64,000 bases of DNA, taken from assembly GCA_030616775.1 (NCBI GenBank), contig JAUWWQ010000001.1:1-64000 (forward strand), given 5' to 3'. The notes beneath the pieces were generated by a model. It made no database searches and was not told the origin of the DNA. It saw only the letters and a program-made list of their open reading frames with translations. Source of the stretch: Planctomycetota bacterium (GTDB lineage Bacteria > Planctomycetota > Phycisphaerae > UBA1845). Below are positions 1 through 64,000 of this stretch, piece by piece (the stretch's first letter is position 1; every line of letters starts with the position of its first letter). The position numbers and the translations under genes were made by a program.

Positions 1-2
1 CA

Positions 3-92
3 AGCGGCAAGCTCACGCTGACCATCAGCGGAGCCGGCATGGTGAAAGAGAAACTGCTCGACATGCTCGACCGCCTACGACCGGCCGCGTGA
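3..92 (+). CDS. C-terminal tail of a gene cut by the window edge
   Basis: An open frame runs from the left edge to a TGA at 90-92 and gives 29 residues, starting SGKLTLTISGAGMVKEKL and ending in a short amphipathic helix (LLDMLDRLRPAA). The beta-strand then helix pattern is that of a protein C-terminus, loosely like a ParB dimerisation tail, but 29 residues cannot identify a family. Frame 2 is also open across this stretch, so the call rests on the protein-like composition. Confidence 0.4.
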   Translation, partial: SGKLTLTISGAGMVKEKLLDMLDRLRPAA

Positions 93-641
93 AGAACCCC
101 GACGAGATTTATGCAACGTTGGGGTTCCCCCTTGCTGCACGCGGTATGGAGAGCCCCTCGAAGTATTAGAATCGGATGTATGCCGCCTTCTGCCTTTCTT
201 GCACAAGTGCTGTCCGCCTCCTGATGTTCATCACCGTAAGCCCGGAATTCACCATCTGCTCCACGAGCGTGTGACCGAGGAGTCAAGAGCGCCACGCATG
301 CAATACTCGCTGGGCACGGCCACTCTGGCAATTCCCGTCCCACTCACCCCACCTGGCTTGACTATGTCAAGCCGGGCGGCGCCCAACCCGTTGGCCGTCG
401 GTTGCGCACACGAAGTTGTTGCAAGGGACCCGGTTCCTACCTCGACTTGCCCGGGTACAGGTGAGAAAGTGCCCCAGCCGGCTTGCTCCGCATGTCCGAA
501 ACCCGCCTCACGCTCCGGAGGTTCACCGGCCGTCCATGCCCCCACGGCGAACCCGATCGAGCTGATCTCGCAGAAGTTCTGCGTCACAACCACGCCTCTT
601 GGCCGCAAGTGCTTCGAAGCGGACAGCCGATATCCTGTGTA
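93..641. other. Intergenic, no convincing gene
   Basis: About 550 bases. Open frames exist on both strands but their translations are rich in Pro, Arg, His and Cys with no domain signature, typical of antisense or non-coding frames in high-GC DNA. The frame of the following HEAT gene stays open upstream to a TTG at 483 and an ATG at 492, but that extension does not look like HEAT sequence. No clear promoter or terminator was seen. Confidence 0.5.
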
Positions 642-2525
642 ATGGCTTCCCAACCCTTACCAGCGGCGTTTGCGTACCTAGTGGACGAGAACAACCTGGC
701 TGTCGATGCGGCGCTCGTGGAGGTACTGCCGCATTTGGAACCCTTCGTCCAGGCCGCCGCCCTGGAAATCCTTCTTGAACGAGACCATCCGCCCAGTTTG
801 GCGGCTGTTGTGGGCCGGTTTAACGACCACAATGATGTGCTCCAACGGCTGATCTGCGCCCGTGCCGGCGAGCTGTCCGCTGGTGTGCGTCTCGCCATGG
901 CGTCGTCGACACTTCAAGAGCGAGCCAGCGCGATCGAAATGATCGTACGTAGTGATACCGGCCAGTTAGCGTATCTGCTGGCTGACGCGGTGCGGTCACG
1001 CTGTCGCCGCACGCGTGAGCTGGCGGCTGCGGGGTTCCACCGGATGACCGCACGTTTGGTGCATCGTCTGGAGACTGATCCGACCGCCGAGGAGATTGCC
1101 GATCTGGACGTTCGGGCGAACTGCCTGGCGGAGGCGCTGGCGACGGCCGTGCAGCGCTGGGAGATTCATTTTCAGCCCAAGGTGCTCGAAGCCGCGCTGT
1201 GGCTGGGCGATCGAGTCGAGCCGGCCATCAAAAACAAGCTTCGAGGGCGGCGTACTAAGATCGCCCGCATACTCAACGACATGCTGGAGGGGACTACGGA
1301 TCCCAGGCTGGCCGGGTTCCTTCTCCGGGCGCTTGCGGTCCCCGAGTTGCGACAGGCGGCGGCACGCGCGATCAGCCGTGCTCGTGAAGGGACGTTTCTT
1401 CGTGCGATCTTTATGGAAAGCTGGTTGCTCGCCGATGCCGGAATCGAGCGGGGCTGTCGGTGGATTCACGATGATCAGTGGCTTCAGCAGGCGGTCAACG
1501 TCTTGTTTGAATTGGATGGGTCCGCCCTGGGCGGCGCCATTCGCTTCCTCGCCGCAGTTGGTGGGCCGCATCAGCGAAAGATCGAGTTCTTCCGCAAACT
1601 GATAGGAGCCGGGCACGCTGAGATCCGACGGGCTGCGGTATGGCACCTTGTTCACGACAGGAGCGAAGTGGCGACCAATCTGCTTAACATCGTTGCGATG
1701 CGTCCGACAGACAGTATCGCCCGGATGGCGGCGCGTGAGGTGCGGCATCGGCGGTCCGGTGCCGGCTTCACCGTCGGCACACACCGGTCGGCACCGGAGT
1801 CGATCAGCGAATCAACGCTCCACGACGTGTTCGATCGGTACTGGAATCAATTCGATGATTTCAGCCCGGAGGAGCGTTTGGAAGCAGGCAACGCCATCGG
1901 TCCCTATGTGCCTGACCTTGGCATACTGCTGCGTGGGAAGCTGGCATCCGGCGAGCCGCTGGATCGGGCCCGGGCCCTGCGAACCGTGTCCAGCCTTGGC
2001 CTGCTAACCGAGCTGGAGGAGTCAGTCCGACGCCTGGCCCACGACCCGGATCCGATCGTGCGCAGTCTGGCCGTCAGTATGCTCGCGGAGCTTCCCGGTC
2101 CAACAACGGAGCGCGTTCTTCGCGCTGCCGTCAATGATCCCGATGAACGTGTTCAGGCAAACGCCATTGAAGCCTTGGACCGGCTCGATGTCGAGGATCG
2201 CGTCGTTTGCACTGAACCCAGGCTGAGTTCTCCCGACAATCGCGTTCGTGCCAACGCCGTCAAGTCGTTGCTCCGCATGGAGCTGCGTCGGGCCGGTGAG
2301 GTCCTGCTCGACATGCTCGAAGATCCCTCGCCGGCCTACCGGCTTAGCGCTCTTTGGGTGATTGAGCGGATGCAATCGCAGACGGCGCTCAACCGTGTGG
2401 GCGATATGAGTCGCAGCGACTCCGACGAGCGAGTCCGCAGGCTGGCGAAGCGTGTCCGCGATGTCATAGCTCCCGAACGCACAACCCATTTACCGTCTTT
2501 TGAGGCCGCATCGAAAGAGGCTTAG
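642..2525 (+). CDS. HEAT-repeat protein
   Basis: This 627-residue protein is almost entirely paired amphipathic helices of about 30 residues, with repeated D-P-D/E-x-x-V-R/Q-x-x-A signatures in the C-terminal half (DPDPIVRSLAVSMLAEL, DPDERVQANAIEALDRL, SPDNRVRANAVKSLLRM, PSPAYRLSALWVIERM). These are HEAT/PBS-lyase-type repeats, which form protein-binding solenoids; no catalytic motif is visible. No signal peptide is visible with the ATG at 642; starts at 483 or 492 are open but add unconvincing sequence, and no start has a good ribosome-binding site. The next gene follows after 25 bases, so the two are probably co-transcribed. A scaffold role is inferred; the partner is unknown. Confidence 0.75.
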   Translation: MASQPLPAAFAYLVDENNLAVDAALVEVLPHLEPFVQAAALEILLERDHPPSLAAVVGRFNDHNDVLQRLICARAGELSAGVRLAMASSTLQERASAIEMIVRSDTGQLAYLLADAVRSRCRRTRELAAAGFHRMTARLVHRLETDPTAEEIADLDVRANCLAEALATAVQRWEIHFQPKVLEAALWLGDRVEPAIKNKLRGRRTKIARILNDMLEGTTDPRLAGFLLRALAVPELRQAAARAISRAREGTFLRAIFMESWLLADAGIERGCRWIHDDQWLQQAVNVLFELDGSALGGAIRFLAAVGGPHQRKIEFFRKLIGAGHAEIRRAAVWHLVHDRSEVATNLLNIVAMRPTDSIARMAAREVRHRRSGAGFTVGTHRSAPESISESTLHDVFDRYWNQFDDFSPEERLEAGNAIGPYVPDLGILLRGKLASGEPLDRARALRTVSSLGLLTELEESVRRLAHDPDPIVRSLAVSMLAELPGPTTERVLRAAVNDPDERVQANAIEALDRLDVEDRVVCTEPRLSSPDNRVRANAVKSLLRMELRRAGEVLLDMLEDPSPAYRLSALWVIERMQSQTALNRVGDMSRSDSDERVRRLAKRVRDVIAPERTTHLPSFEAASKEA

Positions 2526-2550
2526 GCTTACGCGTGAGAGGAATCACCTG

Positions 2551-2988
2551 ATGACGGTTTTATTGGCGATGCCGGCCCAGTTGACTGAGATCCAACGCGC
2601 GGTCCGCGATCGTTTTCAAGAGGGCGGTTCCTTCACAGCCGTAATGCTCGTGCTGTTGGGAGTCGCAGGTGTGGTGCTGGCTGCATACTATCTCACGCTG
2701 CGACAGCGGAGAGCAAACGAAAACGCGCGGCACGCGTCCCCCGAGCGATTGTTCCGGGACCTTATGGGCAAGTTGGATTTGACTTCGCATCAACGTCAGA
2801 TTCTTGACACATTGGTGAGTGATCTACGTATCAAGCACCCGACGGTGATTCTCCTTAGCCCCGAGCTCTTTGACCGTTACCTCGGCGAATGGCAGGTCCG
2901 GCAGCACCGAACGACCAGCGATGAGGATGAGCAGATGAATCCGCGGATAACCGCGCGGATTCGCAGGGCGCTGTTCCCGAATGTCTAG
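2551..2988 (+). CDS. Small single-pass membrane protein, unknown function
   Basis: A 145-residue protein with one strong membrane helix (about residues 32-51, VMLVLLGVAGVVLAAYYLTL), a basic stretch right after it, and a cytoplasmic domain of about 90 residues (LFRDLMGKLDLTSHQRQIL ... HPTVILLSPELFDRYL). The ATG at 2551 was chosen because GAGAGGAA lies 8-17 bases upstream; an earlier in-frame ATG at 2500 overlaps the end of the HEAT gene and adds only basic sequence. It probably shares an operon with the HEAT protein. I do not recognise the family. Confidence 0.65.
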   Translation: MTVLLAMPAQLTEIQRAVRDRFQEGGSFTAVMLVLLGVAGVVLAAYYLTLRQRRANENARHASPERLFRDLMGKLDLTSHQRQILDTLVSDLRIKHPTVILLSPELFDRYLGEWQVRQHRTTSDEDEQMNPRITARIRRALFPNV

Positions 2989-3139
2989 TACGGTCTACTG
3001 GGATTGGCTTGCGAGGGGCCAACGGCCGAGTATTGCCGCGGGATTGACCTGTTGCGTCGTTTCCCGCTCGGCCGCGGTGGCGGTCGCCTCCGTGCTTGCG
3101 CTCACCGCTTGGCCAAGCGAGCCGTTTGGAATCGTCTAG
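2981..3139 (+). CDS. Possible 52-residue membrane peptide, overlapping start
   Basis: A short frame begins with an ATG that overlaps the previous stop (ATGTCTAG), a layout that allows translational coupling. It encodes 52 residues with a hydrophobic stretch SRSAAVAVASVLALTAW near the C-terminus and ends inside the left arm of a hairpin. There is no homology I can name. Its reality rests on the coupled start and the terminator-like hairpin at its end. Confidence 0.3.
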   Translation: MSSTVYWDWLARGQRPSIAAGLTCCVVSRSAAVAVASVLALTAWPSEPFGIV

Positions 3140-3157
3140 ACCGCTTTCTGGCGGTCT
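3138..3157 (+). terminator. Hairpin at end of the HEAT operon
   Basis: A perfect 7-bp inverted repeat, AGACCGC / GCGGTCT, with a 6-base loop, starts at the stop codon of the short frame. No T-run follows, so it may be a weak terminator or an RNA 3' stabiliser. Confidence 0.4.
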
Positions 3158-3213
3158 CTCACGTACGTCTATCAGGCAGGATCGCACGGACCGACGCTCT
3201 GGTCAGCCTGCCG

Positions 3214-3420
3214 TCAGTCATCGAACTCACTAAGGAACCATTCACCGAAGGTGACGTCATCATCGCGATGGGCGTCATCGAGCGAATGTGCAACAGCTTC
3301 GAGTTCGGCAACGACGGCCCGGAAGTCCTCCGAGCTGCATGTGGTACCCAGTAGCACCCCCGAAGCAGAAAGGCCGACCGCCGCCTTCAGCAGCCCGGTG
3401 GTGGTGCGTTTCATCCACAT
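3214..3420 (-). CDS. Small secreted lipoprotein, unknown function
   Basis: A 68-residue protein with a basic start, a hydrophobic segment (TGLLKAAVGLSASGVLLGTTC) ending in a lipobox-like Cys, then an acidic region (SSEDFRAVVAELEAVAHSL, DDDVTFGEWFLSEFDD). The pattern fits a short exported planctomycete lipoprotein. The ATG at 3420 has GAGGAA 8 bases upstream; a second ATG two codons later is less well spaced. It lies alone, convergent with the HEAT operon. Function unknown. Confidence 0.6.
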   Translation of the reverse strand: MWMKRTTTGLLKAAVGLSASGVLLGTTCSSEDFRAVVAELEAVAHSLDDAHRDDDVTFGEWFLSEFDD

Positions 3421-3875
3421 TATTGAGATTCCTCGTTGTCAAAGGTACCGAACGTTTTGCTTGCCATTGTGGCCCGTTATCGGGCAGTGTCTGGCTTTCG
3501 CTTCACCGAAACCGGCCAATATTTTATCTATTTTGCCACCGAGCCCGTGGAGATCGCCACTATAGGTTGTTTTTCAGTGTTGGCGTAGAGGTTTGCCGGG
3601 AACCTTGACGTGCCCAGCGTGAGCCTATAGGCTCCGCACTCGGCCCTATGGCCGGAAGTGGGTCAACAGTTGGATAAGCTTCCCGCAGCCCTTGGGGCAA
3701 GCCGATTCGCGCGGGCTGGTCGCCGGTTCGGCTGGTGGGCGTTCTTCCTCGCGGCGTAACGCTCAAGCCTCGGCTGTGGGACCGTGGCCGCGACCCCTTC
3801 ATCGTTCGGTGGCTCTAGCTGCGGCAGTTTGGCAGGTAAAGAGGGTGGTCGGCTGGCGGACCCGCCGGCAGCGAA
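3421..3875. other. Intergenic, with a short palindrome
   Basis: No gene is supported here. It holds the promoter side of the small lipoprotein gene and the region upstream of the tRNA. A perfect 14-base palindrome, GAGCCTATAGGCTC, lies at 3621-3634. Confidence 0.5.
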
Positions 3876-3947
3876 TGCCCGGTGGTGTAAGCGGTAACAC
3901 ACCAGGTTTTGGTCCTGGCGTTCCAGGTTCGAGTCCTGGCCGGGTAA
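3876..3947 (+). tRNA. tRNA-Gln (anticodon TTG)
   Basis: A complete cloverleaf can be folded: acceptor TGCCCGG / CCGGGTA (one G-T pair), a short D arm, anticodon stem CCAGG / CCTGG around loop TTTTGGT, giving anticodon TTG for Gln CAA, a 4-base variable region, and a T arm CCAGG-TTCGAGT-CCTGG. The discriminator base is A at 3947; CCA is not encoded. It sits just upstream of glmU and prs, a placement next to prs that is also seen in other bacteria. Confidence 0.95.
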
Positions 3948-3996
3948 TAGGGGCGCGTTGTCCTGTTCGTAGCGGCGTTTTGATGGTGATGCTGCG

Positions 3997-4971
3997 TTGA
4001 GCGAGGTTGCTGCAATCGTCTTGGCTGCGGGCAAGAGCACCAGGATGAAGAGCGACCGCCCCAAGGTTCTACATGAGATCTGCGGTCGGCCGATGCTCGG
4101 CTATGTGTTAAGTGCATGCCGGTTGGCCGGGGTCGACCGCTTGATCGTGGTCGTCGGACACGGCAAGGAGGAGGTGATCCGGCAGTTTGAAACCGAGCCG
4201 GATATTATCTGGGTCGAACAAACCGAACAAAAGGGAACCGGAGACGCGGTCCTGCGCTGTCGTGATACCTTGCAGGATTTCGCCGGTGGTGTGCTGGTTG
4301 TCGCCGGTGACATGCCCCTGGTTCGACGCTCGACGCTCGCCGGTCTGGCCGAGTCGCGCCAAAACACCGGGGACGCCGTGACGTTGGCCACAATGGTGCT
4401 GGACGACCCATCCGGATACGGGCGGATCGTCCGCGATGCCGAGGGTCGGTTGGAGGCAATCGTCGAAGATCGCGACTGTACCCCCCAGCAACGGGAGATT
4501 CGTGAGGTCAACCCCAGCTATTACTGCTACGACGTGAAACGGCTGTTCGAGGCCCTGGAGCAGGTTCGACCTGCAGTGAAGAAAAACGAGTATTATCTTA
4601 CCGACGTGGTGCGTATTCTCCGCGAGGCCGGGTATGGGGTATCGGCGAGGGTTACTGTGGCACCCGAGGATGCGATGGGCATCAACTCACGATTGAACCT
4701 CGCCACGGTCAGTCGGGTGATGCAGGATCGCATTCAACTCGGGCTGATGAACGAGGGCGTGACCATCGTGGACCCGGATAACACCTGGATCGAGTCGAAC
4801 GTCTCGGTTGGCCGTGAAACGATTGTCTATCCGTTTACAATGATCGGAACGGGTGCGATCATCGGCGAGGGTTGCCGGATTGGCCCCTTCGCCCGGGTGG
4901 GTGCCGGGGAAGTTGTGGAAGACGGATCGGTCGTCGGGCCGACGGCGTGCAGTGGAGTGGCTGCCTTATGA
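3997..4971 (+). CDS. glmU: UDP-GlcNAc pyrophosphorylase, GlmU lacking most of the acetyltransferase domain
   Basis: The N-terminal nucleotidyltransferase fold is clear: LAAGKSTRMKSDRPKVLHEI near residues 9-28 is the GlmU/NTP-transferase signature, followed by EQKGTGDAV (about 80-88) and VAGDMPLV. This domain makes UDP-GlcNAc from UTP and GlcNAc-1-phosphate for peptidoglycan and LPS. Full GlmU is about 450 residues; this one stops at 324 after a few hexapeptide turns (IGTGAIIGEGCRIGPFARVG), so the left-handed beta-helix that acetylates GlcN-1-P is missing. The start is TTG at 3997; no in-frame ATG or GTG precedes it. The stop overlaps the prs start (ATGA). A separate acetyltransferase elsewhere is expected. 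Confidence 0.9.
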   Translation: MSEVAAIVLAAGKSTRMKSDRPKVLHEICGRPMLGYVLSACRLAGVDRLIVVVGHGKEEVIRQFETEPDIIWVEQTEQKGTGDAVLRCRDTLQDFAGGVLVVAGDMPLVRRSTLAGLAESRQNTGDAVTLATMVLDDPSGYGRIVRDAEGRLEAIVEDRDCTPQQREIREVNPSYYCYDVKRLFEALEQVRPAVKKNEYYLTDVVRILREAGYGVSARVTVAPEDAMGINSRLNLATVSRVMQDRIQLGLMNEGVTIVDPDNTWIESNVSVGRETIVYPFTMIGTGAIIGEGCRIGPFARVGAGEVVEDGSVVGPTACSGVAAL

Positions 4972-5948
4972 TGAGTAACGATAGCGAACAACCCGAGGAA
5001 TGGGACTCGGACGGCCTGGTGGTCTTTGGCGGCAGCGCGAGTTCCGAGCTGACCGACGGGATTTGCGATTACCTCAAGGTCCCACGAGGGGAAGCGAGTA
5101 TCGGCCGATTCCCCGATGGAGAGACGCTTGTCAAGGTGGAGGATGACGTCAGGGGAAAGGACTGCTTTGTCGTCCAGTCGACCTGCCCACCGGTCAACGA
5201 TACTGTGATGGAACTGCTGATCTTCATCGATTGTCTGCGCCGGGCGAGCGCCAAGCGCATCACGGCCGTCCTGCCCTACTACGGATATGCCCGTCAGGAT
5301 CGCAAGGCAGAAGGGCGCACGCCGATCACGGCCAAGCTGGTGGCGAACATGTTGGCAACGGCCGGCGCTGACCGCGTGCTGACCATGAACCTGCACGCCG
5401 ACCAGATTCAGGGGTTTTTCGACATTCCGGTCGACCACCTGACCGCCGCCCCCGTTCTTGCCCGCCACTTCAAGGAACGAAATGTGCAGAATCGCGTGCT
5501 GGTGTCCCCGGATGTGGGGAACATCAAGTTCGGAAGTGACTTCGCCTCCCGGTTCGGGAGCGAGCTGGCGGTGATTCATAAGCGGCGCATTGCCGGTGAC
5601 GCGGCGGTGGCCGTGAACATCATCGGCAGCGTGCGAGGTAAGAACGTGATGATGTTCGATGACATGATCACGACGGCCGGTACGGTGTGTGAGGCAACCA
5701 AGCTCGTTCGCGAGCACCAGGCCGCCGGGGTCTACGTAGGTGCCACTCACGGCGTCTTCGCGGGTCCTGCGGTGGAGCGTCTATCCGCGGCCCGGCTTAA
5801 CGAGATCGTAGTGACGGACACCATCCCGATCCGCTCCGAGGTTCGAGAGCGGCTGAGCAACCTGACCGTCTTGTCCGTGGCCGGTTTGATAGGCGAGGCG
5901 ATACGACGCATTCACGAGCACCGGTCGGTCAGCGCCCTGTTCTGTTAA
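4968..5948 (+). CDS. prs: Ribose-phosphate pyrophosphokinase (PRPP synthetase)
   Basis: Makes PRPP from ribose-5-phosphate and ATP for nucleotide, His and Trp synthesis. The 326-residue length is typical. Visible motifs are LPYYGYARQDRKAEGRTPIT (flexible loop and ATP site, about 95-115), NLHADQIQGFFDIPVDHL, and the PRPP-binding loop MMFDDMITTAGTV (about 227-239). Start at the ATG at 4968, which overlaps the glmU stop (ATGATGAG); an ATG one codon later is equally possible. It is followed by rplY and pth, a classic gene order. Confidence 0.96.
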   Translation: MMSNDSEQPEEWDSDGLVVFGGSASSELTDGICDYLKVPRGEASIGRFPDGETLVKVEDDVRGKDCFVVQSTCPPVNDTVMELLIFIDCLRRASAKRITAVLPYYGYARQDRKAEGRTPITAKLVANMLATAGADRVLTMNLHADQIQGFFDIPVDHLTAAPVLARHFKERNVQNRVLVSPDVGNIKFGSDFASRFGSELAVIHKRRIAGDAAVAVNIIGSVRGKNVMMFDDMITTAGTVCEATKLVREHQAAGVYVGATHGVFAGPAVERLSAARLNEIVVTDTIPIRSEVRERLSNLTVLSVAGLIGEAIRRIHEHRSVSALFC

Positions 5949-5973
5949 GTGTTGACAGGAGAACGACGAAGCT

Positions 5974-6630
5974 ATGGAGAATACAACACTCAAGGGTGAA
6001 CCGCGAAGGGCACTTGGGACGCGGGCGGCGCGAAGGCTTCGGGCGACGGGCCGGGTGCCCGCAGTGATCTACGGCCACGATCAACCGCCGGAGGCGGTGT
6101 CGCTTGCGCTTCACGAGGTAGAGCTGGCACTGACCCATGGGGCCCACATTCTGCGGGTGGATGTTGTAGGTAAGACCCGGCAATACCTTATAAAGGACAT
6201 TCAGTATGATTATCTCGACCAGACGCCGATCCACCTTGACCTGGCCCGCGTCGCTCTGGACGAGCGGGTGAAGGTGCGGGTCGGTATTGAGCTGCGCGGC
6301 ATCCCCAAGGGCGTTTCCGAGGGCGGTGTGCTCGATCGGCACATGGCGGACCTTGAAGTGGAATGTCTGGTTACTGATATTCCCGCGACGCTGCACCCCG
6401 TCGTCACCGAGCTGGGCCTGGGTGAGTCGCTGCTGGTGAAGGATTTGGAACTGCCCACGGGTGTAGCGGCTCTCGCCGATCCGGAGGATCGCGTCGCAAC
6501 CGTTAGTGCCTTGATGGTGGCACCAGAGGTGGAGGAAGTCGAGGAAGTGAAAGAGGAGAAGGAGGCCGAGCCCGAGGTCATCGGCCGGGCACGCAAGGAA
6601 GATCAGGCCGCCGGCGCAGGCGAGTCGTAG
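5974..6630 (+). CDS. rplY: Ribosomal protein bL25, Ctc-type, with acidic tail
   Basis: 5S rRNA-binding protein of the large subunit. The N-terminal L25 domain (ALGTRAARRLRATGRVPAVIYG, about residues 10-31, then LALHEVELAL) is followed by the TL5/Ctc beta domain (HLDLARVALDERVKVRV ... LRGIPKGVSEGGVLD). The last 40 residues are strongly acidic (EVEEVEEVKEEKEAEPEV). ATG at 5974 with ACAGGAGAAC upstream. It lies 26 bases after prs and 22 before pth, in one operon. Confidence 0.95.
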   Translation: MENTTLKGEPRRALGTRAARRLRATGRVPAVIYGHDQPPEAVSLALHEVELALTHGAHILRVDVVGKTRQYLIKDIQYDYLDQTPIHLDLARVALDERVKVRVGIELRGIPKGVSEGGVLDRHMADLEVECLVTDIPATLHPVVTELGLGESLLVKDLELPTGVAALADPEDRVATVSALMVAPEVEEVEEVKEEKEAEPEVIGRARKEDQAAGAGES

Positions 6631-6651
6631 GCCTGTTGGGCCCCTGGTACC

Positions 6652-7224
6652 GTGAAACTGATTGTCGGCCTTGGCAACCCCGCCCCGGAGTATGCCGGCA
6701 CCCGGCACAACGTGGGCTTTGATGTGGTGGATGTGCTGACGTCGCGCTGGAGCATCAGCCTTGGCGCAGAAAAATTTCACGGGTGGTTCGGCACGGGTGA
6801 TATCCGCGGGGAGCGCGTCGTCCTGCTCAGACCGACGACGTTTATGAATCGCAGTGGACGGGCGGTGATTGCGGCCGGGCGATTTTACAAGCTGGAGCTG
6901 GATGAGCTGCTGGTGATCAGCGACGACCTGGCGCTTCCGCTGGGTTGGCTTCGAATGAGGCCGGCCGGGTCGGCGGGAGGCCACAAGGGCTTGCAGGACA
7001 TCATCGATCGGCTTAGGACCGATGCCTGGTGCCGGCTGCGGATAGGTATTGGCGGGCCCATAGGAGTATCTACCGACTACGTGCTGAGTCGGTTCGAGCC
7101 GGAAGAGGAGGCTGTAGTGCAACGGGTGCGGCAGCGTGCCGCCGACGCTGTCGAGTGTTGGATTGAAAACGGCGCCGATTTGACCATGACTCGTTTTAAC
7201 GGAGAGGTTCCGCCCGTTCAGTGA
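6652..7224 (+). CDS. pth: Peptidyl-tRNA hydrolase
   Basis: Releases tRNA from dropped-off peptidyl-tRNAs. The 190-residue length is standard. Catalytic elements are present: GLGNPAPEYAGTRHNVGFD with Asn and the catalytic His at about residue 20, MNRSGRAV, SDDLALPLG with the conserved Asp at about 92, and AGSAGGHKGLQDI. The start is GTG at 6652; no upstream in-frame alternative is needed. It is co-directional with rplY and rpsF. Confidence 0.95.
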   Translation: MKLIVGLGNPAPEYAGTRHNVGFDVVDVLTSRWSISLGAEKFHGWFGTGDIRGERVVLLRPTTFMNRSGRAVIAAGRFYKLELDELLVISDDLALPLGWLRMRPAGSAGGHKGLQDIIDRLRTDAWCRLRIGIGGPIGVSTDYVLSRFEPEEEAVVQRVRQRAADAVECWIENGADLTMTRFNGEVPPVQ

Positions 7225-7279
7225 ACCGGCTCAGCGTTGAGCGGGGCCTGGGCGACTCGACCTTCGGAGATAATCGACC

Positions 7280-7771
7280 TTGAACCAGTACGAAGCAATG
7301 TTTCTGTTCGACCCGACGTTCGGGAACTCCTTTGAGAAGTGCGAGGCGGAGATCCGCCGCCTGATGGAGCGGGTGCAAGGCGAGATCATCGTCTGCCGGA
7401 AGTGGGATGACAGACGCCTGGCGTATAGGATCAAAGGGCGGAAGCGGGGTGTCTACGTGCTGGTCTACTTCAAGGCTGGGCCGGACCGGATTCCGGGGCT
7501 GGAACGTGATGCCAAGCTGTCCGAGAACATTCTGCGTCTTCTCGTGCTCCGGGCCGATCGTCTGACGCGTGAGGACATGGAGTCGGTATTCCCCTCCCGG
7601 GGCGAGGAGCCGGCAAAGACCGGTGGTGAACCCGGGAAGGCGCCCGAGCCGGCCGCTGACGCCGGTAAGACGCCGGAAAGCGAAGAGGTGGTCGAGACTA
7701 AATCTGAACCAGTTGCGACGGAAACCGCTGTGGCTGAGCCACCGGCCGACCAGGACGTTGAAATCGAATAA
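7280..7771 (+). CDS. rpsF: Ribosomal protein bS6 with acidic C-terminal extension
   Basis: Small-subunit protein at the platform. Residues 1-100 match S6: YEAMFLFDPTF, a mid-domain KWDDRRLAYRIKGRKRGVYV, and LRLLVLRADRLTRED. Residues 100-163 form an acidic, Pro/Glu/Ala-rich tail not found in ordinary S6 (about 95-135 residues). The start is TTG at 7280 with GGAGAT upstream. The partner gene rpsR (S18), which usually follows ssb or rpsF, is not here. Confidence 0.93.
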   Translation: MNQYEAMFLFDPTFGNSFEKCEAEIRRLMERVQGEIIVCRKWDDRRLAYRIKGRKRGVYVLVYFKAGPDRIPGLERDAKLSENILRLLVLRADRLTREDMESVFPSRGEEPAKTGGEPGKAPEPAADAGKTPESEEVVETKSEPVATETAVAEPPADQDVEIE

Positions 7772-7826
7772 AGACCGGCGGTAGTGACAACGGCGGATAC
7801 AATTCCGCAAATTCAGAGGGCCAATC

Positions 7827-8282
7827 ATGGCAGGCTATAACCGCATCGTGCTGATGGGGAACCTCACTCGAGATCCCCAGCTTAGCTACACCCCCGCGAA
7901 CGTCGCGGTGTGCAAGTTCGGGATCGCGACGAACCGGACATGGAAAGACCGCGACGGCAACTCGCGCGAAGAAGTGTGTTTCGTTGACTGCACGCTCTTC
8001 GGGCGGAGTGGCGAGGTGTTCAACCAATACATGTCGAAGGGCCGACAGGTGCTGGTGGAAGGGCGCCTACGTCTCGACCAATGGACAACGCCCGAGGGTC
8101 AGAAACGCAGCAAGCACGAGGTGTTTGTCGAGAACTTCACCTTTGTCGGTGGACGCGGCGAAGGCAGCGGCCCAGGCACGGAGGCGACCGCGGCTGGTGT
8201 GGCGCCGGCGGTGGTTCCACCTGCGCCGGGGCCTGGTAATGACGAACCGCCGCCTCCCACGGATGACGGGATTCCGTTCTAA
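7827..8282 (+). CDS. ssb: Single-stranded DNA-binding protein
   Basis: OB-fold SSB of 151 residues. MAGYNRIVLMGNLTRDPQLS opens the domain, followed by VCKFGIATNRTWKDRDGN, EEVCFVDCTLFGRSGEVF and KGRQVLVEGRLRLDQW. After about residue 110 comes a Gly/Pro linker ending in the partner-recruiting tip DDGIPF. ATG at 7827. It sits between rpsF and rplI, close to dnaB, fitting a replication/translation operon. Confidence 0.95.
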   Translation: MAGYNRIVLMGNLTRDPQLSYTPANVAVCKFGIATNRTWKDRDGNSREEVCFVDCTLFGRSGEVFNQYMSKGRQVLVEGRLRLDQWTTPEGQKRSKHEVFVENFTFVGGRGEGSGPGTEATAAGVAPAVVPPAPGPGNDEPPPPTDDGIPF

Positions 8283-8475
8283 GGCTTACGCCGGCGGCTT
8301 CCCGGGTCCTGTGTTTTGACGGGCGGGCAAGAAATTTCGCCGTCCTCCGCCTGAATGTGACAGGTGCACTGACAGGCGGACGAGAGGAACGAAAGTCCTT
8401 GCGGGCTGACGATTAAGACGGCTCGAGGAGCTGTGAGGTTTCACGGGCGGGTCGACAAGGCCCGCACCATCCGCT

Positions 8476-8521
8476 AGCCCGCAAAAACCGTTGCGATGCG
8501 GCGGGCTTCCTGATGTATGAT
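8476..8521 (+). promoter_or_regulatory. Hairpin and candidate promoter before rplI
   Basis: The 290-base gap between ssb and rplI contains an inverted repeat AGCCCGC (8476-8482) / GCGGGCT (8501-8507) without a T-run, and a candidate sigma-70 promoter TTGCGA (8491-8496), 19-base spacer, TATGAT (8516-8521). The two overlap, so this may separate two transcription units. No gene is visible in the gap, including no rpsR. Confidence 0.35.
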
Positions 8522-8573
8522 ATGGCTGACCGACCGGCAGTAGGTCGTCGGACAAGGGGTTGAGAACACAAAC

Positions 8574-9107
8574 ATGAGGCTGCTTTTGTGCAAGAACATC
8601 GATAAGCTCGGTATTATCGGTGACATAGTCGAGGTCTCCGCAGGGTATGGTCGGAACTATCTGTTGCCTCACGGGCTGGCTACGGAACCGACGGAGGTGA
8701 ACATCCGGAAGCTGGCTGAAGCACGCCGGACGGCCGAGCTGGAGCGTATTCATCAGCGTAAGCAGTTGAAGAGATTGGCCGAGCGGCTCGAAGACTTCGA
8801 GGTCACTATCCGCGCCCGGGCCAATGAAGAAGGAGTCCTGTACGGTTCCGTAGGCCGTCGAGAGATTGCAGCAGCGCTCTTTGAAGAGGGACAGCCGGTG
8901 ACGCTGGAACACGTGGTCCTTGACACCCCGATTCGCCATCTGGACAACGTTGCGGTGGAGATTAGACTCGCCGACGATCTGTGCTGCACCGTGAAGGTGT
9001 GGGTAGTTCGGGAAAAGACAGTGGGAGAAGACGAAGAAGAGGAAATTGCCGAGGAACTAGAGGTTAGCAGGGAGGCTGACGCCGATGACGATCGCCCCGT
9101 CGAGTAG
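8574..9107 (+). CDS. rplI: Ribosomal protein bL9 with acidic tail
   Basis: Large-subunit protein at the L1 stalk base. MRLLLCKNIDKLGIIGDIVEVSAGYGRNYLLPHGLA is the L9 N-terminal domain (signature G-x2-V-x2-G-Y-x-R-N-Y-L), followed by the long connecting helix (LAEARRTAELERIHQRKQ) and a C-terminal domain (LYGSVGRREIAAAL). The last 25 residues are almost all Asp/Glu. ATG at 8574. The stop lies inside the start of dnaB (23-base overlap). Confidence 0.95.
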   Translation: MRLLLCKNIDKLGIIGDIVEVSAGYGRNYLLPHGLATEPTEVNIRKLAEARRTAELERIHQRKQLKRLAERLEDFEVTIRARANEEGVLYGSVGRREIAAALFEEGQPVTLEHVVLDTPIRHLDNVAVEIRLADDLCCTVKVWVVREKTVGEDEEEEIAEELEVSREADADDDRPVE

Positions 9108-10488
9108 CCCGCCAGTCACAGTCTCTGCGGAACGGATCCCGCCGCAGGACCTTGATGCAGAGATGGCCCTGCTCGGCTCAATGATGATGAGCCGGGACGC
9201 CATCGCGGACGTAATCCCCATCATCGGCCGGGAGGACAGCCTGTGGTTCTACCTTCCCGCACATCAGAAGCTCTTTGAGGTCTTGCTGGACCTGTATGAC
9301 GACCCGGGCAAGGCCATCGACTTGATCCCGGTGTCGGACGAGCTTCGTCGGCGCGAGTTGTTTGACCTCGTCGGCGGTCATGAGTACATGATACAACTCG
9401 CGGAGAGCTTCGCCGATTGGACCAACGCCGAGTACTACGCAAAGATCGTCCGCGACAAGGGTATGCTGCGTGATCTGATCCGCTGTGCCGGCGAGATCGC
9501 CGATCAGGCCTACAGCGGGTTCGACGAAGCCCGGGAAATCCTTGACGTCGCGGAACAAAGGATCTTTTCGGTCACTGAGCGTCGTGTCGGCGGCCATGCC
9601 GTCGAGATACGCCAGGTAGTCGCCCGGCTTGCGCGGCAGCTTGAAGCTGGCGAACGCGGGCCCTGCACCGGTCTGCCGACAGGTTTCACGGCGCTGAACG
9701 AGTATACCGGAGGTTTTCAAGCCGGTGACCTGGTCATCGTGGCGGGGCGACCGTCTATGGGCAAGACGTCGCTGGGGCTTGCCATGGCCCAGTACGCGGC
9801 GCTGCATGACCACAAACCGGCAGTGTTTTTCTCTATGGAGATGAGCGCCGATCAGATTGCCCAACGCCTGTTGTGCGCCCATACGGGTGTTGACTCACAC
9901 AGGCTGCGTCGCAGGATGCTTTCGGAGGAGGACAAGCAGCGGTTGTTATATGCGTGCGCCGAGTTTGAGGTAGCCCCACTCTTCATCGACGACACACCGG
10001 GCATGAGCGTTATGGAGGTGCGCTCGAAGGCCCGGCGGATGAAACAAAAAGAGGACATCCAGGCGGTCTTTGTCGACTATCTCCAGCTCATGTACTGCCC
10101 CAAGGCCGAGAGCCGCCAGGTGGAGATCGCCACCATCAGCCGCGGGCTAAAGAGCCTTGCCCGGGAGCTGAACATACCGGTGATCGCTCTCGCCCAGCTC
10201 AACCGCATGCCCGAGGGACGTCAGGACAAGCGGCCGCTGATGAGCGACCTTCGCGAGTCCGGCGCCATCGAGCAGGACGCCGATGTCGTTCTATTAATTC
10301 ATCGCGAAGAGTACTACAAGCCGGAGGACGAAAGCGTCAAGAGCCGGGCCGAACTGATCATCGCCAAGCAGCGCAACGGCCCCACCGGGTCGGTCACCTT
10401 GCACTTCAATAAGAAGCTTACACGTTTTGCAGACCACCATGAAGGACCGGAACCGTACGGTGCGACTGGCGACCGCGTGCCCTTCTAG
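9085..10488 (+). CDS. dnaB: Replicative DNA helicase
   Basis: Hexameric fork helicase, 467 residues. The N-terminal DnaB domain starts at PPQDLDAEMALLGSMMMS (about 20-37); the RecA-like domain carries FTALNEYTGGFQAGDLVIVAGRPSMGKTS with Walker A near residue 230, FFSMEMSADQIAQRLL, Walker B VFVDYLQLM and LSDLRESGAIEQDADVVLLI. The end DRVPF resembles the usual C-terminus. No intein is present. The ATG at 9085 overlaps rplI, giving coupled expression. Confidence 0.96.
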   Translation: MTIAPSSSPPVTVSAERIPPQDLDAEMALLGSMMMSRDAIADVIPIIGREDSLWFYLPAHQKLFEVLLDLYDDPGKAIDLIPVSDELRRRELFDLVGGHEYMIQLAESFADWTNAEYYAKIVRDKGMLRDLIRCAGEIADQAYSGFDEAREILDVAEQRIFSVTERRVGGHAVEIRQVVARLARQLEAGERGPCTGLPTGFTALNEYTGGFQAGDLVIVAGRPSMGKTSLGLAMAQYAALHDHKPAVFFSMEMSADQIAQRLLCAHTGVDSHRLRRRMLSEEDKQRLLYACAEFEVAPLFIDDTPGMSVMEVRSKARRMKQKEDIQAVFVDYLQLMYCPKAESRQVEIATISRGLKSLARELNIPVIALAQLNRMPEGRQDKRPLMSDLRESGAIEQDADVVLLIHREEYYKPEDESVKSRAELIIAKQRNGPTGSVTLHFNKKLTRFADHHEGPEPYGATGDRVPF

Positions 10489-10808
10489 ATTGTTTCCCGT
10501 TTTGCTATAGCGGTCCGCGCGTAGCGGCCAGCCTCCGTGCCGGCCGTAGGTCGATATAATCGCACCGTGCTATCAAGTCCACCGCGAGAAGTGGATACTC
10601 CATAATAACGGAAACTGATGCAGACCGCTGCTGAGGAATTCGCGACCTGATCCGAGCCCCGAGTGCAAGCCAGCGGCAAGACGTTTTGGGGATGGTTGGC
10701 TCCGGCCCGCTCGGAGCAGGTCGCCAGGCGCAAGCCCCGCTTGCTTGCCCGTGCCCGATCGGTATGATGCCAAGGCGATTGGCGCGAAAAAGAGCTTCGT
10801 GAGATCCT
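10489..10808. other. Intergenic upstream of the BamA-type gene
   Basis: No gene is supported. A TATAAT hexamer is present at 10555-10560 but I see no convincing -35 box 16-18 bases before it. Confidence 0.4.
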
Positions 10809-13166
10809 GTGCGCGGTCAGGATATCGCTTTGCAGTGCTTGTGTGATTGTAAACAGCGGGCGGCGCGGGTCACCATAGTATGGTGCTCGATCGCGGTGTG
10901 GTCGGCGCCGGCGGTATTGGTCTGCGCTCAGGAAGACTCCGCAGCCACGATAAGTGCCGTCGAGTTCGTAGGGCTGGTCCGGACCGGTGAGGCCTACGTG
11001 CGCGATGTGGTGGCTGTAAAGACCGGCGAGCCGCTGGACACGGCAAAGTTGGATTCAGCCGTGGTCCGCTTGCTGCGGACCGGCCGATTCCTTTCGGCTA
11101 CTTATAAGCTGGACACAGACGGCGAGGGCGTGCGGGTCACGTTCCATTTGCGCGAACACCCCATCGTGACGGCCATTCGGTTTGAGGGGAACAGCAAGTT
11201 CAGCGACGGCCGACTGAAAGAGCAGGTCGGCCAGCAGGCAGACGGGCCCGTGGACTGGCTCGCCGTGCGCGACGGTCGGGAGACGATTTCTGCCATGTAT
11301 CGGGAGGCCGGCTACAGCGATGTCGTTGTGACCTATGATCGGGAGCAGCTCGAGCGCACCGGCGAGTTGGTCTACACGATTCAAGAAGGGGAACGCATTC
11401 GTATCCGCCGGATCTTGTTCGAGGGGAACGAAAGGATATCCGATCGCGAGCTCAAACGGCATATCGACACGAAGACCACGTGGTGGATTATCCGCACGGG
11501 CGCCTTTGATGCAGAGCGGGCTGAGTCCGATGTTGCCCGCCTGCAAAACTACTATCGCGACCAGGGTTTTTTGGATGCCCGGGTCGGCTACCGCCGCGAG
11601 CTGAGCGAGGATGGTGAGGAATTAACGATCGTCTTCACCATTAACGAAGGCACCCGCTACTCCACCGAAACGATCGAGTTTCGCGGTAACACCGTATTAA
11701 CCGATGACGAGCTTCTGGCCCTGATCGCCTCAAAGGTGGACCAGACGGTGAAGCGGCGACAGGTCGATAACGACGTTCGGGCCATCCAGACGCGCTATGG
11801 CGTATTGGGTTATATCTATGCCACCGTGCGGGCAGTTCGTGTTTTCTCGGATACTCCGGGGCTGGTGCGCATAACCATCGAAATCGACGAGGGTGAGCAA
11901 TTTCGGGTTGGCCGCGTGAGGGTGCGCGGCAATGCGCGAACGAAAGACAAGGTCGTGCGACGAGCACTGAACCTGTACCCCCCCGATGATCTATTTGACC
12001 TGGGCGAAACGAGAGAAGCCGAGCGCCGGTTGCTGGAAACGCGCATCTTCAGTTCGGCTCGGGTGTATCCGGTCGGCGATGCCCCTGGCGTGCGTGATGT
12101 AGTCATCGACGTGATTGAAGCCGAAAAAGCCGGTGATTTCCTGTTCGGGATGGGCGTCACCAGTAACAGCGGCCTGGTGGGAAACGTGGTGCTCGATCTT
12201 CAGAACTTTGATTTGTTCGACTGGCCACGTAGCTGGTCGGAGCTGGTCAAGTTCCGCGCGTTTTTCGGAGCCGGACAGCGTCTTCGGCTGGAGCTGCAAC
12301 CCGGCACGGAGCTGACCCGCTTTCGTCTTGATTTCACGGAGCCGTATCTGTTTGACAAGCCGGTTCGGTTCGACTTCAGCAGTTATTTGTTCGAGCGCGG
12401 ACGCGACGGTTATATCGAGAGACGAGCGGGCGCCAACGTCAGTCTCGGGAAGCGTTTCGAACGTGGGCGACTTCAAGGCTGGGCCGGCGAGATAGCCTTG
12501 CGGGCCGAGAATGTCTCCATAGACGACGTGTACATCTTCGCCTCGAAAGAAATTCGCCGTGATGAAGGCTCGAACTTGATGACCAGCCTAAAGGCGACCT
12601 TGGTGCGTGATCGAACCGACAGCCGGTTCATACCCACCACAGGGGACCGGCTCAGGATCGGCTATGAGCAATTCGGCGTCTTTGGTGGTGATCACACGTT
12701 CGGCAAGCTCACTGCCGGCTACACCTGGTACAAGACGATCCACACCGATTTGCTCGATCGCAAGAGCGTGTTGCAACTTCGGGCTGATGGCGGCGCGATC
12801 ATCGGTGATGCCCCCGTGTTTGCGCGCTTCTACGCCGGTGGTACCGGTTCCATCCGCGGTTTTTCATTCCGTGGTGTGGGGCCGCGCGACGGCATCGACG
12901 ACAACAACGTCGGTGGAGACTTTTTGGCCTTGCTGGGTGGGGAATATTCATTCCCACTGGTTGGCGAGAACATTCGAGGCCTGTTTTTCCTGGATACCGG
13001 CACAGTTGGGCCCGGAACGTGGCGGGCTTCCATCGGCGCCGGCGTTCGATTCACCATTGACCTTTTCGGGCCGGTGCCGCTTGAGCTCGTTCTGGCGGTT
13101 CCGGTGGTCTCCGATCCGGATGACGAGGAGCAGATCTTCAGCTTCCAGGTGGGCACGTTGTTCTGA
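10809..13166 (+). CDS. bamA: BamA/Omp85-family outer-membrane assembly protein
   Basis: This 785-residue protein has a signal-peptide-like stretch (about 22-41, ending VLVCAQ), five POTRA-like repeats from about 47 to 430 (recognisable VTAIRFEGNSKFSD, IRRILFEGNERISDRELK, TIEFRGNTVLTDDEL, VGRVRVRGNARTKDKVV) and a C-terminal beta-barrel of about 340 residues. The barrel carries the loop-6 motif GTGSIRGFSFRGVGP (about 677-691) and ends in the beta-signal FSFQVGTLF with terminal Phe. It inserts barrel proteins into an outer membrane, evidence for a diderm host. The GTG at 10809 is tentative; the true start may be nearer the signal peptide. Confidence 0.92.
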   Translation: MRGQDIALQCLCDCKQRAARVTIVWCSIAVWSAPAVLVCAQEDSAATISAVEFVGLVRTGEAYVRDVVAVKTGEPLDTAKLDSAVVRLLRTGRFLSATYKLDTDGEGVRVTFHLREHPIVTAIRFEGNSKFSDGRLKEQVGQQADGPVDWLAVRDGRETISAMYREAGYSDVVVTYDREQLERTGELVYTIQEGERIRIRRILFEGNERISDRELKRHIDTKTTWWIIRTGAFDAERAESDVARLQNYYRDQGFLDARVGYRRELSEDGEELTIVFTINEGTRYSTETIEFRGNTVLTDDELLALIASKVDQTVKRRQVDNDVRAIQTRYGVLGYIYATVRAVRVFSDTPGLVRITIEIDEGEQFRVGRVRVRGNARTKDKVVRRALNLYPPDDLFDLGETREAERRLLETRIFSSARVYPVGDAPGVRDVVIDVIEAEKAGDFLFGMGVTSNSGLVGNVVLDLQNFDLFDWPRSWSELVKFRAFFGAGQRLRLELQPGTELTRFRLDFTEPYLFDKPVRFDFSSYLFERGRDGYIERRAGANVSLGKRFERGRLQGWAGEIALRAENVSIDDVYIFASKEIRRDEGSNLMTSLKATLVRDRTDSRFIPTTGDRLRIGYEQFGVFGGDHTFGKLTAGYTWYKTIHTDLLDRKSVLQLRADGGAIIGDAPVFARFYAGGTGSIRGFSFRGVGPRDGIDDNNVGGDFLALLGGEYSFPLVGENIRGLFFLDTGTVGPGTWRASIGAGVRFTIDLFGPVPLELVLAVPVVSDPDDEEQIFSFQVGTLF

Positions 13167-13195
13167 CGCTCAGGATTGCTCGCATCCGGTCGAGT

Positions 13196-13604
13196 TCAGA
13201 CGGTACTGCGGCGTTTGGGTCCGTTCGCTTCCCGGAAGACTGACGTGAGATCGGCGATATCTCCCTCACTGCGGGCCACAGCGTCGATTGTCTCGTACAT
13301 TTCGTCTTCGTTGAAGCTAGGCGTGACACCGCTGTCGAGCAGGAACGTCAGAGCGGCCAAAAGCCCGGTTCGCTTGTTGCCGTCAAAGATAAGGATGCAG
13401 GCGAACGATAAAGAAGCAATACGCCGCAGCTTTGTCAAAGACGTTGGGGAATCGCTCCTTGCCAAAAACCGCAGTCTTTGGTTGAGCGACGCATGACTTG
13501 AGTGCGGCACGGTCGCGAACACCGGACATTCCCCCAATAAGACCGATAACCCGTTCATGCAGCTCGACGATTTCTTCTTCAGACAAGTACGAGGGGGCTT
13601 CCAA
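13196..13604 (-). pseudogene. doc: Doc/Fic-family toxin gene with a one-base frameshift
   Basis: Two frames together make one Doc-like protein. The first, from a TTG at 13604, gives LSEEEIVELHERVIGLIGG ... FDKAAAYCFFIVRLHPYL and then a stop; the second continues with FDGNKRTGLLAALTFLL and runs to 13196. The Fic core motif is HPFxDGNKR, so HPYL should be followed directly by DGNKR; the DNA between has one extra T in a CTTTGAC stretch near 13391-13397. Doc proteins phosphorylate EF-Tu. As written the toxin is truncated before the catalytic loop, so it is a decayed gene, a base-call error, or a frameshifting site. It is the last gene of a three-gene - strand unit. Confidence 0.8.
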
Positions 13605-13610
13605 GGCCGA

Positions 13611-13838
13611 TCAGTCCGCGAGCCTGCGAAGAAGGTTCTCGTAGTTGCTCATCGCGAAATCAATGGTCCGGTCAATCCGCGACGGTCTCTGGAGAATTGT
13701 CGAGACTGGTGCGCGGGTCGGTGCGTTCGTGCTGTCGAACGTCGGGCTGATCAACCCGGAGGAATCGGCCGCGGCAGCCGAGTCAATCCAATCCAGCGCA
13801 CTGTCCCCAGCAAGTGGCTCGATGTGGACACCGATCAC
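13611..13838 (-). CDS. Unknown 75-residue protein in the Doc operon
   Basis: The frame extends to 13892, but a GTG at 13838 overlaps the previous stop (GTGA) and is the likely start. The product is 75 residues, acidic in the middle, ending in a helix SRIDRTIDFAMSNYENLLRRL. Its position just before the toxin (6 bases) is where an antitoxin would lie, but it does not look like Phd, and I cannot name a family. Confidence 0.45.
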   Translation of the reverse strand: MIGVHIEPLAGDSALDWIDSAAAADSSGLISPTFDSTNAPTRAPVSTILQRPSRIDRTIDFAMSNYENLLRRLAD

Positions 13839-14605
13839 GATCGCCTCCCTTCGAAGAGTACCTTCAAGTATTCTAGGAGTTCGTTCGGCCATAGGCTAGT
13901 CGCACGTTCAAGGACCCCCCGTATATCGGTCTCCTGGAGAGGCTGCCGCACCTCCGCGTTGTTCACGTCCAGGCGAACGTGCACACCGTATCCTGTGGGT
14001 TCATTGACCGTTGCACCGACACCCAGTCGTGTCGTTCTCGTCAAGGTGACCGGTTCCACAAGAATGTTGTGGTTGCATTTCTCGTCGCGGTATTTATGGA
14101 TCGAACTCCCGCCAACCAGCGCAGCTTTGGCAAACGATGTCTGACCTGTCAGCAGACCTTCACGTTTGATAGATCCAGTTGAGAAAACAAGGTCCCGGAC
14201 CAGTCCCACCCGCATAACCGCGCGCTGTGGGATGGCGTCAAAGAACAAACCCCGGAGGTGATTGAAGTCGTCAAGGTAGCTCTCTTCAAGGTTGGTGTCA
14301 CCTATGGGCGGCGGTAACATCAGTGGAAAGATGAAAACCGGTCCGCGGTCGGTGAGGGCGAACGTGTCAAACTGGTACGAAGATCCTTCCAGGTCATCAC
14401 GCTTTCGGAACCTCTTTGATATCCGGAACTCGGTGCTGCTGATGATGAGCTGATCAAACAGGTTGCCACGTTGCTGCTTTGCTTCTTCAAAGAACATGTT
14501 CATCCGGGTTTGTTCATTGGGTAGATCGACTGGTCGCCAGATGTCCATCCCGAAGGTTACAACGTGATGGCACAGGTCGTTTGTTGTGAGTGACACTGGT
14601 TCCAC
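13835..14605 (-). CDS. Unknown 256-residue protein leading the Doc operon
   Basis: A soluble protein without signal peptide or membrane helix, mixed alpha/beta by composition, ending in a helical segment (DIRGVLERATSLWPNELLEYL). The start is GTG at 14605; an ATG at 14548 is an alternative. It is coupled to the 75-residue gene and is less GC-rich than the flanking housekeeping genes, consistent with acquired DNA. I do not recognise it. The unit lies between the bamA and ribBA blocks. Confidence 0.6.
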   Translation of the reverse strand: MEPVSLTTNDLCHHVVTFGMDIWRPVDLPNEQTRMNMFFEEAKQQRGNLFDQLIISSTEFRISKRFRKRDDLEGSSYQFDTFALTDRGPVFIFPLMLPPPIGDTNLEESYLDDFNHLRGLFFDAIPQRAVMRVGLVRDLVFSTGSIKREGLLTGQTSFAKAALVGGSSIHKYRDEKCNHNILVEPVTLTRTTRLGVGATVNEPTGYGVHVRLDVNNAEVRQPLQETDIRGVLERATSLWPNELLEYLKVLFEGRRS

Positions 14606-14735
14606 GGCTAAGCTCCGTGCGTGAGGCGTACGCGAGTTACTGTTCCTGTTCTATGGTACGAGCAGCTGCTGGAGCAGGCAAGAAGTAACACCCCACACTG
14701 AAAGTAACCCGTAACTTGGCGCTGTTCCGGCCCAT

Positions 14736-15983
14736 TCACACGTCCCGCAACTGGTGGCCCATTTTGGCTTTCTTGGTTCTGAGGTATGGGAGATTGTGCT
14801 CGTTGGGCTTCATCTCGAACGGGACTTGCTCGACGACCTCGATGCCGTAGACCTCGAGACGGCTTACCTTCTTGGGATTATTGGTGAGGGTGCGGAGCCG
14901 CCTTAGACCCAGATCCCGGAGAATGTGGGCGCCAACACCGTAGTCACGGCGATCGACCGGCAAGCCGAGCTTGACGTTGGCCTCGACGGTGTCGAGACCT
15001 CCATCTTGCAGCTTGTATGCCCGCAGCTTGTTGTGCAGGCCGATGCCGCGACCTTCCTGCCGCAGGTAGAGGACCACACCTTTGCCCTCGTTTTGGATCA
15101 TTTGCATGGCGGTATCGAGCTGCTCGCCGCAGTCGCATCGCAATGAGTGAAATACATGGCCGGTCATGCACTCGGATTCCACGCGTACCAGGACCGGCTC
15201 GTCGTGGACAACTGGATTCCCATCGGAGTCGAGTCGGCCGACGCCGCCGCAACACAGTGCCAGATGCGGCTCGGGATCAACGGGGCAGTGGTACTCGATC
15301 AGGGTAAACTTGCCGAAACTCGTAGGCAGCTTGGTTGACACACCGCGCTTGACAAAGGTTTCGCGCTGCATGCGGTATTCGATGATGTGGGCCACGGTGT
15401 ACATGCGGATGCCGTACTTTTCGGAGAGCCCCACAAGGTCCGGAAGACGTGCCATGGTGCCGTCATCATTCATGATTTCGATGATGGCCGCCAACGGTTG
15501 CAGGTTTGCTAACCGGCATAGATCCACCGATCCTTCGGTCTGACCGGCCCGCACCAGAACGCCGCCGTCCCGGGCCATCAGGGGGTTGATGTGACCGGGC
15601 CTGGCAAGATCGGTCGGACGCGTGTCCGGGGCACAGGCCACCTCGATCGTTTTGGCCCGATCCGCGGCTGACACGCCCGTAGTGACGCCGAAGCGGCTGT
15701 GGGCATCGACCGTCACTGTGAAGGCGGTGCCGAAAGGTGTGGTATTTTCCGACGTCTGCAGCGGGAGGTTGAGCTGCTCGCAGCGCTCCCGAGTCATAGG
15801 CAGGCACAGCACGCCCCGGCCGACCTTGAGCATGAAGTTGACTGCCTCAGGCGTGATCTTCTGGGCAGCGATGACCAGATCGCCCTCATTCTCACGATCT
15901 TCGTCATCAACGAGGATGATGAACTTACCCTCGCGCAGGTCTTCGAGGGCCGTCTCGACTCCAGAAAAGGGTCGTTTGCTCAT
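14736..15983 (-). CDS. ribBA: Bifunctional DHBP synthase / GTP cyclohydrolase II
   Basis: Two entry steps of riboflavin synthesis in one 415-residue protein. The RibB half (1-205) shows LVDDEDRENEGDLVIAAQ, DAHSRFGVTTGVSAADRA and RPGHINPLMARDGGVLVRAG; the RibA half (about 210-415) shows RVESECMTGHVFHSLRCDCG with zinc-binding Cys, YLRQEGRGIGLHNKLRAY and RLRTLTNNPKK. The ATG at 15983 is 7 bases after the pgsA stop, so the two are co-transcribed. No FMN riboswitch was seen in the short gap. Confidence 0.95.
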   Translation of the reverse strand: MSKRPFSGVETALEDLREGKFIILVDDEDRENEGDLVIAAQKITPEAVNFMLKVGRGVLCLPMTRERCEQLNLPLQTSENTTPFGTAFTVTVDAHSRFGVTTGVSAADRAKTIEVACAPDTRPTDLARPGHINPLMARDGGVLVRAGQTEGSVDLCRLANLQPLAAIIEIMNDDGTMARLPDLVGLSEKYGIRMYTVAHIIEYRMQRETFVKRGVSTKLPTSFGKFTLIEYHCPVDPEPHLALCCGGVGRLDSDGNPVVHDEPVLVRVESECMTGHVFHSLRCDCGEQLDTAMQMIQNEGKGVVLYLRQEGRGIGLHNKLRAYKLQDGGLDTVEANVKLGLPVDRRDYGVGAHILRDLGLRRLRTLTNNPKKVSRLEVYGIEVVEQVPFEMKPNEHNLPYLRTKKAKMGHQLRDV

Positions 15984-15990
15984 GAGTCTG

Positions 15991-16587
15991 TCACCTTTGC
16001 GTTCGTGCGTGGTGTTCGGCGGCGAAACGATTGCCGATCCTCAGATAGTCCACAACCGCGACGATCGCCAGCCCGCTGGCAAGCCAGTACAGAATCCCCC
16101 ACGGTCGCTGTAGGACCGGTGGCAAATCCGGTGCCAACAGACAAAAGGCGATCATCAGTAATTGTACCAGACTACAGGCCTTGCCGGAAATCCTCGGCTT
16201 GACGAAGAATTCGCCCGTGACCACGTACACCAACCCGAAGCCGATTAACGTGAGTACCTCCTTGCCCAGGACGATCACGGGCACCCAACTGGGCAGCTTG
16301 AAGCTCGGGACGGCTGTGGCGTCGACCGCCAGAAGGACAATCACAGAGGTGATCAGGAGCTTGTCGGCCACGGGATCGAGAAACCGTCCAAGCGGTGTCT
16401 CTTCCTTCAGCCGCCGGGCGAGAAAGCCGTCGAGGGCGTCGCTAAGGGCCATCAATGTGAACAAACCCAGGGCCACGTGTCGCCACCCTGCCCAGCCGAT
16501 GTTGAGATTGAGCAGGCAGATCACCAGCGGGGCGACGAGTAGGATTCGTACAATGGTGATTCGGTTGGGCCAGTTGAGCCAGGTCAT
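15991..16587 (-). CDS. pgsA: CDP-diacylglycerol-glycerol-3-phosphate phosphatidyltransferase
   Basis: Membrane enzyme making phosphatidylglycerol-phosphate. The CDP-alcohol phosphatidyltransferase signature D-G-x2-A-R-x8-G-x3-D-x3-D is present in DALDGFLARRLKEE ... LGRFLDPVADKLL (about 48-75), with several hydrophobic helices before and after. I chose the ATG at 16587 (MTWLNWPNRITIVRIL) because it matches the usual N-terminus; an ATG at 16611 is in frame, and neither has a strong ribosome-binding site. Confidence 0.92.
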   Translation of the reverse strand: MTWLNWPNRITIVRILLVAPLVICLLNLNIGWAGWRHVALGLFTLMALSDALDGFLARRLKEETPLGRFLDPVADKLLITSVIVLLAVDATAVPSFKLPSWVPVIVLGKEVLTLIGFGLVYVVTGEFFVKPRISGKACSLVQLLMIAFCLLAPDLPPVLQRPWGILYWLASGLAIVAVVDYLRIGNRFAAEHHARTQR

Positions 16588-16620
16588 GTCGCGTTCAAGT
16601 GCATGATGCAAGGCGATGCA

Positions 16621-17511
16621 TCAAGGTTCAGAGGCTGCAGTCGACGCCGAGGGCGACGTATGTTTCTGTCTTCGGGCGGCATCGGCAAAACGCACAACGG
16701 CTTCGTAGGATGTCGGCAGTTCAAGCACATGGCGGGTTCCATCACAATCAGCGATGACAATCGCCGGTAGCTTCAGGGCTCCAAATCGCGTTATGTAAGC
16801 GTCGGCGGAGAGGCTTGTCAAACCGATCCGGCAGGGCACCATGTCCGCAAATCGCCTGTACACCTCGTGTCGAGACAGGAGCTTATTGAGCTCCTGCCAA
16901 TCACGCGATAGCGTTCGGTAGAACACGACCAAGAGCGGCCGGCCCGTCAGCCGGGCGACCTGCTGGGCCTCTTCGATCGAGCCGTGCCAGTCGTACCGGG
17001 GGCGCCGTGGAATGTAGGGGTTGATTACGGGCCGCGCACCGGGAGGTTTGGCATCGGCAAGGAATGCCACCAGCTTGGCGGTGGACATGAGACCGGATCG
17101 GGCGTGAAAGGTGCCGTCGCGATGGACCAGGATCAGCGCCGGCGCACGGTCGATACCGTACTGAGCCACGTAACGCCGGTCCGGCTCATAAGATTTGAAC
17201 AACCTGCAGCGCACGTAGCCGCGGATCAGCTCTTTTGCGGGTGAGCTTGCAAGAGCCTTTTCCATCGATGTGTCCACACCAGGACGTGTGTCTTTGTAGA
17301 ATACGAGCAATTCGCGTCCGGATTCACGCTGCCGCTGTTCGGCCGCATCGTAGTCGGCGACCCAGCCGTCTGATGCCCACCGGGTCAAGGCAGGTATGCA
17401 CCCGGAACCGATGACCAGCCCCCAAACGCATATAACCCTGAGCGGCCACCGGATTTTCCCGGTTATGCGAGGACATATACTCGTCCAAGCGACTTGGTCT
17501 CCGCGATCCAT
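16621..17511 (-). CDS. Lipoprotein with two thioredoxin-fold domains lacking CxxC
   Basis: The 296-residue product starts at an ATG with GGAGGAGCA directly upstream and has a basic N-terminus, a hydrophobic stretch and lipobox VIGSGC. Two thioredoxin-like modules follow (about 50-145 and 165-280), each with the 'use of strained resources' pattern (RELLVFYKDTRPG, RPLLVVFYRTLSRDW) and a conserved cis-Pro site (RAPALILVHRDG, KLPAIVIADCDG). Neither has a CxxC, so it is not a redox enzyme of the standard kind. Probably a periplasmic binding or chaperone-like protein; it follows the GGDEF gene on the same strand but 320 bases away. Confidence 0.75.
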   Translation of the reverse strand: MDRGDQVAWTSICPRITGKIRWPLRVICVWGLVIGSGCIPALTRWASDGWVADYDAAEQRQRESGRELLVFYKDTRPGVDTSMEKALASSPAKELIRGYVRCRLFKSYEPDRRYVAQYGIDRAPALILVHRDGTFHARSGLMSTAKLVAFLADAKPPGARPVINPYIPRRPRYDWHGSIEEAQQVARLTGRPLLVVFYRTLSRDWQELNKLLSRHEVYRRFADMVPCRIGLTSLSADAYITRFGALKLPAIVIADCDGTRHVLELPTSYEAVVRFADAARRQKHTSPSASTAASEP

Positions 17512-17831
17512 TGCTCCTCCTGAGGAGGGTTCAAATGGGTGGGGATTCGAGGAAGCAAACTCGTTGAACCCTGGAGTTCTCCGCTGGTTACAAGCCGTCG
17601 CCCACTGAAGAGTCTGCCGTGATGGAGTGTATCGGCTGTTCCATTTGAGGGCAACTGAGCTCGTACGGAGCACGCCGGGAGGGACACCCGGCCCCCGGAT
17701 CATTGTGCCTATTGCCAACGGCGAGGCATGCGCTCATGAATGATGGCGGGGAAGTCAGATACCGGGCCGCAAACGGCTGGTCCAAGGCCCCAGGAATGCG
17801 ATCCTCATCAACGAGGGGCACTTCGCCCGGC
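17512..17831. other. Intergenic, nothing recognised
   Basis: Separates the thioredoxin-like lipoprotein from the response-regulator gene. No open frame with protein-like content and no clear promoter were seen. Confidence 0.4.
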
Positions 17832-18908
17832 TTATCCGGGTACTGTCCTACAGGAATTGTTGCTTGCAACCGGTGCGTCGAATTCGTCGAAGGAGTCGTC
17901 GACCGACGGGAGCCGGTTGGCGGTGCCGGCCAGCCGGACCGTGTTGCGCCCGGCGTCCTTAGCAGCGTAGAGGGCGTTATCGGCTGCTCGGAGTAGATCA
18001 TCCGGATTCTCCATGTCGGAGGTGCGTTGTGCCACGCCTGCACTAATGGTGATGCGAAGGGTCAAGTTACCGTGCTGGATCGCATTGGTCTCCACGGCTT
18101 GGCGCAAGCGCTCTGCGGCAACTGCGGCCATCGCCTCGGTGGAGCGGGGACGGATAATCAGGAACTCTTCTCCCCCGATGCGGCAGACAGGCTCATCTCG
18201 TCGCGCGGATGCCCGCAGGATACTGGCGGTCTCCTTCAGGACGACATCGCCAACGGCATGCCCGTAAGTATCGTTAGTGTTCTTGAAGCGATCGAGGTCC
18301 AATGCGATGCAGGCGAGCGGACCACCGCGACGCTCAGCATAGGCCCAGCAGTCGCCCAGCCGGACCAGCGCCTCGCGCCGATTGATCAGACCTGTCAGTT
18401 CGTCTGTCCTGGCCATGCGGTTCAGCTCTTCGTTGGCGGCTGCCAGCTTGCGGTAGGCAATTTCGATTTCGGCATTGTATCTGTGGACTTCACGGTTGCG
18501 ACTGTCCACTTCACGTTGCAGTCTAACTATACGCTCACCGGCGCGCAGCCGGGCCAGGAGCTCCTTAGGCTTGTAGGGTCTGCACAAGTAGTCATCCGCA
18601 CCCGCGTCGAATGCCTCGACCAGGCGGTCATCCGCCTTCTGGCACGCTGTGACGATGATGACGAATGCGAAGGGGATTCCCTCGTGCATCCGAATGGCCC
18701 GGCAGAGCTCTAAACCGTCCATCTCGGGCATTAGCCAGTCGGTGACGACGATCGGAGCTCCCTCGGTCACCAGAACCCGCATGGCCTCGACACCGTTTGC
18801 GGCTGTTAGGACCTCGTAGCCCGCCCCGGTGAGGTATCTGGTCAGTAAGGCCAGTCCAGAGGGGTCATCGTCAACGACCAGCACACGTAGCGGATCAGCC
18901 TCTGCCAC
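17832..18908 (-). CDS. Response regulator with GGDEF diguanylate cyclase domain
   Basis: A 358-residue PleD/WspR-type protein. Residues 8-125 are a receiver domain (VLVVDDDPSGLALL; phospho-acceptor Asp in VVTDWLMPEMDG; conserved Lys in CRPYKPKELL), followed by a coiled-coil linker and a GGDEF domain (about 170-330; DELTGLINRREAL, DLDRFKNTNDTYGHAVGD, RIGGEEFLII). The catalytic GGEEF is intact; the inhibitory site reads RRDE instead of RxxD. It should make cyclic di-GMP under phosphorylation control. GTG start at 18908 with GGAGGAGG upstream, overlapping the HDOD gene end by 14 bases. Confidence 0.93.
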   Translation of the reverse strand: MAEADPLRVLVVDDDPSGLALLTRYLTGAGYEVLTAANGVEAMRVLVTEGAPIVVTDWLMPEMDGLELCRAIRMHEGIPFAFVIIVTACQKADDRLVEAFDAGADDYLCRPYKPKELLARLRAGERIVRLQREVDSRNREVHRYNAEIEIAYRKLAAANEELNRMARTDELTGLINRREALVRLGDCWAYAERRGGPLACIALDLDRFKNTNDTYGHAVGDVVLKETASILRASARRDEPVCRIGGEEFLIIRPRSTEAMAAVAAERLRQAVETNAIQHGNLTLRITISAGVAQRTSDMENPDDLLRAADNALYAAKDAGRNTVRLAGTANRLPSVDDSFDEFDAPVASNNSCRTVPG

Positions 18909-19884
18909 TGTAGCCGCCTCCTCCTAGGCCTTCGAGCACCGGATCGGTGTTCATTGCTTCAAGAAGAGCTCGACGTTCCTGTGCATGGGAATAGATTTCC
19001 GCCAGAGGCGGCACCTGCCGGGTACGCACGGACAAGATCGCACCCACTTCGCGCCAATCCTGGCTGATCGCGTCGAACATTTCGTGGTACACGTAAGGGG
19101 TGACGTGCAGACTGTTGGCCTCCCGTACCAGGGTAGACAGAGTATCCCGATAGACCGTCGGTCGTACGAGCACTAACGAGATCGAGCCGCAAAGATGAAG
19201 AACTCGAGCAAACAGACACGCGCGAGAATCCGGATCAAGGTCCGTGGCCCCGGCCGTAGTCTGGGTGCGTACTGCCTCGCAGAAGATGGCCGGCATGTAC
19301 CAGTGTGTCATCATCTCGGCAGCCAGTACGTCGTGATTGATGTCGAAGGCCTCCTGCTCGAGTCCATTCAGTTCCTCGGGGTTGTCTGTCGCCACGGCAT
19401 GCAGGGTCTTGGCATACTCCTCGGGAAAGGCGGTGGCCAGGGCCAGTCGTCCGATCTGACACAGAAGACCGCAGGTGAACGCTTCGTCAGGGGCGAACTT
19501 CTTCACGTGCTGGGCCACATGGCGGGCCGCCACCGCCCGCGCAACCGACTCCGACCAGAACGACTGATGGTCAAAGGCCGAACACTTTCCCCGCCGGTGG
19601 CTGGAGACCAGCGAAAAGCCGAGCGCCAGGCTCGTGACCGTCCGCACGCCGAGCAGGGCAACCGCCAGTTGAATCGAAGCAATTTGTCGGGGCATCCCGG
19701 CGAGCGGGGCGTTGACCAGCTTTAGGAGCCTGGAGGAGATAGCCGGGTCCGACTCGACCGCTGCGGCAATTTCCTCCACCGTGGATTCCTCGTTCTGGGC
19801 AAGCCGCAGGATGTGCAGTGCAACACCCGTAGGGGACGGGAGATCGCGCGAGGCTTTGATGGCTTCATACACCGAGGAAGCCAT
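18895..19884 (-). CDS. HDOD-domain signalling protein
   Basis: A 329-residue protein with an HDOD domain across most of its length: IKASRDLPSPTGVALHIL, AAAVESDPAISSRLLKLVNAP, RQIASIQLAVALLGVRTVTSL, and a degenerate catalytic region (CGLLCQIGRLALA instead of LLHDIG), so no HD phosphohydrolase activity is expected. The ATG at 19884 has GGAAG 5 bases away; upstream frame to 20028 is open but low-quality. Overlap with the response-regulator GGDEF gene indicates that both act in one c-di-GMP pathway. Confidence 0.88.
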   Translation of the reverse strand: MASSVYEAIKASRDLPSPTGVALHILRLAQNEESTVEEIAAAVESDPAISSRLLKLVNAPLAGMPRQIASIQLAVALLGVRTVTSLALGFSLVSSHRRGKCSAFDHQSFWSESVARAVAARHVAQHVKKFAPDEAFTCGLLCQIGRLALATAFPEEYAKTLHAVATDNPEELNGLEQEAFDINHDVLAAEMMTHWYMPAIFCEAVRTQTTAGATDLDPDSRACLFARVLHLCGSISLVLVRPTVYRDTLSTLVREANSLHVTPYVYHEMFDAISQDWREVGAILSVRTRQVPPLAEIYSHAQERRALLEAMNTDPVLEGLGGGGYSGRG

Positions 19885-20405
19885 AGTGTCTTCCAAACAT
19901 TGGCATTGGGCGACGGCGACGGCGCGGGATCCTGGTCGCCCGCCACCAAGCGATGCAGTTCTAGTCTGGCCGAGCGGCTGTGCGGTTCCACTCCGGCCAG
20001 TTGGCCAAGCCGGCCAAGTAATGCGCACGCGTGGTGCGCTCCTTTACATCGTCGTCCTGGAGTGGTAGTCACAGTTAACGAGGCCTCTTGACGGACTTCC
20101 CCGCTGGCGTCCGATAGGACCCACTATCCCTACTTGCCAATGGACGTCCGCGAGCAGGGTAGTACTATGTGCTTGGCGCCCGAGGCGTCGTGTGAGGCGG
20201 TTTGCTTCCGAACGACCAGCCTCATCAGGCAAGTATGTGGCTGAGATCGGGCGCGGGCCACTCGCTTTGATAATGGCGGGCAATCAGGTTACAAAACTCA
20301 ACTGACTCTATAATCGTCGGCGCCGCCCAAAGGCCCTATAAGCATCAGGCTGGACGGCGGACGTTACTCGACAACACTGGCGGTCTCGGAATAGGGAGAA
20401 CCCGA
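19885..20405. other. Divergent intergenic region
   Basis: About 520 bases between the HDOD gene (-) and the nucleotidyltransferase-like gene (+). A TATAAT at 20309-20314 may be a -10 box for the rightward gene, but the -35 candidate TTACAA at 20289 is only 14 bases away. Confidence 0.4.
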
Positions 20406-21131
20406 ATGGTGCAGGAAGGTGCCGGTCTCGATCGCATAGCACCCGCGATGCGGAAACCACTCGAAGACTATGCTCGGCTCGTGAAGGAATTGGGGGGTAA
20501 AAACGCCAAGGCGCTGACGCTGTTCGGTGCAGTTGTCGCTGGCTCATTCGACGCGGGTCGGCATACCGCGAAAAGCGTGCTGATTGTGGATCGCGTCGAT
20601 CTTGCGGTGTTGCGTCGGCTGGCGGAGCGCGGTGTGCAACTCGGCAAGGCCAGGATAGCTGCACCGCTGATCATGACCCCCGACTACATCAAGGCCTCCC
20701 TCGACACGTTTCCCCTCGAGTTTGTCGAGATCAAGCAGCAGCACGTGACGGTGTTCGGAGACGACTATTTCGAAGACCTCTCTTTCAAAGACAACCACAT
20801 CCGGCTGCAATGCGAGCGGGAGCTGAAAGTCATCCTCATCAGCCTGCGGCAGGGGTTGCTGGCCGCTGCGGGACGCGAGAAGTTCATCGGTGCGCTGGAG
20901 GTTGACATCGGTGAAGGATTGATGCGAACGCTTCGTGGGCTGCTCTGGCTTAAGGGACAGCAGGAGGGCAGGCCGGCGGTCGAAGTCCTTTCGGAGGTCG
21001 AGAAAATCGCTGATCGCAAGTTGACAGGGGTACGCACGGCACTCGATCCGAGCGCCCACCACGGCTGGGACGAGTTTGAAAGCCTGTACCGCGATGTCGA
21101 AGCCCTCGGGGAGATCGCCAATGCGTGGTAG
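20406..21131 (+). CDS. Nucleotidyltransferase-like protein
   Basis: A 241-residue protein. The N-terminal part (KALTLFGAVVAGSFDAGRHTAKSVLIVDRVDLAVLRRL, about 37-75) has the order of a nucleotidyltransferase-fold domain, although the canonical GSxxxG-x-D-x-D catalytic arrangement is not clearly kept. The C-terminal 100 residues are helical. ATG at 20406 with GGGAGA upstream. It overlaps no other real gene and precedes the TPM/LemA pair. Substrate and activity are unknown. Confidence 0.6.
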   Translation: MVQEGAGLDRIAPAMRKPLEDYARLVKELGGKNAKALTLFGAVVAGSFDAGRHTAKSVLIVDRVDLAVLRRLAERGVQLGKARIAAPLIMTPDYIKASLDTFPLEFVEIKQQHVTVFGDDYFEDLSFKDNHIRLQCERELKVILISLRQGLLAAAGREKFIGALEVDIGEGLMRTLRGLLWLKGQQEGRPAVEVLSEVEKIADRKLTGVRTALDPSAHHGWDEFESLYRDVEALGEIANAW

Positions 21132-21248
21132 GGTAACCTCTTGCTGTCGCCATACGATGCAGTACCGAGCCGCAGGCGGAATGGAATCCCGATCTATCGG
21201 GAGCCTGCGCGGTGATGCATTTCCCTGTCGTCTCTTTCCGGTCTTCGA

Positions 21249-21312
21249 GATTCCGCACGGGTTGAAACCCGCGGCTCGGGCGATTCCGCACGGGTTGAAA
21301 CCCGCGGCTCGG
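21249..21312. repeat. Two tandem 31-base repeats with an internal palindrome
   Basis: The unit starts GATTCCGCACGGGTTGAAAC and ends CGGCTCGG; copies begin at 21249 and 21282 and are identical. Each contains CGGGTT-GA-AACCCG, a perfect inverted repeat. They lie just before the signal peptide of the TPM protein gene and stay in frame with it. Confidence 0.85.
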
Positions 21313-21315
21313 CGT

Positions 21316-22131
21316 TTGTTTCACCCCCGCCGATGGGCGGTCATCATCTTGGCACTGGCCTGCGCTCCGGCGGGTCTGCGCGCCGAGGTCACCATTAAGG
21401 ACCCCGGTACCTACGTGGTCGACCGGGCGGGCATCGTCGATCCCGGCATCGAGCAGCAGCTCGAAGCCTGGCTGCGCGAGTTGCAGCAGAAGACGACGGC
21501 CCAGGTGAAGGTGCTGACCGTCCAGACTACGGATGGCGAGGACTTCTTCGGGTTCGTGCAGCGCCACGCGGAACTCTGGAAGCTCGGTCAAGAAGGTAAG
21601 GACAACGGAGCCTTGATCACGCTGGCACTTAAGGAGCGTAAGGTCCGCATTCAACCCGGATACGGGTTGGAGGGCGCCCTGCCGGATTCCTGGTGCGGCT
21701 CGCTCTCGCGGGACATAGCCGGGGACTATTTCAAGCGAGGTGCCTACGGTGAGGGGTTGTTCCGCCTCACCGTGGCGACTGCGAATAAGATCGCCGACGA
21801 GGCGAATGTCACTTTGACCGGTATGCCGACCTACCGGTACCGGGCTCGCCGGGTGCCGGGGGGCGGCGCCGCATGCGGCGGGATCATGCCGCTGCTTATC
21901 ATGGTGATGATTTTCTCCTCGATGTCGCGCCGGGCACGGCACCGTGGCCGGTGGGGCGGCGGCGGATTGTGGCAGGGGCTGCTGCTGGGCGGCCTGATGG
22001 GCGGCATGCTCGGCGGACGCCGCTCGAGTTGGGGCGGCGGTGGTCTTGGCGGTTTCGGCGGAGGTTTCGGGGGCGGTTCCTTCGGCGGGGGCGGTGGCTT
22101 CGGCGGAGGAGGCGGTGGTGCCAGTTGGTAA
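21316..22131 (+). CDS. TPM-domain (YgcG-type) membrane protein
   Basis: A signal peptide (RRWAVIILALACAPAGLRA) leads into a TPM domain of about 140 residues (YVVDRAGIVDPGIEQQLEAWL, TTAQVKVLTVQT, GKDNGALITLALKERKVRIQPGYGLEG). A second hydrophobic segment (GIMPLLIMVMIFSSM) is followed by a Gly/Ser/Trp-rich tail. TPM proteins are often paired with LemA, as here. The start is uncertain: TTG at 21316 directly precedes the signal peptide, while an ATG at 21181 would translate two copies of an inserted repeat. Role unknown; linked in other bacteria to photosystem or envelope maintenance. Confidence 0.85.
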   Translation: MFHPRRWAVIILALACAPAGLRAEVTIKDPGTYVVDRAGIVDPGIEQQLEAWLRELQQKTTAQVKVLTVQTTDGEDFFGFVQRHAELWKLGQEGKDNGALITLALKERKVRIQPGYGLEGALPDSWCGSLSRDIAGDYFKRGAYGEGLFRLTVATANKIADEANVTLTGMPTYRYRARRVPGGGAACGGIMPLLIMVMIFSSMSRRARHRGRWGGGGLWQGLLLGGLMGGMLGGRRSSWGGGGLGGFGGGFGGGSFGGGGGFGGGGGGASW

Positions 22132-22139
22132 CACAGGGC

Positions 22140-22192
22140 GATTGTCGATTGGAGATTGGCATTTTGCGATCAGCAATCTGAAATCGACAATC
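22140..22192. repeat. 11-bp inverted repeat with GATTG-rich loop
   Basis: GATTGTCGATT (22140-22150) pairs with AATCGACAATC (22182-22192). The interval is made of short GATTG-like units. It lies between the TPM gene and lemA and may be an RNA structure or a dispersed repeat. Confidence 0.6.
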
Positions 22193-22226
22193 TACAATCG
22201 ACATTAGCTTTCAGTGAGGTGCTTCG

Positions 22227-22820
22227 ATGAGTCTCGGAAAAGTGTTTGCGGTTTTCGTGGTGGTTGTTCTCGGCGGCATTCTGCTTGTCAGCGGTTGCTT
22301 CTACAACGGCTACAACAAGGCCATCGCCCTGGATGAGGATGTCAAGAGTGGCTGGGCTCAGGTCGAGAACCAGCTCCAGCGGCGGTGGGACCTGATCCCG
22401 AATCTGGTTGAAACCGTCAAGGGCGTGGCCGGGCAGGAAAAAGATGTCTTCCTGGGCATCGCCAAGGCTCGCGAGTCATATTTCCAGGCCAAGTCGGTCG
22501 GACAAAAGGTCAAAGCCGCCGGTATCTTTGAATCGGCGCTGTCTCGTCTGCTGGTGCTGCGTGAGGCCTATCCGGAGCTGAAGTCCAACCAGTCGTTCCT
22601 CAAGCTGCAGGACTCCATAGAGGGCTCCGAGAACCGGCTCGGCGTGGAGCGCAAGCGCTTCAACGAGAAGGTCAAACAGCTCAACACGTTCTCGCGTAAG
22701 CTGCTAGGCCGGCTCTATGCGAGCCTCGCGGGCGTGGAACAGGCCGAGTACTTCGAGGTCGCCGAGGAAGCCAAGGCCGTGCCCAAAGTGGACTTTGGTG
22801 GCAGCACTGGCGGCCAGTGA
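22227..22820 (+). CDS. lemA: LemA family protein
   Basis: A 197-residue protein with an N-terminal membrane anchor or lipoprotein signal (FAVFVVVVLGGILLVSGC, lipobox LVSGC), then the LemA helical-bundle signature: YNKAIALDEDVKSGWAQVEN, QRRWDLIPNLVETVKGVA, KDVFLGIAKARESYF. The end is VAEEAKAVPKVDFGGSTGG. An 84-base block at the 3' end exists again at 23411-23525 on the other side of hicBA, with a different last segment. The C-terminus seen here may therefore be the product of an insertion. ATG at 22227; GAGG lies upstream. Confidence 0.9.
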   Translation: MSLGKVFAVFVVVVLGGILLVSGCFYNGYNKAIALDEDVKSGWAQVENQLQRRWDLIPNLVETVKGVAGQEKDVFLGIAKARESYFQAKSVGQKVKAAGIFESALSRLLVLREAYPELKSNQSFLKLQDSIEGSENRLGVERKRFNEKVKQLNTFSRKLLGRLYASLAGVEQAEYFEVAEEAKAVPKVDFGGSTGGQ

Positions 22821-22959
22821 CCCGACGCTCGGGAGGGCAACGCCGTGTGGCTCGTGCTCAGGATTCCACGCCCGGCGGACGACGCCTCTGAATTACGGTT
22901 CCCCTTGCCGGCTACATCTAAGCCCTGAACACCGCTATAATGTGAGTGGGAGGTGCGAT

Positions 22960-23166
22960 ATGCGTGCGGTTGTGCTGCATCGTGGTGAGGACGGGTACTG
23001 GGTGGTCGAATGTCCATCGCTGCCCGGCTGCGTAAGCCAGGGTAAGACGAAGGCCGAAGCGATCGCGAACATCAGGGAGGCGATCGACGGATGGATCGAG
23101 ACGGCCAGGGCCCACGGCCTGTCGATTCCTGACGAGGACTTCGAGACACAGGTCGTCTGCGTATGA
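22960..23166 (+). CDS. hicB: HicB-type antitoxin
   Basis: A 68-residue HicB-like domain: VVLHRGEDGYWVVECPSLPG, GCVSQGKTKAEAIANIREAI, DGWIETARAHGL. HicB neutralises HicA and binds its own promoter. The ATG at 22960 has GGGAGG 6 bases upstream; the longer open frame to 22717 is not credible. A TATAAT lies at 22936-22941. The stop overlaps the hicA ATG (ATGA). Confidence 0.9.
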   Translation: MRAVVLHRGEDGYWVVECPSLPGCVSQGKTKAEAIANIREAIDGWIETARAHGLSIPDEDFETQVVCV

Positions 23167-23384
23167 CCAGACTCCCAGTCATTGCGGGGCGCGATCTCCT
23201 GCGCGCGCTCCAACAAGCCGGCTTTCAATTGGATCGGCAGAAAGGGAGCCACATGATTCTGTTCCGTGCCGACCCGCCGACGACCCTATCCGTGCCCGAC
23301 CACCGTGAGCTGGACCGTGGCACGCTACGCGCGCTTTTGCGTCAGGCCGGAGTTACTCCTGAGGAGTTGACCCGTCTACTCTGA
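23163..23384 (+). CDS. hicA: HicA-type mRNA interferase toxin
   Basis: A 73-residue dsRBD-like toxin: ISGRD-like start, LLRALQQAGFQLDRQKGSHMIL with the catalytic His in GSH (about residue 30), then LSVPDHRELDRGTLRALLRQAG. All expected elements are present, so it looks intact. Coupled to hicB by an ATGA overlap. Antitoxin first, toxin second is the reverse of the commonest hicAB order but widely seen. Confidence 0.9.
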   Translation: MTRLPVIAGRDLLRALQQAGFQLDRQKGSHMILFRADPPTTLSVPDHRELDRGTLRALLRQAGVTPEELTRLL

Positions 23385-23410
23385 TCCGTCGGCCATCCGC
23401 GAAGGCCAGG

Positions 23411-23525
23411 TAGCCAGCCGTATGCAAGCCTCGCGGGCGTGGAACAGGCCGAGTACTTCGAGGTCGCCGAAGAGGCCAAGGCCGTGACCAAAGTGGAGTT
23501 CAATGGCGAGTCCAAAGGCGGGTAA
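23411..23525 (+). pseudogene. Second copy of the lemA 3' end
   Basis: From the TAGCCAGCCG at 23411 to a TAA at 23523-23525, the sequence repeats the lemA tail at 22706-22820. The frame gives YASLAGVEQAEYFEVAEEAK, then AVTKVEFNGESKGG, identical to LemA over the first 22 residues and different at the end. It has no start of its own. It is best explained as the original lemA terminus displaced by insertion of hicBA. Confidence 0.85.
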
Positions 23526-23575
23526 ACACACGCCGCACAATCATGCTGCCGGGCCCGGCCCGCTCCACGTTCACC

Positions 23576-23613
23576 CTTCATCCTTCCGCCTTCATCCTTT
23601 CCCCTTCCATCCC
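23576..23613. repeat. Low-complexity CTTCATCC-type repeat
   Basis: A run of imperfect units CTTCATCC / TTCCGC / CTTCATCC / TTTCCC lies 50 bases after the lemA copy. It resembles dispersed pyrimidine-rich short repeats rather than a gene. Confidence 0.5.
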
Positions 23614-23754
23614 TCGACCTGGACTTCTTCGGTCAGACCTATCCGCCTTCGGCGGAGCAGGAAGCCGCGGCCTACGAACGCTCCGAATGAGCCGCTGTGG
23701 AATTCGGGCCGCGCGGATTCCGAAGTCGCTCTCGATTCGGTTGTTAGGCAGTGT

Positions 23755-24471
23755 CTATTGGACCCCCTCAATGGGCGGATTGTCCGCTGTGAGCCGCTTT
23801 GCTGCTTGCATAAAGTCCCGTTGCGAACCAGGGATGCGCAGATAGTCCTGCGCCGCGGACTTGGCTTCCTGGTAGAATCGCTTGGCCTCCTGCTCTGACA
23901 CGATCACTTCCTTCTCATGAGGATCGATCATCTGATTCAATGCCTTCTCTTGGTATGGGTTGTACCTCGCCATTATCAATTTCCACTTTCTATTCCCGCA
24001 GGTGTCGGTTATGAAGTCGCGGATGTCTCCGTCGGTAATGTTGCCCATCGTCTCCTGCCACCACGGGTCCTTGCGCCCTGTGGGGTAGATGCGGATGACG
24101 AACTGGATGATGGGGTAGGACGGGTACGAGTATGTTTTGATTGTCAACCAGACCTTGGCATCCCGGAGAGCCGTAGCGAAATAGCGGTATTGTTCATCGC
24201 TGACGTCAAACCGAATGAGGCAAAAGGCATCTCCTGTCGAGGAATAGACAGGCGCGTTGGGTTGTGTTCTTGGGTAGACCGAGAACACGATGGTCGTGGA
24301 GTCCACCACCGCTCCTGGCACAAAGGATAAAACGCGTTTTTGCGAATCAGCCGCTTCCTTCTTAAATGCAGACGGTTTCGCAATCGGTACCCCTTGAAAT
24401 GGGTCTTGTGTCATAGGCGCACCAAGATTGCCCGGTGTTGCGCCGCGTTTCCTTCTCAACCAGCTCAGCAT
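23755..24471 (-). CDS. Unknown 238-residue protein
   Basis: Begins with MLSWLRRKRG at an ATG with AAGGAGG 6 bases upstream, a very good ribosome-binding site; the open frame starts five codons earlier. The protein has no signal peptide or membrane helix. A central beta-rich part (VDSTTIVFSVYPRTQPNAP, DAFCLIRFDVSDEQYRYFAT) is followed by a helical C-terminus (QEAKRFYQEAKSAAQDYLRI). I do not recognise it. Next to another unknown gene on the same strand. Confidence 0.65.
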   Translation of the reverse strand: MLSWLRRKRGATPGNLGAPMTQDPFQGVPIAKPSAFKKEAADSQKRVLSFVPGAVVDSTTIVFSVYPRTQPNAPVYSSTGDAFCLIRFDVSDEQYRYFATALRDAKVWLTIKTYSYPSYPIIQFVIRIYPTGRKDPWWQETMGNITDGDIRDFITDTCGNRKWKLIMARYNPYQEKALNQMIDPHEKEVIVSEQEAKRFYQEAKSAAQDYLRIPGSQRDFMQAAKRLTADNPPIEGVQ

Positions 24472-24614
24472 GTGATCCTCCTTCACTTGCCCAACGGTGC
24501 AGGTGAGGCGCGAGTTACAGCGCGCCCCGCGCGCTGTAACTCGTCGCCTCGACCCGTTTGTTCAGCGATTCGATCCTGATGATATCCACATCCGTCTGTT
24601 TCAAACAGAAGGGG

Positions 24615-25358
24615 CTACAGATTGTGACGCATGCCCAATCTGTTGAGAACCCGTCTGGCTTCTGCTATGTGCGCATCCGAAACCGCCTGCCGTGTGTGAC
24701 CGAATTGGTCTTGCGCGACCAGCCTACTCTGCACATCGTGCCCAGAATAGCCATCTGCGAGAGCCCATACTCCGGCTTGCACAACCATGGGGTCCGCGTC
24801 CTTGGAAGCCTCCAGGAAGCGGGCAAGGTCGTCCGACACCCATGCAACGCCGTAGAACCGGTCACGTCCCCCGGGGATTGGAGCCTCGGCATTGATGCAC
24901 GAGGCTTTGATGTGAAGGTCCCGTGTTGTGCAGGGGTATATCGTGAAGCTCTCTTCTGTTCTCGTCACCATGTTCTGATGGCTCCCGGAGGAGACGAAGT
25001 ACGTGCCGGGCTTGATGACAATGTTGAGTCTCTTCCGGATCAAGTTCTCAACCTGAGCGTAGATCTCCGTTATTGATCGGCCCGTTCCTCTTGCACGGAC
25101 AAAGCCTTTTTCGTGGAGGAAAAGCAGGTCGTAGGGCGTATCCTCCTGAATCTCTGCGGCTCTTGCGGTCAGTCGTTCAGTCCTGCGTTCTCTTAGCGCC
25201 TTACCCCACCGTTGGAACACTCTCGCCAACCGCCGCAAGAACCATCGCATCAAGAGGATTGTCACCATCAAGACAGCGATTGCCAAAACGGCACGCCAGA
25301 TGATCAAGCCCTCGATCGTCACCATGCCGTCTCTGAACAACCAATTCAGCAGTCTCAT
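24615..25358 (-). CDS. Unknown membrane-anchored protein
   Basis: A 247-residue protein with one membrane helix (about 18-38, IIWRAVLAIAVLMVTILLM), a basic juxtamembrane stretch (RLARVFQRWGKALRERRTER) and a C-terminal domain. That domain has beta-strand signatures (KPGTYFVSSGSHQNMVTR, ESFTIYPCTTRDLHI) and a helix containing VVQAGVWALADGYSGHDVQ. The Cys followed by a Gln-rich helix recalls a thioester-type domain, but this is a guess. The ATG is at 25358. Confidence 0.6.
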   Translation of the reverse strand: MRLLNWLFRDGMVTIEGLIIWRAVLAIAVLMVTILLMRWFLRRLARVFQRWGKALRERRTERLTARAAEIQEDTPYDLLFLHEKGFVRARGTGRSITEIYAQVENLIRKRLNIVIKPGTYFVSSGSHQNMVTRTEESFTIYPCTTRDLHIKASCINAEAPIPGGRDRFYGVAWVSDDLARFLEASKDADPMVVQAGVWALADGYSGHDVQSRLVAQDQFGHTRQAVSDAHIAEARRVLNRLGMRHNL

Positions 25359-25389
25359 TTCGCACGTCCTCCCGGTTTTTGTGCGCGGT

Positions 25390-25512
25390 CTCGCGCTCCG
25401 GGCTCTGTTCTATGACACCCGCCCGGTCGACTGATCCGAGCCCCAAGCGCCAGCGCGGGGTGTCTTGTCCCGTCGCTCGCGCGCCGGGCTCTGTTCTATG
25501 ACCCCCGCCCGG
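25390..25512. repeat. Direct repeat of 37 bases
   Basis: Copies at 25390-25426 and 25476-25512 differ at two positions; the shared core is CGGGCTCTGTTCTATGAC. They lie in a gene-free gap of about 380 bases upstream of the unknown membrane protein gene. Confidence 0.75.
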
Positions 25513-25742
25513 ATCAGATGGATTGGGCGATGACACGCCCAAACCCGATGCTTAAGCGCTTGCCCTCGAGTATGACTCCCCCCTATAGCGGCGCTTCCAA
25601 CCTTCCACCTGAACCGGGGCCGCTGGGTGCAATGATACCGCGGGGAGGGGTAGTGCATCAACGGAAAAAGGCGGGAGGAAGGCTCTTTTTCGGGCCGGGA
25701 GAGGCGGCTGGGGCCGGATCGCGTGCAACGCCTTGTTATGCC

Positions 25743-26168
25743 TCATTGTAGAATACGAGTGCAGTCATCAATAGTGAGCTTCTGCACCAGAATCCAGGCT
25801 CCGCAGAAGAGAACAGGAAGAAGTATCGGAGACGTCAGCCCTAGGGCAATGTTGGCAGGACGTCTGTGCAACTGCGGATAGCGACGCTTGGAATCGGTCG
25901 TGCGGGGGCACTCTTCCAGCAGTATCCTTCGGTACCGAAGAAAGCTGAGGAATGCTGCCAGTATCGACACGCCAATGAGCAACGAGGCACCCATTCCCAC
26001 GATGGGAATGACCACTATTGTGACCTCCACTATCTCCTGGCTACTGATCCCGAGGGCAGCAAACAAGATGGACTGCGATACGAGCAGCCAGTTGACACGC
26101 TGATCGATTAGTCCGTCTTCCTTGTCCATTGCTTGGCAGTATCGCTCGTACTGCGCGTCCATAATCAT
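25743..26168 (-). CDS. Small membrane protein, unknown function
   Basis: A 141-residue protein. After an N-terminal helix (YERYCQAMDKEDGLIDQRVN) there are three hydrophobic segments: WLLVSQSILFAALGIS, IVVIPIVGMGASLLIGVSIL and ALGLTSPILLPVLFCGAWIL. The ATG at 26168 has GGAGGG 5 bases upstream, so the longer frame to 26459 is rejected. This layout recalls SLATT-like effector membrane proteins, without a firm match. Confidence 0.6.
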   Translation of the reverse strand: MIMDAQYERYCQAMDKEDGLIDQRVNWLLVSQSILFAALGISSQEIVEVTIVVIPIVGMGASLLIGVSILAAFLSFLRYRRILLEECPRTTDSKRRYPQLHRRPANIALGLTSPILLPVLFCGAWILVQKLTIDDCTRILQ

Positions 26169-26222
26169 GGAGCCCTCCGAGGGCTTGCCTTTTAGTGTCA
26201 CAAGGTTACCTCCGTGCCGACG

Positions 26223-26478
26223 GCCCAGGTTTTCAAACCCGTGGTACACGATTCCATTCTGTTCAAGGTGATCGCAGGTAACCGCGCGTCGATCAACCGA
26301 CGCCCGATGCGGCGTCGCGAATCCATCCCCCGCGCCTGAAGATGCGGCCCACCCACTCTGCTGTCGGTCAACGTACAGGCAGCATAAGGTAGGGCGCCTG
26401 CCCCTGCAAGGCCGGCGTTGCCGGTCAGGGTGGCCCAGGTATTCAAGCCTGGGGTACACGATTCCATTCTGCTCAGGT
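26223..26478. repeat. Direct repeat of about 46 bases in an intergenic gap
   Basis: Copies at 26223-26269 and 26433-26478 share GCCCAGGT then GTACACGATTCCATTCTG and differ in a few bases. The gap 26169-26600 contains no gene I can support. Confidence 0.75.
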
Positions 26479-26549
26479 CAGGGGGGAACTTGTTGGGGTT
26501 GCACGGTCCACGCGGAACGTGGTCATACTTGAGGTCGAGGTTCCTATGA

Positions 26550-26573
26550 CATGCTTGCCCAAAGGCAAGCATG
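26550..26573. repeat. Palindromic REP-like element
   Basis: CATGCTTGCC-CAAA-GGCAAGCATG is a perfect 10-bp stem with a 4-base loop. It is intergenic and lies near the end of the metallophosphoesterase gene, where it could end transcription. Confidence 0.7.
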
Positions 26574-26600
26574 CCACCCAGCCGTCGGTACAAGTTCCTC

Positions 26601-28067
26601 CTACGGCTCGATTGAGGTGACCCCGGCCAGCTCGGCGGCGATGCGGCGTATGGGGAGGAGCGGGTCGTCGAAGATGTGGGCGTGGGAATCGTCCGGTGGC
26701 TCAATCTCGTCCAAGTGTGAGAACATCCGGTATCGCAGTTCGATCTCTTCGCCCTCCGCCGGTGGGCCCGCGCGGGCTCCCGACCCTGTCGGGACAGGAT
26801 CCGCCTGCGGCTCGGTTGCGCGCCAGATATCTATGATGCGGCCTTGTTGCGGTGGATCGATTATGGAGCTGGTGACGATCTCGATGTACCCGCCACGGTC
26901 TATGACGAGGTTTCTATGCCAGTGGCCGGCGATATGCAGCTTGACGCAGGAATAGCCGTTCAACAATCTGCGGAAGGCTTGCCGCGTGAGCGCCGTACCG
27001 CTAGTCGGATCAAGCGCATCGCTGGGGTGATGCGTCACCACGATCACGCACTCGCCCAGGGCCTGGGCACTTGTCAACTCGCGTTGTAAAAAACGAACTT
27101 GCGGAAGTGAGATCGCCCCTTCGGAGTAAACCAGCGTCGGCACCTCGATAAACGGAGTCGCAGAGTTGATCGCGATCAGGCGCAAACCGGGTACGGGCGA
27201 GACGCTGTACCACGTGCGATTAGGATGATCCGGGTCGAAGCCGTGACCAATTGGCTCGCCGGTGCCGGCCAGATGAGCCTCGATGAAGTTACGATCGGTG
27301 ATAAACCGCCGGGCGGAGTTCGGTTGCACGAGCACCGGGAAGTTGAGCTCAGGCGGCGGGCCGGGATTGGCCGGCGTGATCGGAGCCCATGCCAGACGTC
27401 CGGTAGGATCCAGTTCAACGGGCAAGAAAATCCCGACGCGATTCTCCAACGGCAGCGGGCTTATTCGCCTGCCCAGCAGATCCGTGACGATGGGCAATAC
27501 GCCCAATGCGAATCGGTTGTGGTTGCCGAACAGGTTGTACCACTCAATGGTGGGGGCATCACCGTGCACGCCGTTTCGATACAGACCCTGCGCCGTAAAC
27601 GGTTCATGCGGATCAAGAAGCGGATCGGGCCGCAGAGCCTCGTCACGGTCGTCGGGACCGGTCAGCGGGTCAATAGGCCCGCCGTCGAAAAGCGTGATAA
27701 ACCAATTCAGTTCGTTAAGCTGGGCGTTGTCGGTGGCATCGCCGGTGTGAACGACAAAGTCGATGGTGTGCCTGGCAACGTGCAGCTTGTTGACCGTCCG
27801 GATGATCCCGTCCAGAAGTTGAGTCGAGTAAGCTTCGTGCGGCCGCCACGCACTGCTCGAAAGAGCCGCCACCGCAGTGAGCCGGCCGGGCGACTCTTCA
27901 TCGGTAGCGTGAGCGTCGGTGATATGCACGAACCGTGCGAGCAGCTCGAAATGATCGGCGTCAACCGGCTCGGTCGATTCGTTGGGCAGCGGCACGCCGG
28001 GCAGACCGCCACATCCGACGCATGCTGTCATCAACGCGAAGAAAAGAGCCTGAAGAAGAAGGCTCAC
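26601..28067 (-). CDS. Secreted metallophosphoesterase, calcineurin-like
   Basis: A 488-residue protein with a signal peptide (SLLLQALFFALMTACVG, a lipoprotein-type start) and the metallophosphatase motifs in order: FVHITDAHATD (D-x-H), FVVHTGDATDNAQ (GDxxD), NLFGNHNRF (GNH), VIVVTHHPSD and HIAGHWHRN (GHxH). These bind two metals. It acts outside the cytoplasm, perhaps on nucleotides or phosphodiesters. GTG at 28067 chosen because the signal peptide begins there; the frame upstream runs through dispersed repeats. Confidence 0.85.
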   Translation of the reverse strand: MSLLLQALFFALMTACVGCGGLPGVPLPNESTEPVDADHFELLARFVHITDAHATDEESPGRLTAVAALSSSAWRPHEAYSTQLLDGIIRTVNKLHVARHTIDFVVHTGDATDNAQLNELNWFITLFDGGPIDPLTGPDDRDEALRPDPLLDPHEPFTAQGLYRNGVHGDAPTIEWYNLFGNHNRFALGVLPIVTDLLGRRISPLPLENRVGIFLPVELDPTGRLAWAPITPANPGPPPELNFPVLVQPNSARRFITDRNFIEAHLAGTGEPIGHGFDPDHPNRTWYSVSPVPGLRLIAINSATPFIEVPTLVYSEGAISLPQVRFLQRELTSAQALGECVIVVTHHPSDALDPTSGTALTRQAFRRLLNGYSCVKLHIAGHWHRNLVIDRGGYIEIVTSSIIDPPQQGRIIDIWRATEPQADPVPTGSGARAGPPAEGEEIELRYRMFSHLDEIEPPDDSHAHIFDDPLLPIRRIAAELAGVTSIEP

Positions 28068-28086
28068 GGGACAGGTTCTCTCCCGG

Positions 28087-28205
28087 CACGCCAGGACCGG
28101 CTCACCGGCTGGAAAGTCGGTCCCACAGCAATGTCGGTCCCACGGCAAAACCAGTCTCACGGTAAACTCAGCCCCGCAAGAGAGTCGGTCCCTCGGCGCT
28201 TGTAA
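28087..28205. repeat. Degenerate repeats of a GTCGGTCCCAC unit
   Basis: The stretch contains CACCGGCTGGAAAGTCGGT, then GTCGGTCCCAC twice more with variants. It lies just upstream of the metallophosphoesterase start and is read through in that frame. Similar palindromic CCGGCTGGAAAGCCGG-type repeats occur in planctomycete intergenic DNA. Confidence 0.55.
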
Positions 28206-28404
28206 GGTGTTTTCACACACCCCGGTTCTTAGCCCCAGGTGCTCTGACAAGCCCGCAAGATTATCGGATCGTGTGGCTGACCACACAACAATAGCAGTCG
28301 ATTGTCCCGAGCCCCGCTGGCTAAGGCCGTCGCCTTGAGTGCCCAAGGTTTGATCTCTATACTGCCATTTGGAGTTTGCCGAGCCTCGATATAGGAGAAC
28401 GGGA

Positions 28405-29025
28405 GTGACCAAGATTAAGGCCACCAACATCACGTGGCACGAAGGCCATGTCGGCCGGGGAGAACGAGAGAATCTGCTCCGTCAGATAGGCTGTTTGATC
28501 TGGACGACGGGCCTGAGCGGATCGGGAAAGAGCACTATCGCGTACACGTTGGAGCACGCTCTGGTGCAGCGCGGCCATTTATGCTACGTGCTGGATGGAG
28601 ACAACATCCGGCACGGGCTCAACAAGAACCTCGGATTCAGCGCCGAGGACCGCGAGGAGAACATCCGCCGTCTCGGCGAGGTGGGCAAGCTGTTTGTCGA
28701 TGCCGGGCTGATCACTATCACCGCGTTCATCAGCCCCTATCGTAAGGACCGCGACATTGCCCGTCAGACGGTCGGCCCGGACAGCTTCTTCGAGGTCCTT
28801 TGCGATGCACCCATAGAAATCTGTGAGCAGCGTGATCCCAAAGGCCTCTACAAGAAAGCCCGGGCCGGTGAGATCAAGGGCTTTACCGGCGTCGACGATC
28901 CGTACGAGGCACCCGAAAATCCCGAGATGGTGATCGACACATCGAAGACATCGCCGCAAGAGGCGGCCGTCGCCCTTTGCGAGATGCTCGAAAAAGCCGC
29001 CAAAATCCCCACGCTGACCGAATGA
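28405..29025 (+). CDS. cysC: Adenylylsulfate (APS) kinase
   Basis: Phosphorylates APS to PAPS, the activated sulfate donor. The 206-residue protein shows NITWHEGHVGRGERENL, the P-loop LIWTTGLSGSGKST (about 32-45), LDGDNIRHGLNKNLGFS (APS-binding), EENIRRLGEVGKLFVDAG and AFISPYRKDRD, and FFEVLCDAPIEICEQRDPKG. The start is GTG at 28405, with AGGAGA 6-11 bases upstream. No sulfate-reduction or ATP-sulfurylase gene is next to it; a sulfatase-fold protein follows. Confidence 0.95.
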   Translation: MTKIKATNITWHEGHVGRGERENLLRQIGCLIWTTGLSGSGKSTIAYTLEHALVQRGHLCYVLDGDNIRHGLNKNLGFSAEDREENIRRLGEVGKLFVDAGLITITAFISPYRKDRDIARQTVGPDSFFEVLCDAPIEICEQRDPKGLYKKARAGEIKGFTGVDDPYEAPENPEMVIDTSKTSPQEAAVALCEMLEKAAKIPTLTE

Positions 29026-29155
29026 CCGGGCAAACTTGCGAGCAATAGCCGGGGGAACACCTCCCGATGATTGGGGAATAGAGGCGTCGCCGGCGGGCAC
29101 GGACCGCAACTGTCCAGCGGGCCTGACCCGCACGCAAGCTGAATGCGAGCCCTTT

Positions 29156-31171
29156 ATGGTGAGTTCGAGAAAATATTGGGCGATCTTACCACCGGTGCTT
29201 CTCGTGGTCGTCGTCGGAGTGTGGGGACTCGTGACCTACCTGCAGCGTTCCGCAGCGGAACCGTTGAACGTCCTTCTCATCAGCATCGACACCTGCCGCG
29301 CCGACCACTTAAGCTGCTACGGCTATCACCGAAAGACCACCCCCAACATCGACGCTATCGCTGGTGAGGGGGTTCTGTTTGCCAACGTAATCACTCCGGT
29401 GACCAACACTCTCCCGGCCCATTGCTCGATGCTGACGGGTACGAATCCGCCCTATCACGGCGTGCACGACAACTACAATTATCAACTCCCGGATTCCAAC
29501 GTGACCCTCGCGGAGACGCTGCGAAACCAAGGATACGTAACCGGCGGGTTCGTCAGTAGTTTCGTGCTCGATTCTCAGTTCGGATTGGACCAGGGATTCG
29601 ACACCTACGACGACGATGTCGACGCTGGTTCCCGCCCGGCGCCGGTTCTAAGTGAGCGCAGGGCCGAGGCCGTAAACCGCCCGGCCATTAAGTGGCTGGA
29701 AGAGCACGCCGCCGATCGCTTCTTTCTCTTTTTACACTATTACGATCCCCACGCGCCCTACGAGCCTCCTCAACCTTTTGCCACGGAATTCTCCGACGAT
29801 CTCTATGCCGGGGAGATTGCCTATGTCGACCGCCAAATCGGCGAGGTGGTCGCTAAGCTGAAGCACCTGGGCCTGTACGATTCCACGCTGATTGTCATAA
29901 CCGCCGATCATGGCGAGGGGCTCGGGGACCACTCCGAGGATTCGCACGGTTTCTTCGTATACCACAGCACGACTAAGGTCCCCCTGATTGTCACGGCACC
30001 CAACCACCGTATGGCAAGAAGAATCGATGAACCCGTCGCCCTGATCGACATCGTTCCAACCATTCTCGGTCATTTGGGGATTCCCGCGCCGTCGGGAGTA
30101 TACGGCCATGACCTGTCGGGATGCTTGACGGGGAAAGCGCACCCCAAGGAGAGGCATATATACAGCGAATCCCTCGTGCCCACGAAATACGGATGTAACC
30201 CTCTGTTTGGAGTGCAGACCGCACGCGAGAAGTACATCGAGTCCCTAAGACCGGAACTATACGACCTAGTCAGTGATCCTGGCGAGACGGTCAACATCGT
30301 GAAGGAGCAACCGCAGCGGGTCTCTTCGCTCCGGCAGAGGCTGCGGGACCTCATCGCACAACAGCTCCGGACGCAGGAAGACGAGGCCACGCTGGCCCTG
30401 GACGATGAGAGTGTCAGACGGCTGGGATCACTCGGCTATGTCGGCGGTCCGGTGCGCGAGACTTTCGATTTCGACTCCGGCGACGAGGACCCTAAGGATT
30501 TCGTCCGCATTTTCGAGAAATTGATGTTGATGACCGGGCATTTCTATTCCGGCAACTACCAGATGGTCAGAACCCTGTGCGACGAAATCCTCGCCCTGCG
30601 CCCGGACGTTCCCGCGGCCCACCTCTATCTGGGCAAAATCACTCCGGAGAACAGACTCCAGAAGAAGGCCCAGCATTATTCCGAGGCGTTAAGGCTCGAC
30701 CCCCGGTCGGCGGAGGTCCACTTCGAGCTGGGCAATCTGCGCGCTCGACAGGGCATGTTCGACGAGGCCGCCCGGCATTTCAGGGAAGCGAAACGCCTGG
30801 CAGCCCACGAGGGTGAAGAAGATCAACATCTCCGGAGTGCTTTTGCGAGGATCGGTAAGGTAGACCCCAACCTCTTCAATGCGCAGTTTCACCTTGCCGA
30901 CACTCTAAACGTCCAGCGAAAGGTGGATGAGGCTATCGAAGCGTATCGTGAGGCCTTGCGACTGGAGCCGCTCTCGATGGCCCCTCAGGAGCTCCACAAC
31001 ATCAAGGCCATCGGCCATTTCCGGCTCGGGGACCTTTTGTACACGAAGGGTATGTATGACGAAGCTGTGGAGAGCTATCGGGAAGGGCTTAAGCTGAACC
31101 CCGATTCCACACCCGCGCAGCGGGCCCTGGAGCGGGCCCTGGCCGCCCAGGGGAAACAGATATCTCCCTAA
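29156..31171 (+). CDS. Membrane sulfatase-fold protein with C-terminal TPR repeats
   Basis: A 671-residue protein. An N-terminal membrane helix (LPPVLLVVVVGVWGLVTYL, about 11-29) is followed by an alkaline-phosphatase/sulfatase fold: NVLLISIDTCRADHLSCYGY (metal Asp), TLPAHCSMLTGT, LHYYDPHAPYEPP, and VITADHGEGLGDHSEDSHG. The sulfatase C/S-x-P-x-R motif is replaced by T-L-P-A-H, so no formylglycine can form; Thr may be the nucleophile. The C-terminal 190 residues are TPR repeats (AAHLYLGKI, AQHYSEALRLDPRSAEVHF, AIEAYREALRLEPL). A phosphotransferase or scaffold role is as likely as sulfate ester hydrolysis. Confidence 0.85.
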   Translation: MVSSRKYWAILPPVLLVVVVGVWGLVTYLQRSAAEPLNVLLISIDTCRADHLSCYGYHRKTTPNIDAIAGEGVLFANVITPVTNTLPAHCSMLTGTNPPYHGVHDNYNYQLPDSNVTLAETLRNQGYVTGGFVSSFVLDSQFGLDQGFDTYDDDVDAGSRPAPVLSERRAEAVNRPAIKWLEEHAADRFFLFLHYYDPHAPYEPPQPFATEFSDDLYAGEIAYVDRQIGEVVAKLKHLGLYDSTLIVITADHGEGLGDHSEDSHGFFVYHSTTKVPLIVTAPNHRMARRIDEPVALIDIVPTILGHLGIPAPSGVYGHDLSGCLTGKAHPKERHIYSESLVPTKYGCNPLFGVQTAREKYIESLRPELYDLVSDPGETVNIVKEQPQRVSSLRQRLRDLIAQQLRTQEDEATLALDDESVRRLGSLGYVGGPVRETFDFDSGDEDPKDFVRIFEKLMLMTGHFYSGNYQMVRTLCDEILALRPDVPAAHLYLGKITPENRLQKKAQHYSEALRLDPRSAEVHFELGNLRARQGMFDEAARHFREAKRLAAHEGEEDQHLRSAFARIGKVDPNLFNAQFHLADTLNVQRKVDEAIEAYREALRLEPLSMAPQELHNIKAIGHFRLGDLLYTKGMYDEAVESYREGLKLNPDSTPAQRALERALAAQGKQISP

Positions 31172-31335
31172 TTGCACGCCGCAGCTCTGAAAAACGGATC
31201 TTGGCTGCGACCACTTTCGCCCTTCGCCGACCGTCAAGGGTCAATCCGCACGGATCGCTTCTTGCCGCTGCTATGCCGTGGAGCATCAGCCTGGTTTCTT
31301 GACCGGCGGCAGGCTGAAGGTACCATCGTCGTGTG

Positions 31336-31947
31336 ATGTCAGTTCGGTATGCCAAGCTCCTGGTGATCCCCGTGCTTGCTGGTGTGATAGTCGGGTGCCT
31401 CGGGCCGCGGCGCAGTGACTATCAATCGTCAAAGGCGGTTGCGATCGCCGACCCGTCGCCCCAGGCCGACCGGCTCTGGGAAGCCGTCCAGGAAACGCTA
31501 CGGCGACATCGGTTGCGGCTGGACCGGGTGGATCGCCGCGGGGGCGTTATCACCACATTGCCGGAGATATCGCAAAGCCTCCTCGAGTTCTGGCGGCATG
31601 ATGTGGACACCATGCCGGATCTCTGGGAGGCAACACTGAATCCACTCCGCCGGTGGGTCGAGGTCTCTGTACGGCGCGGCGACGACAACGCATGGAACGA
31701 GCTTGCCGTGATGGTCCACAAGGAGCGACTTTCCTCGCCCGACCGGCAGTTCAACAGCACTGGTGCAGCCTACCAGTACTTTGGGGATAGCCTGCCCTCA
31801 ACCACAGGGATGGTGCGTGTCACCCCAGAGGACGATGTGTGGCTTGACCTGGGGCGAGACCCGGCCATGGAGGAATACCTGCTGCGCGCCATCCTCGAGC
31901 GTGCTGGACTCGAACGCGATCTCAACCGTCCGGCAAATCGCGATTGA
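31336..31947 (+). CDS. Lipoprotein, unknown function
   Basis: A 203-residue protein with a clear lipoprotein signal (YAKLLVIPVLAGVIVGC, lipobox VIVGC). The mature part is helix/beta mixed (LWEAVQETLRRHRLRLDRVD, WVEVSVRRGDDNAWNELAVMV) and looks like one compact periplasmic domain. I do not recognise it. Start ATG at 31336; a GTG one codon earlier is in frame. Confidence 0.7.
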   Translation: MSVRYAKLLVIPVLAGVIVGCLGPRRSDYQSSKAVAIADPSPQADRLWEAVQETLRRHRLRLDRVDRRGGVITTLPEISQSLLEFWRHDVDTMPDLWEATLNPLRRWVEVSVRRGDDNAWNELAVMVHKERLSSPDRQFNSTGAAYQYFGDSLPSTTGMVRVTPEDDVWLDLGRDPAMEEYLLRAILERAGLERDLNRPANRD

Positions 31948-32070
31948 GGATCCTGCACGCGACGGGCATGACAACCGGGTCGATACAGCCGGTGTTGGGG
32001 GATTCTGTCATGGGGCTGCATCGGGTACGAACCGGTCGGGTCTGCGGTCTGATGGTTGGAGAGAGGCCAA

Positions 32071-33237
32071 ATGCGTCGAATCGCGATTCTCACAGCCGTT
32101 GTCAGTCTGGTCGTTATTCACAGTTCCGTTCATGCGGGCTCCGGCGAAGCACGTGAACCCTATGAGATTGTGTCTGGCCAAGTAGGGCCGGTCCTTCCGA
32201 CACCTCTTCGCGGTCTTTTGGAAGCGTATCTGGAAGCGGTTCGAGCGCACGCGACCGCCGGTCTTGGACCCGCGTCGACGCCCGAACCTTTGCCAGGCGA
32301 AGCCGACTGGCACTACGTGATGCTCGATATTGCCGCCGACACCGATGATGCGGCTGCCCGTTGGGCTGCGGCAGACAAGTTTCCGCGAGATCGCGCCGCG
32401 GCAACGGAGCTGTTTAGGAGACACGGCCGGCGTGACGGGGGCTTGCTTCCTTGGATCATCGTTAATCGCTACCACATGCTGGTTGAAGCCTTTCAGACGG
32501 GCAAGACGGAAGCCATCGTCCGGGAAGCGGGCGTGCTGCTGCATTTTGCCACCGATGCGGCGCTGCCGTTCAACACGACGGCTGACCGTGACGGTACGGC
32601 TTCGGATCACCTTCGCGGGCCCACTGGTACGGGCTCCAGCACCAGATTCATTCACAGCACGGTGCGGCACCGCTGCCAGGTGGGCTTGCTCCAGCGGCTC
32701 CGCAGTAGGCTTGAGTACGAGGTCCGGGTAGCACCAGCTCGCTATGGTCCCATCGACAAACCGGTTGACGCGGTGTTCGATGTGCTGCTCGATGCGCACC
32801 GGGCCCTGCATGCGTTGTTGGCGATCGATGCCGAGATCGTCGCCCACTTGGGCATTGACGACGCCGCGACGTTCACGGCGGCCACTGACACTTATTATGA
32901 CCGACTGGCTGATCTCGCCGCGGGAATCATCGAGTCGCAACTGGAGGCCGCAGTGCTGCTGAGTGCCAAGCTCATTGGGGCTGCATGGGCGGAAGCTGGG
33001 AGTCCTTCACCCGCCTTGTGGATCGCAGGCAAGCCGGTGAGAGTGACCCGTTCTCCATTTGCGGAGACGCCAACGGCCCCTTTTGTCGGGAGCCGCCACT
33101 CGACCATCTTCCATCGGATAGCCTGTAGTCACGTCAAGCGGATCAAGGCGACCAACCGCGTCTACTTCAATACGGTCCGCGAAGCGCAAAACGCCGGGCG
33201 GGTCCCGTGCAAATCGTGTAGCCCGGCCGATCCGTAA
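32071..33237 (+). CDS. Zinc-phospholipase/S1-P1 nuclease-like protein with Ada-type zinc tail
   Basis: A 388-residue secreted protein; signal peptide RRIAILTAVVSLVVIHSSVHA. The middle (WIIVNRYHMLVEAFQTGK ... GVLLHFATDAALPFNTTADRDG) has the spaced His/Asp pattern of zinc-dependent phospholipase C / S1-P1 nucleases. The last 55 residues match the Ada/metal-binding motif: FVGSRHSTIFHRIACSHVKR, then a Cys-x2-Cys at the end (PCKSC), with Cys about 30 residues earlier. The combination is unusual. ATG at 32071 has GAGAGG upstream. Enzyme activity is inferred from the His/Asp pattern only. Confidence 0.7.
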   Translation: MRRIAILTAVVSLVVIHSSVHAGSGEAREPYEIVSGQVGPVLPTPLRGLLEAYLEAVRAHATAGLGPASTPEPLPGEADWHYVMLDIAADTDDAAARWAAADKFPRDRAAATELFRRHGRRDGGLLPWIIVNRYHMLVEAFQTGKTEAIVREAGVLLHFATDAALPFNTTADRDGTASDHLRGPTGTGSSTRFIHSTVRHRCQVGLLQRLRSRLEYEVRVAPARYGPIDKPVDAVFDVLLDAHRALHALLAIDAEIVAHLGIDDAATFTAATDTYYDRLADLAAGIIESQLEAAVLLSAKLIGAAWAEAGSPSPALWIAGKPVRVTRSPFAETPTAPFVGSRHSTIFHRIACSHVKRIKATNRVYFNTVREAQNAGRVPCKSCSPADP

Positions 33238-33370
33238 TCGCCACGTCCTTTGGCCTGGATGGGCAGCAACCCGCATTTTTCTGGGCTTACCAGCCTACTT
33301 CTCAAGCTGACGGGGAATGTGTGGGCATCGGAATTGTGGCGCAGAGCCCGTCGTTGGGGGCGCAAACGTT

Positions 33371-33412
33371 AGGGCGGAAGGTACTACCGTGGCGAGAAGC
33401 ACCTTCCGCCCT
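33371..33412. terminator. Strong bidirectional hairpin between convergent genes
   Basis: AGGGCGGAAGGT (33371-33382) and ACCTTCCGCCCT (33401-33412) form a perfect 12-bp stem with an 18-base loop. It lies between the ends of the phospholipase-like gene (+) and the lysine-rich gene (-) and can serve both. No T-run follows. Confidence 0.65.
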
Positions 33413-33517
33413 GTGATGTCCTGCCGTGCCCGTTCGGCGCTGTCTTCTGACCTCACCGACCGCCGTGGCGAGAGCCGGCCTGAGGTTGTGGCCGTTGTCG
33501 CGCCGTCGGGCCGTGCA

Positions 33518-33673
33518 TCACTTCTTCTTTCTGCGTTTCTTTGCGGCCTTCTTAGCGGTCTTCTTGGCGGCTTTCTTCTTTTTGGCGCCTTTCTTCTTTT
33601 TCTTCTTGGCAGCTTTCTTCTTTGGCGCCTTCTTCTTCGCCGCCTTCTTCGCGACCTTACGTTTCTTAGCCAT
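33518..33673 (-). CDS. Lysine-rich histone H1/Hc1-like protein, 51 residues
   Basis: A gene of 51 codons encodes a protein of almost only Lys, Ala and Arg: it begins MAKKRKVAKKAAKKKAPKKK and ends in KKRRKKK, with repeated KKAAKK units. It has an excellent ribosome-binding site, AAAGGAGGTGAT, 5 bases before the ATG at 33673, and a promoter just upstream. Proteins of this type resemble the C-terminal tail of eukaryotic histone H1 and bacterial Hc1 and bind and compact DNA. Other frames here are AAG/AAA shadows. The same style recurs at the N-terminus of the protease at 42739-44001. Confidence 0.85.
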   Translation of the reverse strand: MAKKRKVAKKAAKKKAPKKKAAKKKKKKGAKKKKAAKKTAKKAAKKRRKKK

Positions 33674-33698
33674 GGACATCACCTCCTTTCTGGACGAA

Positions 33699-33726
33699 AT
33701 CGTACACCATCATCGCGCTTTGTCAA
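33699..33726 (-). promoter_or_regulatory. Sigma-70-type promoter for the lysine-rich gene
   Basis: On the - strand, TTGACA (33726-33721) is followed after 16 bases by TACGAT (33704-33699). The -35 box is a perfect consensus; the start of translation lies about 25 bases downstream of the -10 box. Confidence 0.65.
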
Positions 33727-34599
33727 AAGAATTTTCGCAATTGTCGACGTTGAGTCAAACTCGTCCGCCGTGCCGACCTGAGCAGACCATACCGTTTCTC
33801 ACAACGCTCGAACGTTAAACGACACATGATGGCACTGCCACAAGCGGCTCCCGTTGTCGTGTCGAGATGATGTCACAACTGATGCGCCGCCAAAGAGTCC
33901 GAGCGTCACAACCTTGTCATTTGCCCTGATCTCTTCCGACGTCGAAGAGGTTTTGTTTCCGGTTACATCAGCCAGATTGATGATTTGTCTCAAGCAGGTA
34001 GAGTGCGCAAAAAACACTGAAAAGACCGCAGAAAACGACATCGTCTTCACTGACCGGTGAGCTCGAGTGCGCACAGTCTGACGCGTGAGCAGCGCGATGT
34101 GCCTATCAAGCTTCATCGCACCAAAGGCTTGCGAAATAAACCAGCTAACGAAGCGAGACATTAGCCCGATCGACAAAGTCAAGCCGAGTTTGGATTCGGG
34201 ATTAGAAAAACAAAGGCTCTACCATGAACACGTTACATCACGCGAATCAAGCGGACAAACAGCGGCCGATTCGGGTTGCGCAGGGCACCAAAAATTTTTT
34301 GAATATTTTTGATTTTTTTCTTGCCATGGCCTGCCGAAGAAGCCTAATTGAACGAAATCTCCGGAAACCTCGGTAAGCAAAGCCGCGGCTCTATCATCGC
34401 TTCGTAAGGCCATCGTCGGAGTTGACATCAACCATAGAAGGCGAATTGGACGTCAACCGACCGGTGCTGAGTTGAACGCAGCGGGCAACGTCGTCAAAGA
34501 ACCAGCGCCTTCGAACACCTTGCATCCGCTGCGCCGGTGAACTTGTGCCGGGTGATTCGCTACCCTTCCCCTGCCCGGTGTGTTTTGGCAAGAGCGTGC
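33727..34599. other. AT-rich gene-free gap
   Basis: Nearly 900 bases with clearly lower GC than the rest of the window and no credible gene. Frames on the - strand (33799-34182, 34219-34431) have no ribosome-binding site and no domain. At 34291-34321 a run of A and T blocks (AAAAATTTTTTGAATATTTT and more) could be a bent or unwinding DNA element. No DnaA-box cluster was seen, so an origin is not supported. Confidence 0.55.
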
Positions 34600-35160
34600 C
34601 TACTTGGCCCGTTCGATGTATTGGCCGGTTCGCGTATCGACGCAGACGCGCTGACCAGACTCGATGAACGGTGGTACACGCACCTTCGCGCCGGTCTCAA
34701 GCACCACCTCTTTCGGCTGGTTGGTGGCGGTCGCCCCTTTCACCACCGGCGGCGCCTCGCTCACCTCCAGCTCCACCGTCACCGGAACCTCCAGCGAGAT
34801 GATCTGCCCCTCGTACAGTTGGCAGGCGACCTTCTGGTTGGGCGGGAGCCACTGGGCCGTGTCGCCCACCAGTTCGGCGGCCACCGGGATCTGGTCATAC
34901 GTCTCTAAGTCCATAACGATGAAGTCTTCGCCGTCCCGGTAGAGAAACTCGTAGTCCTTCGACTCCACGAACGGGATCTCGATCCGATCGTTCACGTTGA
35001 ACCGCACGTCGAAGATCGTACCCTTCCGCAGGTTCTTGATCTTGGTCTGCATGTAGCTGCCCTTGTTCCCTTTGGCGACGTGCCTGGCGTCATGGACGAC
35101 GGACAGCTCCCCTTCGTGGAGGATGGTTCTGCCTTTGCGAAGCTCGATGGCCTTGATCAT
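34600..35160 (-). CDS. efp: Translation elongation factor P
   Basis: A 186-residue EF-P. Domain I shows RKGRTILHEGELSVVHDARHVAKGNKGSYM with the modification-site Lys in the loop GNKG (about residue 32-33), followed by RKGTIFDVRFNVNDRIEIPF and the OB domains ending VCVDTRTGQYIERAK, the expected C-terminal signature. EF-P rescues ribosomes at poly-Pro. ATG at 35160. It is a single-gene unit, divergent from the beta-helix gene. Confidence 0.95.
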   Translation of the reverse strand: MIKAIELRKGRTILHEGELSVVHDARHVAKGNKGSYMQTKIKNLRKGTIFDVRFNVNDRIEIPFVESKDYEFLYRDGEDFIVMDLETYDQIPVAAELVGDTAQWLPPNQKVACQLYEGQIISLEVPVTVELEVSEAPPVVKGATATNQPKEVVLETGAKVRVPPFIESGQRVCVDTRTGQYIERAK

Positions 35161-35208
35161 GTGCTACGGCTCCAAACCGCCGGTATTTACCCTTTCTGAC
35201 CGCCTCTT

Positions 35209-35236
35209 ATTTTATCATCTCACAAGCCCGTACCAA
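35209..35236 (-). promoter_or_regulatory. Promoter for efp
   Basis: On the - strand, TTGGTA (35236-35231), 16-base spacer, TAAAAT (35214-35209), about 48 bases before the efp ATG. The intergenic region to 35496 otherwise holds nothing I can name; TAGAAT near 35464 may serve the + gene. Confidence 0.5.
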
Positions 35237-35496
35237 GGTCAACATCACCGACCTTGTCGGGATCTTCGCAAAACGCTCGGCGGAGCCCGCTCGGTGGAAA
35301 CTGCTCGACGGGGCGGATGCCGTGTCAACCGCCGACCAGAGGTCCGTATTCCCGAGTTATCGACCCCGATATGGAACCGGATGACGCACCCCCAGCCTCA
35401 TATGCGCCGGCAGCTTGCGGGATCCCTCGGTTTTTTTCGCCGCTGGAAGCGTAGCGGTGTCTGCTAGAATAGATGGGTGGAAATAACCGGTGCGTG

Positions 35497-37428
35497 ATGA
35501 GGTTGACTTCGGTGTTTGTGCAGCTCCCAAGGCCTTTCCGGATTAGCACAGCTTCTATGTATGCGCTGGCGCTGGCCGCTCTGTGTCTGGCATGTCCTGC
35601 GCTAGGACAAGGCGTGATCTTCGTGGACGACGACGCCACCGGCGCCAACGACGGCTCGAGCTGGTGCGACGCTTACGTCTATTTGCAGGACGCACTCGCT
35701 TATGCAGTTGGATCTGCCGGGTCGATTACCGAAATCCGTGTTGCCCAGGGTATCTACAGGCCGGACCAGGGAGCTAATCAGGCACCCGGTGACCGCAGGG
35801 CGACTTTCGGACTTCTCAGCGGCGTTGCCCTCCGCGGCGGTTATGCCGGATGCGGCGGCGGTGACCCTGACGAACGTGACATCGAGGCCTACGAAACCAT
35901 CCTTAGCGGCGACTTGAGCGGCGACGATGATCTCCCGGCGCCGGGTGAGAGCGACTGCTGCAACCGCCGCGACACGCCTGGATGCGACGACGCACTATGC
36001 CAAGAGCTGGTTTGCACGCAGGCTGAGCCGGACTGCTGCGAGGACTGGTGGGGTGGCGTGTGCGCCAACATAGCAGAACGCCTGTGCTGTGAGTTATGCA
36101 GGCCTACGCGCTGCGAAAACAGCTACCGTGTTGTCAGTGCCGTTGGACCGGAATCCTCAGGCTTACTTGACGGATTCACCATCATGGGCGGGGAGGGCAA
36201 TGGTGAATCGCCTTTCCTGTATGGTGGCGGGCTATATGCCTACGAGGCAAGCCCCACGGTGGTCAACTGCACGTTCACGGACAACGTGGCCATCATAGGG
36301 AGCGCCATGTTTGTGTGGTACGGAGATCCTGTGATTGCCAACTCTACCTTCATCGAAAACGGCTGGTTTTCGCCGGTAGGCTGGGCTGCTCTGGTTAGCA
36401 GGTCCGGGGAGCCGGAGATTGAGGATTGTGCCTTTATCCGAAACCGCGGCGGTGGGCTGAGGAGCGAGGGGAGCAGACCGATTACCGCATGCACCTTCGT
36501 CGAGAACACCGTCGGTGGCGGGCTACGGCTGTCCGGTGGGGCGCCGAACATTATTGACTGCACATTCATTAGGAATGAGGCCTATCATGGTGGAGGAGTG
36601 CACAGTTCCTGGGGATTTCCACAACTGATCAATTGTCGGTTCCACGGCAACTCGGCAGGCAGCGCCGGCGGTGGCTTGTTCAACAACGCCTGGGGCGTGA
36701 TCCTGGTCAACTGCGTCTTCAGCGGGAACACGGCCGGAGGCTTTGTCCTCAGGCCGGGTTGGCCGCCCAGCCCCGGAACCGGCGGAGCGCTGCGCAACGG
36801 CTGGGCCAGCGCCCTGGTGCTTAACAGTACATTCGTGGGCAACTCGGCCGGCACGGGTGGCGGAATGGTCGGCTTGGACGGCTCGACAATCGCTCAGTCG
36901 ATCTTCTGGGGCAACTGGGATGACTGGGGTATGAGCCAGAGCGCCCAGCTTGGTGGTGGGGAGTACCCTCCGGACATCGACTACAGTTGTGTACAAGGCT
37001 GGACCGGTACGTTGGGTGGTGAGGGCAACGTTCGGGCCGACCCACTCTTTGCGGACGCCGACGGAGCAGACGACATTGCCGGCACGGAAGACGACAACTT
37101 CCGATTGTCAGCGGACTCGCCACTGATCAACGCCGGCGACCCCGACCCGCCTCTTGTGCCCTACCTGGATGCCGACGGTCACGAACGCACCCTATGCGGG
37201 CGTGTGGACATGGGGGCGTACGAGTTCGGCATCGGCGACTATGATTGCAACCGCATCATCGAGCTTATCGACTTTGCCGCCTGGGATGCCTGCATGACCG
37301 GGCCGGACAACGGCCCCTTTGACTCAGGTTGCGAGGCCTTCGACTTCGACGCGAGCGCTATCGGTGACATCGACCTCAAAGACTTCGCCGGTTTCCAGTT
37401 GACGCTTGCAGCGAGACAGCAACGATGA
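35497..37428 (+). CDS. Secreted right-handed beta-helix protein with inserted Cys-rich module
   Basis: A 643-residue exported protein; the signal peptide ends near ALGQ. The main part is a right-handed beta-helix of the choice-of-anchor/pectin-lyase-like type (repeated SPTVVNCTFTDNVA, PVIANSTFIENGW, GAPNIIDCTFIRNEAYHGGG, then SPLINAGDPD and CGRVDMGAYEFG). Near residues 155-205 is a Cys-rich insertion (SDCCNRRDTPGCDD, CCEDWWGGVCANIAERLCC) of a kind also found in the large protein at 38666. The C-terminus (GDYDCNRIIELIDFAAWDAC ... DIDLKDFAGFQLTL) resembles a dockerin-like calcium motif. Likely cell-surface. The start is 35497 or 35473. Confidence 0.8.
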   Translation: MRLTSVFVQLPRPFRISTASMYALALAALCLACPALGQGVIFVDDDATGANDGSSWCDAYVYLQDALAYAVGSAGSITEIRVAQGIYRPDQGANQAPGDRRATFGLLSGVALRGGYAGCGGGDPDERDIEAYETILSGDLSGDDDLPAPGESDCCNRRDTPGCDDALCQELVCTQAEPDCCEDWWGGVCANIAERLCCELCRPTRCENSYRVVSAVGPESSGLLDGFTIMGGEGNGESPFLYGGGLYAYEASPTVVNCTFTDNVAIIGSAMFVWYGDPVIANSTFIENGWFSPVGWAALVSRSGEPEIEDCAFIRNRGGGLRSEGSRPITACTFVENTVGGGLRLSGGAPNIIDCTFIRNEAYHGGGVHSSWGFPQLINCRFHGNSAGSAGGGLFNNAWGVILVNCVFSGNTAGGFVLRPGWPPSPGTGGALRNGWASALVLNSTFVGNSAGTGGGMVGLDGSTIAQSIFWGNWDDWGMSQSAQLGGGEYPPDIDYSCVQGWTGTLGGEGNVRADPLFADADGADDIAGTEDDNFRLSADSPLINAGDPDPPLVPYLDADGHERTLCGRVDMGAYEFGIGDYDCNRIIELIDFAAWDACMTGPDNGPFDSGCEAFDFDASAIGDIDLKDFAGFQLTLAARQQR

Positions 37429-38135
37429 ATGCCAATGGCGATCGGCTAGCACCTGGCGTTATCTTCGATCTGGACGGGACGTTGGCCGACACGCTGGACG
37501 ACATCACAGACTCCATCAATGAGGTCTTCTGGCAAATCGAACATCCGGCCGTCTCGCGCCAGCGGATTCGTTTGCTGATCGGCGAGAGTCTGGCCAACCT
37601 GCTCCGACAGGCGTCGGGAATCAATGATCCCGACGTGTTGGCCGACTTGGTCGGTCGATACCGCGGCGTGTACGTGAATCGGATGCTCAACAAGACGCGG
37701 CTGTATCCCGGCGTGGAGCCGATGCTCGATGCTCTGGTAGAATCACGGGTCCCGATGTGCGTTCTGTCGAACAAAGCGTACGAGTACACGGATCCAATTT
37801 GCAACGCCTTACTGGCCCGCTGGCCTTTTGTACGGTTTAGGGGCAGTCGCCAGGACGACAGCCGCAAGCCCGATCCGACTGTGGCCCTGGAACTCGCGAA
37901 GGAAATGCAACGACCGCCCCCTCAGGTTTATTTTGTCGGCGACTCGTCCACCGACATTGTAACCGCCCGAAACGCCGGAATGGTCCCCGTGGCTGTCACC
38001 TGGGGCTACCGTGACCGCGACGATCTCGAATCGGCCTGCCCAGCCCACTACGTGGATCATCCAGTGCGGCTGATTGAGCTGCTACAGAACCATCCAGGAG
38101 CAGAAGATACGCACACACAACACCCCCTGCCCTGA
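37425..38135 (+). CDS. HAD-family phosphatase, phosphoglycolate phosphatase-like
   Basis: A 236-residue HAD hydrolase with motif I FDLDGTLADTLDDI (about 15-28), motif II VLSNKAY, motif III Lys in DSRKPDP, and motif IV VGDSSTDIVTARNAG. Gph-like length and order; substrate specificity cannot be told from sequence. The ATG overlaps the stop of the beta-helix gene (ATGA), although the functional link is unclear. Confidence 0.88.
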   Translation: MNANGDRLAPGVIFDLDGTLADTLDDITDSINEVFWQIEHPAVSRQRIRLLIGESLANLLRQASGINDPDVLADLVGRYRGVYVNRMLNKTRLYPGVEPMLDALVESRVPMCVLSNKAYEYTDPICNALLARWPFVRFRGSRQDDSRKPDPTVALELAKEMQRPPPQVYFVGDSSTDIVTARNAGMVPVAVTWGYRDRDDLESACPAHYVDHPVRLIELLQNHPGAEDTHTQHPLP

Positions 38136-38665
38136 GCGTAGGTCCGAAAGGTCTCGCCGAGTACCAGGATGAGGTGGGTGCGGGGGCTGGATGCTCCATC
38201 GGTGGGCGGCTCGTGTGGGTTACCCTCGATGTTTTCGGAACACCGGTCACGATTATCCGGGAAGCGAGAATGGCCGCATCGGCGTTCAATCCACATTTCA
38301 ATCATCTCTGTCGGAATGATCAGAAGCCGAAGTTCCCACTTTACTCGCCGTTGGATACAGACCTATTATGGATAGATTGTTGCACGCCAACGGAGTACCA
38401 TAGCGACGCTCGAGATAATCGGGTGGCGCTGGATCAAAGCGGGTGTTGGGCCGCCGAGTGCTCTTGGGATCACAGGGAAGAATGGGGTAAACCTTCCTCG
38501 TGCGTACCTATGGAGTCATGCGAGGAATGTTGTAAGCTGACGCAGGGTCATCTGCCGGCGGGGATGCCGAAACAAGAATGTATCCGGCCAATGCGAAGGC
38601 AAGTTGCGCTTACGGTCCGGCAGGTTCAGCGGCGCTGGCTGCGTGAAAAGGGAACGGTGGATACC
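38136..38665. other. Intergenic, long in-frame extension before a secreted gene
   Basis: The frame of the next gene is open back to 38174, but the translation is not protein-like and would place a signal peptide internally at residue 165. I see no independent gene. Confidence 0.45.
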
Positions 38666-41600
38666 ATGGCTACTCAGAGATTCTTCGCACGTCTCCTGAC
38701 TGTTTGCATCTGTGCCACGAGCATGACGGTCGCCATGGCAGCCGACGAGGAGGCGGTCGGGGAAAGGTCGCCAAGCGTGGACCTTGTCGCGAACGGGGCG
38801 ATGCGGACCGACACTCTTCCCCGGTTCGCGCCGAGCTCAGCCGAATCCCTCCGCCTGAGGAGCCCCGCGATCCAGCGGTTCGCGGACGCAGGCTCGGTCG
38901 CCGGCGTGCCGGGAACGGTGGTGTACAGAAACGAGATCAGCCCGATTACGCATTACCATCCTCCCGTTGCCAATCGAAGGATGGCCGAGGACCTCGAACT
39001 CGCTTCCGGCTCCTGCGATGTTGTCTCCTACACTCTGGCGGTGTACGGAGAGGGTACGAGCGGCCCAACGTTCGACGTGCAGGTTGCCCTATGGGACGGG
39101 GACCCTTGCGAGCCAGGCTCCTCCATGATCCCGGGAACCGACGAAGAGTTGATAAATGTACCTAATGATCGCACTGTGCGCTTGCTGGATATACCCCTTG
39201 GGACGGCGGTTCAGGTGCCGGGCGTTGTATGGCTTGCAGCCACCTTCTCAACAAGTGACTCCGGATGGATCGTCGCTGAGGAGAGCGAGATCGGCTATAC
39301 GCGTGACCTGTTTTCAAGGAACGATCCACCTTCTCCCTACGGCGAAGGGTGCACCCAGTTCCGTCTTAGCACCGAGCTGTACGCCGGTTTCTGGGCCAAA
39401 GTCAGTTGCGAGCTGCCCTTCGGCCCACCGGGGGCGTGCTGCGACGCTGCCACCTGCGCTGAGGTCACCGAAGCGGATTGTACAAGTGGCGTATGGCTGG
39501 GGGCGTTTACGACATGCGATCCCAATCCGTGCCAGCCCGGTGCCTGCTGCACGGGTGAGGACTACACCACCTGCGCCGACACCACGGAAGCCCAGTGCGC
39601 CGCGATGGCGGGACTATTCCACGCTGCAACCACATGCGCCGCGGAGCCCTGCCAGCCGCAGTTCTACCTATACGAGAACAACGGTGCATCCGGGGTTTTC
39701 GTCCGGAACGACTACGGCACCTTCCTGGCGGACGATCAGGTCACGGGGAACGGTGCTCCGTGCAAGCTGTCCAGCTTCGACATCCAGGTATTCGGTTCAT
39801 ACTTCACGGATGCCTATGATGTCAGCGTTGAACTGTGGACGGTGGATGAAGAGAACATGCTGCCGGGGGCGCCCATTACGGGTACCGCGACACAGTTCCG
39901 AAACGTCCGCGACGGCGCCGTCCGTACGCTCACCGCCGGTCCCTTTCTGGAGGACGTCGAGCTGCGCGATCAGGTGTGGATGGTCATGTCGACGTCCACG
40001 AATGAATCGGGCTGGGTGGTTTCCGGGCAGGCAACCGTTGGTTTCACCGACGACTATTGTGCACTCTACAGCGATAACCTGTGGGAAAAGGTCCCTCCTG
40101 AGACAATCTGGTGGGGCTTCGGGGCCAACCTTCGGTGCTATGGGATCGGCCCCACGGGGGCGTGCTGCACCGATGCATCCGGCACGTGCATCGATGGCGT
40201 TACCGAGAACCAATGTGACGGTCGCTGGGCGTCGGAAGCGACCTGCGATTCCAATCCATTTGTTCCCCCATGCGGCTCGGGCGCTTGTTGCACACTGCTT
40301 GGCGGGTGCATCGACACAACGCCCGACGAATGTGAAACACTGCACGGTGAGATAGCACCGCTGGGATCCTTCTGCAGCGACGTCGAGTGTCCGCGCGCCG
40401 CCTGTATAGATGCAACAGGTGATTGCTACACCCGGCACGATACGCCGGGCTGTGAAGACGGATTCTGCTGTGAGACCGTATGCTGGATCAATAGCCCGGG
40501 TGGTGACTCTTACTGCTGTACCCACGAGTGGGACGAGGTGTGCGCTCAAACAGCCCGGTCACATTGTCTACTCCCACTGGCCAACGACCACTGCGCCGAT
40601 GCCGAAGCGATCGAAGGGGAGGGAGACTTCGACTTCGATAACACTGCCGCCACAACGGACGGCCCGCCCCACGCCAACTGCAGCATGATCGAGGGCGACG
40701 AACAGACCATCCACGATGTCTGGTACTGCTGGACGGCTCCGTGCACCGAGACCGTTTACATCCAGACCTGCGGTCTCACGGACGTCGACACTAAGCTGAA
40801 CGTGTATGAGGGCTGCGGCGTCTGTCCACCCACAGACTCGGTTCTTGTGACCTGCAACGACGATTTCTGCGGATACGACCCGAATGACGAAGAGGTGATA
40901 CCGGCCCAGTCGCAGGTTTCCTTTGACGCGGCGGCGGGACAGAACTATTTGATCCGCGTTGGCACGTTCCCCGGCGGCACGATCCCCGATTACGGTGTTT
41001 TGGATCCGGCAGAAGGCGGGCCGGGCCGGTTCAGGATAATCTGCGGTATACCCGATAACGTCGCGTGCCCCGGACCGGGCGATTGCTTCACGGAGACCGG
41101 CACACCCGGCTGCTTGAATGAGAGCTGCTGTGACACGGTTTGTGCATGTGATGCCTTCTGCTGCGAAGTGGAGTGGGACGGCGATTGCGGGGCCACGGGT
41201 TATCAAGGTTCAGGCTGCGGGGCTGAAGTCCATTGTGGTGGGGACTGTCCGCGGGGCCAAGTCCAGTTCACCGACCCGCCCAGCGGCGTTGTGGACGCCC
41301 GCCAGCCGCATCCACCTTCGAACCCAAGCACTCCACAGGGGATTGGCACGCTGCAGCTTGAGGCTCCCCAAGCTGCCGACAACCTGGACTGCTGGACGCT
41401 GTGCGAGACAGCCGTCGAGGGTGTGACCAACGACATTATGGTTATGGCCGACAACGATGACGGCACCTTCACCATCACGCTGGTCCGGCCTATTTCAACC
41501 AGAGCGGTCACCACGATCACCTACACGGACGATGGCGGTGTTGGGCACAGGGGTGTCTTCACATCGCACCCAGCCAACGTGAACGCTGATAGCCGGTCAG

Positions 41601-41806
41601 CCCCCTCCGACATCTTGAGGGTGATTGACTACATCAACGGTGTAGCCACATCGCCGTGGGGCATCTATAGCGAGGATGTCGACCACAGCGACATGTTGGG
41701 TCCGCCGGACATCCTGCGTGTGATCGACTTGCTCAACGGTGCGGGACAGTTTGATCCCTGGCTTAACACTACCTTGCCGGACTGCGGCGTCTGCTGCCCC
41801 CAATAG
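38666..41806 (+). CDS. Large secreted cysteine-rich protein with GACC modules and dockerin-like tail
   Basis: A 1046-residue exported protein; signal peptide RLLTVCICATSMTVAMAA. Two fibronectin/jelly-roll-like stretches (about 75-240 and 330-490) are interrupted by Cys-rich GACC modules (GACCDAATCAEVTEADC, GACCTGEDYTTCADTTEAQC, GACCTDASGTCIDGVTENQC). Later come CIDATGDCYTRHDTPGCEDG-type modules and a pre-peptidase-like beta domain. The end carries two copies of S/P-P-S/P-DILRVIDxxNG (SAPSDILRVIDYINGV, GPPDILRVIDLLNGAG), a dockerin-like tail. Likely cell-surface or extracellular. ATG at 38666; GTG at 38657 also possible. Confidence 0.8.
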   Translation: MATQRFFARLLTVCICATSMTVAMAADEEAVGERSPSVDLVANGAMRTDTLPRFAPSSAESLRLRSPAIQRFADAGSVAGVPGTVVYRNEISPITHYHPPVANRRMAEDLELASGSCDVVSYTLAVYGEGTSGPTFDVQVALWDGDPCEPGSSMIPGTDEELINVPNDRTVRLLDIPLGTAVQVPGVVWLAATFSTSDSGWIVAEESEIGYTRDLFSRNDPPSPYGEGCTQFRLSTELYAGFWAKVSCELPFGPPGACCDAATCAEVTEADCTSGVWLGAFTTCDPNPCQPGACCTGEDYTTCADTTEAQCAAMAGLFHAATTCAAEPCQPQFYLYENNGASGVFVRNDYGTFLADDQVTGNGAPCKLSSFDIQVFGSYFTDAYDVSVELWTVDEENMLPGAPITGTATQFRNVRDGAVRTLTAGPFLEDVELRDQVWMVMSTSTNESGWVVSGQATVGFTDDYCALYSDNLWEKVPPETIWWGFGANLRCYGIGPTGACCTDASGTCIDGVTENQCDGRWASEATCDSNPFVPPCGSGACCTLLGGCIDTTPDECETLHGEIAPLGSFCSDVECPRAACIDATGDCYTRHDTPGCEDGFCCETVCWINSPGGDSYCCTHEWDEVCAQTARSHCLLPLANDHCADAEAIEGEGDFDFDNTAATTDGPPHANCSMIEGDEQTIHDVWYCWTAPCTETVYIQTCGLTDVDTKLNVYEGCGVCPPTDSVLVTCNDDFCGYDPNDEEVIPAQSQVSFDAAAGQNYLIRVGTFPGGTIPDYGVLDPAEGGPGRFRIICGIPDNVACPGPGDCFTETGTPGCLNESCCDTVCACDAFCCEVEWDGDCGATGYQGSGCGAEVHCGGDCPRGQVQFTDPPSGVVDARQPHPPSNPSTPQGIGTLQLEAPQAADNLDCWTLCETAVEGVTNDIMVMADNDDGTFTITLVRPISTRAVTTITYTDDGGVGHRGVFTSHPANVNADSRSAPSDILRVIDYINGVATSPWGIYSEDVDHSDMLGPPDILRVIDLLNGAGQFDPWLNTTLPDCGVCCPQ

Positions 41807-42023
41807 TGACAGGTAGTTGTCGCCAGCGGACCAAGACCGAAGAACTGATTCAGTCCGACCTTCTCCTCGCACGCATCTGGAAATGCGCCCCGCGCGCCCG
41901 CAGCAGCCTGCCTGCGGTAAACTCATAAGTGCGGCGGGGCAGCCGACTTCCGCACTTGGGCCGGAGGTTGGCAGTAACCCATCTGCACTTGTTCGTCCGG
42001 ATGGTTTTCGCAAACCCCGATGA

Positions 42024-42272
42024 CGCGGCCTGATTGATGACCAGCCGGGAGCGGTGATCGACGCCACCGGGCTGGAGAGTCGACACACCTCCCGCCACTA
42101 CGTCTGTCGTGTCGGATACAAACGATTCCTTCGTTACCGCTGGCCGAAACTGACCGTGGTTTGTCATACGCCGACGTACTTGTTTGCCGGGGCCGTGGTC
42201 AGCGACGGACCGAGTCAAGACTCGCCGCAGTTTCCAGAGGCAGTCCGGACGAGTTCTCAAGGGGGAATCTGA
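42024..42272 (+). pseudogene. Transposase fragment
   Basis: In frame from a stop at 42021-42023, the DNA encodes GLIDDQPGAVIDATGLESRH, then YVCRVGYKRFLRYRWPKLTV and FAGAVVSDGPSQDSPQFPEAV. The IDATGLE segment and the KLTVVCH-A-GAVV-GPS-D-P-F pattern belong to the DDE catalytic domain of planctomycete IS4/IS5-like transposases. It lacks both ends and has no start, so it is a relic. No terminal inverted repeats were found. Confidence 0.75.
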
Positions 42273-42540
42273 GTTCCTTGGTGGTAAGATCGCTGCGACG
42301 GCTCGGTGAGTGCGGCGTCGGGGGGTAGAAACGTCCTTTATTTAGCACAAAGATGGGGGGCGTACAAGCCGGTTCGGCGGGACGGTTGCATCGTTCGGTT
42401 CGAACCGCAATCCGGCACTTCCGAGGGGGTGGGTCGAAAATCTGCGGAAGGGCATCGTGCAACCAAGCACGACCGAGACGGCCGAACTCAGCAAGCCGAC
42501 TGGAGATTGTCCGTGCCCAGTTTACGGTTGGATAGGATGG

Positions 42541-42720
42541 TCAAGTGGTGGCAAACTCGACGCAATCTGCGGTGTTGGCTTCCTCGATGATGCGCCTCAG
42601 CTCCTGAATCTCTTCTGCCTCATCTGCAACGGCTGCGGCTTCCTTGGCCTCGTCCGAGTCTTTGAACTCGCCGAGTTTCTTGAAGACAACGCTGAAGCTG
42701 GCTTCGGGCTTGTCCGACAT
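42541..42720 (-). CDS. Acidic 59-residue protein downstream of the protease
   Basis: MSDKPEASFSVVFKKLGEF opens a 59-residue protein dominated by Glu, Ala and Asp (SDEAKEAAAVADEAEEIQEL), ending VEFATT. It starts at an ATG with GAGGAGACTG upstream, 18 bases after the protease stop. The strong ribosome-binding site and tight spacing argue for a real gene in the same operon. A coiled-coil adaptor or inhibitor for the protease is possible; nothing in the sequence proves it. Confidence 0.75.
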   Translation of the reverse strand: MSDKPEASFSVVFKKLGEFKDSDEAKEAAAVADEAEEIQELRRIIEEANTADCVEFATT

Positions 42721-42738
42721 CAGTCTCCTCCGCAGGTA

Positions 42739-44001
42739 TTATACAATCGGCAACTTCGCTTGTCCCTCTATGTTCCTACGTAATTCGTCTAGGGGCCGTT
42801 CTGCTGCACAGATGGGGCAGATGAACCGATTGTCCCTTGGAAACGCGATGAAGCCGGGTTTTATCGGCCGTTTTTGCCCCAGATTGGCCTGTATTTTGGT
42901 ATTGGTGTGGCACTGGTTGCACTCGACCTCTAGTTCGCACACGACGTCGGTTGGCTTTGTGGGCTGCTGGCCAACGACAACGTGGCGGATGATTTGCGAC
43001 GAGGGAGTCTCGAAGACCTTGTAAATGGGTGTCCCGTCGAACGTCATCCGAAGCAGGACATGATACCGCCTGATGGAATCACAGAGGTCCTTCTTCTGTG
43101 AGTAATCGATGATGATGAGGCGCATCTCACGTAGGTGCTCAATCTTTATCGACCTGCCATGGGTGAGCCACCGGCTGTGGTCGCAGAGCTTGGCAGCGAT
43201 TTCCTCGGCTCGAGCCTTCTTCTCCTCAACGGTTACGGGCTGGCCGGTGTCTGAGTGAGTCTCCCAACGGCTGAACTTGTATCGTTGCAGCCACTCGGAT
43301 ACGAGCGATTTTGAGAAGCTCTGTGCGTTCTCGCAGGCCTGGATTTCTCCAGGTGAAATGCTCTGAAGTATCGGAATGTAGGCACGGTTGAGCTTGTTCG
43401 TTTGGTCAACCTCCTCCTTGATTCTCTCAAGGCCTTCGAGAAACGCGTGAGCAGAAAAGACTTTGCCTTGCCGGGTTACCTGAGCGTCAATCGGCCCTAG
43501 CGAGGATGCTGGCTCCATGAGGATTTCGTCGCCGGACATGACCATAATGGTGCCAGCACTCTTGGCTTGACCGGGGATGATAAAGCCTACTCGGTCAAAC
43601 TTTGTCCGTAGAAGCTTGACGATGTCCTCTGCAACTTCAGCAAAGCCTCCGGGCGTATCAAGGATGACGTCCACATCCTTCCCGGACAGAACGGAGAGCT
43701 GGTCGTTGATTGCGAGGAGGTCGTCGTGGACGATGCTGACCTCGGCGTGCTGCGATTTGCGAGCATCGGCGGCGTAGACTAGAACATCGCGCTGACGAAT
43801 CTGAGCAATCCTAGCGAGCTGTTTTCTTCTTTCTTCGTTAAGTTGTTTGAAATCAAGTTGAGCGTCAAGATACTCGGTGTAGATCCCTTTGCGGCGAGTG
43901 CCTGAAGCCGTTCGTTTCTTCGGGGCTTTTTGCGATGAAGGTTTCTTCGCGGCTTTCTTTGTCACTCGTTTTCGAGCTTTCTTCGAAGCCTTCTTGGCCA
44001 T
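42739..44001 (-). CDS. ClpP/SppA-like serine protease (SDH family) with histone-like N-terminus and zinc ribbon
   Basis: A 420-residue protein. Residues 1-38 are lysine-rich like histone H1 (MAKKASKKARKRVTKKAAKK). The protease core has VDVILDTPGGFAEVAEDIVK and GQAKSAGTIMVMSGDEILM, with the nucleophile Ser in KSAGT near residue 146; this is the membrane-less SDH (serine dehydrogenase proteinase) branch of the ClpP/crotonase fold. The C-terminal third ends in a zinc-binding pattern (CELEVECNQCHTNTK ... FICPICAAE). The ATG at 44001 was chosen because the open frame upstream is poor. The next gene on the operon is a 59-residue acidic protein. Confidence 0.85.
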   Translation of the reverse strand: MAKKASKKARKRVTKKAAKKPSSQKAPKKRTASGTRRKGIYTEYLDAQLDFKQLNEERRKQLARIAQIRQRDVLVYAADARKSQHAEVSIVHDDLLAINDQLSVLSGKDVDVILDTPGGFAEVAEDIVKLLRTKFDRVGFIIPGQAKSAGTIMVMSGDEILMEPASSLGPIDAQVTRQGKVFSAHAFLEGLERIKEEVDQTNKLNRAYIPILQSISPGEIQACENAQSFSKSLVSEWLQRYKFSRWETHSDTGQPVTVEEKKARAEEIAAKLCDHSRWLTHGRSIKIEHLREMRLIIIDYSQKKDLCDSIRRYHVLLRMTFDGTPIYKVFETPSSQIIRHVVVGQQPTKPTDVVCELEVECNQCHTNTKIQANLGQKRPIKPGFIAFPRDNRFICPICAAERPLDELRRNIEGQAKLPIV

Positions 44002-44203
44002 CCGCACGGGCTCCCTAGTATTAGGTGCACTGGTATTCCGAAGAGGGATTCTACCGGCGGCGAGGTCGGTGCACCACGCGAACGCAACATAATGCCCAAG
44101 ACTCGGACCGAATACCGTCTCGCCCGTCCCAAAAACGACCGCATCATAATCCTTGGCTCCGGACGTGACGAGGAGTGGCTGCTGTGCCGCATGGGCGAAG
44201 CCG

Positions 44204-46081
44204 CTACAACTCCCGGAGCGATTCAAGAATACCCTTGTGGATCTCGTACCAGAAACCGAGGGCCGCCTCTTGCTTGTCGGTCTCGAAACGTTCTATCCAC
44301 TTGACCAACTCGGGGTCATTCTCGCCATCGACCGTTTGCTTTCTCTTCAAGAACAGGTACACACAATCGATGGTTCGCTGCGACTCCCAGAAGACCGAAG
44401 CGTTTCTGCTGTTGACACGGCTGGCTGTGATGGCAATCTGTTTCAGGAATTCCTGTCTCAAGCCATAGAGTGATCCGATGACCTCTGGAATCATCTCTTC
44501 GGCCCAGGCCCGGTGAAAGCGACACATGCCGGTGTTATCCAGGACCAGTTCCTGCCGCAGTCGCTCGGCGTTCATCCGGCCCAACTCGCGCGGCGGAAGA
44601 AAGTCATACCCGTAGTACATGTAGTACTTGCCCATAATGGCCATCGGTGACAGGGCTCCCGGCGTCCAGTACTGGTTGGGCACCATCCACCCCTTGCGGG
44701 CAAAGGCGTTGTATACGAATGGATCAAGCACGCCCCTCCCCTTGTCTCGGGACAGTCGTCGGGCGAATTTGCGGGCACCTTGCCCAAGATCGAGAATGCC
44801 CCGCCGCCCGATGATCGAGTCGAGCAGACCTACCCCAATGTCGGCATTGTGCATCGAATCCGAAACGACGTTGAAACCGTCGGGAGAGAATACGGGATGG
44901 TCCCTGACTCCAAGCTCCTCCGGGGTTAGCACGCGCTCAGAGAGGCACTCCATCAGCCATGACACGACGCCTCCAACCGAAATGGCGTCGAATCCGTACA
45001 TGTCCGCGTGGTGCGTGAGTTTTTCAGCAGCGCGCTGGTCGAAGATCCCGGCAAGCGGGCCCATCGCCTGGTACGGCTCGTAGTCCTTCTTGTATTCGCC
45101 GTGCATCTTCTTGCAGACCGCGGCGCAGGGTTCGCCGCACGTGCGCTGGGTCTGAGGCTGAATGGTCTCCTCATTGAACTGCTTCAGATAGTGATTTACG
45201 ATGAACTCCTTGTGAAGCGCCAGCCGCTCATCTTCGCTCGCGTAGATACTGCGGTAATTGAACGACAGCATGTTGCCGCCCAGAGTAGCGAAGTTGACGC
45301 CGAACGTACCGCCGGTCTCAAAACGCGGTTCGAAGCGGTACTTGGCAGTGGCTTCAAAGTCCTTGGCCTTCAGTTTCTTCTGGTACTTGTCCACGAACCA
45401 CTGGTCGGCCACCTTCCGATCTCGGAAATCTTCGTCGACGAACGTACCGCCGTAGATGACGGCGGCGATATTATGGTCCTGGAGGAGCTTGGAGCCGAAG
45501 CCGCCGCGCCCCGCCCAGGTGTCCACATGCGTCAGCTCCCCCTTGACGATCGGGACGGAGGCGATGGCGCCGAAGTCAGTCGTCCCCGCCGCCGGCCCGA
45601 CGGCGAGGATGCGCGGGTCGGTCGGATAGTGTTCACCAAAGCGATCTAGGACGTGGTCCATGAGCGCGTAGACCCCTCTGCGGCCCTCGCCCCAGACCTT
45701 GTGAACGTCGACAGGGACGATCCTTACGCGAACCTCCTCGCCGCCACTCCGATTGAGATACAGTATGGAAGGTGCCGGGGCTTTGCCTACGATGGAGAGC
45801 ATGTTGAGACCGAGATTGTCGAAGACCAGCGCCGCCCCACCCATCGTGGAGACAAAGAACCCACCCCAGCACGGCGAGAAGCCGGTGATGATCAGCCGGT
45901 TCGATCCCGGAAGGATGGAGCCGGCCAGCAGCCCCGCGCCGATATTCAGGGAGTTGTTTTTGCCGGCAAGGTGCAGCCCCAGGTCGATGGGGCCGAAGAA
46001 GGGCTTCCCGACGGCGAATCGGTCAATCCTGTAGAAAGTCGTTCCAACATCGACAAAGAGCACCTTCTGGTGCGCATCCAT
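44204..46081 (-). CDS. aor: Aldehyde:ferredoxin oxidoreductase, tungsten-type
   Basis: A 625-residue oxidoreductase. The N-terminal domain reads SILPGSNRLIITGFSPCWGG and TWAGRGGFGSKLLQDHNIAAV, typical of AOR. The [4Fe-4S] ligands CGEPCAAVC (C-x2-C-x3-C, about residues 312-320) and the fourth Cys in DNTGMCRFHRAW (about 517) are present. Such enzymes oxidise aldehydes to acids using tungsten- or molybdenum-pterin and reduce ferredoxin. No molybdopterin-synthesis or ferredoxin gene is near. ATG at 46081 with GAGAGA upstream. GH130 enzyme lies upstream on the same strand. Confidence 0.9.
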   Translation of the reverse strand: MDAHQKVLFVDVGTTFYRIDRFAVGKPFFGPIDLGLHLAGKNNSLNIGAGLLAGSILPGSNRLIITGFSPCWGGFFVSTMGGAALVFDNLGLNMLSIVGKAPAPSILYLNRSGGEEVRVRIVPVDVHKVWGEGRRGVYALMDHVLDRFGEHYPTDPRILAVGPAAGTTDFGAIASVPIVKGELTHVDTWAGRGGFGSKLLQDHNIAAVIYGGTFVDEDFRDRKVADQWFVDKYQKKLKAKDFEATAKYRFEPRFETGGTFGVNFATLGGNMLSFNYRSIYASEDERLALHKEFIVNHYLKQFNEETIQPQTQRTCGEPCAAVCKKMHGEYKKDYEPYQAMGPLAGIFDQRAAEKLTHHADMYGFDAISVGGVVSWLMECLSERVLTPEELGVRDHPVFSPDGFNVVSDSMHNADIGVGLLDSIIGRRGILDLGQGARKFARRLSRDKGRGVLDPFVYNAFARKGWMVPNQYWTPGALSPMAIMGKYYMYYGYDFLPPRELGRMNAERLRQELVLDNTGMCRFHRAWAEEMIPEVIGSLYGLRQEFLKQIAITASRVNSRNASVFWESQRTIDCVYLFLKRKQTVDGENDPELVKWIERFETDKQEAALGFWYEIHKGILESLREL

Positions 46082-46156
46082 GACTGTCTCTCAAGGGGTC
46101 AGCTCCGCTGATCTCCAGCGACCCTTGCCGAAGGGTTCGTGCTCCCGGAGGCGTAG

Positions 46157-47071
46157 TCACGGGCGGAGCACAGCCAGGACGTCGGCGAGCTTTGCCGTTG
46201 CGAGGCAGACGTACGTGTCCGCCGCGCCGTAGTACAACCACAGCTCGTCACCGCGAACGAGCAAGCCGGTTGGAAAAACTACGTTAGGCACGAGACCCGA
46301 CAACTCGTACGGCGCTTCCGCCTGAAAGACCCAATCGGCTGAACGGGCAATCATCCGGTAGGGCTTGTCCTTATCCAGCAGTGCAACGCCGACACGGTAG
46401 ATGAGGTGTCCGCCGTATCCTTTGACGCCGTGGTAGATGAGCAGCCAGCCGTGCTCGGTTAGAATCGGCGGTGGACCCGCACCGACTTTGACCGCATCCC
46501 ATGCCGCCCCATCCCCTTCGGGCAACACGCAATGAGGCTCACCCCAGTGGACCAAGTCCGGCGAATAGGCTGACCAGATGTGCTCGATGCCACCCGCATC
46601 GGGGCGATGGAGCACGGCCCAACGCCCATCGAACCGACGTGGGAACAAGGCGGCATCTTTGTTGTTCGGCGAGAAGATCAGCCCGATGCGCTCCGCCCTA
46701 ACCAGATCGTCGCTGCGTGCGATCGCCACGGCTGCCCCGCGCGAAGAATAGGCTGTGTAGGTGATGTACCACGTCTTCTCCTCGGGGAGGTATGTAACCC
46801 GTGCGTCCTCGCACCCCCACATTTCGTACCGCCACCTGTCTTGGCCGTAGCGCAGGATCGGCTCCGACTCGATCTGCCAATCGGTAACGCCGTTCCTGCT
46901 GCGGGCAACGTAGATGCTCGAGTAGCCCGCGTGGTCCTCGACGCGAAGAAGTAAAACGACCTCGCCGTTGTGCTCCGCGGCGCCAGGGTTCAGCACCGCC
47001 GCTGCAGGGAACGGCATGCTGGCCGGCGTCAGGAGTGGGTTGTTCGGTACCCGATGAAAGACAAGTCTCAT
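46157..47071 (-). CDS. Glycoside hydrolase family 130 enzyme (mannoside phosphorylase-like)
   Basis: A 304-residue five-bladed propeller. N-terminal NNPLLTPASMPFPAAAVLNPGA, then LLLRVEDHAGYSSIYVARS, EMWGCEDARVTYLPEEKTWY with the general acid Asp in CEDAR, IFSPNNKDAALFPRRFDGRW, and WLLIYHGVKGYGGHLIYRVG are GH130 signatures. GH130 enzymes act on beta-mannosides by phosphorolysis or hydrolysis; which one cannot be told. ATG at 47071 with GAGGACTGGC upstream; a longer frame to 47152 is unlikely. Confidence 0.88.
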   Translation of the reverse strand: MRLVFHRVPNNPLLTPASMPFPAAAVLNPGAAEHNGEVVLLLRVEDHAGYSSIYVARSRNGVTDWQIESEPILRYGQDRWRYEMWGCEDARVTYLPEEKTWYITYTAYSSRGAAVAIARSDDLVRAERIGLIFSPNNKDAALFPRRFDGRWAVLHRPDAGGIEHIWSAYSPDLVHWGEPHCVLPEGDGAAWDAVKVGAGPPPILTEHGWLLIYHGVKGYGGHLIYRVGVALLDKDKPYRMIARSADWVFQAEAPYELSGLVPNVVFPTGLLVRGDELWLYYGAADTYVCLATAKLADVLAVLRP

Positions 47072-47649
47072 GCCAGTCCTCACTTCAAGAGCCACCACAG
47101 CCAGGGTTATATGCCTGCGCGAAGTGGGAGGCAAGGCAGTCGTATGGCCCATCCGGCCACACGGGCTCGATTTAGGAGTCCGGTTTCTTCGCGTTCCCTT
47201 GGATTTTTTTTGGGGGGGGGCTGAAAGCCGTCACCTATTAGCCCCAGCGCGGTGCGAGTGCGCGTCGATCGGCTCCCCACCCTTGGAAAGTCGAAGATCC
47301 CGATTCATCGGGGGACCGGGCACCCAGGGCCTTCGGCGGTCGGCTATCAGTGTATTGGTCCGGCCCCGACCCCGGGAATCATGTGGATGTTCTGCTCAGG
47401 CATTGGAAGGAGGTGGCGGCGGTGTTGTAGATCGGGGGCGGGGAGCGTTTCCCCCGCAGGTTCGGCTTCGCATAGGGTCGAACGTGCCCTCGGGTAGCGA
47501 ATCGGTCCCGCTGCTATGCGGGCAAACCAACCGACTACCCTCCGCCGACCAACGGGCCATCGAACGAGTCGCCGAGGAAAGGTATTCCGACAGCCTGTGA
47601 AGCCCGCGGTTCGGATTAGGACACTCGCCGTGACTCGTAAGACATAACG
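47072..47649. other. Intergenic with a T8G9 tract
   Basis: No gene is supported. A homopolymer pair, eight T (47204-47211) then nine G (47212-47220), lies about 135 bases upstream of the GH130 start. It could slip during replication or be a sequencing artefact. Confidence 0.5.
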
Positions 47650-48219
47650 CTAACGTCCCACGGGCAGCGTTCCAAACATCAGGCCCGCCGCCAGCTTGTA
47701 GGCCCACCCGCCCAGCACAAGCAGCACCGCGGCCAGCGTCACACGTGTCGGTGACACCCGATACCAATTGACCGCCCACACCTTGCCCGTAACCACGATG
47801 CTAAGCGATAGGGAAGCAGCAATCACTGTTATCAGGGCCAGGACGAGACCGGCCGGTTGGGCGTTAAAAGCGGAACGCAGTTCGCCTCGCACGGTGAAGG
47901 CGAATGCGGTGGTCATACCGCAAGTCGGGCAGGGGTAGCCAACGAGCGTGAGCATACTGCACGGCGGAAAGCCAAGCTGCTGGTGCGAGCCCATCCCTTC
48001 GCCGGCGGGCGTCATCCAGGCTGCAACCGACAGAAGGGCTGTACACCCGCCAAGCATAACTGCCGCGATCAACCGGGCTGTACCGGGTCGCCTGGAATCG
48101 AGACGGTACACAATCGGGCCAAGTGGATGGCAGGTCGCACCTGGTTTGGCCGTCACTGAATCTGGGGTGTTGGTTCCAGCCACGGGCGGAGGCTCCGCCA
48201 CTTGATTCAACGAACACAC
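47650..48219 (-). CDS. DUF2752 membrane protein
   Basis: A 189-residue protein with three membrane helices and the DUF2752 signature YPCPTCGMTTAFAF between helices 1 and 2. The N-terminal 45 residues are Pro-rich. The family is uncharacterised; the CxxC may bind metal or be redox-active. The GTG at 48219 is a weak start. Confidence 0.8.
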   Translation of the reverse strand: MCSLNQVAEPPPVAGTNTPDSVTAKPGATCHPLGPIVYRLDSRRPGTARLIAAVMLGGCTALLSVAAWMTPAGEGMGSHQQLGFPPCSMLTLVGYPCPTCGMTTAFAFTVRGELRSAFNAQPAGLVLALITVIAASLSLSIVVTGKVWAVNWYRVSPTRVTLAAVLLVLGGWAYKLAAGLMFGTLPVGR

Positions 48220-48458
48220 TATTCCAGGATAGATCGCGCCCCCGCACCGGTCAAGCTCACCTTATGCGGCGGTGCCACAGTCGCAGCCCCGTTCGATTCT
48301 GTGAAGTCACGGGAACATCGATTGCCTGGCCCTAAATCGAGAGAATGTCCCTATGGCTGGTCCCATCCCTAAACCGAACACGTACCAATTTATGCAAGAT
48401 CCGACAGCGTCCGGGCGATAAGCGGTATACTAATTAAACGCGCTTAGGAGACGGATGT

Positions 48459-50000
48459 ATGAAACGGCTTAGTGCATTTTTCCCCGTACTCACATGTAGC
48501 CTTTTTCAGATCGGCGCTGCCCTTGCAGCCCAGGTGGACCCCAACAATCCAGCTCAGGGCCGCTTCCTCGACGAGTGGGCTGAAGTCTACATGGCCGGTG
48601 GGAAGGTCGGATACATGCATTACGCAATGGCACGCGAGGGCGACCTGATACACACCCAGGCCACCACACAGATGAAGATTGGCCGGGCTGACAGCCCCGT
48701 GGATATTCGCATGGTGCAAACCACGACGGAGACACTCGCCGGCGTGCCTGTCACCTTCAGCTCAGAAATGGACCTTTCGCTAATAAAGACTTCCACAAAA
48801 GGCACGGTTAAAAACGGCCGGGTGACCATCGTGAGTTCCCAGTATGGCATGGAGCAAACGCAGACGCTCGATTATCCAAAGGGTGCGGTGATGGCTTGGG
48901 GAATGTTCCGGGAAAGCCTCCTGCGCGGTTTCAAACCCGGCACCGAGTACACGCTCGATACATACACTCCGGAGCTCCGCCTGGACGGCGCGGTGAGCGC
49001 CGCCACTAAAGTCGGTGACTGGGAGGAATTCGAACACCGCGGCAAGCGCCAACGCGGGCAGAGAGTCTCTGTCACGCTGAAGTCACTGATTGGATCGATC
49101 GAGTCGGTCTCCTGGGTCGACAGGAACGGGTGGGCGCTCAAGGCAGTCATTTCCACGGGCTTTGGCGACATGGTGGTGTTGACCACCGATCAGCAAACGG
49201 CACTCACCGATTTCGTCCCGCCCGAAATCTTCATGAAAACGGTCATCAAGGCCGGAAGAACAATCGATGCGAAATCGACGAACCGGGTCAAGTATCGTGT
49301 CCGAGCCACCAAGCCGGATATCGACCTGACCGGGCTGCCCACCACCGGCATGCAGGCTGTGGGTGAACAAACGGACCGTTGGGTCGAGTTGGTCGTAACG
49401 CGGCAGCGACACAAGACGAACCGGCCGCAGGCTTTAGCCCGCGCGGACTCCAGGGCAACGAATGAACTACAGGCCGATGAACTCGCCGAATATCTTGAAT
49501 CCAACCTGATGATCAACACCGCCGACCCCAAGCTGATCGAACTGGCCAGGCGCGCCGCCGGTGGCGAGACCGATCCATACGCCCTTGCCGACAAGCTGCG
49601 CCGCTTCGTCACCGACTATGTAGAAGCTAAGACCTTGAACGTCGGCTTCGCCACCGCCAGCGAGGTCTGCCGCACCAAAGAAGGCGACTGTAGCGAACAC
49701 AGCGTACTCCTGGCGGCGTTGGGTCGCCTCAACCGCCTGCCGTCGCGCGTGGTGGTTGGTCTGGCCTACGTGCCGGTGTTCGGAGGCCAGGACGACATCT
49801 TCGGCTATCACATGTGGACGCAGTTCTACATTGACGGACGGTGGATCGATGTCGACGCGGCCTTAAAAGAGACGGTGTGCAGCCCCACGCGCATCGCATT
49901 TGCGGCTTCATCGCTCAAGAATACCGGCCTGGCTGACCTCAGCCTGCCGTTGCTTTTCAAGATTGGGGCGATCGATATCGACATTCTCGAAGTCGAGTAG
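48459..50000 (+). CDS. Secreted transglutaminase-like protein
   Basis: A 513-residue protein with a signal peptide (LSAFFPVLTCSLFQIGAALA). The C-terminal 130 residues carry the transglutaminase/papain-like core: Cys in EGDCSEHSVLLAALGR (about 408), His in FGYHMWTQFYIDGRW (about 449) and Asp in WIDVDAALKE. The N-terminal 320 residues are a beta-rich domain typical of these proteins. Probably a periplasmic amidase or crosslinking enzyme. ATG at 48459 with TAGGAGACGG upstream and a TATACT at 48426-48431. Confidence 0.88.
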   Translation: MKRLSAFFPVLTCSLFQIGAALAAQVDPNNPAQGRFLDEWAEVYMAGGKVGYMHYAMAREGDLIHTQATTQMKIGRADSPVDIRMVQTTTETLAGVPVTFSSEMDLSLIKTSTKGTVKNGRVTIVSSQYGMEQTQTLDYPKGAVMAWGMFRESLLRGFKPGTEYTLDTYTPELRLDGAVSAATKVGDWEEFEHRGKRQRGQRVSVTLKSLIGSIESVSWVDRNGWALKAVISTGFGDMVVLTTDQQTALTDFVPPEIFMKTVIKAGRTIDAKSTNRVKYRVRATKPDIDLTGLPTTGMQAVGEQTDRWVELVVTRQRHKTNRPQALARADSRATNELQADELAEYLESNLMINTADPKLIELARRAAGGETDPYALADKLRRFVTDYVEAKTLNVGFATASEVCRTKEGDCSEHSVLLAALGRLNRLPSRVVVGLAYVPVFGGQDDIFGYHMWTQFYIDGRWIDVDAALKETVCSPTRIAFAASSLKNTGLADLSLPLLFKIGAIDIDILEVE

Positions 50001-50195
50001 ACCCCGGGTCCAACAGAATAGCTGCATACCGGGGCTCCATTCATCCCACGTACCGGGGCACCGGGAGCGAGGCGCTCGCTGCAACCGCGGATTTTGCGTT
50101 CCTGCCCGTCGGGATTACAATACTCAGGCGATTTGCGCGGTGTCTCCGGCCTTGTGAGCCCGTTGCAGACGCAATGGAGAAATTGGGAGCGTACC

Positions 50196-52007
50196 GTGAA
50201 CAAGAACATCGTAACGTTCATCGTGTCGATGGGAGCCATCGCGATGTGCGGCATCGGGTGGTTCCTGCTGCCAGTGCTCCAGGACGCTCGTCAGATCGTA
50301 GAGTCCGAAGCGTCGGTTCAGTTGGAGCGTGCCCGGCGGTTGCTTGACAAGTACAACGCGAGTCTCTCCTACGGGGTCCTGCTGACGGATCAACTTGCCG
50401 ATCAAGGGCTTACGTCCGACCCGGAAGATCTTTCAGATGATGTGGCCGATGACTACCAGGAGTTGCACGCGGCGATGTGGGAAGCCTATCCGCCGGTTGA
50501 TTGGCCGGAAGGAGGGATGCCCAGACCCGCCCGGGCAGGGTACGGCAATCTTCCCTCCCAGATTCGGACCGGGCTGGCCAAGACGGCTGGACTGATCCGC
50601 AAGAACGAGGAGCTACTGAACGACGCGGAGCGCGCGGTGGACCGGGCACTGGCCGTCACGAAAGGTGGAGAGTCGTCACGATCCCACGCGGAGGCCAATC
50701 GTCTCAAAAGCGTGATTTTCTATCACAAAGGTCTGGCCAAACGCCTTCAGGCACAGCTTAAACGTCGTGAGAGCCATCGGCACCGCCGCGAACTGATCGG
50801 GCTGGCGAGCGATGCCGTGGAATCCCAATCCATGAGCACGCTCGTTGCCGACAGCGAGATCCGCCAACAGATCGACGCTTTGGGGGGTAAAGCAGCCGAG
50901 CTGGAAGCGGCCATCGGTGAGGACCGCAGGGCCTTGGCGTCTCTCGATGCCAGGATTGATGATCTGGAAGCGCGATTGCTCACTGCCGAAGAGCGGGCCG
51001 AACAAGCTCTCAAGGGCATGGATGAATTTAAGGCCAAGGGTGTCGACTTCTCTGATCCGGACGGTGCTGAGGAGTTTCGAATAGGGTTTGAGGAGCAGGA
51101 CCGTATTTACCGCAAAGCGGCTCGCGAGGCTCATGCAGTCAAATACGGCACCTATTCTCACTTCGATGAGGACTCGGCCACCGGACCTGCGGTCGAACAC
51201 GGGCTCCTGCATTTCCAAGATGAGCGGGCGGTGCTGGCCGCCACGATCGATGGTCAAGTACGAACCCTTGAGGATCTGCGCACGGATGCAGCACGGCTTG
51301 AAGGTATGGGAAAGGCCTACCAGGCGACCCAGGACCAGGCGGTACAGAGCGTTGCCGGGTCCGCGGCTGCGGCGTCCGAAGCCTATACGGAGCTGAATCG
51401 TATCGACTCGGAGGCCTACGTCATCGAGGATGAAGCGTTCGAGCTTTTCGATCGATCCCTGCGGACCGCAAAGCAAGCTGCGGGTTACGCTGATCGCTGG
51501 CTCTACGATGCCCGCGAGCGGACGCAAGGGCTTTCACAGGAGGCCCAGCAACGGTCCGCCTATGGCAGCCGTCTCCGCGATGGGTGGATGGGTGGATACG
51601 TGGCCGCCCTGGAGGCGGATGCGCACCTGGCCAAAGCGTGGATGCACTACGCCAGATACGACGCTTACACGCAGAACATTGACCTCTTGGCAAAGGTTGC
51701 CCAGCCCCTCCAACTGAGCGAGGCGGACGCGGAGAGCGAACGAACCAAGGCCGAGAAGGCCCATGACGCCGGCATCGACGAAATCAAAGCAGCCATGGAT
51801 GTTCTGAAACGCGTTCACGACAAGACCGAGCGTCATTGGACCGTCACCGCTCAGGCTGCCGGGGCGACTTATCTTCTTGTACTGTTCGGGCATGAGGATT
51901 ATGTGAGTGAGGCGATCGAAGCCTACCGCAATGCCGTGCAGGGCCGGGAGGATGCAGCATTCGCTCAACCCTTTGTTTCCCGGTTAAGCCGTCTGGAAGA
52001 ACGGTAA
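50196..52007 (+). CDS. Membrane-anchored coiled-coil protein, unknown function
   Basis: A 603-residue protein with one N-terminal membrane helix (IVTFIVSMGAIAMCGIGWFLL) and a mostly helical, charged rest, with clear coiled-coil segments (ALGGKAAELEAAIGEDRRAL, ARIDDLEARLLTAEERAEQAL). The C-terminal 180 residues may hold an independent alpha-helical domain. No enzyme motif is seen. GTG at 50196 with GGGAGC upstream; the frame before it is not protein-like. The neighbouring genes do not suggest a role. Confidence 0.7.
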   Translation: MNKNIVTFIVSMGAIAMCGIGWFLLPVLQDARQIVESEASVQLERARRLLDKYNASLSYGVLLTDQLADQGLTSDPEDLSDDVADDYQELHAAMWEAYPPVDWPEGGMPRPARAGYGNLPSQIRTGLAKTAGLIRKNEELLNDAERAVDRALAVTKGGESSRSHAEANRLKSVIFYHKGLAKRLQAQLKRRESHRHRRELIGLASDAVESQSMSTLVADSEIRQQIDALGGKAAELEAAIGEDRRALASLDARIDDLEARLLTAEERAEQALKGMDEFKAKGVDFSDPDGAEEFRIGFEEQDRIYRKAAREAHAVKYGTYSHFDEDSATGPAVEHGLLHFQDERAVLAATIDGQVRTLEDLRTDAARLEGMGKAYQATQDQAVQSVAGSAAAASEAYTELNRIDSEAYVIEDEAFELFDRSLRTAKQAAGYADRWLYDARERTQGLSQEAQQRSAYGSRLRDGWMGGYVAALEADAHLAKAWMHYARYDAYTQNIDLLAKVAQPLQLSEADAESERTKAEKAHDAGIDEIKAAMDVLKRVHDKTERHWTVTAQAAGATYLLVLFGHEDYVSEAIEAYRNAVQGREDAAFAQPFVSRLSRLEER

Positions 52008-52117
52008 TATCCGGGCGCGTCAGACTCTCTCTGAGAGCCTGAGAGCGTTGTTTTCATCCAGAATGTAATTACTGCGTGCTTGCTGGCCTTGCGGTGGCCG
52101 GGGCAGTGTCACTTCGG

Positions 52118-52146
52118 TTGACCGAGCGGTTCTGCCGAGCGATAAT
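52118..52146 (+). promoter_or_regulatory. Strong candidate promoter for the sigma-factor gene
   Basis: TTGACC (52118-52123), 17-base spacer, GATAAT (52141-52146). Five of six bases match consensus in each box. The leader to the start codon would be about 180 bases, with no gene in it. Confidence 0.6.
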
Positions 52147-52330
52147 ATAGGTATGGTGGTATCTAGGCTTAGGTGCCGCCTTCATTCGCCGGCTGTGAGG
52201 GGCCATGCGTGACCTCGGGCCACCGCCAGCCGGGCCAAGCAGGGCAACGCCGCGCGTTGCAGAGAATAGTGAACGCCGCGCAGGAAGCCGTACGACCGTG
52301 ATCGCCAGCGTCTGATACCCGGAACGCTCA

Positions 52331-54001
52331 ATGCCCAAGTTCTTTAACAGTGACATCGCTGACCTGGCTAATCAACTGACGCGATCGCCGCGCCGGTTGA
52401 GGATGGAGCAGATCCGCGGGATCGAGAAACTGCTCGAATTGACTGAGCCGGACCGGGCCTATCCGTTCGAGTTCGTCTGTTACCACATTACCAAGTACCG
52501 CAAGCGCGGCCCGGTGACGACCGGCTTTTCGATCCCCGGCAAGGCGCTGATCAGCGACCTTGTCACCATGGCCGAAGTGATCAGCCGCAGGGCAGCCGTC
52601 CCGGTCAGCGAGCTGCAGGAGCCGTACAAAACCCATCAGCAGATCGCCGAGGAGCTGGATGTCAGCACCAAGACGATTCGACGTTGGCGCGACCGCGGTC
52701 TGATGGGCATTCGCATGGTGTTTGAAGACGGCGTGAACCGCCTAGCCTTCCCGCAGCGAATCATCGATCGGTTCGTCGATCGGCACAGGGACATGGTGGC
52801 GAAGGGCACGTCGTTCAAGCAGCTTACCGCATCGGAGCGCAATCGCATCGTGGAACGCGCCCGAGAGCTTCGGTCGCAACGCCCGGTCAAGCTACACGCG
52901 GCTGCGCGCCTGATTGCGGAAGAGATGGGGCGGGCCGTCGAGACCATCCGCTACACGCTGCGGCGGTATGATGAGGCCCATCCTGACGTAGCATTGTTCA
53001 GCAACAACGGGCAAGAGCCCTGGTGCGAGCGCCAACTGGCCATTTGGCGCTGTCATGAGGCAGGCGAATCGACCGCTTCAATCGCCCGGGCATTTGAGTG
53101 TCCGGTGGAGGAGATCGAGCAAGTCCTGCGTCAGGTTCAGGTGCGCAAGTGGTCGCAGTTGCGCTGGGATTACATTCCCCACGAGTTGTGGGACGCCCCC
53201 AATGCCGACGCGATCATCCTGGCGGCGCCGGAACCACCTGCTGACAACGCTCCTGCGCCGCGGCTTCCCAGAGACACACCTCCCTACCTGCGATCGCTCT
53301 ATCTGACGCCCCTGCTGACGCGTGAGCAAGAGCACGATCTGTTCCGCCGATACAACTATCTCAAGTACAAGGTGGCCAAGATCTTGAAAGGGCTCGAGCC
53401 GGAGCAGATCACCGAATCGCGCTACGAAACGCTTCGCTGCCTGGTGGAGCACTTTGAGTCCGTCAAGCAACGGATCATCCGGGCGAATCTGCGGCTGGTG
53501 GTGAGCATCGCCAAGAAGCACGTCGGCTGGTCACCCAACTTCTTCGAAGTGATCAGTGACGGTAATATGTCGCTCATGCGGGCTGTTGAGAAGTTCGACC
53601 ACACCCGGGGCACCAAGTTCAGCACCTACGCCACCTGGGCGATCATGAAAAACTACGCCCGGTCGATCCCCGAACAACGTTACCGCTGCTCGCGATACGT
53701 TACCGGCCAAGACGAGCTGCTTGAGGCAGCACCCGACCGTCGGGCCGCGCCTGCTAGCGAAAGCGATCGACGCCACATCCGTGAAGCGATCGCAGCCGGC
53801 ATGGGCGCGCTGGATGAGCGCGAGCGCGAGGTCGTCAGCAGCCACTTCGGGCTGGGCAGCAAGAACGGGGCGTTGACCCTGGAGCAGATTGGCCAACGAT
53901 TCGGGGTCACCAAAGAGCGTATTCGACAGATCGAGCGGCGGGCGCTTTCCCGGCTGCGCGAAGTGCTTGCTCCATCCCTGGCTGACGCCCTGGCCGACTG
54001 A
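52331..54001 (+). CDS. Sigma-70 family factor with a long N-terminal HTH region
   Basis: A 556-residue protein. The C-terminal half is a sigma factor: region 1.2/2 at about 318-440 (LYLTPLLTREQEHDLFRRYN, IRANLRLVVSIAKKH, FFEVISDGNMSLMRAVEKFD, GTKFSTYATWAIMKNYARSI) and region 4 at about 490-545 (LDEREREVVSSHFGL, LEQIGQRFGVTKERIRQIE). Region 3 appears missing. The N-terminal 310 residues contain a MerR/HTH-like element (QQIAEELDVSTKTIRRWRDR, about 101-120) followed by GLMGIRMVFEDGVNRLAFPQ, and a second HTH-like stretch (STASIARAFECPVEEIEQVL). It could bind DNA on its own as well as with the polymerase core. ATG at 52331. Confidence 0.88.
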   Translation: MPKFFNSDIADLANQLTRSPRRLRMEQIRGIEKLLELTEPDRAYPFEFVCYHITKYRKRGPVTTGFSIPGKALISDLVTMAEVISRRAAVPVSELQEPYKTHQQIAEELDVSTKTIRRWRDRGLMGIRMVFEDGVNRLAFPQRIIDRFVDRHRDMVAKGTSFKQLTASERNRIVERARELRSQRPVKLHAAARLIAEEMGRAVETIRYTLRRYDEAHPDVALFSNNGQEPWCERQLAIWRCHEAGESTASIARAFECPVEEIEQVLRQVQVRKWSQLRWDYIPHELWDAPNADAIILAAPEPPADNAPAPRLPRDTPPYLRSLYLTPLLTREQEHDLFRRYNYLKYKVAKILKGLEPEQITESRYETLRCLVEHFESVKQRIIRANLRLVVSIAKKHVGWSPNFFEVISDGNMSLMRAVEKFDHTRGTKFSTYATWAIMKNYARSIPEQRYRCSRYVTGQDELLEAAPDRRAAPASESDRRHIREAIAAGMGALDEREREVVSSHFGLGSKNGALTLEQIGQRFGVTKERIRQIERRALSRLREVLAPSLADALAD

Positions 54002-54113
54002 CCCATCCAACTCGGTCCAACGCCCGTGACAACCACGATAATCGACCTATGCCCACACCCAGCAGCCGGTTACCCGAGCACACGATCAAGCACCCCGCTG
54101 GAAGCGACCGATA

Positions 54114-55916
54114 ATGGTTGTGGCCATGAACGCTTTGGGAGTCATTCTGGCGCGCGCCGGCAGCAAGGGGCTGCCCGAGAAATGCATGCGCAGCCTCCTC
54201 GGCAGACCGATGATCGAATACACGTTCGACCACGTTGCAGCCAGCCGGCTCCTGACCGCCGCGGTCCTTACAACCGATTCAGAGCCTGCTACAGCGATCG
54301 CCCGACGAGCCGGGATTGAGGTTATCGACCGCCCGGCCGACCTCGCTAGTGACGCAGCCACCGTAGACGCTGCGGCTCGTCACGCTGTTGAACGCTGGGA
54401 AGGCCAACACGGCATCCGCACGGACATCGTTGTCCTCCTATACGGCAACATCCCCGTTCGCGCAGACGGCCTGATCGACCAGGCCATCGAACATCTGATC
54501 CATACCAGAGCGGATTCCGTACGCAGCGTCGCACCGCTGACGAAGCATCATCCCGATTGGCTTCATCGGCTAGACGGTGACCGGATGTCGCAGCTTCGGC
54601 CCAATAGTGTCTATCGACGGCAGGACCTCGAGCCACTGTATTACCATGACGGCGCTGTGGCAGTGGTGACCCGGGAAGCGCTGTTTGCAGCGCTGGAACA
54701 ACCGGACGACCATCAGGCATTTCTGGGCCGGGATCGCCGGGCTTTGGTCCAACACCCCCAAGACGCCGTTGATATTGATGAACCGATTGATCTTGATCTG
54801 GCCGAGGCGATCCTGCGACGGCGGGCCAGCGGGACGGCATCAAGACGCGACGAGGTGCAAGGTTTCCTCAAACCGGTGACAATAGGACGTCACCAAATCG
54901 GACCTGGTCAGCGCACGTTCATCGTGGCTGAGGCGGGTGTCAACCACAATGGTTGCCTCGATACGGCGCTTCGCATGGTGGATGTGGCGTCGGACGCCGG
55001 GGCCGATGCCGTCAAGTTTCAAATGTTTCGCGCAGCCGATCTGGTCACTGCCTCCGCCGCGACTGCGCGGTATCAGCAGGAGGGCTGCGGTGAGGATTCT
55101 CAGGCAGTGATGTTGGCCGGCCTTGAGCTTTCGCCTGATGCGTTTCGCCGGATCAAACAGCACTGTGACCGGTGCTCTATCATGTTTTTGGCCACGCCGT
55201 TCGGTCAGGCTCAGGTCGGGCAACTCGTGGAGCTCGACGTCAGGGCGATCAAGATCGCGTCGACGGACCTGACAAACGCTCTGCTTCTCGAGACGGCTGC
55301 GGCCACTGGGCTACCGATCATCTTGTCCACCGGGGCGTCAACGGAACCGGAGATTCAGACCGCTGTCGAGAGCTTACGCCGCATGGGGGCGACTGAACGT
55401 CTGATATTAATGCATTGCGTGAGCAGCTATCCGACGCCGATCGAAGCAGCCAATCTCAACGCCATTTCCTCGTTGGAGCAGACCTTTGGCGTTCCGTGTG
55501 GTTTCAGCGACCACACCACATCGACGCAGATCGGAGGCTGGGCGGTGACGGCCGGGGCTTGCGTGCTGGAGAAGCATTTTACGCTCGATCCGTCGGCACC
55601 CGGGCCGGACCACGCCATGTCGCTGGCACCTTCACAGCTCAAGGAATACGTCGCGGGCGTGCGCCGCATGGAACGGATTCTCGGCGATGGGAGGCTGGGT
55701 ATGACCGATCGCGAGGCGGAGGTGCGGGCAGTCGCGAGCAAGAGTGTTGTTGCTGCCGTGGACATCCCCGCGGGCGCGCGGCTCACCGCCGAGATGCTCA
55801 CGGTCAAGCGTCCCGGCACGGGCATCCCCGCCGGCGACCTGGGTTCTCTTAAAGGGCGCCGTGCGGCGGTCGACATTGTGTGTGACACGACTTTGTCATG
55901 GGACATGATCCGATGA
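54114..55916 (+). CDS. Fused CMP-sialate cytidylyltransferase / sialic-acid synthase (NeuA-NeuB)
   Basis: A 600-residue two-enzyme protein. Residues 1-240 are an NeuA/LegF-type cytidylyltransferase (GVILARAGSKGLPEKCMRSL; VVLLYGNIPVRADGLIDQAI; VDIDEPIDLDLAEAI). Residues 255-520 are NeuB/SpsE (FIVAEAGVNHNGCLDTALRM, GADAVKFQMFRAADLV, KIASTDLTNALLLE, ILSTGASTEPEI, GFSDHTTSTQIGGWAV, LEKHFTLDPSAPGPDHAMSL). Residues 535-600 are a SAF antifreeze-like domain (VVAAVDIPAGARLTAEML). It condenses a hexosamine with PEP and activates the product with CTP. The ATG at 54114 or 54126. neuC follows with an ATGA overlap. Confidence 0.92.
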   Translation: MVVAMNALGVILARAGSKGLPEKCMRSLLGRPMIEYTFDHVAASRLLTAAVLTTDSEPATAIARRAGIEVIDRPADLASDAATVDAAARHAVERWEGQHGIRTDIVVLLYGNIPVRADGLIDQAIEHLIHTRADSVRSVAPLTKHHPDWLHRLDGDRMSQLRPNSVYRRQDLEPLYYHDGAVAVVTREALFAALEQPDDHQAFLGRDRRALVQHPQDAVDIDEPIDLDLAEAILRRRASGTASRRDEVQGFLKPVTIGRHQIGPGQRTFIVAEAGVNHNGCLDTALRMVDVASDAGADAVKFQMFRAADLVTASAATARYQQEGCGEDSQAVMLAGLELSPDAFRRIKQHCDRCSIMFLATPFGQAQVGQLVELDVRAIKIASTDLTNALLLETAAATGLPIILSTGASTEPEIQTAVESLRRMGATERLILMHCVSSYPTPIEAANLNAISSLEQTFGVPCGFSDHTTSTQIGGWAVTAGACVLEKHFTLDPSAPGPDHAMSLAPSQLKEYVAGVRRMERILGDGRLGMTDREAEVRAVASKSVVAAVDIPAGARLTAEMLTVKRPGTGIPAGDLGSLKGRRAAVDIVCDTTLSWDMIR

Positions 55917-57097
55917 ACTCGACAAAACGTGGTCGGCGTACGCGCCGGATCGCGGTGATCACCGGAACGCGCGCCGACTACGGGTTGCTACGGTCCACCA
56001 TGGATGCAATCAAGAAGCAGGACAACTTGAGGCTCCAGGTGGTAGTGACCGGGATGCACTTGCTCCGCAAGTTCGGCCATACGGTCGATGAGATCGTCCG
56101 CGACGGATGGCACATAGATGCGCGGGTGAGAATGCAGACCGGCGACGATGGCCCATTGGACCAAGCGGCTGGTCTCTCGCGAGGCGTGTTGGGTATCGCC
56201 AAGTTCCTGGAACAAGCCAGGACGGACATCGTTGTCGTGCTTGGCGACCGAATCGAAGCGATGGCCGGCGCCCTGGCAGCCGTGACTACCGGCCGGTTGG
56301 TTGGACACATCCACGGCGGAGACATCGCACCCGGGGATTTTGACGACTGTCTCCGGCACGCCATTACCAAGCTGGCCCACGTTCACCTGACAGCAACACG
56401 GGCTGCACGACAACGGATCATTCGCATGGGTGAATCCGCCGATCGCGTACACTGGGTCGGGGCTCCGGGCCTCGATCGCCTCGTGCGTCTGGCCGGAGAG
56501 GCGAAGGGCCCACGGAAACGAACCGGTCACGCGCTGATCCTACACCATCCGATTGGCCGCAAGCCGGCCACAGAGCGGCGGGTGATGAACGCAATCTTGA
56601 AGGCCGTCGAAGAGGTCAGACTTACGCGGACGATCGTCTACCCGAACAGCGATCGTGGGCACACCGGCATTGTAGAAGCGATCGAGGTACACTGCCGACG
56701 CGTCGGCAACGGCGCGATCCAGGTCGTCCGATCGCTGGATCGTGACCGTTATCTGCGCATGCTCCTTGGCGCCGACGTGCTTGTGGGCAACTCCTCCAGC
56801 GGGATCGTTGAAGCAGCCGGCGCCGGCACGCCGTCGGTCAATATCGGTCCTCGCCAGCAGGGGCGGGAGAGAAACGGACGTTGGGTGGTCGACGCCGACG
56901 AGTCTCTGGCCTCAATCCGCGGGGCACTGCAAAAGGCCCTTCGCAAAAGGCCTATAATCGGAAGGGCTACCGTTTACGGCGACGGTCAGGCAGGGACGCG
57001 CATCGCACAAATCCTCGCCAAGCTCCCGCTTGACGAACATTTCCGGCGAAAGGTCAACACTTTGCTCCCGGTAGGTCAACCCAACCTAATCCGCTAG
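55913..57097 (+). CDS. neuC: UDP-N-acetylhexosamine 2-epimerase, hydrolysing (NeuC type)
   Basis: A 394-residue epimerase: RIAVITGTRADYGLLRSTM (about 17-35), VVVTGMHLLRKFGHTVDEI, VVLGDRIEAMAGALAAV, GHIHGGDIAPGDFDDCLRHA, VHLTATRAARQRIIRMGE, and VLVGNSSSGIVEAAGAGTPSV. These identify NeuC, which makes ManNAc (or a 2,4-diacetamido analogue) from the UDP-sugar. With the fused NeuA-NeuB this is a full nonulosonic-acid route from UDP-GlcNAc to CMP-nonulosonate, except for any sugar-modifying steps. The ATG at 55913 overlaps the previous stop. Confidence 0.92.
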   Translation: MNSTKRGRRTRRIAVITGTRADYGLLRSTMDAIKKQDNLRLQVVVTGMHLLRKFGHTVDEIVRDGWHIDARVRMQTGDDGPLDQAAGLSRGVLGIAKFLEQARTDIVVVLGDRIEAMAGALAAVTTGRLVGHIHGGDIAPGDFDDCLRHAITKLAHVHLTATRAARQRIIRMGESADRVHWVGAPGLDRLVRLAGEAKGPRKRTGHALILHHPIGRKPATERRVMNAILKAVEEVRLTRTIVYPNSDRGHTGIVEAIEVHCRRVGNGAIQVVRSLDRDRYLRMLLGADVLVGNSSSGIVEAAGAGTPSVNIGPRQQGRERNGRWVVDADESLASIRGALQKALRKRPIIGRATVYGDGQAGTRIAQILAKLPLDEHFRRKVNTLLPVGQPNLIR

Positions 57098-57176
57098 GTG
57101 CGGCCTGACGATAAACTCACAAACTGGCTGAACGAGCGCCGACACCAATACTGGGATACAGGTGCGAGGATGAGTT

Positions 57177-58055
57177 ATGATTGTAGAAACAGCCGATAAC
57201 GCCAAGGTGATCGTCGAGAAGGCTTTAGCGGCGGTCGGCGACATCGCAACACTTCCCGAAGTTACCATCAAGATCATCGAGATCGTTGAGGACCCCAAGA
57301 GCACGGCGCGCGACCTGCATGAGGTGATCAAGAATGACCCGGCACTGTCCGTCAAGGTGCTGAAGGTCGTCAACTCGGCGTTCTACGGCCTGCCGGGACA
57401 AGTGGCCAGTGTGGATCGCGCGATCATTCTCCTGGGCCTGTCGGCAGTCAAGAACATTGCGATCGCCGCGTCGATAGCGCGGCTCTTCAAGGGACGGCGC
57501 ATATCCGAACAGTTCAGCGCCGCCGATCTTTGGCGACACAGTGTAGCGGTTGCGGTGTCCGCCAGGACCATGGCCAGATTATCACCTCACCCGGTGATGA
57601 GCGACGAGGTCTTCGTTGCCGGGTTGATCCACGATATCGGTACCCTGGTGGAGCGTCAGGTCTTCCCCGATCAGTTTGCGGAGGTGATCAATCGTTGCGA
57701 GCGAGCCAACATCGATTTTCTGGAGTGCGAGCGACAGGTAATCGGCGCTGACCATCAGGCCTTCGGCGTCGGCCTGACAACCAAATGGAAGTTCCCGCGG
57801 CATCTGCGCGCCGCCGTCGGGTTCCATCACAATCCCGAGGCGCTGAGCGTCGAGCTGAGGAACATAGCCACGCTCATCCACCTTGCCGACGTACTGTGCT
57901 GCCAAGAGAAAATCGGCTTCTACCTTACCGCGCAGCACTCGGTCGTTACGGAAGATATGCTGGACCCCCTCGGGATCACCTACCAACAGTTCGACGAGCT
58001 CCGGTCCACACTCACTGACCAAGTGACGGAAGCGGAAGCCACGCTTACCGGGTAG
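57177..58055 (+). CDS. HDOD-domain signalling protein
   Basis: A 292-residue protein. HDOD core: IATLPEVTIKIIEIVEDPKS, VIKNDPALSVKVLKVVNSAF, GQVASVDRAIILLGLSAVKN, LWRHSVAVAVSARTMA, and FVAGLIHDIGTLVERQVFPD. Unlike the HDOD protein at 18895, the HD pair (GLIHDIG) is kept. Such proteins act as signal-output scaffolds, often linked to c-di-GMP and motility. ATG at 57177. Confidence 0.9.
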   Translation: MIVETADNAKVIVEKALAAVGDIATLPEVTIKIIEIVEDPKSTARDLHEVIKNDPALSVKVLKVVNSAFYGLPGQVASVDRAIILLGLSAVKNIAIAASIARLFKGRRISEQFSAADLWRHSVAVAVSARTMARLSPHPVMSDEVFVAGLIHDIGTLVERQVFPDQFAEVINRCERANIDFLECERQVIGADHQAFGVGLTTKWKFPRHLRAAVGFHHNPEALSVELRNIATLIHLADVLCCQEKIGFYLTAQHSVVTEDMLDPLGITYQQFDELRSTLTDQVTEAEATLTG

Positions 58056-58093
58056 ACTGCTCTCCGTTTTCGCGTAGCGGTTTGTCCTACCAC

Positions 58094-58276
58094 GTGGGCG
58101 TTGCCCACAAGCGACAGGTTACGGCCGGCACAGGGGCCGGCCATTACACAACAAACGATAATACCCAACCATAGTCAGCTCCGGGGGACGCCGAGTCCGG
58201 ATGGGACCGCCCGCGCGTTTTCAAAGTAGTCAAAATGACCGATTTGTCGATCCCGAGCCGCAGACTTGAAGTCTGC
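58094..58276. terminator. Group of hairpins between convergent genes
   Basis: Three perfect inverted repeats lie in the gap: GTGGGC-GTT-GCCCAC (58094-58108), GGCCGGC-ACAGGG-GCCGGCC (58123-58142) and GCAGACTT-G-AAGTCTGC (58260-58276). The HDOD gene (+) and the GACC protein (-) converge here, so they may end both transcripts; the third looks like a dispersed REP. Confidence 0.55.
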
Positions 58277-58331
58277 GCAGACTGCGGAATGTCAATCGCA
58301 GCCAACGAACCGGACAGTCTGAGCAAAGTAG

Positions 58332-61300
58332 TTACGGTGCGCTTGGGCAGGCGGCGATCGAACGATTTAGCCAGGCTTCGTAATCGCCTGCGCCGTTGAG
58401 CAGGTCGATCACCCGCAAAATGTCCGGCGGCCCGCACAGGTCACTGCGGTCGACGTCGCACTGCCGGCTTTCGCATGATCTGACACCGTTGAGACAGTCG
58501 ATCAAGTATAAGATGTCCGCCGGAGCGCTCGTGCCGTCGCCGCTGACATCCGCGGGCATGTAGCCCAGACAGATCTTCGTTTCGTCAACGTTGTAGACGA
58601 CACAGCTCCACGCCGCGGTCGGGATGATCTGGGGAAAGAGGACCGTGACGTCATTCCCGGACGGGATTACGTTAGCCGGTGGCCCCGGGATGGACCCATG
58701 GGGGATTTCGAGGCTGAAATCCTGGATGGTTAGACCAGACGTATCGCCGCAAAAGGTGATCAGGATCGAGTTCCACCCGGCTAGCTCCGATCCATCCGGT
58801 TTCGACGGCTGACGGGCGTCGAGCGCGCAATCGGGTGGGTCAGATGACAAGATGGACACTTGCTGGCATGGATTCGGTTCGCACGGGGTGTCATCGTCCT
58901 GGTAGCAGCCGCCGGCATCTGCACACTCCGATTCGGTCATTACGAAACAACAGGTCGCATCAATACAGCAGGCCCCGGTTGGCGGCACGCACGGTGGGTC
59001 AAGGTCAGCACACAGAACGCTCCCGGTCCACTCCTGGTCGAACCCCTGGCACTCTCCGAAGGTGACAAAGTCCTCGCAGATGTACGTGGTCCAATCGCAG
59101 CAGGCTCCGCGGGCGCAGTCGATGGTATCATCGCAAATAGCTCCAGGATCCACGTAAATGCCGCCGGCAAGTTCGCAGTCCAAACGTGTTCTGTCGCCGC
59201 AATTTTCGTCGAGCATACAGCAAGCACCCACCTGGCACATGTCGGAAGGTTCGCACACTGTCGCATCGTCGCCATACCTGCCGCCCTCGTCCAGTTGGCA
59301 CACCTCCTGGGTCATGATGTAGCAGGTCTCATTGCCGGGCACACAGCAGACACCGCGACCGACACAGTCGTTGCAGGTTGCGCCGGGCTGGAAATCATCC
59401 GGGTCCTCACACCACACCCCGATCGTATCGTCCATCGCGCAGGTTTCGTCCGCCCGGCAGCACGCCCCGCGCGTGCAAACGTCGAGATCGCCACACACAG
59501 CGTTGGGACCCAGGTACACACCGCCGTACATTTCGCATTCCTGTCGTGTAAGGGCCCCGTCGACGCACTCGTCATCCGGCGGCATGCAGCAGGCAACCGC
59601 GACACAGAGTTCCTCCCGGCACCAGGTTCCGTCGCCGTCATAGGTGCCACCGGCGTTCTCGCATAGCTGTCGCGTCTGCTCCTCAAGGCACTCTAGCTCT
59701 TTGCAGCAGGCACCGCGCGGGTAGCATTCTTGGCTGCAGTCACGATTTGGGTAGAAGTCGGCGGGATCCGTACATGCCGATGCCAGGACGCCGTCTTCGC
59801 AAGTACCATCCAGATGACAGCACGCCCCGAGCGTGCACAGCCCGAGCAGACATTCCATATCATCGCCCTGGTAGAGGCCGCCGGCGATAATGCAATCCAC
59901 CTCCTTCTCAATCGTGCAGTCTCCGCCGTTGCAGCATGCACCCCTTGGATCGCAGGGGCGCTCCAGGCAGGCCACGCCGGGGTGCGGCTCACCACAGGTC
60001 GCCATACATGCCAGCGGCAGCACGTCGTCCACGCAGTCACCGTCGGGGAAGTCCGGCGGGCAACACGCCCCCAGCGTGCACACGTCTCCTTTGCAGAGGA
60101 CACCTTCACCTTGATATTCACCGCCATCAGGGTGATCGAAGCAGTCTTGGTGGATCAGGAACTCACAGGTCTCGTTGGGCATACAGCAGGCACCCATGAT
60201 GTTCCCGCATTTAATTGTCTCGTCGCAGACCGTGCCGTCGCCGCGGTAGTCACCTAGGAGGGCATCACAGGCGGGCCTGGTGACCTCCGGCTCGATGCAT
60301 ACACTGCCAACACAACAGGCTCCTGTGGGACAGGTATCCGGTCCGCATTCGACACCGGCTCCCGCAAACGAGCCGCCCAGCCCGTCCTCATCCTCGCATT
60401 CGTCGGAGAGCTTGACATAGCAGGTGCCGTCTTTCAGGCAACAGGCACCCAGTGCCGGGCAATCGACACCCGCCGAGTCGCAAGCGAGCCCGTCGTGGTA
60501 CTCCCCGGTCAAGGTGCCCACGCACTCACTTTCGGTCACGCGATCGGTACAAGTCCCGTTGGGGCGGCAGCAGGCACCGAAGAAGTTGGGACAGTCGTTT
60601 GCACAGTCGTCATCATCCTCCTGGAACCGCCCGCCGGCCTCTTCGCAGTCATCACGCCTGGTGCCGTTTTGGCAAGGCGTAATTCCATCATTGTAGCAGC
60701 AGACTCCGGTTGGGATAATACACCGGTTAGGTACACAAGAGGTGCCGATGACAGTGTCAGAGGCAGGGCACTGGCCGGTCGCGCTCATATAACACTCGCC
60801 CGTGTCCGTGCAGCAGGCCGTACAGGTTACCTGATCGCAGGTTCCATCCTGGACAAAGGCACCATCGCCGCTGCCCTGGCAGAAAGCCTGGCTTGTTCTC
60901 AAACACGAGCCGCCGGGCAGACAGCAGGCTCCCCTGGTGGAAGGAGCGGTGCAGTCATCGATGTCCTCGTCCCAGCACTGAGTCGCGTCCCCCATGTAAA
61001 CAGGATCATCCACGTCGCCCCCCTCAGTACACTGGTCGCGCCTGAGGTCGCGCAGACAGATCGGCTCGCCGAACAATAGCGCGCAACATGCTCCACCGCA
61101 TTCCAGTTCGGGCGGAAGCGCATCACATGTCGTGCCTTCCCCCTTGAAGTCGCCGCTTGCTGAGCCGCAGATTTCCCGCGTTGTATCCCCACAGCCAGTG
61201 CCATAGACACAGCATGCACCGGCGCAAAAGTTCGGTTCGCAAGTCGTTCCGTCGCCAAGGTAGTCGCCGCCAAGGGCGTCGCAATCATCGTCGCAGACTT

Positions 61301-62297
61301 CGCTGCAGTTGGCGCCATTGCAGCATGCACCGGTGATTTCCGGGCAAAGGTCGCCTGGAGACGCCGGACAAGGCACGTTGGCACCCGCCCAGGTTCCCCC
61401 ATCGGCCTCACAGGCCTCGCGCGCATAGTCGTCCAGGCACTCCTCGCAGGCTCCACAGCAAGCGCCAAAATCGCATAAGTTGGGATCGCACACGGTCCTC
61501 TGGCCGTGAAACCAGCCGCCGGTATCAACCAGGCAGTCTGCCGGCAACCCCTTATCATCGCAAGCGCCCGCGTCCCCTGTGTCGGGGTCGGGGTCGGGTG
61601 GCACGCAGCAGGCCCCCGGAACAGGCTCAAAGCACAGTTCCATCGAGTACGCCCCGCCGTCGAAGACTACAAGCTCAAGGGTGTCGTCGATCGGTGGAGC
61701 CGTGTTGACCGCTACCAGTCCCAACACCTGACCATGCAAGAAGGGCACAGGGTGGGTCTGCTGGTCACGACCGTACGTTACGTTGCGGCTCGCGGGATTA
61801 TTAGTCTGCCCCCAGGACACGCCGATCAGATAGTCAGACTCCGCCTCCAGCAAGAACGTCGTGGGCAACGTGCAGGACTCGTATCTCTCGTCGTCTGATG
61901 CGTCCAATGCAACGCAGTCGGCTAGGGCACGTTCATACGGGACGTCCTCCTCGGAGGGGGCCCGGTGGACGGAGAAATACAGATCCACTTCGCCGGCGAA
62001 GCGGAGCTCCATTCGGATCTCGACGAGGACGGCGTCGTACTCCATCCGAAAGGCATTACCGCGATAGCGGTTTTGCCCGGCGTGCAGGTCGTCGAAGCCA
62101 CCGATGACCTCGCAGCTTGCGTTCTGCGCGGCCACCTCGCCGACGTCCGTGATCATTATTGCAGACTTTTGACTATTGGCTTCGGGATCAGGCGGCGCCG
62201 GCCGGGCCGGCAGGCCGTCACCGGCGCGCGCCGGAGCCGCTGCAACCCAACCAAAGGCAACCAGCACGACACACAAGTTCAGCCGGTCTGTGGGCAT
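58332..62297 (-). CDS. Giant secreted protein with about 22 GACC repeats and dockerin-like tail
   Basis: A 1321-residue exported protein. Signal peptide LNLCVVLVAFGWVAAAPARA, then a beta-rich domain of about 190 residues (YRGNAFRMEYDAVLVEIRM, LEAESDYLIGVSWGQTNNP). About 22 tandem modules of 36-50 residues follow, each with GACC, a Cys after 6-8 residues, a Cys about 10 on, and a final C-x4-C (GACCLPGGSCLRTSQAFC, GACCHLDGTCEDGVLASAC). After a beta domain the end has PADILYLIDCLNGV and GPPDILRVIDLLNGAG, a dockerin-like pair shared with the protein at 38666. The ATG at 62297 has GGAG 10 bases upstream. Probably a cell-surface disulfide-rich fibre. Confidence 0.88.
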   Translation of the reverse strand: MPTDRLNLCVVLVAFGWVAAAPARAGDGLPARPAPPDPEANSQKSAIMITDVGEVAAQNASCEVIGGFDDLHAGQNRYRGNAFRMEYDAVLVEIRMELRFAGEVDLYFSVHRAPSEEDVPYERALADCVALDASDDERYESCTLPTTFLLEAESDYLIGVSWGQTNNPASRNVTYGRDQQTHPVPFLHGQVLGLVAVNTAPPIDDTLELVVFDGGAYSMELCFEPVPGACCVPPDPDPDTGDAGACDDKGLPADCLVDTGGWFHGQRTVCDPNLCDFGACCGACEECLDDYAREACEADGGTWAGANVPCPASPGDLCPEITGACCNGANCSEVCDDDCDALGGDYLGDGTTCEPNFCAGACCVYGTGCGDTTREICGSASGDFKGEGTTCDALPPELECGGACCALLFGEPICLRDLRRDQCTEGGDVDDPVYMGDATQCWDEDIDDCTAPSTRGACCLPGGSCLRTSQAFCQGSGDGAFVQDGTCDQVTCTACCTDTGECYMSATGQCPASDTVIGTSCVPNRCIIPTGVCCYNDGITPCQNGTRRDDCEEAGGRFQEDDDDCANDCPNFFGACCRPNGTCTDRVTESECVGTLTGEYHDGLACDSAGVDCPALGACCLKDGTCYVKLSDECEDEDGLGGSFAGAGVECGPDTCPTGACCVGSVCIEPEVTRPACDALLGDYRGDGTVCDETIKCGNIMGACCMPNETCEFLIHQDCFDHPDGGEYQGEGVLCKGDVCTLGACCPPDFPDGDCVDDVLPLACMATCGEPHPGVACLERPCDPRGACCNGGDCTIEKEVDCIIAGGLYQGDDMECLLGLCTLGACCHLDGTCEDGVLASACTDPADFYPNRDCSQECYPRGACCKELECLEEQTRQLCENAGGTYDGDGTWCREELCVAVACCMPPDDECVDGALTRQECEMYGGVYLGPNAVCGDLDVCTRGACCRADETCAMDDTIGVWCEDPDDFQPGATCNDCVGRGVCCVPGNETCYIMTQEVCQLDEGGRYGDDATVCEPSDMCQVGACCMLDENCGDRTRLDCELAGGIYVDPGAICDDTIDCARGACCDWTTYICEDFVTFGECQGFDQEWTGSVLCADLDPPCVPPTGACCIDATCCFVMTESECADAGGCYQDDDTPCEPNPCQQVSILSSDPPDCALDARQPSKPDGSELAGWNSILITFCGDTSGLTIQDFSLEIPHGSIPGPPANVIPSGNDVTVLFPQIIPTAAWSCVVYNVDETKICLGYMPADVSGDGTSAPADILYLIDCLNGVRSCESRQCDVDRSDLCGPPDILRVIDLLNGAGDYEAWLNRSIAACPSAP

Positions 62298-62433
62298 TGT
62301 TCTACTACTCCTGTGAATGTAGCAAGGGTGGAGAGGGTCGGGGGCAGCCCAATCAAGTCCTGCGGCATGATTAAAAAAATCACGGTGGTGATGGCTGCGA
62401 AGGTCACCACCCCCCCTCCGAGGGTTCCCCAGC

Positions 62434-62463
62434 ATTATATGCGCCAAAGCGCGATGATACCAA
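62434..62463 (-). promoter_or_regulatory. Promoter for the GACC-repeat gene
   Basis: On the - strand, TTGGTA (62463-62458), 18-base spacer, TATAAT (62439-62434). The -10 box is perfect. It lies about 140 bases before the ATG. Confidence 0.6.
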
Positions 62464-62597
62464 TGCGCGGGTCCTTTTCCATTTCTGGCCGCGGTCTTTG
62501 TACTGAGCTATTACCGGACTGCCGCTCAGCAGGCTTAGATGCATACACTGGGTGATGCGAGCCCCAGCGAGGGCATGCGTACCCGCGGCGGGCGCCG

Positions 62598-64000
62598 TTA
62601 ATCGTTCCGCACGTCTATATACTTGCCCATCGTGCGTTGCCCGATGGGCACCGGCGTCGGCTCGCCCAGGAAGGTCGGCAAACGGTCTATGGTCTCCTGA
62701 AATCGCACAGCCCGCCTGTCCACATCGGATGCCCGGGCCAGTGGATCGGCGACGGACTCGTCGTCCTCGCCGCGAAGCACCCCGTAAATCGTGAATACCT
62801 GCGATCGTACTGTCACCCAATCGCCAAGGGCGACCATCCGCGCAACGGCTGTCACGAAATCGCTGTCATCGAGATCCACCTCGCCGAACTCGACCCGGTA
62901 GCGCCCGTCCGTGGCGCCTACGTGGCGGACGTTGGCCAGCTCACCGATGGTCATGAATCCGGTGCCACGCCGCGACACCGGCGCCGGGTCGTTCCAGCCG
63001 CGCCATCCATTTCCATAGTCCCCCGTGGTAAACGTCTGATAGCTGGTATCGGGGTGGTCGGTGACTTCCCGGGCCTCGCGGTACGCAACTATCGACTGGG
63101 CCAAGGGATCCTCGATCGGGGCAGCCTCATTATCGGGCTTCCCATTGAGACCTGCACCAAACCGGATCTTGTCTCGGAACGCTGATGGCATCTTTTCCAT
63201 CGGAATCAGCGGCAACCCTGCCAGGACCGTCCACGGGGCGGCATTGATGTTGATCCGCCCGTGGACACGCAGACCGTCCAGATCGACCCGCGGGAGCGAC
63301 GCGGGGTGGGCAACAAGGTCGGGGTCCTCAATAAAGTAGGGCCCCGCGTTGCTCAGCGGCAATGCCGTGAAATAGTCGAACACCAGCTGACCCCATGGGA
63401 GGTTCTGCAAATCGCCGGGTGTATTCATGTTCGTGCTCAGCGGGTCGACGTGATGCGCGTTTCCGAGGTCGAAGACCGGCATCCGGCCATTGTCGATCTG
63501 CGTATATTCGCGTATTGGGACGCCTGCAACGTTGGTCGTATCGTCAAGCCAAGTCGTAAACGCCAGGTCGTTTGTTCGGTTGTAATCATCATGCGAACGA
63601 TTCGCATGCCGCATTAACAGCAACAGCGAGCCGGTCGTCGGAAAGGCGCCGACTCTCACCGGATCATCGGGGCGCTTCGGATCGAAAGCGAACCTGCCCG
63701 TGCCGGCGAAATTCACCTCGACAGGCCGTAAATTCGGATTGTTGTGATTGTTCCAGTTCCCCAGAGTATGAGTTGCTTGTTCGAAAGTATCCGGGACCGG
63801 TACGGTCCACAACGAACTCGGAGTGACCATCCGCTCCATCGAGAAGGTCTTGAGATTGCCGGGGACCGCGCCGGGAGGATTGGACACGCCAGTCCATGTT
63901 CCATCTATCTTGAATTGATCGACGACGACTTCGGTAGGCAGTGCGTCTCCCGGATACGTTACCCGGCGGACCAGATAGATCACCCAGTCCTTCTGAAAGG
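62598..64000 (-). CDS. C-terminal part of a GspK/PilX-like protein, 5' end beyond the window
   Basis: The frame is open to the right edge (FQKDWVIYLVRRVTYPGD), so the start is outside; over 460 residues are seen. HGRININAAPWTVLAGLP matches the INxNxAP-xxLxxLP segment of minor pseudopilin GspK, and MTIGELANVRHVGA recalls its second helix-hairpin region. The end (VRSQVFTIYGVLRGEDD ... RTMGKYIDVRND) has the beta-strand of pilin-like proteins. This would make it a secretion-system or pilus minor subunit. Function is inferred. Confidence 0.65.
   Translation of the reverse strand, partial: FQKDWVIYLVRRVTYPGDALPTEVVVDQFKIDGTWTGVSNPPGAVPGNLKTFSMERMVTPSSLWTVPVPDTFEQATHTLGNWNNHNNPNLRPVEVNFAGTGRFAFDPKRPDDPVRVGAFPTTGSLLLLMRHANRSHDDYNRTNDLAFTTWLDDTTNVAGVPIREYTQIDNGRMPVFDLGNAHHVDPLSTNMNTPGDLQNLPWGQLVFDYFTALPLSNAGPYFIEDPDLVAHPASLPRVDLDGLRVHGRININAAPWTVLAGLPLIPMEKMPSAFRDKIRFGAGLNGKPDNEAAPIEDPLAQSIVAYREAREVTDHPDTSYQTFTTGDYGNGWRGWNDPAPVSRRGTGFMTIGELANVRHVGATDGRYRVEFGEVDLDDSDFVTAVARMVALGDWVTVRSQVFTIYGVLRGEDDESVADPLARASDVDRRAVRFQETIDRLPTFLGEPTPVPIGQRTMGKYIDVRND

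Follow-up and report, generated by a model that had tools for sequence, protein, structure and literature searches.

Operator binding is normally the task of separate regulators and not of the sigma factor itself. In E. coli sigma70, the residues Q437 and T440 face position -12, and the substitutions Q437H and T440I alter -12 specificity (PMC2613000). A 567-aa protein of R. baltica, RB12251, has been described as a 'specialized sigma factor' that is repressed by heat, cold and salt (PMC2754498). Here we analysed a 64,000-nt stretch of DNA from a Planctomycetota bacterium (the window), in which a real open reading frame of 556 aa with an ATG start encodes a sigma-70-family protein (Table 1). 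The start and the domains are kept in its relatives. By length alone (567 versus 556 aa), RB12251 is a candidate orthologue. A literature search of open-access papers found no description of the family, and neither Pfam nor NCBIfam has a named family that covers it.

As the initial annotation had proposed, the sigma core lies at the C-terminus: Pfam placed Sigma70_r2 (PF04542) at residues 383-439 (1.7e-12) and Sigma70_r4 (PF04545), the main region-4 match, at residues 491-544 (1.2e-18, 66.8 bits), both over the Pfam cut-off. With regions 2 and 4 present, the protein belongs to the sigma-70 superfamily. The claimed loss of region 3 was borne out as well, since Sigma70_r3 is absent among the Pfam families listed for the window protein, although the same library detects it in two other sigma factors of this genome, namely RpoD (5e-22) and an RpoS-like sigma (3e-8). 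The linker between regions 2 and 4 has about 35 residues, mostly of very low pLDDT in AlphaFold2. RpoD-type models of NCBIfam begin to match at about residue 319, and the structure model aligns to SigA chains across about 300 columns, so that a region-1.2-like start is probably retained. The core is made up of this start, regions 2 and 4, and a short, ECF-like linker without region 3.

Table 1. Features of the sigma gene and its upstream region, in positions of the window.
Feature	Position	Strand	Basis
Conserved promoter TTGACC-N17-GATAAT (C-13, G-12), 184 nt before the ATG	52118..52146	+	Upstream alignments; pattern scan
Sigma-70-family protein, 556 aa	52331..54001	+	Open frame; Pfam r2 and r4; relatives in 194/198 class genomes
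N-terminal domain, residues 1-97, helices and short strands, no named family	52331..52621	+	AlphaFold2; fused straight to sigma core without HTHs in L169, L170
HTH1, residues 98-152, MerR/BldC-type winged HTH	52622..52786	+	Pfam; BldC 6ama E=5e-4; structural Z 6.5
HTH2, residues 165-217, tri-helical	52823..52981	+	HTH_38 in 19/24 members; three helices 167-216
HTH3, residues 231-277, tri-helical, resolvase/sigma-r4-like	53021..53161	+	HTH_7, CENP-B_N in members; PDB profile matches; helices 231-275
Region-1.2-like segment (probable), residues 313-345	53267..53365	+	NCBIfam match from 319; SigA structural alignment
Sigma region 2, residues 377-446, K/A at E. coli Q437/T440 positions	53459..53668	+	Pfam; residue census
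Linker replacing region 3, residues 449-482	53675..53776	+	No Pfam r3 listed; pLDDT <50 at 449-474
Sigma region 4, residues 483-548, RpoD-like recognition helix GVTKERIRQIE	53777..53974	+	Pfam; residue census

The layout of the N-terminus was the same in both AlphaFold2 runs, which had a mean pLDDT of 86 and 89.7. The N-terminus is predicted to comprise a small helical domain and three HTH modules, with a pLDDT of about 90. The MerR-like recognition helix and wing that had been read from the sequence were recovered in HTH1, where residues 99-151 are confidently modelled in the order beta-helix-helix-beta-beta-helix, that is, as a winged HTH; an HTH is thus present at residues 90-130. Pfam matched this module with HTH_23 (5e-11, residues 100-122) and with MerR, MerR_1, HTH_17 and others; the MerR and MerR_1 scores are under the cut-off, and the predicted fold agrees with a MerR-type winged HTH. 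The family profile matched the BldC-DNA structures 6ama and 6amk at an E-value of about 5e-4, and structural comparison of HTH1 with BldC covered 54 aligned residues at an rmsd of 2.5. Phage excisionase, terminase and MerR chains matched HTH1 in the same range as BldC, and we take such middling Z values to back the fold class of the modelled HTH1, not a specific function. The second HTH-like stretch of the initial annotation was also found, as an HTH_38 match at residues 192-212 within a tri-helical model; the third HTH, the extra N-terminal domain, the region-1.2-like segment and the near-universality in the class go beyond it. A Foldseek search with the N-terminus alone gave no match at E<=0.001. 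Identity of the N-terminus with an ordinary sigma region 1 or NCR was rejected, as no Pfam profile of region 1.1 or of the normal NCR matched. Homology of HTH2-HTH3 to sigma regions 3-4 was likewise rejected, a Z of about 6.5 with an rmsd of about 20 across two domains being too weak.

The recognition helices showed conservation values of 0.66 (HTH1), 0.62 (HTH2) and 0.55 (HTH3), compared with 0.69 for sigma region 2.3-2.4, 0.64 for region 4.2 and a protein mean of 0.52. Those of HTH1 and HTH2 are on a level with sigma 2.4 and 4.2 in this respect, and that of HTH3 is somewhat lower. These values bear on whether the N-terminal domains mainly control the sigma factor itself, by autoinhibition, dimerisation, or partner or RNA binding, like region 1.1 of RpoD. 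Their N-terminal position would suit such a role, and modular regulatory input would also fit the variants in which the sigma core carries only the N-terminal domain (L169, L170) or only HTH3 (L171). However, few parts of the protein are as conserved as the recognition helices, and this agrees better with contact to DNA; we consider control of this kind unlikely to be the main function of the N-terminal domains.

With a profile of the N-terminus, matches were found in nearly all genomes of the class, mostly in single copy and almost always without stops. Phylum-wide, 114 of 294 genomes matched the profile and 52 of 294 a single-sequence query. A scan of GTDB genomes returned 575 relatives, and the 80 listed were all from Planctomycetota, apart from one titled only 'bacterium'; plasmids and phages gave no family match. 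As far as these searches reach, the sequence data suggest a lineage-restricted family, in line with what had been supposed at the outset. A mobile-element or phage origin was rejected because of the lack of plasmid or phage matches and the near-universal presence in the class. The window's genome encodes a canonical RpoD separately, along with an RpoS-like factor. It also encodes two further sigma-like proteins in which no region 3 was matched; one of them (L002) has, as a weak match, the short motif that follows HTH3. Since the gene is mostly single-copy across the class genomes and stands beside an ordinary RpoD, the family looks like a conserved alternative sigma factor of unusual architecture. 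A sigma-derived transcription regulator that has lost its sigma function would be another explanation, and three loci (L012, L014, L173) do retain the N-terminus while region 2 is degraded and region 4 is missing. In contrast, regions 2 and 4 are intact and the core contacts conserved in the window protein and the great majority of the family, and we regard a loss of sigma function as highly improbable.

We then compared the residues that read -12. The sequence set used for AlphaFold2 held 64 sequences, the window protein and 63 genome_contigs loci, mostly Pirellulales. Here E. coli W434, Q437, A438 and T440 correspond, with hardly an exception, to A, K, N and A, with K at the Q437 position in 63 of 64 sequences and A at the T440 position in all 64. 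The K/A replacement is also found in most other family members. The RpoD of the same genome retains Q and T at these positions, and the -35-reading helix of the family stays RpoD-like.

Upstream of the gene, we found TTGAC-N17/18-CGATAAT, with G and not T at -12, at 17 of the 21 loci compared, namely that of the window and 16 of those from 20 relatives in the family or order. When 20 more genomes of the order were added, 11 had TTGAC-N16/17-CGATAAT before the gene, and a permissive pattern revealed TTGAC-N17 with G or A at -12, never T, in 8 of the others. A second family copy in one genome has the same promoter, and in an anchored alignment upstream conservation is largely confined to it. Across 24 family genomes, TTGAC-N-CGATAAT occurred 3.2 times per genome (reversed-pattern control 0.3) and TTGAC-N-TATAAT about 5.0 times (control 0.4). 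Given about three sites per genome, the exact CGATAAT sites at the sigma gene are far above chance. No conserved operator or HTH site was seen within 70 nt upstream of the promoter. A regulon derived from strict CGATAAT sites was rejected, as only four orthologous pairs with TTGAC-N-CGATAAT were obtained and their functions were unrelated. At L212 and similar sites, TTGACC-N16-CGATAAT lies before an integrase-like gene.

Taken together, these findings lead us to favour, at roughly even odds (about 0.5), an alternative sigma factor with its own DNA-binding array, which reads a -12G promoter, including its own, and whose HTHs contact further DNA. Its holoenzyme would recognise TTGAC at -35 and C-G-A-T-A-A-T at -13 to -7, and reading of the promoter of its own gene would amount to positive autoregulation. 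The HTHs may bind further DNA near the target promoters, and these contacts could compensate for the lost region 3 contacts and restrict promoter choice. Promoter selection, which the initial annotation had offered as a possibility, thus gains indirect support from the altered -12-reading residues and from the conserved -12G promoter before the gene. A less probable explanation is that the protein is a real alternative sigma factor acting elsewhere, with the -12G promoter read by RpoD or another sigma and the HTHs serving as regulatory input. RpoD could read GATAAT, which is near its consensus; CGATAAT promoters also lie before a few unrelated genes that share no clear theme; and the Pirellulales sigma genes are without this site. 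Yet among the promoters of these genomes the T-12 TATAAT class is the commonest, whereas at the sigma gene G-12 (or A) is maintained throughout the order, and RpoD itself retains Q437/T440. As the Pirellulales lack the promoter despite the same K/A residues in the protein, the autoregulation that we favour would not be general.

Of the 22 Pirellulales loci checked, 21 have tRNA genes after the sigma gene, nearly all in the order Thr-Tyr-Gly-Thr-(tuf)-Trp, and behind them are tuf, secE, nusG, rplK, rplA, rplJ and rplL (named from the sequence by eye). In L042, L043, L047 and 18 further Pirellulales loci, the sigma gene is directly upstream of tRNA-Thr/Tyr/Gly/Thr-tuf-tRNA-Trp-secE-nusG-rplKAJL. 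The same arrangement occurs in some other genomes (G048, G227, G238, G205) and is absent from the window, where the gene is followed by a likely neuA-neuB fusion and neuC-like genes (54114-57097, named by eye), conserved in a few relatives. Upstream of the sigma gene, at 50094-52007, is a gene for a 637-aa coiled-coil-like protein, whose family is found in the loci of 14 of 21 relatives.

About half of the Pirellulales loci carry a leader RNA 25-90 nt before the start codon, consisting of an outer stem, a small GCGA...UCGC hairpin and AGGGAAC (for example L084:7930-7992 and L096:7929-7991). Searching with a regular expression, we located this element ahead of the start codon in 31 of the 63 loci; with a covariance model, about 32 of the searched loci had it upstream of the gene. 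Because RNAalifold alone predicted no structure from the first leader alignment, the structure was proposed by hand and covariation was then counted. The outer stem covaries strongly, with 10 of 11 pairs changing on both sides and far lower values in shuffled and slid controls. In seven loci, Rfam at the gathering threshold matched only tRNAs, and for one stretch a relaxed threshold yielded nothing beyond a weak match to PreQ1 at another place in the leader. Strong leader matches in 12 genomes were single and adjoined the sigma gene where coordinates allowed checking; the leader RNA is apparently specific to this gene. A more speculative extension, which we hold only tentatively, is a planctomycete-specific sigma-plus-activator that would combine an altered -10 element (CGATAAT) with operator contacts by the HTHs and with self-control, and would be tied in the Pirellulales, by position and by the new leader RNA, to the translation/RNA polymerase cluster.

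In summary, three HTH modules fused to a region-3-less sigma core, in a core gene of a whole class, would be a new promoter-selection architecture, and the -12G promoter with the matching residue swaps yields a concrete prediction that can be tested, in a phylum where little work has been done on transcription. With RpoD/SigA (group 1), the window protein shares regions 2 and 4, the region-1.2-like segment, the RpoD-like 4.2 helix and the structural alignment to SigA. In contrast to the group 1 set of regions 1.1, 1.2, 2, 3 and 4, it has neither region 1.1 nor region 3 among its listed matches, both of which are in the genome's RpoD; it has K and A in place of the conserved Q437 and T440, and three HTHs in front. 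ECF (group 4) sigmas, including those with extra domains, likewise have regions 2 and 4, a short linker and no region 3. However, an ECF sigma has only these two regions in about 200 aa, with an ECF-type region 4, whereas the window protein has 556 aa, a region-1.2-like start and an RpoD-like region 4; its best PF08281 stretch falls within HTH1, and its extra domains of DNA-binding type are N- and not C-terminal. HTH1 resembles the BldC/MerR winged HTH in fold and recognition helix (KT-x-x-RW motif), but BldC is a small stand-alone protein and HTH1 is fused to a sigma factor. MerR proteins continue into a long dimerisation helix and a C-terminal effector domain, and HTH1 is followed instead by two more HTHs. 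MzaA, the MZA defence-associated sigma factor, is also a large sigma-70 protein with extra N-terminal sequence and gave the best NCBIfam match (NF041931), yet only the sigma core matches, at 149 bits against a curated cut-off of 800, which places the window protein outside that family.
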